Shown here: in pieces, positions 1 to 20,400 of the stretch | Layout: every line of letters starts with the position of its first letter | Position numbering within the stretch: position 1 is the first letter of the stretch | IMG/VR virus record: IMGVR_UViG_3300021960_000667 | Coordinates: 1 to 20,400 of that record | DNA: 20,400 nt | Source: a virus | Reading direction: 5' to 3' (one strand) | The notes under the pieces: generated by a model | What the model was told of the DNA's origin: nothing | Database searches by the model: none | What the model saw: the letters and a program-made list of their open reading frames with translations, nothing else | Program-made: the position numbers and the translations under genes

Positions 1-62
1 TAGAGAATGAGTTCCGTATTTTTAGAGAGAACTTTATTCAGAAGTTGGAGAACAAAGAATGA
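1..62 (+). CDS. C-terminal end of an upstream gene (partial)
   Basis: An open frame enters from the left edge (codons in register from base 3) and ends with TGA at 60-62. The visible tail reads ENEFRIFRENFIQKLENKE, charged and probably helical. The stop overlaps the next start as ATGA (59-62), the tight translational coupling typical of this phage's gene blocks. Nineteen residues are too few to assign a family. It is on the same strand and presumably in the same transcription unit as the following cargo-like genes. Confidence 0.6.
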   Translation, partial: ENEFRIFRENFIQKLENKE

Positions 63-817
63 AACTAACATCGTTGTTATCAGAAGGTAAGGTCAGAATC
101 ACCTATGGTGGTTCAAAAGTTGAATTTTACACATCATTCAAAAATGGTCAGATTAACCTTATAGCAAAATCATCAAAGGACTTGGACACTATCCAAGACA
201 TCCTTTCTAAAAGTTCAAATCCAAGATTGGCCGATGAAGAGTTTAGAAATGTTACGGCACTTTACCTAAAAAAGAAAACCGGTCTTGAATTTGAAAGTGA
301 CCCATATGGTCAACAAGCCGGATACACATTTAATATTAAAGATGACAAGTTGTTAAAAATGTTAGAAGCCACGGAGAGCGATATGAACTTAAAATCTATT
401 TTAGAAGGCACTTTGAACGAAGATGCTGCAATGAACAAAAAAGTAAAACAATTTTTAGATAAAAAGTTGAAAGACCTTTCAAAAGGAAAACCAAACCACC
501 AATGGGCAGTAATGCACATTTTGATGGGTGCTTTGAGTGATGCTAACTTCCATAGTGAAGCAAAGCAAGTTGCTAAATTGTTCCCTAAAGCAAAATACGA
601 AGGTGACCCACAAGGTATGAAAGACCTTGAGGAATTGTATCACTACGACTTCGGCCCTGATGTTGCAAACATTTGTAGATGGGATGGTAAAGACATTGTA
701 AACGCAATGGGTTTCTATATCTCAATGACTATTGGTAGACCACTCGGGCAAAAAGTAGAGGCATTGGTAGAGAATACTGGTATGAGAATCTTTAAAGAAT
801 CCGTATATAAAAAATAA
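59..817 (+). CDS. Two-module putative capsid cargo protein
   Basis: 252-residue protein of unknown function. It starts with MKLTSLLSEG, the same leader type seen on genes at 826 and 9986, and LSE9-G10 fits the (L/I)-x-E cleavage rule of T4-type prohead proteases. A second, leader-like segment lies inside the protein: from Met109 it reads MNLKSILEGTLNEDA, with ILE116-G117 and LNE121-D122 as possible cleavage points. The gene therefore looks like a fusion of two cargo proteins, about 100 and 130 residues, each with its own leader. The first module is mixed alpha/beta (ITYGGSKVEFYTSF) and the second is mainly helical, with an AVMHILMGALSDANFHSEA segment. It overlaps the upstream stop by 4 bases and is followed 8 bases later by the gene at 826. 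No ribosome binding site is obvious, so coupling to the upstream gene is likely. The function of each module is unknown; the cargo role is inferred from the leaders. Confidence 0.85.
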   Translation: MKLTSLLSEGKVRITYGGSKVEFYTSFKNGQINLIAKSSKDLDTIQDILSKSSNPRLADEEFRNVTALYLKKKTGLEFESDPYGQQAGYTFNIKDDKLLKMLEATESDMNLKSILEGTLNEDAAMNKKVKQFLDKKLKDLSKGKPNHQWAVMHILMGALSDANFHSEAKQVAKLFPKAKYEGDPQGMKDLEELYHYDFGPDVANICRWDGKDIVNAMGFYISMTIGRPLGQKVEALVENTGMRIFKESVYKK

Positions 818-825
818 GGTTTGAT

Positions 826-1125
826 ATGATTAGTTTAAAGTCACTCTTAATGGAAGCCGATTATCCGGTATACCACAAGTCATTCACTTCAGCTGCAGAC
901 GCTGCAAAGAAATACGCTGAAAAACGTGGATTTAAAATCGATGAGGATGATTGGTCAACTCAAATCGGTATGGGTGGTAAGAATGTTCGTTCAAGACCAA
1001 GTGAAGGTAAGACTACTGAATTTACGGTAGGTCTTCTTAAAGGTGGTAAACCACAACGTAAGTCTCTTCAAATCCAAGTATATGGTATGAAGAACGGATA
1101 TGAACTTAACGCATATATCAATTAA
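826..1125 (+). CDS. Small putative capsid cargo protein with cleavable leader
   Basis: 99-residue protein. It opens with MISLKSLLMEA, a leader with an LME10-A11 junction matching the (L/I)-x-E/A consensus for gp21-like proteases. The rest is one compact basic domain with a helix rich in Ala/Lys (SAADAAKKYAEKRGF), a central Asp/Trp stretch (EDDWSTQIGMGGK), and a C-terminal beta-rich part ending in YGMKNGYELNAYIN. I associate this domain with hypothetical proteins of marine phages but know no function for it. The start is preceded by a weak AAGG at 817-820. It sits between two other cargo-like genes, which supports a shared role inside the capsid (inference). Confidence 0.85.
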   Translation: MISLKSLLMEADYPVYHKSFTSAADAAKKYAEKRGFKIDEDDWSTQIGMGGKNVRSRPSEGKTTEFTVGLLKGGKPQRKSLQIQVYGMKNGYELNAYIN

Positions 1126-1134
1126 GGAGTTCAA

Positions 1135-2550
1135 GTGGATAAGAAAAAATACATTGAAGAGTTGAGGGTGTTGGGTGAAGAAGTCCAACGATTAGAAGAA
1201 AAGAATTGTCCTACTAATCCATCAAAGTGGTCTTATTACAAATCACAGGCAAAACAAAAGTTTGATGTATATCCATCCGCATACGCAAATGGTTGGGCAT
1301 CTAAACAATACAAAGCCGCCGGTGGCGGTTGGAAACAATGTGCTGGTGAATCGGTAAACGAAAAGATGATTACTCCACAAAGAGGACACAACTACTATCA
1401 GTTATATAGAGATACTCCAATCAAATATGTATCGGGTCATTCGGGAATTGGATTGAAAGTTCCTGGTGTATTACTTCATAACGAATATGATACAATCAAA
1501 GGTAAGAAGGGTGCTTATATCATAGATTACTTTGGCGCACATTTCTATGTGGATATGAAAAACAAATTTGCATCAAGAATTGCACATCCAGATAATAGAG
1601 AGCAGAACAAAGATTTGAGAAAAAATATGGGTCGTACTGCACTCGCACCTGAACACAAAGATTGGAAGAAATATATGAACGAATCAGTAAACGAAGAGTT
1701 CCAATCAAAAGATAGAGATTTCGAAAAGGTATATGCTATCTTCGATAAGAAAGATTACTTTAATGCTAAAGGTTTAGCAAAAACACAAATCGGAAACTTC
1801 GAAAGAGCATTACAAAGAAACGATAAAGGTGCACAACAAATTTTGGACAAGTTCAAAGGTGATATGGAGAAATCAAAAGAGTATATCATCCAAGTAATTT
1901 CAGACCAAAAGAAACAACAAGCATTTGAAGATTACAAAAAATTCAAAAAAGCAGTTGAGAACATTCTATATAGACCAAATGGAAACGAAGAATATGCTTC
2001 GGCTGATTTTATTAAAAGTAGAGTTCACAACAATTCTCAAAAATATACAATAGCTCTTTATAGTTCAATTCGTAATAAGAAATTTACTAACTATAAAGAT
2101 ATTCATGCTGATGTAGATTCTTTAATGACTGAATCAGTAAACGAAGGTAAGAAAAGATTCAGACAGCAAGATGGTATTGGTAAAGCTAAATACACAATCT
2201 CTTACCACGATGGAAAAGAAAAACACAAAGATGGTAGTGATTTCTTTGGAATCCAAATCTTCAAAAACAAAAAGGATTTAGAAACTTTCAGAAAATCACT
2301 TTTGAGTAAAGGATATGTTGAGGAATCGGTAAATGAAGCCGCATCAAGAACCGCAATGGAAATTGGTGGTCTAACTGGTATGAACAAAGACGCAATCCAA
2401 AAGTTTGTTGATGATAACAAATTGGATATTGAAAAAGTATATCAGTATGTTAAGAATGGTAAACTTCCAGAAAGAATGGCATTGGTATCAGCAATTGCAG
2501 GTAAGCCAGGAAATGCAGTTCAATCAAAACTAATTAAAAAGTTTAAATAA
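1135..2550 (+). CDS. Five-module protein with four ESVNE linkers; candidate encapsidated polyprotein
   Basis: 471 residues, GTG start at 1135 with a good AAGGAG at 1124-1129. Four exact ESVNE pentapeptides (residues 72-76, 183-187, 333-337, 397-401) cut it into five unrelated segments. Module 1 (1-76) has a Trp/Tyr/Lys-rich core including NPSKWSYYKSQAKQKFD and AAGGGWK. Module 2 (77-187) is mixed alpha/beta with YIIDYFGAHFYVDMKNKF. Module 3 (188-337) is helical and Lys-rich. Module 4 (338-401) is a small beta-type domain around YTISYHDGKEKHKDGSDFFG. Module 5 (402-471) is helical and ends basic, KLIKKFK. V-N-E followed by K, E, G or A resembles the (L/I/V)-x-E sites cut by T4-type prohead protease; the phage's own capsid protein has VSE-A at the expected maturation site. 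I infer a polyprotein that is packed into the prohead and split there. Alternatively ESVNE is only a flexible linker. No module has a function I can name. Confidence 0.85.
   Translation: MDKKKYIEELRVLGEEVQRLEEKNCPTNPSKWSYYKSQAKQKFDVYPSAYANGWASKQYKAAGGGWKQCAGESVNEKMITPQRGHNYYQLYRDTPIKYVSGHSGIGLKVPGVLLHNEYDTIKGKKGAYIIDYFGAHFYVDMKNKFASRIAHPDNREQNKDLRKNMGRTALAPEHKDWKKYMNESVNEEFQSKDRDFEKVYAIFDKKDYFNAKGLAKTQIGNFERALQRNDKGAQQILDKFKGDMEKSKEYIIQVISDQKKQQAFEDYKKFKKAVENILYRPNGNEEYASADFIKSRVHNNSQKYTIALYSSIRNKKFTNYKDIHADVDSLMTESVNEGKKRFRQQDGIGKAKYTISYHDGKEKHKDGSDFFGIQIFKNKKDLETFRKSLLSKGYVEESVNEAASRTAMEIGGLTGMNKDAIQKFVDDNKLDIEKVYQYVKNGKLPERMALVSAIAGKPGNAVQSKLIKKFK
1348..1362 (+). repeat. ESVNE linker copy 1
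   Basis: GAATCGGTAAACGAA encodes ESVNE at residues 72-76 of the 471-residue protein, between modules 1 and 2; the next residue is Lys. Confidence 0.9.
1681..1695 (+). repeat. ESVNE linker copy 2
   Basis: GAATCAGTAAACGAA encodes ESVNE at residues 183-187, between modules 2 and 3. The preceding codons give Met-Asn, and the next residue is Glu. Confidence 0.9.
2131..2145 (+). repeat. ESVNE linker copy 3
   Basis: GAATCAGTAAACGAA, identical to copy 2 at DNA level, encodes ESVNE at residues 333-337, between modules 3 and 4. It is preceded by Met-Thr and followed by Gly. Confidence 0.9.
2323..2337 (+). repeat. ESVNE linker copy 4
   Basis: GAATCGGTAAATGAA encodes ESVNE at residues 397-401, before module 5. 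The following Ala-Ala makes this the best match to a VNE/A protease site. Confidence 0.9.
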
Positions 2551-2551
2551 G

Positions 2552-3193
2552 ATGACTGAAACACAACTCAAAGAACTTATCAGAGAAGAATACCATAATG
2601 TAAAAAACTTTATGGAAGAGAAGTATGGATTCGTTCCAGAGTTGGGGCAAGTTGTATCTAACCCATATGTATCGGCATTCAAAGTAGAAGACTATTTAGA
2701 AGAAGGTAGTGAGACTGATGCTGAAATGGCCGTAGACCAAATTGAAACTATGGTTAAGAGAGCACAAGAGTTAATCACAAAACTTCGTGGTAAAAGTGAT
2801 TTAGAACCTTGGGTTCAATCGTTAATCACAAAGGCAGAAGATTACATTTCAACAGTATCAGACTATGGTGAGGTTGATGAGTATGATGTAGAGACCATCG
2901 AGGAAACTCGTGACTTTATCAACTTTATGAAAGAATATAAAGGTAACATCAACGAGGCAGAATATCAAGGTAGAAAAGTAGAACTTGGTAAGATTATGCA
3001 AGGTGATGTTAAGAAGTTCAAAGTGTATGTAAACAACGACAAAGGTAATGTTGTTAAGGTAAACTTTGGACAAAAGGGTATGACCATCAAAAAAGATAAT
3101 CCAGGTGCTCGTAAATCTTTCAGAGCAAGGATGAATTGTGATTCTCCAGGTCCAAGATGGAAAGCAAGATATTGGTCTTGTCGTAAATGGTAA
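2552..3193 (+). CDS. Putative capsid-associated protein with conserved basic C-terminal domain
   Basis: 213 residues of unknown function. The N-terminus MTETQLKELIREEY is a leader-like amphipathic helix with LKE8 and IRE12 as possible cleavage points. Residues about 50-130 are acidic and helical. At 132-136 the sequence NINE-A provides an INE135/A136 site, immediately before a separate basic domain (136-213). That domain runs from YQGRKVELGKIMQGDVKKFK through GARKSFRARMNCDSPGPRW to the C-terminal WSCRKW, with conserved-looking Cys, Trp and Arg/Lys positions. I recall this C-terminal domain as frequent in proteins of marine T4-like phages, but not with a proven role. One base separates it from the upstream stop. 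The predicted product after cleavage is a free, positively charged domain of about 78 residues, plausible as a DNA- or capsid-binding cargo (inference). Confidence 0.85.
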   Translation: MTETQLKELIREEYHNVKNFMEEKYGFVPELGQVVSNPYVSAFKVEDYLEEGSETDAEMAVDQIETMVKRAQELITKLRGKSDLEPWVQSLITKAEDYISTVSDYGEVDEYDVETIEETRDFINFMKEYKGNINEAEYQGRKVELGKIMQGDVKKFKVYVNNDKGNVVKVNFGQKGMTIKKDNPGARKSFRARMNCDSPGPRWKARYWSCRKW

Positions 3194-3201
3194 TTAATTA
3201 A

Positions 3202-3227
3202 TTCCAACTTACATATTTATATTGGAA
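3202..3227 (+). promoter_or_regulatory. Candidate late promoter inside an inverted repeat
   Basis: CATATTTAT at 3212-3220 lies 34 bases before the ATG at 3255. It is framed by TTCCAA (3202-3207) and TTGGAA (3222-3227), a 6-base inverted repeat with the motif in the loop. The motif is one of several intergenic (T/C)ATATTTAT copies in this window, so a promoter is more likely than a terminator; there is no T-run after the stem. Confidence 0.5.
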
Positions 3228-3254
3228 CAATTAGTTTAACAAAAAGAGAAAATT

Positions 3255-3602
3255 ATGAAAAATTGGTTAAAGAAAACTTGGAATTGGTTACTTGGTAAAA
3301 CTACTATTGATGAAAAAGTAGTTGAAGTAATTAAAGAAGTTAAAGAAGATGTTGCTGAAGTTAAGACTCGTGCTAGAAACGTGGTTAAGGAAGTAAAAGA
3401 AGTTCGTACTGCTGTAAAGAATGTTGTTAAGGAATCAAAAGATGTTGTTGATGCTGCTAAAGGAAAGTCAACACCTAAACGCAAACCACGCAGAAAACCA
3501 GCGGCAAAAAAACCAGCAGCAACTAACGCTGGTGATACCAAGCCAGTTGTAAAGAAACCTACGAACCGTAAGCCTCGTAGAAAGCCAGCTGCAAAAAAAT
3601 AA
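3255..3602 (+). CDS. Coiled-coil protein with histone-like basic tail
   Basis: 115 residues in three parts. Residues 1-16 (MKNWLKKTWNWLLGKT) form a Trp/Leu/Lys amphipathic helix that could bind a membrane surface. Residues 17-70 form a regular heptad-like coiled coil of Val, Lys and Glu (EVIKEVKEDVAEVK and similar). The tail is rich in Lys, Arg, Pro and Ala and contains RKPRRKPAAKK twice (76-86 and 105-115), encoded with different synonymous codons. The tail resembles histone H1/HU-type C-terminal extensions that bind nucleic acid. It is the first gene after a candidate late promoter and runs into the next gene with no gap (TAAATG). It could be a DNA-binding or membrane-tethered structural protein; the function is unknown. 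Confidence 0.8.
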   Translation: MKNWLKKTWNWLLGKTTIDEKVVEVIKEVKEDVAEVKTRARNVVKEVKEVRTAVKNVVKESKDVVDAAKGKSTPKRKPRRKPAAKKPAATNAGDTKPVVKKPTNRKPRRKPAAKK

Positions 3603-3947
3603 ATGAAAAAACTAAATCCATCTCAACTTGTAATTCTTTGTTTGGCAGGTGTCCTTATCTACCAGCAATTCTTTATGGGTAATACCTACAAAAAAGAATA
3701 CGAAAGAATGTTGAAAGAAAAAGAGATGGAGTATTTAGGTGAGATTTCAAGATTGGAGAGTGAGGCAGACTCACTCATCCAATTAAATCTTGGATTGAGT
3801 AATCAGATTGCTGAAATCGACAATCAGATTGATTCTAAAAACGCACAACTTTTAAACTTGAGAAAACGATATGAAGAGCAAATGGATAAGTTTGATGATA
3901 TGTCTGATGATGACCTCATCTCTGCTTTCGCAAACGCTTTCAACTGA
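3603..3947 (+). CDS. Membrane-anchored coiled-coil protein (spanin-like architecture)
   Basis: 114 residues. A short basic start (MKKLNPSQ) is followed by one hydrophobic segment, LVILCLAGVLIYQQFF (about residues 9-24). The rest is a long coiled coil, with heptads through ERMLKEKEMEYLGEISRLES and QIAEIDNQIDSKNAQLLNLR, and a short acidic end. An N-in single-pass protein with a periplasmic coiled coil is the layout of inner-membrane spanins, which fuse or disrupt the envelope at lysis. No sequence-level spanin signature is seen, so that role is only a suggestion. The start directly abuts the upstream stop. The last 77 bases are shared in another frame with the next gene, which also suggests a functional pair. 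Confidence 0.75.
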   Translation: MKKLNPSQLVILCLAGVLIYQQFFMGNTYKKEYERMLKEKEMEYLGEISRLESEADSLIQLNLGLSNQIAEIDNQIDSKNAQLLNLRKRYEEQMDKFDDMSDDDLISAFANAFN

Positions 3948-4275
3948 TAGTGTAATTGCAGTTCCAAGAACCGCAGTTAAAAATGCGTTAGTCGTTAAGT
4001 CTCAATTCGATGTATGTAAAGAAGAGTTAAAAACCACTCAAGAGTTAGTATCACTACAAGTTGATAAGATTGAATTACAATCTCAACAACTCGCAAACTT
4101 TTCAGTTGCACTTCAAAGTAAGGAACAAATTATCCTACAAAAAGATAATCTGATTGAATTAAAAGACAATCAAATCAAAACCCTCAAAAAACAAAAAAGA
4201 GGGCAATTTTGGAATGGTTTGTTATTGGGTGGTGCCGGTGGCGCTACATTGATTGCTGTATTATTCGTATTATAA
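3871..4275 (+). CDS. Secreted coiled-coil protein with C-terminal membrane segment
   Basis: 134 residues, starting inside the preceding gene in the +1 frame (77-base overlap). The start at 3871 is supported by an apparent signal peptide: Lys2 and Lys4, hydrophobic core WISLMICLMMTSSLL, and a plausible cleavage around SLLS/Q. A Ser/Ala-Gln end is common in Bacteroidota signal peptides. The middle (about 45-108) is a coiled coil rich in Gln, Leu and Lys. The C-terminus FWNGLLLGGAGGATLIAVLFVL is a Gly-rich membrane segment reaching the last residue. There is no convincing lipobox, so it is not a classical outer-membrane spanin. Together with its overlapping partner it may form an envelope-spanning complex used in lysis or DNA entry; this is inference. 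Confidence 0.7.
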   Translation: MKSKWISLMICLMMTSSLLSQTLSTDSVIAVPRTAVKNALVVKSQFDVCKEELKTTQELVSLQVDKIELQSQQLANFSVALQSKEQIILQKDNLIELKDNQIKTLKKQKRGQFWNGLLLGGAGGATLIAVLFVL

Positions 4276-4281
4276 AAATGT

Positions 4282-5853
4282 ATGCCAGATTTAAGAACAC
4301 TCATACGAGAAGAGTGGGTCAAGTGCGCTAAAGACCCTGTATACTTTTTTAAAAAGTATTGTTACATTCAGCACCCCCACCGAGGAAAAATCCTTTTTAA
4401 CTTGTATGAGTTTCAAGAGGGGCTGATGCATAATATCAATGACCATCGTTTTAATGTAATCCTCAAATCACGACAATTAGGTATCTCTACACTTTCAGCC
4501 GGATATTCACTCTGGCTGATGTTGTTTCACGAAGACAAAAACATTTTGGTAATTGCAACTAAACAAGAGGTTGCAAAGAACCTTGTAACGAAGGTTCGTT
4601 TTATGCATTCTAACTTACCAACTTGGTTAAAAGGTCAAACCGAAGAGGACAACAAACTATCACTCCGATTAAAGAATGGTTCGCAAATCAAAGCAACATC
4701 TGCTGCTGGAGATGCTGGTCGTTCTGAAGCATTGTCTCTTTTGGTAATTGATGAGGCTGCATTTATTGATAATGTAGAAGAAATTTGGACATCCGCACAA
4801 TCAACACTTTCAACAGGTGGTGGTGCTATTGTATTGTCTACACCAAATGGTGTGGGTAACTGGTTTCACAAAGTATGGTTACAAGGTCAAGCTGGAGAAC
4901 AATGGCACCCAACCGAACTCCATTGGACTGTACACCCTGATAGAAATCAACGATGGAGAGATGAACAAACAAAACTCCTTGGTGAAAAGGGCGCAGCCCA
5001 AGAATGTGATTGTGACTTTATTTCATCCGGTTATACAGTAGTAGAAGGTTCTACACTACAATGGTATCAAGAGACTTATGTAAAAGACCCTGTTGAAAAA
5101 CGAGGATTTGATGGTAACTATTGGTTATGGGATTATCCAAACTATTCTCGTGACTATGTAGTGGTTGCCGATGTCGCTCGTGGTGACTCAACCGACTATT
5201 CAGCATTCCATGTTTTTGACATAGAAACCGTAGAACAAGTTGCAGAATATAAAGGTAAAATTGAAACTAAACAATATGGTGCATTTTTAGCATCAGTTGC
5301 AAGTGAGTGGAATAATGCAATGTTGGTTGTTGAAAACGCAAACATTGGGTGGGCTGTAATTCAAGAAATTATTGATAGACAATATCAAAATTTATATTAT
5401 TCATATAGAGAGCTGGGTTACATTGATGAAGATATTCATCTTCGTAAAGGTTGGGACTTAAAACGAAAAGATGATATGGTTCCTGGTTTTACAATGTCCT
5501 CAAGAACACGACCTTTGGTGATTTCAAAACTCGATACTTACATGAGAGAACGAACCCCAATCATTCACTCTAAGCGATTAATTGATGAGTTATTCGTATT
5601 CATATGGAATGGTAGTAGAGCAGAAGCACAGCGAGGTTATAATGATGATTTGGTGATGTCATTCTCAACGGGCTTGTGGGTTCGTGATACTGCATTGAGA
5701 TTAAGACAACAAGGTATGGATTTAACGAGAACCACATTGGGTCATATTGGTAAATCCAACACGGGTGTGTATTCGGGTAGAACATTAGGTCAAGACCCTT
5801 GGAAACAAAAAGACCCATACGGAAATGACAATGATTTAACTTGGCTACTTTAA
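4282..5853 (+). CDS. 17: Terminase large subunit (T4 gp17-like)
   Basis: Packaging motor that pumps DNA into the prohead through the portal and cuts the concatemer. 523 residues, shorter than T4 gp17 (610). N-terminal ATPase: KSRQLGIST at 62-70 occupies the Walker A position, LLVIDEAAF (153-161) is Walker B with D157-E158, and LSTPNG is the likely coupling motif. The Walker A lacks the usual Lys before Ser/Thr; Lys62 at its start may replace it, as in lambda-type terminases. C-terminal RNase H-fold nuclease: VVVADVARGDSTDY with D297, LVVEN with E351, and NDDLVMSF with D455/D456. The start at 4282 lies 6 bases after the upstream stop; an out-of-frame ATG at 4278 is ignored. It is followed directly by the portal gene, without the sheath and tube genes that intervene in T4. 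No small terminase subunit is recognisable nearby. Confidence 0.95.
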   Translation: MPDLRTLIREEWVKCAKDPVYFFKKYCYIQHPHRGKILFNLYEFQEGLMHNINDHRFNVILKSRQLGISTLSAGYSLWLMLFHEDKNILVIATKQEVAKNLVTKVRFMHSNLPTWLKGQTEEDNKLSLRLKNGSQIKATSAAGDAGRSEALSLLVIDEAAFIDNVEEIWTSAQSTLSTGGGAIVLSTPNGVGNWFHKVWLQGQAGEQWHPTELHWTVHPDRNQRWRDEQTKLLGEKGAAQECDCDFISSGYTVVEGSTLQWYQETYVKDPVEKRGFDGNYWLWDYPNYSRDYVVVADVARGDSTDYSAFHVFDIETVEQVAEYKGKIETKQYGAFLASVASEWNNAMLVVENANIGWAVIQEIIDRQYQNLYYSYRELGYIDEDIHLRKGWDLKRKDDMVPGFTMSSRTRPLVISKLDTYMRERTPIIHSKRLIDELFVFIWNGSRAEAQRGYNDDLVMSFSTGLWVRDTALRLRQQGMDLTRTTLGHIGKSNTGVYSGRTLGQDPWKQKDPYGNDNDLTWLL

Positions 5854-5878
5854 ATTTGGTAGTTAAGTTTATTTTTTG

Positions 5879-5887
5879 TATATTTAT
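5879..5887 (+). promoter_or_regulatory. Candidate late promoter of the portal gene
   Basis: TATATTTAT, preceded by a run of six T and a G, ends 38 bases before the portal ATG. A TTTG lies exactly 20 bases upstream (5855-5858), so this copy also resembles a Bacteroidota-type promoter with one mismatch in the -7 box. The 72-base gap otherwise holds no hairpin that I can see. Confidence 0.6.
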
Positions 5888-5925
5888 ACTTTGTAGAACT
5901 ACACACTTTTAAGTGAGACACTAAT

Positions 5926-7794
5926 ATGGCAGATAAATCTCTTTTTGGTAGATTAAGAAAACTATTCAACACACAGGTTGTTGTTCGTAGGATTGGTAAG
6001 GGTCGTACTCAAGCAGTTGACACCCAACGATTACAATCCCAAGGTAACCTTCGTGGTTCATCATATTATGATAGATTTGGTAGATTACATACTACTCGTA
6101 GAAATTGGGAAACATACAACAACCAATTTAATTATCATTCAAACAAATTAGAATTATATACTGATTACGAAGCAATGGATAAGGACTCCATTATTGCTTC
6201 AGTTTTGGATATCTACTCTGATGAATGTACCTTGAAGAATGATATGGGAGATGTACTTCGTATCAAAACTCAAGATGAAAATGTAAAGAAAATCCTTCAC
6301 AACTTATTTTACGATGTTCTAAACATTGAGTTCAATCTATGGGCTTGGATTCGTGGTATGAACAAGTATGGTGATTACTTCCTTCACCTTGATATCGAAG
6401 AAGGTGTTGGTATTGTAAATGTATCACCAATGTCAGCATATGAGGTAGAACGTGAAGAGGGTTTTAATCCTGAAAACCCATATGAAGTAAGATTCAAATT
6501 AGGTTCTATGGGTGCTGCTCACGGAGCAAGTGTAAACAAGAATGCAGAAGTTTTTGAGTTCTATCAAATTGCACATTTCCGTTTGATGGCAGATACAAAC
6601 TTCCTACCTTATGGTCGTTCTCTTTTAGAGGGTGCAAGAAAGACTTGGAAACAATTGACTCTTATGGAAGATGCAATGATGATTCATAGAATTATGAGAG
6701 CGCCAGAAAGAAGAATCTTTAAGATTGATGTGGGTAATATTCCTCCAAATGAGGTTGATAACCATATGAGAAGTATTATCGACCAAATGAAAAAAGTTCC
6801 ATATCTCGACCAAACCACAGGTGACTACAACCTCAAGTTTAACTTGATGAATATGTTGGATGATTACTATCTTCCAGTTCGTGGCGGTCAAAGTGGTACG
6901 GAGATTGAGTCATTAAGCGGAATGGAATTTGGTGGTATCGATGATATCGAATACTTGAGAAATAGAATGATGGCAGCACTCAAAGTTCCAAAAGCATTTA
7001 TTGGATATGATGAGGCCGTTGAAGGTAAAGCAACATTAGCACAAGAAGATATCAGATTCGCACGTTCGGTTGAGAGAATTCAAAAAATTGTTCTTTCCGA
7101 GTTGACTAAAATTGCAATTGTTCACTTATACTCACAAGGTTACGAAAACGAAGACCTTGTAAACTTTGAGTTGGAATTAACCAACCCATCTATTATTTAC
7201 GAACAAGAAAAGGCATCTTTATGGTCTGAAAAAGTAAATCTTGTCAGAGATATGAAAGAGCTTAAAATGGTTTCTCAAGAGTGGATGTATAAAAACATTA
7301 TGAATATGTCCGATGATGAATGGAAGGCTGAACAAGCTAAAGTTATTAACGACCTTAAACTTGGATTTAGACAAGCTCAAATCGAAGATGAAGGTAATGA
7401 CCCAGTTAAGACCGGCCAATCATTTGGTACACCACACGACCTTGCTGCATTAAACCTACAAGATGGTGAAGAAGCGGGTGAGGAAAATCAAGGTGGTTCA
7501 CCGCAAGGTGGATTCGAAGGAGCTGGTAGACCAGAAACTGCCGGAACTTATAAAACCGATGATAGTACATTTGGTAGAGACCCACTAGGTCAACAAACTG
7601 ATATTAAACCAGCGGCAACATACCACAAATACAAAAACTCACCTCTTGCATATGAACAAAAAGAGGCATTGAGAACATCTTTGAAAAAGGTAAAAGTAAA
7701 GTCACATCAAATTTTACAAGAATCTTTAGGTGAAGATGTTAAGAAAGAAAGTGGTCTTTTAGATGAATCAAATCTTCTTCAAGACACGATTTGA
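5926..7794 (+). CDS. 20: Portal protein (T4 gp20-like)
   Basis: Forms the dodecameric ring at the special capsid vertex, the channel for DNA entry and the docking site of terminase and later the neck. 622 residues, longer than T4 gp20 (524). Family features include IMRAPERRIFKIDVGNIP (from 256), close to the T4 RAPERR segment; a DDYYLPVRGG stretch near 312, matching T4's portal core; and a helical RNRMMAALKVPKAFIGYDEA region. The N-terminus (1-60) is basic with many Arg. From about residue 485 the protein adds a low-complexity Gly/Gln/Glu tail and a helical end containing LQESLGEDVKKESGLLDESN, which accounts for much of the extra length. ILQESLGE also offers LxE-type sites, so C-terminal trimming is conceivable. 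Own candidate promoter at 5879; stop TGA at 7792-7794. Confidence 0.95.
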   Translation: MADKSLFGRLRKLFNTQVVVRRIGKGRTQAVDTQRLQSQGNLRGSSYYDRFGRLHTTRRNWETYNNQFNYHSNKLELYTDYEAMDKDSIIASVLDIYSDECTLKNDMGDVLRIKTQDENVKKILHNLFYDVLNIEFNLWAWIRGMNKYGDYFLHLDIEEGVGIVNVSPMSAYEVEREEGFNPENPYEVRFKLGSMGAAHGASVNKNAEVFEFYQIAHFRLMADTNFLPYGRSLLEGARKTWKQLTLMEDAMMIHRIMRAPERRIFKIDVGNIPPNEVDNHMRSIIDQMKKVPYLDQTTGDYNLKFNLMNMLDDYYLPVRGGQSGTEIESLSGMEFGGIDDIEYLRNRMMAALKVPKAFIGYDEAVEGKATLAQEDIRFARSVERIQKIVLSELTKIAIVHLYSQGYENEDLVNFELELTNPSIIYEQEKASLWSEKVNLVRDMKELKMVSQEWMYKNIMNMSDDEWKAEQAKVINDLKLGFRQAQIEDEGNDPVKTGQSFGTPHDLAALNLQDGEEAGEENQGGSPQGGFEGAGRPETAGTYKTDDSTFGRDPLGQQTDIKPAATYHKYKNSPLAYEQKEALRTSLKKVKVKSHQILQESLGEDVKKESGLLDESNLLQDTI

Positions 7795-7804
7795 TGAGTT
7801 TTTG

Positions 7805-7813
7805 TATATTTAT
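7805..7813 (+). promoter_or_regulatory. Candidate late promoter
   Basis: TATATTTAT preceded by GTTTTTG, 30 bases before the ATG at 7844 and 10 bases after the portal stop. It shares the TTTTTG-TATATTTAT core with the copy at 5879. Confidence 0.6.
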
Positions 7814-7843
7814 TAATTGGAATAGTAATAGATAAGGTTTAAG

Positions 7844-8689
7844 ATGAGTAAACTTAAACATAGTAAATTCAAGAATACGGGTATTTTATTTGAATTACTC
7901 GTAAGACAAATCGCTTCAGATACATTAGCGAACAAGGATTCTCTTGCCCTTGAAATTATTAAAAAGCATTTTAAAAGAGGAACTGAACTCAACAAGGAAT
8001 TGAAATTGTATCAAGCTCTTACTAAAGAGAACTTTGATTCACAATACAAGGCCCAAGAGTATGTTAATATTATCCTACAAGATAGAGCTAACTTAAACGA
8101 ATCAATTCTTCGTAGACAAAAGTATAACTTGATTAAGTCAATCAAAGAATCTTTTGTGATGGAAGACTTCTTTAAGTATCGTGTAAATAACTACCGTGAG
8201 ATGGCATCTGTATTTAAATTATTTGAATATAATCAATCAACTTCTCCAAAAGAGTATGTAACTTGTAAAAATGCTATTCTTGAAACTATTACTAAAAACG
8301 ATGTAGAAATCGTTACCGAGTCTACTGACAAAGAATACACATCACAACCTAAAGAGGTTCGTATGTTGGCTTACAAATTCTTGGTAGATTCATTTAATTC
8401 CAAATACACCAACCTTTCAGAAACACAAAAGAAAGTTCTCCGTACCTATATCAACAATGTTGACAATTCAGGTAAGTTGAGAGGGTTTGTTGTTGCTGAA
8501 GTAAAAAGATTAAAAGCTGAATTTGCAAAAGTGGAGATTTCAGATAAGGTTGCTAAAATCAAATTAACTGAAACTGTAAACCTTATTGATAATATTACTA
8601 ATTCCAAAGTTATCAACGAAAACCAAATTCTTTCACTTTTGAGATATCATGAACTTTTACAAGAGTTAAGGAGAGTTTCAAATGTCTAA
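7844..8689 (+). CDS. Conserved structural-module protein, unknown function
   Basis: 281 residues, mostly helical and highly charged. It begins MSKLKHSKFKNTGILFELLVRQI and continues with long Lys/Glu helices (LALEIIKKHFKRGTELNKELK) and a central KSIKESFVMEDFFKYRVNNYREM region. There is no signal peptide, membrane segment or enzymatic motif. It occupies the place between gp20 and gp21 where T4 has the small head-core genes 67 and 68, but it is much larger and I see no real similarity to either. I associate the N-terminal FKNTGILFELLVRQ pattern with hypothetical proteins in the same position in other marine T4-like phages. A role in prohead assembly is likely from position alone. The last 8 bases overlap the next gene (ATGTCTAA). 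Confidence 0.85.
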   Translation: MSKLKHSKFKNTGILFELLVRQIASDTLANKDSLALEIIKKHFKRGTELNKELKLYQALTKENFDSQYKAQEYVNIILQDRANLNESILRRQKYNLIKSIKESFVMEDFFKYRVNNYREMASVFKLFEYNQSTSPKEYVTCKNAILETITKNDVEIVTESTDKEYTSQPKEVRMLAYKFLVDSFNSKYTNLSETQKKVLRTYINNVDNSGKLRGFVVAEVKRLKAEFAKVEISDKVAKIKLTETVNLIDNITNSKVINENQILSLLRYHELLQELRRVSNV

Positions 8690-9203
8690 ATTTTTGTTAG
8701 AACAATTGGAAGCAAAGTTTGAAGAGTTGGAAGACAAAGACACTCTTCAAGATGAAGAATTAGAAGAGGCCAATGTAACCGGTAATATGGATGGGGGTGC
8801 TGGCCCACCTAAAACTCCACACGCTTTTGCGAAAAGTGAAGAAGATTTAGATGATGAACATATTGAAGTTTTAGGTTACAAAAAAGCCAAGAAGACCAAA
8901 ATGAATACGGAGTCAAAGAGTATGAAGAAATTAGAAGACAAACTTGAAAAACTAATTGAAGCAACTTATCGTGATTATAAAAACGATGACTCTATGAAAT
9001 CACACCAAAAGGTTAACAACTCAATTAAAGAAATCAATAGATTGATGTATGAGGTCGAGAAGATTGTTAATCAGAACACAAAGTTGAAAAACGAAACAGG
9101 CGTACACAATGGTCAGTATTGGAAATCCACACAAAAGAGATTTGGAAAGATTTCTGAAAGAATGTTAAAAGTTGCTCATAAACTAAAAGAATTGAGTGCG
9201 TAA
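8682..9203 (+). CDS. Probable prohead core or head-associated protein
   Basis: 173 residues. The first 30 residues are strongly acidic and helical (LLEQLEAKFEELEDKD). They are followed by NVTGNMDGGAGPPKTPHAFA (about 32-51), reminiscent of the DGY-x-TP-x-AF segment I have seen in structural-region proteins of diverse phages. The C-terminal half (from about 80) is a basic coiled coil (MKKLEDKLEKLIEATYRDYK, then MLKVAHKLKEL). LLE7/Q8 near the N-terminus is a weak candidate for protease processing. Position (just upstream of gp21) and acidic/helical build fit a head-core component analogous to T4 gp67/gp68, but no homology is demonstrated. It overlaps the upstream gene by 8 bases and is followed by one base before the 46-residue gene. 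Confidence 0.8.
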   Translation: MSKFLLEQLEAKFEELEDKDTLQDEELEEANVTGNMDGGAGPPKTPHAFAKSEEDLDDEHIEVLGYKKAKKTKMNTESKSMKKLEDKLEKLIEATYRDYKNDDSMKSHQKVNNSIKEINRLMYEVEKIVNQNTKLKNETGVHNGQYWKSTQKRFGKISERMLKVAHKLKELSA

Positions 9204-9204
9204 T

Positions 9205-9345
9205 ATGTCGTGTGGTTGTAATAAAAATAAATTGAATGAAGAACTTGAGGTTCAAGACCTTGAGGAAATCCGTTTGATGATTCGTAGAGAATTAGCACGG
9301 GTCTTCTTTGATTTATATAGAAAGAAAAAGGTTTGGGAGAACTAA
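9205..9345 (+). CDS. 46-residue protein upstream of the protease gene
   Basis: Small open frame starting one base after the preceding stop and ending in TAATG, with its stop overlapping the gp21 start by one base. The product begins MSCGCNKNKLNEELEVQDLE and ends in a basic helix, RKKKVWEN. Two Cys within the first five residues could bind metal or form a disulfide. LNE12/E13 is a possible gp21-type cleavage point. T4 gp67, a small core protein, lies in a comparable place, but the sequence is too short to claim homology. The perfect fit between two genes with coupled stop/start signals is the main reason to believe it is translated. Confidence 0.7.
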   Translation: MSCGCNKNKLNEELEVQDLEEIRLMIRRELARVFFDLYRKKKVWEN

Positions 9346-9986
9346 TGAAACAACTTCTTGTAGATACAATGATATTTGATGTAACACCTACAATGTTACA
9401 AGAGGCTCAAGAAAAGCATGGTCGTTTCTTGGTTAATGGTGTATTGCAAAGAGCAAACGCTAAAAACCAAAATGGTAGAGTATACCCAAGAAATATTCTT
9501 GAAAGAGAAGTTGAAAAGTACAAGGGTCGTGAAATTAAAGAGAATCGTGCTTACGGAGAACTCGACCATCCTGAATCTGCCGTTGTAGAATTAAAGAACA
9601 CATCACACATCGTTCGTGATGTTTATTGGAAGGGTGATGATGTAGTAGGTACAGTTGAAATTCTCAACACACCTACGGGTAACATTCTTAAAGAACTCAT
9701 TAAAGCAGGTTGTACTGTTGGTATCTCATCAAGAGGTATGGGTTCAGTAAAACAAATCGGTGAAGATACTGTTGCAGTTGAAAACGACTTTGATTTGATT
9801 TGTTGGGATTTTGTATCTAATCCATCAACTCATGGTGCATTTATGTCTCCAAAAAACGAAGGTGTAATCAATGAGTCGGTTACCATTAAAAACAATACTT
9901 ATAAATACAAGAAAGCTAACAACCTTATGAGAGAAATCATTTGTGAAGTTGGTGGCTATTGTGAATGTGATTTCGGAGTAAAATAA
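9345..9986 (+). CDS. 21: Prohead core protease (T4 gp21-like)
   Basis: Serine protease that degrades the scaffold and trims capsid proteins during head maturation. From the ATG at 9345 it is 213 residues, nearly the T4 length; GGGAG at 9335-9339 supports this start over an upstream in-frame TTG at 9333. The family core is clear: NGRVYPRNILEREVEKY, AYGELDHPE with likely catalytic His75, and TVGISSRGMGSV with likely catalytic Ser128 or Ser129, followed by the FDLICWDFVSNPSTHGA strand typical of the fold. Near the C-terminus GVINE177/S178 matches the cleavage rule, so self-processing removing 36 residues is plausible, as T4 gp21 also autocleaves. The removed tail begins SV, echoing the ESVNE linkers elsewhere. 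Overlaps the next gene by one base (TAATG). Confidence 0.93.
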   Translation: MKQLLVDTMIFDVTPTMLQEAQEKHGRFLVNGVLQRANAKNQNGRVYPRNILEREVEKYKGREIKENRAYGELDHPESAVVELKNTSHIVRDVYWKGDDVVGTVEILNTPTGNILKELIKAGCTVGISSRGMGSVKQIGEDTVAVENDFDLICWDFVSNPSTHGAFMSPKNEGVINESVTIKNNTYKYKKANNLMREIICEVGGYCECDFGVK

Positions 9987-10978
9987 TGAAATTGAAAAGC
10001 TTACTTAAAGAATCTCAACATTTAGATTATAAAAGAATGAATGTTGGTGAAGAGGAAGAAAAAGGAATGACTAACGAAGAAAAACGTGCATTCCTTGAAG
10101 CCGTATCTCAATACAAAAGATTTGGTGAATCAATCTATCGTACAGGAAACTTGGCTGAAGTATACGAATCAATTAAAGGTATCGTAGAAACTGCACAAAA
10201 GGTAACTCTTGAAGAAACAGGCGATTGGTTTGATAAGGTGACTGTTAATAGACATATGAAGTCTATGAATGAGTCATTCAAAGTATTCTCAAATACCATC
10301 AAAGAAGTAAATGTTCTACAACAAAGACTTGAGTCTTGTTACGATGAGATGGGTGAAGTTCTTGGTAAATACTACGAAATCAAAGAAGCTGAAGAAAAAG
10401 AAGCTGATATGGAAGAGGGTAACGAGTTTGGTGCCGCAAGAGCAAAGGCAATCGCTGCTGGTGATAGTGAATTTGAAGTTGATGGTAAAAAATACAAGGT
10501 AACTTCAGTTGATGATGAAGATAAAGAAAACGCAAAAGACTTCACCGAAGAATCAGTAAACGAATCAAAGTATACAGTTGTTAACCCAAAGAATGGTAAT
10601 GTAATGGGTCAAGGTATGAAAGACCAGGCCGCAAAACTTGCTAAGAAAATGGGTGGTGAAAAAATGGGATACTTTGTAATTCCAGTTAAGAACGCTTTGA
10701 AAGCAAGAAGAGCTTTGGAAAAATTTAACTTTGATGTTAAGAATCCAAAACTAAAAGACATTATGTCTGATTTATACTTTGAAGAAGTAGAAGGTAACAA
10801 ATCGATGAAATTGACTTCTATTATGGAAGGTTACTCTACTGAAGAAAAGAGAATTGTTTTGATGGCAGTTAAAAAGATTATGAAGTATATGAATGTTGAT
10901 ATCAAAACTGCAATGATGTATGTACTTGGTGCTGGTCAAGAATTAGAAAGAGATATTGAAAAGGGTAAGGTAAAGTAA
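9986..10978 (+). CDS. Three-module head-associated protein with leader and ESVNE linker
   Basis: 330 residues built from separable parts. Residues 1-9 (MKLKSLLKE, then Ser) are the leader type also seen at 59 and 826, with LKE9/S10 as predicted protease site. Module A (10-188) is helical, with acidic stretches near 135-150 and 177-189. ESVNE at 189-193 separates it from module B (194-273), a small domain with SKYTVVNPKNGNVMGQGMKD and a helical second half ending in SDLYFEEVEG. A second leader-like segment starts at Met274 (MKLTSIMEG, with IME281/G282). Module C (282-330) is a helical domain, TEEKRIVLMAVKKIMKYM. The product could be split by gp21 into three cargo or core fragments. Its place directly after the protease gene is that of T4 gene 22, but the scaffold proper is encoded at 13263. 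Function of each module unknown. Confidence 0.85.
   Translation: MKLKSLLKESQHLDYKRMNVGEEEEKGMTNEEKRAFLEAVSQYKRFGESIYRTGNLAEVYESIKGIVETAQKVTLEETGDWFDKVTVNRHMKSMNESFKVFSNTIKEVNVLQQRLESCYDEMGEVLGKYYEIKEAEEKEADMEEGNEFGAARAKAIAAGDSEFEVDGKKYKVTSVDDEDKENAKDFTEESVNESKYTVVNPKNGNVMGQGMKDQAAKLAKKMGGEKMGYFVIPVKNALKARRALEKFNFDVKNPKLKDIMSDLYFEEVEGNKSMKLTSIMEGYSTEEKRIVLMAVKKIMKYMNVDIKTAMMYVLGAGQELERDIEKGKVK
10550..10564 (+). repeat. ESVNE linker copy 5
   Basis: GAATCAGTAAACGAA, identical at DNA level to the copies at 1681 and 2131, encodes residues 189-193 of the 330-residue protein, followed by Ser-Lys. Confidence 0.9.
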
Positions 10979-11403
10979 TGGATAAGATGCAAATTTTACA
11001 AAACTTTTCAGTTGATGTTTCAAAGGTAATCAAACAACACATCAAAGACATCAAAAAACTTGACCCAAAAACTCAAAGAAAATTGGGAAATTTGATTGGA
11101 GATTTTAAAGAAGGTTTAGATAACTTATCTACCGATACTAATGAGTCGGTTAATGAAAGTCGAGTTCCAAAAATGTATGTTAAGTATGTGGCTGTTATTA
11201 AGAAAATTAAAGAACTCGAAGAAAAGCAGAAAGAATTGGCCCAACCATACTTTGATGCAAGGTCTAAAGGTGATATAAAAACTGCTAAATCTCAATTAGA
11301 ACTGATGAAACAAAATCAAAAAGAGTTAACGGGTTATAGAAAAAACTTAGCCAGTATTGAATCAAAATACATTGACAATATGGATTATTTTCCAGGAGAG
11401 TAA
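10978..11403 (+). CDS. Two-module helical protein with ESVNE linker
   Basis: 141 residues. Module 1 (1-55) is helical and Lys/Asp-rich (VSKVIKQHIKDIKKLDPKTQ). ESVNE at 56-60, followed by Ser61, leads into module 2 (61-141), a Lys/Glu/Gln coiled coil (KIKELEEKQKELAQPYFDA and QLELMKQNQKELTGYRKNL) ending DYFPGE. The start overlaps the upstream stop (TAATG), and the gene is the last of the block begun at 7844. A strong hairpin terminator follows at 11428. By analogy with its neighbours it is likely packed in the prohead and cut at the linker; no function is recognisable. Confidence 0.8.
   Translation: MDKMQILQNFSVDVSKVIKQHIKDIKKLDPKTQRKLGNLIGDFKEGLDNLSTDTNESVNESRVPKMYVKYVAVIKKIKELEEKQKELAQPYFDARSKGDIKTAKSQLELMKQNQKELTGYRKNLASIESKYIDNMDYFPGE
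11143..11157 (+). repeat. ESVNE linker copy 6
   Basis: GAGTCGGTTAATGAA encodes ESVNE at residues 56-60 of the 141-residue protein. Codon choice differs from copies 1-5 at four to five positions, so the peptide rather than the DNA is maintained here. Confidence 0.9.
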
Positions 11404-11427
11404 AATTTTTACATATTAATTATAAGA

Positions 11428-11454
11428 AAGGTTTGGTAATCCCAAACCTTTTTT
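11428..11454 (+). terminator. Intrinsic terminator after the head-core block
   Basis: Nine-pair stem AAGGTTTGG / CCAAACCTT (11428-11436 with 11442-11450), loop TAATC, then a T-run through 11454. It separates the gp20-gp21-linked block from the methyltransferase gene. The T-run directly abuts the next promoter-like motif. Confidence 0.85.
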
Positions 11455-11464
11455 GTATATTTGT
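11432..11464 (+). promoter_or_regulatory. Promoter-like element before the methyltransferase
   Basis: TATATTTG at 11456-11463 matches the Bacteroidota -7 consensus TAnnTTTG, with TTTG 20 bases upstream (11432-11435, inside the terminator stem). The same spot is a one-base variant of the (T/C)ATATTTAT late motif. Only 5 bases separate TATATTTGT from the ATG at 11470, so a transcript started here would have almost no leader. Confidence 0.45.
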
Positions 11465-11469
11465 AACTT

Positions 11470-12792
11470 ATGAATGGATTTTTATCAGTATTAGATACAC
11501 GAAAGAAAGAATGGCAAGCCCGAAAGAGATGGTGGATACAAAAATACAATATTCAATCGGAACTTGGTAGAGAGGATACTATATCTAAATCAAGGTTTTG
11601 GGATGATAATACTGTATCTATATTTGATGCTACCTTATGTGAAACCATCTACACTTCGTTTATCCCACCATCAGGTTCAATCCTTGACCCATTTGCAGGT
11701 GGAAGTGTTAGGGGTATTGTAGCCGAAGAGTTAGGGTTTAGGTATACAGGCGTAGAATTATCCAAAGAACAAATAGACGCAAACAAATTACAATCCAATA
11801 AACCAACTTGGATTTGTGGTGATAGTGAAGAAGTGTTAGATACACTACAAGACCAATATGATTTGGTATTTACCTGCCCACCATATCACGACTTGGAAAT
11901 ATATTCCGATAATCCAAATGACTTATCCAATATGGATTGGGATACGTTTCTTATCAAATACAAATCAATCATACAAAAATCATATGATAAACTAAAAGAC
12001 AATAGGTTCTTTATTATTGTTGTGAGTGAGATACGAGATAGATTGACTACTGGCAATTATAAGATTGGTAAATATAAGGGGTTTGTTCCATCTACCATTA
12101 GGATTGCTGAAGAATGTGGGTTTCATTACTATAACGATGTTGTGTTGATAAACGCATCTCAACAATCCGGCAGAATGTCCAACGTATACTTCAATCGTAA
12201 TAGAAAGGTAGCATCAACTCATCAGAATGTTTTGATGTTTGTAAAAGGAAACCCAGACCTTGCAACCGAAGACATTGAATGGGATGGAACATATGTTTGT
12301 GAGATAGATGGTAAGAAGTATAAGTCATATAGAGAAGCTGCAATAGATATTGAACCAAACAAACTTGTAGCAAGTGAAGTAGAGCGTAGGTGTATGTCAA
12401 CTAAATACAAATATAAGGATTGGAATATACTTGGGATTGATAAAAAACCTAACATACAATTTGATATAGATGGGGCCTTATTCCAATCAACATCACAAAT
12501 AACTAAACTACTTGGTAATATAACTGAAAATAATGTTAGAACGTGGGTGGATTCAAACTCTAAAAATTGGATTCATTGGAAACGAGTATCTTCAGATGAG
12601 TATAATGTGTCTTATAGTGAAATGGAACAAACTTGGAACAATGCAATCCGATTTGAATTAAATACAATCAAATGTGAAGGTATTGAGTTTAAAACAATAA
12701 AAGAAGCTTCACAATATTTTAATTTATCACCTGAACGAATACGACAAAAGTTAGTTTCTGATAAATATGATGACTACATATATCTTAATTAA
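11470..12792 (+). CDS. DNA methyltransferase with three C-terminal NUMOD1/IENR1-like repeats
   Basis: 440 residues. The N-terminal part (1-265) is an AdoMet-dependent DNA methyltransferase: LDPFAGGS at 72-79 is the AdoMet-binding motif I, and TCPPYHD at 135-141 is the catalytic motif IV (N6-adenine or N4-cytosine type). The order is motif I before IV. The C-terminal 160 residues hold three copies of a small module of the pattern hydrophobic-x-x-G-x-x-(Y/F)-x-S/T-x-x-(E/Q)-(A/I), from 278, 331 and 400: DGKKYKSYREAA, DGALFQSTSQITKLLG and EGIEFKTIKEASQYF. The first two end in a Trp-Asn/His-containing strand (W318, W368). These resemble NUMOD1/IENR1 helix-turn-helix DNA-binding modules best known from homing endonucleases. 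No GIY-YIG or HNH nuclease core is seen. The gene is bracketed by hairpins and interrupts the head operon, suggesting acquisition as an independent cassette. The target site is unknown. Confidence 0.85.
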   Translation: MNGFLSVLDTRKKEWQARKRWWIQKYNIQSELGREDTISKSRFWDDNTVSIFDATLCETIYTSFIPPSGSILDPFAGGSVRGIVAEELGFRYTGVELSKEQIDANKLQSNKPTWICGDSEEVLDTLQDQYDLVFTCPPYHDLEIYSDNPNDLSNMDWDTFLIKYKSIIQKSYDKLKDNRFFIIVVSEIRDRLTTGNYKIGKYKGFVPSTIRIAEECGFHYYNDVVLINASQQSGRMSNVYFNRNRKVASTHQNVLMFVKGNPDLATEDIEWDGTYVCEIDGKKYKSYREAAIDIEPNKLVASEVERRCMSTKYKYKDWNILGIDKKPNIQFDIDGALFQSTSQITKLLGNITENNVRTWVDSNSKNWIHWKRVSSDEYNVSYSEMEQTWNNAIRFELNTIKCEGIEFKTIKEASQYFNLSPERIRQKLVSDKYDDYIYLN

Positions 12793-12801
12793 ATTTAACT
12801 C

Positions 12802-12810
12802 TATATTTAT
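12802..12810 (+). promoter_or_regulatory. Candidate late promoter of the bS21 gene
   Basis: TATATTTAT, 54 bases before the ATG at 12865. Unusually, a hairpin (12811-12841) begins right after the motif, so it would lie at or in the start of any transcript from this promoter. Confidence 0.5.
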
Positions 12811-12848
12811 AAACGGATGTTACTTTGAGTGATGTCCGTTTTATTTTG
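12811..12848 (+). terminator. Probable terminator after the methyltransferase
   Basis: AAACGGA (12811-12817) pairs with TCCGTTT (12835-12841) across a 17-base loop, which can be partly closed by weak pairs. A T-rich tail, TTATTTTG, follows. It is weaker than the other two terminators and could instead be a 5'-leader structure of the bS21 gene. Confidence 0.5.
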
Positions 12849-12864
12849 TAAAAAAGTTATATAA

Positions 12865-13113
12865 ATGGCAGAACAAAAAGTTAGAAAAGAAAGAGAGGAG
12901 TTATTCCTCTATGGTCACGCAAATGGTGTGAGAGTTATCAATGGTAATGTTGAAGCCGCACTTCGTAAGTGGAAACGTATGATGAAAGATAGTGGTATCA
13001 TTGATTACGTTAAACACAATCGTGAATACACAAAACCAACTACGGCTCGTAGAAAAAAGATGAATGACGCCATCAGAGCTGAGTGGGTACGAAGAAGAAG
13101 AGAAGACTATTAA
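12865..13113 (+). CDS. rpsU: Ribosomal protein bS21 homologue
   Basis: 82 residues with the bS21 pattern in its middle: VINGNVEAALRKWKRMMKDS, then GIIDYVKHNREYTKP, TTARRKKMNDAIR and a basic C-terminus. bS21 sits on the 30S platform near the anti-Shine-Dalgarno end of 16S rRNA and helps mRNA selection in initiation. The N-terminus (MAEQKVRKEREELFLYGHANG) is about 20 residues longer than typical. Phage-encoded bS21 is known from several phage groups, including marine ones, and may replace the host protein to bias translation toward phage mRNA. Here it sits just before the scaffold/capsid genes, the most heavily expressed late proteins. The context suggests late expression. Confidence 0.9.
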   Translation: MAEQKVRKEREELFLYGHANGVRVINGNVEAALRKWKRMMKDSGIIDYVKHNREYTKPTTARRKKMNDAIRAEWVRRRREDY

Positions 13114-13146
13114 TAGTAAACACTCTATCGTTTCGGAAAATAGTCC

Positions 13147-13155
13147 CATATTTAT
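13147..13155 (+). promoter_or_regulatory. Candidate late promoter of the scaffold-capsid operon
   Basis: CATATTTAT, 107 bases before the scaffold ATG, the longest leader in the window. The leader contains two hairpins and a strong AGGAG at 13251-13255. No motif lies between scaffold and capsid genes, so both are probably transcribed from here. Confidence 0.55.
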
Positions 13156-13165
13156 TAGAAAAAAT

Positions 13166-13231
13166 ATCACTCCCTAATGAGTGATTATCATTATTGAAAT
13201 TTATATTCTATTAAGATTCCCAATAATCTTA
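13166..13231 (+). other. Twin hairpins in the scaffold-gene leader
   Basis: Hairpin 1 is ATCACTC (13166-13172) / GAGTGAT (13179-13185), loop CCTAAT. Hairpin 2 is TAAGATT (13212-13218) / AATCTTA (13225-13231), loop CCCAAT. Both have 7-pair stems and 6-base loops differing by one base, while the stem sequences differ. Neither is followed by a T-run, so they look like leader structures rather than terminators. Confidence 0.5.
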
Positions 13232-13262
13232 TTATCCAAAAGTTTAATTTAGGAGATAACAA

Positions 13263-14306
13263 ATGAAATCAGATTTGTTAAAAGAAGCAATCGCTGATGC
13301 CAAGGCCGTAAAGGAAACTGCATTAGCAAACGCTAAGATGGCTCTCGAAGAGGCATTTACTCCAAAACTTCAATCTATGCTTTCTCACAAACTCGCTGAA
13401 GAGTTAGAAGATGAAGAAGAAGTAGAAGATGAAATGGAAGATTCAATGGCACCAGAGATGGAAACCGAAGAAGAATTGGACATGGCATCTGAAGAAGAGG
13501 TTGAAGAAGAGTTAGATTCTGATGAAGAAGAAGAGGTATCTGATATCGCTTCTGATGAAATCGAGTCTCACGAAGAGGAAATGCATTCTGAAGAAGAGGG
13601 TTCTGAAGAAGAAGAAGCCGACATGGAAGAGATGATGGATGAAGAGGAAGATGAAATGACCGAAGAGGAAGATGAGTTGGACTTGGAATCAGTAATCGCT
13701 GAATTGGAAGCTGCTTTGGGCGATGAAGAAGTATCTGAAGAAGAAGATGCTGAAGAAGTATCTGAAGAAGAAGACCTTGAAGAGGAACTTGATTCATCTG
13801 ACATTGAAAATGATGATGAGTTGACTGAAGAAGAAGATGAAGAATTGTCTTTGGAAGAAATCATCTCTACATTGAAAGAAATGGCTGATGAAGAAGAAGT
13901 TTCTGAAGAAGAGGAAACTGTTGAAGAAGGTTGGAACGAAGAAAAAGAAACCGAGTTGGAAGAAGCTTACAATGTTATTACATCATTGAAGAACACTATC
14001 AACGAAGTAAATCTTTTGAACGCTAAACTTCTTTACACTAACAAGTTGTTCAGAACTTTTGATTTGAACGAGAACCAAAAGATGAAAGTTATCGAGAACT
14101 TCGATAGAGCCGCATCTTTAAGAGAAGTAAAATTGGTATTCGCTACATTGGGTGAGAACTTAAATGTTGCTAAAAAACCTAAAACAGTTGTTAAAGAATC
14201 ACTTGCATCTAAACCTATGAAGTCAAGCGCACCGCAGAAATCAATCATTTCTGAAGGTAACGTAGTAGCTGATAGATTTAAGAAGCTTGCTGGTTTGATT
14301 AAATAA
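13263..14306 (+). CDS. 22: Prohead scaffold protein (T4 gp22-like)
   Basis: 347 residues. Identification rests on position before gp23, composition and processing motifs rather than close similarity. The N-terminus MKSDLLKEAIADAKA has LKE8/A9. Residues about 45-230 are extremely rich in Glu and Asp in runs such as EEEVEEELDSDEEEE, giving a strongly negative interior protein. The C-terminal third (about 235-320) is a helical domain with IKNTINEVNLLNAKLLYTNK-like heptads (more exactly LKNTINEVNLLNAKLL). The end contains IISE331/G332, which would release a 16-residue peptide ending in RFKKLAGLIK. T4 gp22 forms the prohead core and is degraded by gp21 to small acidic peptides that stay in the head. 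AGGAG at 13251-13255 with 7-base spacing is the best ribosome binding site in the window, consistent with high expression. The GAAGAA-rich codons make a low-complexity tract prone to length change. Confidence 0.85.
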   Translation: MKSDLLKEAIADAKAVKETALANAKMALEEAFTPKLQSMLSHKLAEELEDEEEVEDEMEDSMAPEMETEEELDMASEEEVEEELDSDEEEEVSDIASDEIESHEEEMHSEEEGSEEEEADMEEMMDEEEDEMTEEEDELDLESVIAELEAALGDEEVSEEEDAEEVSEEEDLEEELDSSDIENDDELTEEEDEELSLEEIISTLKEMADEEEVSEEEETVEEGWNEEKETELEEAYNVITSLKNTINEVNLLNAKLLYTNKLFRTFDLNENQKMKVIENFDRAASLREVKLVFATLGENLNVAKKPKTVVKESLASKPMKSSAPQKSIISEGNVVADRFKKLAGLIK

Positions 14307-14335
14307 TTTTAAACCTAAAGAAAAGGATTAATAAG

Positions 14336-15952
14336 ATGAACACAAATTCATTATTAAACGAATCTGCTGGTTTCAACAAGAAAATGTCTGAAGAGGCCAA
14401 AGGCCTTGTAGGTAAGTGGGAAAAAACAGGTCTTTTGGAAGGTATCACTACCGACTTCGAAAGAGCTGGAATCGCTACATTGTTGGAAAACCAAGCAAAA
14501 CAATTAGTATCTGAAGCTTCTGCTACTGGTACTTCTGCAAACTCTGAAGAGTGGGCTGGTGTCGCTCTTCCATTGGTACGAAGAATTTTCAGCGAAATCG
14601 CTGCTAAAGAATTCGTTTCAGTACAACCTATGAACCTTCCTTCTGGTCTTGTATTCTACTTGGATTTCAAGTATGGTACTGCTCAGCCAGGATTTGAAAC
14701 AGGTGCTGGTAAAGACTCACAAACTGACTCTGTATTCGGTATCACCGAAACTGCTAATGAGGCTTCTGAAGGTCTTTATGGTGCTGGTCGTTTTGGTTAC
14801 ACTATCCAAGATACTGCATCAGTTGTTGCTGAAGCATCTTGTGTAACTGCATCGTTGGCATCTTTGAGTGACATCAACTACGATTCAGCATTCTCTGCAT
14901 CAGTATGGGCGTCTTCTGACCTTTACACTGTTGCTGTTCCTGTTGCTAATTTGAGTGGTTACGACTCTGAAGGTGTTCGTGCTTTCGCTATCGAAGCATC
15001 TGCCATTACCGAGTACTACCCTGCATACACTAAATTGTCAGGTGCTAATGTAGTATTCGTAGTAAAAGGTTCTTCTACTGAAGCATTGGCCGGTAACGCT
15101 ACTGTTAAGTTCCAAAAGCAACCAACTGACATCACTCGTGGTGACTTCGAACAAACTACTGCTGGTTTCGGTCAAAACCCTGAAACTGATTTGGGTATTC
15201 CAGAATTGAACGTAGAGCTTCGCTCTGTGCCAATCGTTGCTAAGACTCGTAAGTTGAAAGCACAATGGACTCCTGAATTTGCTCAAGATTTGAACGCATA
15301 CCACTCAATCGATGCTGAAGCTGAATTGACTTCAATGTTGTCTGAATACATCTCACAAGAAATCGACCTCGAAATCTTGGATATGTTGGTAGAAAACGCA
15401 TTGACTACTGGTTACTGGTCAGCTCGTATCGGTTACTCTTGGAATGGTAGTGGTTTCACTTCTTCTGGCTTGAATGCTGCTGTTGAGAGATACACTCAAC
15501 AACAATGGTTCCAGACTCTTGGTACTCAATTACAAAGAGTTTCTAACCAAATTCACACCAAAACAATGAGAGGTGGCGCTAACTTTATGGTTGTTTCTCC
15601 AGATGTAGCTACTGTTCTTGAGTCTATCCCAGGATTTGCTGCTTCAGGTACTGGTAACGAAATGCAATTCGCAATGGGTGTATCTCAAGTAGGTTCATTC
15701 GCTAATCGCTACCAAGTTTACAAGAACCCATATATGCAAGAAAACCTTATCTTGATGGGCTTCAAAGGTTCACAATTCTTGGAAAGTGGTGCTGTTTACG
15801 CTCCATACATTCCATTAATCATGACTCCGTTGGTGTACGACCCGAAAAACTTCCAACCAAGAAAAGGTGTAATGACACGTTACGCCAAGCAAATGGTTCG
15901 TGGTGAGTTCTACGGTAAAGTATACGTTCACGGTTTGGAAATCTTCTCTTAA
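14336..15952 (+). CDS. 23: Major capsid protein precursor (T4 gp23-like)
   Basis: 538 residues, HK97-fold capsid subunit that forms the head hexamers. The N-terminal propeptide starts MNTNSLLNES and continues helical to QLVSE60/A61, which aligns in place with the T4 maturation cut (FLTE65/A66). The mature N-terminus would be ASATGTSANSEEW. The following ALPLVRRIFSEIAAKEFVSV and QPMNLPSGLVFYLDFKYGT stretches match the conserved capsid core (T4: GVQPMNSPTGQVF). The C-terminal region contains TRYAKQMVRGEFYGKVYVHG, typical of the family. An inserted Ala/Ser/Thr-rich segment (about 165-260) would correspond to the surface domain. GC-richer third positions and frequent GCT/GGT codons compared with neighbours fit high expression. 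AAAAGG lies upstream. A very strong terminator follows at 15978. Confidence 0.95.
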   Translation: MNTNSLLNESAGFNKKMSEEAKGLVGKWEKTGLLEGITTDFERAGIATLLENQAKQLVSEASATGTSANSEEWAGVALPLVRRIFSEIAAKEFVSVQPMNLPSGLVFYLDFKYGTAQPGFETGAGKDSQTDSVFGITETANEASEGLYGAGRFGYTIQDTASVVAEASCVTASLASLSDINYDSAFSASVWASSDLYTVAVPVANLSGYDSEGVRAFAIEASAITEYYPAYTKLSGANVVFVVKGSSTEALAGNATVKFQKQPTDITRGDFEQTTAGFGQNPETDLGIPELNVELRSVPIVAKTRKLKAQWTPEFAQDLNAYHSIDAEAELTSMLSEYISQEIDLEILDMLVENALTTGYWSARIGYSWNGSGFTSSGLNAAVERYTQQQWFQTLGTQLQRVSNQIHTKTMRGGANFMVVSPDVATVLESIPGFAASGTGNEMQFAMGVSQVGSFANRYQVYKNPYMQENLILMGFKGSQFLESGAVYAPYIPLIMTPLVYDPKNFQPRKGVMTRYAKQMVRGEFYGKVYVHGLEIFS

Positions 15953-15977
15953 TTGAGAGATTAACATAATCTTTATT

Positions 15978-16004
15978 AAAGGGGGGCTTCGGCTCCCCTT
16001 TTTT
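15978..16004 (+). terminator. Strong intrinsic terminator after the capsid gene
   Basis: Ten-pair stem, mostly G-C, with one G-T pair, closed by a C(TTCG)G tetraloop (15987-15992), followed by six T. It is the strongest terminator in the window and ends the scaffold-capsid operon. Confidence 0.95.
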
Positions 16005-16016
16005 ATTGGTTTATAT

Positions 16017-16025
16017 CATATTTAT
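16017..16025 (+). promoter_or_regulatory. Candidate late promoter of the PhoH-like gene
   Basis: CATATTTAT just after the capsid terminator and 36 bases before the ATG at 16062; same motif and spacing as the other copies. Confidence 0.6.
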
Positions 16026-16061
16026 ACCAAAGTCCGTTACATAACATAAAGGGAATGATAT

Positions 16062-16721
16062 ATGCCTGAAAACGTAGAGAAGAGAGTACCAAAGGGGGAC
16101 ATTAGGTTCACACTTTCATTATCAGAAGAACAAAAGTTAGCGAAATCACAAATACTTTATCATCCATTCAATTTTATATTAGGAAAGGCCGGTAGTGGTA
16201 AGACCTTAATGGCAGTTCAAATTGCATTGGATTTGTTCTTTAAAAGAGAAGTAAATAAAATCGTTATAACACGACCAACAGTTTCAAATGAAGATAACGG
16301 ATTCTTGCCGGGGTCATTGGAAGAAAAAATGGAACCCTGGTTAGTTCCAATTCGTTCCAATATGAGAAAGGTTTACAACAAACCTGAAGTTTTGGAAAAG
16401 ATGGAAAAGAATGAAGATATTGAATTGGTATCTTTAACTCACTTTAGAGGGAGAACTTTTGATAATTGTATAGTTATAGTAGATGAGTTTCAAAACTTGA
16501 CCAAACAACAACTTGGAATGGTCTTGGGTAGATTGGGAAAAAACTCTCGAATGATACTTTGTGGAGATGGTCAACAAATTGATTTAAAATTCAATAATGA
16601 TTCAGCAGTTCACGATGTGCCAAAGTTAAAAGATTCTCAATATGTATATACAACGACCCTAAAAGATAACCACAGACATGAGTCTTTGGATGAGGTGTTA
16701 CGATTATTGTATTCATATTAA
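16062..16721 (+). CDS. phoH: PhoH-like ATPase
   Basis: 219 residues, a single P-loop NTPase domain of the PhoH family. Walker A is GKAGSGKT at 41-48; Walker B is IVIVDEFQN with D141-E142. Family-typical ITRPTVSNEDNGFLPGSLEEK (split here: ITRPTV, then GFLPGSLEEKM) and a late GDGQQIDL sensor-like segment are also present. The length fits the compact phage form. PhoH-like genes are very common in marine phages. Despite the name, a role in phosphate metabolism is unproven, and RNA-associated or helicase-like activity is an alternative. It has its own candidate promoter and follows the capsid terminator, so it is probably a separate late unit. Confidence 0.95.
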   Translation: MPENVEKRVPKGDIRFTLSLSEEQKLAKSQILYHPFNFILGKAGSGKTLMAVQIALDLFFKREVNKIVITRPTVSNEDNGFLPGSLEEKMEPWLVPIRSNMRKVYNKPEVLEKMEKNEDIELVSLTHFRGRTFDNCIVIVDEFQNLTKQQLGMVLGRLGKNSRMILCGDGQQIDLKFNNDSAVHDVPKLKDSQYVYTTTLKDNHRHESLDEVLRLLYSY

Positions 16722-16738
16722 GTAGTTCCGTTAATTTT

Positions 16739-16758
16739 CTCACTATTTATTAAGTGAG
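16739..16758 (+). promoter_or_regulatory. Hairpin enclosing a variant promoter motif
   Basis: CTCACT (16739-16744) pairs with AGTGAG (16753-16758); the loop carries ATTTAT, so the late-motif variant ACTATTTAT is at 16742-16750, 37 bases before the ATG at 16788. The layout repeats that at 3202-3227. It could act as a weak terminator of the PhoH gene, but no T-run follows. Confidence 0.45.
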
Positions 16759-16787
16759 GGAAAGTATTTTAATTATCGGAGAAATAT

Positions 16788-19700
16788 ATGCCATTTGACT
16801 ATACCGGCTCATTTAGTGGTTCATTTACTGGTGATATTACATCAACTAATGGTGTTATTTCATCTTCGGCTCAGGTTGTTTCAAATCTACCAAGTGGTGT
16901 AGTATCTGCATCCAGTCAAATAGATTATAGAACTATACAAAACAAACCGGCCACCATTTCTGCATTCCAGAAAAACTCTATTGTAGCTAATAATAACTTT
17001 AGAGAAAATATATATCCCAATGATTCGGCATCATTTGATTCTCGAATAAATGAACTCGCTGCAAACGACAATACGGGTTCGGATGCACAAACACTTTCAT
17101 TTAATTCAGCCACAAACGCTTTAACCATTTCAAGTGGTAATAGTGTTGATTTATCATCACTTTCTGGTGGTGGTAGTGGTGGTAGTGGTTTGGCTATTAC
17201 AGCATCAGATGAGGGAGTCACTCTTTCAGAAAATGTGCGTAGTTTAGATTTTGTTGGTAACGCAGTAACCGCTACAAATAGTGGTAATGCAGTTACAATC
17301 ACAATCAATACAGGTTCCGCTGGAGTTTCGACTTGGACTGAACTAACAGGCAAACCAAGTGGTTTAGTTAGTGGGTCTTCCCAAATTACGGATGTAATCA
17401 CCGATTCATATATTTCAGCATCAGCTGCTGCAAGTGGATTCGGTACTGGTGGTGGGACAAGTGACTTCAATAGTCTAATCAATGTGCCAAGTGGTCTCGT
17501 ATCAAGTTCAGACCAAATACTTCCAATCACAACTTCAAGTATTACTGACTTTGATACCGAGGTATCTCGTTCAGCAGCTGAAGCAGGATTTGGTGCTGGT
17601 GGTGGTGAAACTTACACGGCCGGTAATGGTATTTCTATTACATCAAATGTAATTTCTATTGATACATCATCAACACACTTTAGATTAGGTGTATCTGCAT
17701 CTGCAGCTCTATACGGATTTGGTTCTGGTGGCGGTGGTGGTTCATTTGGTGACCCACCGGTAATTACATCTCATGGATTTACAATTCCAGAATTTACCGG
17801 CAGTGGTGCTTTGATTGGAACTCTTGTCGCAACAGATGTTACGCCTGGTGATACTCAAACTTGGGCAATCCAAAGTGGTTATACTGATAATTTCTTTGAA
17901 GTATCTACTGCTGGTGTTGTTAGAGCTGTAGCGTCATCAAGTAGAGCAATGAATACGGACAATACTCCTGGTTCCGGTTCACATCCATTCTTGATTCAAG
18001 TAACTGATGGTCAAAACAACACGGTAGAAAAAACAATTTATATTCGTGTAACTCCAAATTCAGCACCAGTATTTAGAATTGATGGTGTGAGTGGAAACAC
18101 AATTACATCATTTACGGCATCATTAGATGAATCATCAAGTGCTGCAACTAAAACACAATATAGAGTTTATGTTACTGATGCTGATAGTGATGCTTTGACC
18201 ATTAGAACTGGTAGTTTAGGTACTGACCATTTTTCATTTACAATTGGAACTACTGGCGTATCAAAATACATTGACCTTGTTCAAGTAACATCTTCTTTAG
18301 ATTATGAAAACATAACATCATACTCTTTTGTATTGACCGCATCTGATGCAAATTACGAAGCCGGATATGATGTTCCTAATATTACATACCTACCATATCG
18401 TGTTGAGGTGGTTGATAACTTGGGTCCAGGCATCCAAGACCAAACAATTTCAGGTGTTAATGAAAATTCATCTGATAGTACTTCTGCCGGTAGTATATCT
18501 GCTACGGATAATAGTAATCCGGCAAACACAATTTACTATAAAAATTTCACATTAGTATCAGCACATTCTGGAAGTAATGTTTCAAACCCAAACATTACCT
18601 CTTCTCTTGGAGGTACATCTTTAACCGACCCAACCGCAGACGCATTCCAAATGAACATTGCGGGCGCAGTTACCCGTAGGTCATCAGTATTTTTAAATTC
18701 TGATATTGCAAACCGATATGTTTATAGAGTTAATGTTGGCGATGCATATAATGCTGATACCGCAAGTGCATTAATTACAATTCCAATTTCAGATGACGCC
18801 GCATCAACTATTGGCGCTAATGGTGGTACATACTATACATTAGAATCATCGGTTCAAGGTGATAATCTAACAACAAATTCTAATGGATATACTATATCAA
18901 ACGTAACATTCACCTCTGCTGTATCTCAGCGATGGGAAGTAAATACAATTCCAAGTGGGTATGTTAGATTTGCAGATAATAGTTCAACAGCATATACGGG
19001 TTCAAGTGCTACATTAGAAATTGATACTAATATTAGTGGTTCTCCATATTCTGGTAGTAATACTATTGCAATTCAAATTACAGCATCTGAAAATTTATTT
19101 TATACTACTAAACAATATAGAAACCATACATTAAACATTGTAGAAAATTCTGCACCAATCGGAACGTATTCCGAGACAAGTGCAAACTTAAATACAAATG
19201 GCGCAAGACCATCAAATACAATTTTAACTTTAACTTGGTCTGATACTGAAAGTGATTCTTTAAATCACAATACATTTACATTTTCAAGTGATGCAGATAT
19301 TACATCATCTTGGGATGGTGCATATGAGTACACAATTACACCAACATCAAATCTTGCAGCAGGAACTTATTATGTAAGTGCAAGTATTAAAGATGAACAC
19401 GGGTTCCGTACAGGTGAAAAAAATACATCATTTACAATTGCACAAGCACCAACTGGTAGTTTGTCCGAAAATGGTACATTCTATGTAATCGAATCGGCAA
19501 CAACTGGTGATAATATTGTATTGGGAACAAATGGTAGAACTGGAACTCAAGGTGACTTGGGAGTTTCTTACTCACCACAATACAATTCAGCCGCAGTCGC
19601 ATCATTTACTTCATCAAACGAATATATTGGGGTAAATAGTAGTGGTAATCTCACAGTTAGTAGTTCGATTAGTGGTAGTGTAAACATATACCCAGGAACA

Positions 19701-20400
19701 ATTACTTCAGACATTACTTGGAGAGACCAATATGATAATGTTGGTGGGCCTCAAACTATTACTGTAAATCTTGCAATTAATAACGCACCTTCTGCTGCCG
19801 AACTTACTTCTACAAATAGAAACACTAACCAAGCAACCAATGGTAATCTATTATCTACTATAAAGTGGACTGATACTGAAAGTGATGCTTTGAATATTTC
19901 ATCATTTGTATTAACAGGTGTAAGTGCTTCTAACTTATCAAGTTCATACGATGGGTCTAACAACTTTGGATTATACGCAAATGGTGACCAATCGGCAGGA
20001 ACTATTTCGTTCACAGCAAGTATTAAAGATGTACATGGATTTAGAACTGGTGTGTATACAGATGATATCACAATCGCACAAGCCGATAACGGTACTTTGA
20101 CCGCACCTGGTAACTTGTTTATTATTGAATCTGCTACAAGTGGTGATGGTATTACAAATACTACAACTGGTATTGGTACTGCTAAAACTTTGAGTGTAAC
20201 GTATTCACCAAGTTATGGGTCACCAATTGCACAAAACTTCACATCCGATAACCCATTTGTTGCAGTTAACTCATCAACGGGTGTATTAACTGTTGGAACT
20301 GATATTAGTGGTAGTGGTAATACCGATGGTACAACTCTTACTGCAAACATTGGTTGGGAAGACCAATATGGTAATGCAGATTCAGCACCAATTACCGTGA
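16788..20400 (+). CDS. Large repeat-rich tail fibre or adhesin protein (runs past the window end)
   Basis: At least 1204 residues without a stop, continuing beyond the window. CGGAG at 16777-16781 supports the ATG. The start MPFDYTGSFSGSFTGDI and three copies of PSG(L/V)VSxSxQI (from residues 35, 190 and 234) resemble tail-fibre-type proteins of marine T4-like phages. Gly-rich hinges (SGGGSGGSG and FGSGGGGGSFG) lie between them. From residue about 322 the protein becomes a chain of beta-sandwich domains with cadherin-like features: TDADSDALTIRTG, SLDYENITSYSF and VVDNLGPGI. From residue 789 a unit of 211 residues repeats. Composition is rich in Ser, Thr, Asn and Gly and poor in Cys and Lys. 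The likely role is host-surface binding on the virion, but a head fibre or decoration protein cannot be excluded, since the gene lies beside head genes. Confidence 0.85.
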   Translation, partial: MPFDYTGSFSGSFTGDITSTNGVISSSAQVVSNLPSGVVSASSQIDYRTIQNKPATISAFQKNSIVANNNFRENIYPNDSASFDSRINELAANDNTGSDAQTLSFNSATNALTISSGNSVDLSSLSGGGSGGSGLAITASDEGVTLSENVRSLDFVGNAVTATNSGNAVTITINTGSAGVSTWTELTGKPSGLVSGSSQITDVITDSYISASAAASGFGTGGGTSDFNSLINVPSGLVSSSDQILPITTSSITDFDTEVSRSAAEAGFGAGGGETYTAGNGISITSNVISIDTSSTHFRLGVSASAALYGFGSGGGGGSFGDPPVITSHGFTIPEFTGSGALIGTLVATDVTPGDTQTWAIQSGYTDNFFEVSTAGVVRAVASSSRAMNTDNTPGSGSHPFLIQVTDGQNNTVEKTIYIRVTPNSAPVFRIDGVSGNTITSFTASLDESSSAATKTQYRVYVTDADSDALTIRTGSLGTDHFSFTIGTTGVSKYIDLVQVTSSLDYENITSYSFVLTASDANYEAGYDVPNITYLPYRVEVVDNLGPGIQDQTISGVNENSSDSTSAGSISATDNSNPANTIYYKNFTLVSAHSGSNVSNPNITSSLGGTSLTDPTADAFQMNIAGAVTRRSSVFLNSDIANRYVYRVNVGDAYNADTASALITIPISDDAASTIGANGGTYYTLESSVQGDNLTTNSNGYTISNVTFTSAVSQRWEVNTIPSGYVRFADNSSTAYTGSSATLEIDTNISGSPYSGSNTIAIQITASENLFYTTKQYRNHTLNIVENSAPIGTYSETSANLNTNGARPSNTILTLTWSDTESDSLNHNTFTFSSDADITSSWDGAYEYTITPTSNLAAGTYYVSASIKDEHGFRTGEKNTSFTIAQAPTGSLSENGTFYVIESATTGDNIVLGTNGRTGTQGDLGVSYSPQYNSAAVASFTSSNEYIGVNSSGNLTVSSSISGSVNIYPGTITSDITWRDQYDNVGGPQTITVNLAINNAPSAAELTSTNRNTNQATNGNLLSTIKWTDTESDALNISSFVLTGVSASNLSSSYDGSNNFGLYANGDQSAGTISFTASIKDVHGFRTGVYTDDITIAQADNGTLTAPGNLFIIESATSGDGITNTTTGIGTAKTLSVTYSPSYGSPIAQNFTSDNPFVAVNSSTGVLTVGTDISGSGNTDGTTLTANIGWEDQYGNADSAPITV
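19152..20400 (+). repeat. Tandem 633-base (211-residue) adhesin repeat
   Basis: Unit 1 spans 19152-19784 and unit 2 starts at 19785 and is cut by the window edge after about 205 residues. Matching landmarks in order: NSAP / NNAP just around the start; LTWSDTESDSLN / IKWTDTESDALN; SIKDEHGFRTG / SIKDVHGFRTG; FYVIESATTGDNI / LFIIESATSGDGI; VSYSPQY / VTYSPSY; ITWRDQYDN / IGWEDQYGN. A more divergent relative may precede unit 1 (YYTLESSVQGDN near residue 690). Confidence 0.85.

Follow-up and report, generated by a model that had tools for sequence, protein, structure and literature searches.

Why would a phage keep a gene for ribosomal protein bS21 among its head genes, next to genes that start behind Shine-Dalgarno (SD) sequences? 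Phage-encoded bS21 is already known (PMC6375957, PMC9723584). In Flavobacterium johnsoniae the anti-SD sequence is hidden in a pocket, and Tyr54 of bS21, which stacks on A1534, helps to guide the tail of the 16S rRNA there; messages with a strong SD are translated 3-5 fold more when Tyr54 is replaced (Y54A) or the C-terminus is lost (PMC9976891). An earlier note on the locus proposed that the phage protein might restore SD use on phage mRNA, as a translational takeover, if the host belongs to the Bacteroidota.

The window, that is, the whole stretch of DNA analyzed (20,400 bp), is an entire IMG/VR record from a marine T4-type myophage related to Immutovirus. PHROG matches, synteny and terminase identity place homologs of gp17, gp20, gp21 and gp23 in Immutovirus order, and the head cassette likewise runs through large terminase, portal, maturation protease, scaffold, major capsid protein (MCP) and PhoH. 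The terminase is 59% identical to those of both Flavobacterium phage immuto and 'Microcystis' phage Mel-JY01. The bS21 gene lies between the protease and MCP genes, inside the structural cassette:

4282..5853, + strand: terminase large subunit (gp17-like), PHROG-matched, 59% to immuto; no SD
5926..7794, + strand: portal protein (gp20-like), PHROG 213; weak site without an SD 4-mer
9345..9986, + strand: head maturation protease (gp21-like), PHROG 207; SD GGGAG
11470..12792, + strand: DNA methyltransferase gene directly 5' of bS21, PHROGs 12517 and 498; SD-less
12865..13113, + strand: phage bS21, 82 aa, Arg71 at the place of Tyr54; own start without an SD
13248..13259, + strand: SD of the scaffold gene, taggagataaca, core AGGAG, from the sequence; -7.3 kcal/mol
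13263..14306, + strand: acidic 347-aa protein in the prohead scaffold position, by synteny and homologs between bS21 and MCP
14336..15952, + strand: major capsid protein (gp23-like), PHROG 138; SD AAAGGA
16062..16721, + strand: PhoH-like protein, PHROG 170; SD AAAGGGA
16788..20400, + strand: long open frame leaving the record end, tail-type by position and by its counterpart at 161337 in the relative G006; SD CGGAG

A PHROG search gave no match for the 347-aa protein in the scaffold position.

That the phage has its own bS21 with an extended N-terminus, as the earlier note had read it, is borne out. The protein matches PF01165 (42.5 bits, cut-off 27) and TIGR00030 (42.5 bits, cut-off 28.95), and in a phmmer alignment its residues 27-71 pair with residues 10-54 of F. 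johnsoniae bS21 (7jil) over equal lengths, so the phage N-terminus is 17 residues longer, an extension also seen in two further alignments. The comparison of phage and host residues at the 16S 3' end, one of the checks proposed for this locus, covered the Tyr54 position only; there Arg71 of the phage protein aligns to Tyr54, and close relatives have Arg as well. An AlphaFold model (pTM 0.48) has bS21-like helices and a poorly ordered N-terminus, and in a fold search with it the best eight matches were all bS21 chains, none of them significant. Other IMG/VR contigs contain identical or nearly identical copies, records of 173-178 kb have 79%-identical ones, and in the alignment members of the clade share a conserved bS21 core. 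A tblastn search of the phage collection with the phage bS21 found no relative, and a direct genome scan with it returned no cellular relative.

SD sites, scored as a 4-mer complementary to the 16S tail at positions -20 to -4, precede 12 of the 20 window genes (bS21 excluded) compared with about 20 of 130 (15%) internal in-frame ATGs (p=5e-5). The purine-rich sites remarked on earlier are all present, in a window whose SD count exceeds chance: AGGAG at the scaffold gene (13263, -7.3 kcal/mol), AAGGAG at gene 1135 (GTG start, -7.7 kcal/mol), GGGAG at gene 9345 (-7.3 kcal/mol) and CGGAG at gene 16788 (-6.6 kcal/mol). Contrary to the earlier claim, the scaffold site is not the strongest: gene 8682 has a stronger one (-8.5 kcal/mol), and several further genes have sites at least as strong as that of the scaffold gene. 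No SD precedes the bS21 gene (-1.0). The methyltransferase gene adjoining it upstream is also SD-less amid the SD-rich cassette.

A genome-wide tabulation of SDs, also proposed earlier, was run in G006, a near-complete relative of the window phage with a 79%-identical bS21. Homology to genes of T4, immuto and Mel-JY01, either replication/early or structural, decided the class of each gene, blind to SDs, with timing taken from gene function. SDs precede 25 of 35 late genes and 1 of 17 early (replication) genes (p=1.3e-5), a split that is robust to other SD definitions, vanishes with control motifs and represents essentially one species, since G006 and G008 are near-identical. Neither T4 (early 21/31, late 24/29) nor Pelagibacter phage HTVC008M (71% early, 60% late) has such a split, which is therefore no general habit of T4-like phages. 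Across the Arg54 clade AGGA stands near the start in 34 late-gene leaders and in 0 upstream control stretches, which implies selection, and GGAG in 23 against 0. Phage SD strength is moderate, mostly -4 to -8 kcal/mol. As a separate observation, TATATTAG lies 10-15 nt before several early gene starts in G006 (genes 27251, 32403, 44326 and 134677), and the coding strand has 14 copies of GTATATTAG compared with 3 on the other; this is a candidate early promoter, and the transcripts are possibly near-leaderless.

The bS21 genes of the relatives stand apart from their own cassettes. The motif is found in 3 of 31 distinct bS21 upstream sequences compared with 233 of 420 other cassette genes (p=3e-7, which overstates independence given that the upstream sequences are related); two of the three motifs lie near -20 and the third is from Mel-JY01. 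By contrast, host rpsU genes have SDs of -13 and -16 kcal/mol in two of the three Bacteroidota genomes examined first. An SD-less bS21 gene is expected if it has to be translated ahead of a switch in initiation, and SDs on late genes together with SD-less early genes and an SD-less switch gene are what the G006 split and the bS21 leaders display.

We consider a late translational switch the best explanation for this phage bS21, and give it an even chance of being right. Early in infection, host ribosomes carrying host bS21 (Tyr54), with the anti-SD hidden, would translate SD-less messages, and the phage early genes and the bS21 gene would be written SD-less to match. Once made, phage bS21 would take the place of host bS21 on the 30S platform and, lacking Tyr54 and bearing the N-terminal extension, would leave the 16S tail free; it may also help to hold the SD helix. 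SD-bearing late phage mRNAs would then initiate well and SD-less host mRNAs would lose ground. For this protein we infer the bS21 exchange, the release of the anti-SD and the mRNA preference. The fuller claim, that a lytic phage re-activates SD recognition in SD-silenced bacteria by swapping one ribosomal protein midway through infection and keeps its genome in two initiation styles (late genes with SDs, early genes and the switch gene in the host's SD-less style), has a slightly less than even chance.

Related phages without bS21 fit this reading. Among sister contigs gathered by an MCP scan seeded with immuto, counting only those adequately covered, the median SD fraction is 0.12 in 49 contigs without bS21 compared with 0.55 in 28 contigs with it. 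Entire sister records of up to 183 kb were searched for bS21 and none was found in those tested, and five long genomes without bS21 have no SD signal (early 9/89, late 20/192). Immuto itself has the same head-cassette order as the window, but neither annotation nor search shows a bS21 in that cassette, and its early and late genes are SD-less. However, on an MCP+portal tree bS21 presence changes once, so common ancestry or a common host shift could explain the association of bS21 with SDs; the single transition also ruled out a phylogenetic test by independent pairs.

The single event on the tree is also consistent with a phage bS21 that acts as host bS21 does, keeping ribosomes complete or the anti-SD hidden, or that counters a host translation shut-off, while the late SDs have a separate origin, for example in an ancestor's other host. 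Host-like or shut-off-countering roles have been suggested by Chen et al. (PMC9723584) and Mizuno et al. (PMC6375957). Position 54 across phages speaks partly for this explanation. Several bS21 proteins of the same clade retain Tyr54 together with the extension, and their genomes still have late SDs (late 61/119, early 10/35, p=0.02). Independent Bacteroidota-type phages whose bS21 lacks the extension and has an aromatic residue 54 have largely SD-less genes (late SDs 7/38), which means that bS21 can be carried without SDs. Yet SDs that were neutral relics should not cluster on late genes, nor be absent just from bS21 and early genes, and the 34-to-0 count of AGGA against the control stretches argues the same way; we regard a host-like role with unrelated SDs as improbable.

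The same comparison narrows what the late switch could rest on. Independent phage bS21s with Lys54 and no extension go with late SDs in 0 of 4 genes. A second Arg54 lineage without the extension has late SDs in 17 of 46 genes, mostly orthologs of a few genes, and SDs in 3 of 63 genes of unknown class. Arg54 is therefore neither clearly necessary nor sufficient, and the N-terminal extension may contribute to the SD effect. Two simpler accounts were rejected: as a general rule, that bS21 presence as such predicts SDs, given that genes are mostly SD-less in phages with independent Bacteroidota-type bS21s lacking the extension, and as a complete account, that Arg54 alone is the switch, given the late SDs with Tyr54 plus extension and, without the extension, none with Lys54 and some with Arg54. 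Mel-JY01 (PP395634), recorded as a Microcystis phage, is Immutovirus-like and has a bS21 with Lys54 and SDs genome-wide.

The reading also depends on the host. Type 9 secretion (T9SS) is a Bacteroidota system. G006 encodes a 985-aa protein (L029:8492-11446) whose start resembles a signal peptide and which bears a T9SS sorting domain of type A; it is apparently destined for export through the host T9SS, and all of G005-G008 encode it. The sorting domain also occurs in G025 and G028, both without bS21, so both kinds of phage, those that have bS21 and those that do not, appear to infect bacteria with a T9SS. Flavobacterium phages are among the closest cultured relatives. A Bacteroidota host, the condition set by the earlier note, is probable; the support belongs to the clade and comes from relatives such as G006, the window and G004 being too short to show a marker. 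A further secreted-looking G006 protein had no match in 395 Bacteroidota genomes. G006 GroEL was uninformative as a host marker: its best matches, at about 50%, came from both Gammaproteobacteria and Bacteroidota. Among the matches to phage GroEL, that of JAHREJ010000015.1, titled Bacillus subtilis, ranks among those of Xanthomonadaceae, and the record is probably a contaminated or mislabelled assembly.

Among cellular Bacteroidota, SD use goes with the identity of residue 54 in bS21. In 20-kb samples of GTDB genomes, SDs precede 12% of genes in Tyr54 genomes (background 16%) and 31% in Arg54 genomes (background 15%; p=5e-6), which supports a role for position 54. Arg54 bS21 occurs in 27 of the 30 best-scoring GTDB Bacteroidota, and the existence of such SD-using Bacteroidota raises the main rival to the late switch: that the host itself uses SDs and has an Arg54-type bS21, as a member of a non-Bacteroidia class of Bacteroidota might. 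The phage SDs would then be host-style and the phage bS21 a mimic, and the early/late split would have a different origin, for instance stronger signals in front of structural genes that are highly expressed. The G006 tRNAs give this rival some room, as 8 of the 20 best genomes are Arg54-type, and so does Mel-JY01, a relative recorded from a cyanobacterium. The four best tRNA matches are, however, Tyr54 genomes, and the six best-matching genomes typed for the T9SS protein all have Tyr or His at this position. Moreover, 1 SD in 17 early genes of G006 misfits a host rate of 31% (p=0.016), the bS21 and early genes look SD-less, and T4 and HTVC008M, whose hosts use SDs, have no split. An SD-using Arg54 host is accordingly unlikely in our judgment, but less so than the other alternatives.

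Comparison with described systems sets the window protein apart. Like the window, the Bacteroidetes phages of Chen et al. have bS21 within the terminase-portal-protease-capsid region, and Bacteroidetes hosts are predicted for them; their bS21 has been proposed to join host ribosomes in the late phase of infection. In those phages the gene is on the reverse strand, whereas in the window it is on the cassette strand. All 61 of their bS21 proteins have an aromatic residue 54, and the authors argued that these may work much like host bS21, with a blocked anti-SD (PMC9723584). The window bS21 has instead Arg at this position, the N-terminal extension and neighboring late genes with SDs, and with Arg54 against an all-aromatic set it is a different kind of phage bS21. 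The T4-like HTVC008M also encodes a bS21 (Mizuno et al. 2019), which has been shown to enter E. coli ribosomes (PMC6375957); this phage has an SD-using host and, unlike G006, SDs on early and late genes alike.

The closest mechanistic parallel is the bS21-deficient F. johnsoniae ribosome of McNutt et al. 2023 (PMC9976891), in which the lost Tyr54/C-terminal contact is likewise predicted to free the anti-SD and favor SD messages. That case concerns host rpsU autoregulation and very strong SDs, whereas here a phage replacement would act on many late genes with moderate SDs. It also suggests that the phage SDs could be read by ribosomes without any bS21, the phage protein displacing or destabilizing host bS21 and not itself staying. 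Ribosomes lacking bS21 do prefer strong SDs in F. johnsoniae (PMC9976891), and the two host rpsU genes with SDs of -13 to -16 kcal/mol are in line with this. But the phage SDs fall far short of that strength, the core of bS21 is conserved in the clade, and E. coli ribosomes stably take up the pelagiphage bS21 (PMC6375957), which makes this explanation very improbable. SD strength counts against the late switch as well, given that Bacteroidia rpsU autoregulation is reported to need an SD below -13 (PMC9976891) and the phage SDs mostly lie at -4 to -8.

Taken together, Arg54, the G006 split, the SD-less bS21 genes, the SD-less sisters, the T9SS-encoding relatives and the contrast between cellular Arg54 and Tyr54 genomes speak for the late switch; the single bS21 event on the tree, the late SDs in members with Tyr54 and the extension, the K54 and R54 groups, the moderate SDs and the one-species split speak against it. 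The original takeover interpretation is partly supported. It came through checks that might have gone against it, on the reality of the motifs, the host phylum of a close relative, residue 54, the early/late split, the SD-less bS21 gene and the SD-less sisters. Arg54, the late-only SDs of G006 and the SD-less sisters agree with a restored SD use; the members combining Tyr54 and the extension with late SDs complicate it. A literature search, with subscription papers mostly outside its reach, found no report of a phage bS21 predicted to expose the anti-SD together with late-gene SDs.

The late switch offers a concrete answer to why so many phages carry bS21, and the idea is testable in an existing genetic system, F. 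johnsoniae rpsU mutants with SD and SD-less reporters. If true, it would represent a phage-made specialized ribosome with a readable mRNA code, and would explain how phages can override the loss of SD-based initiation in the Bacteroidia.
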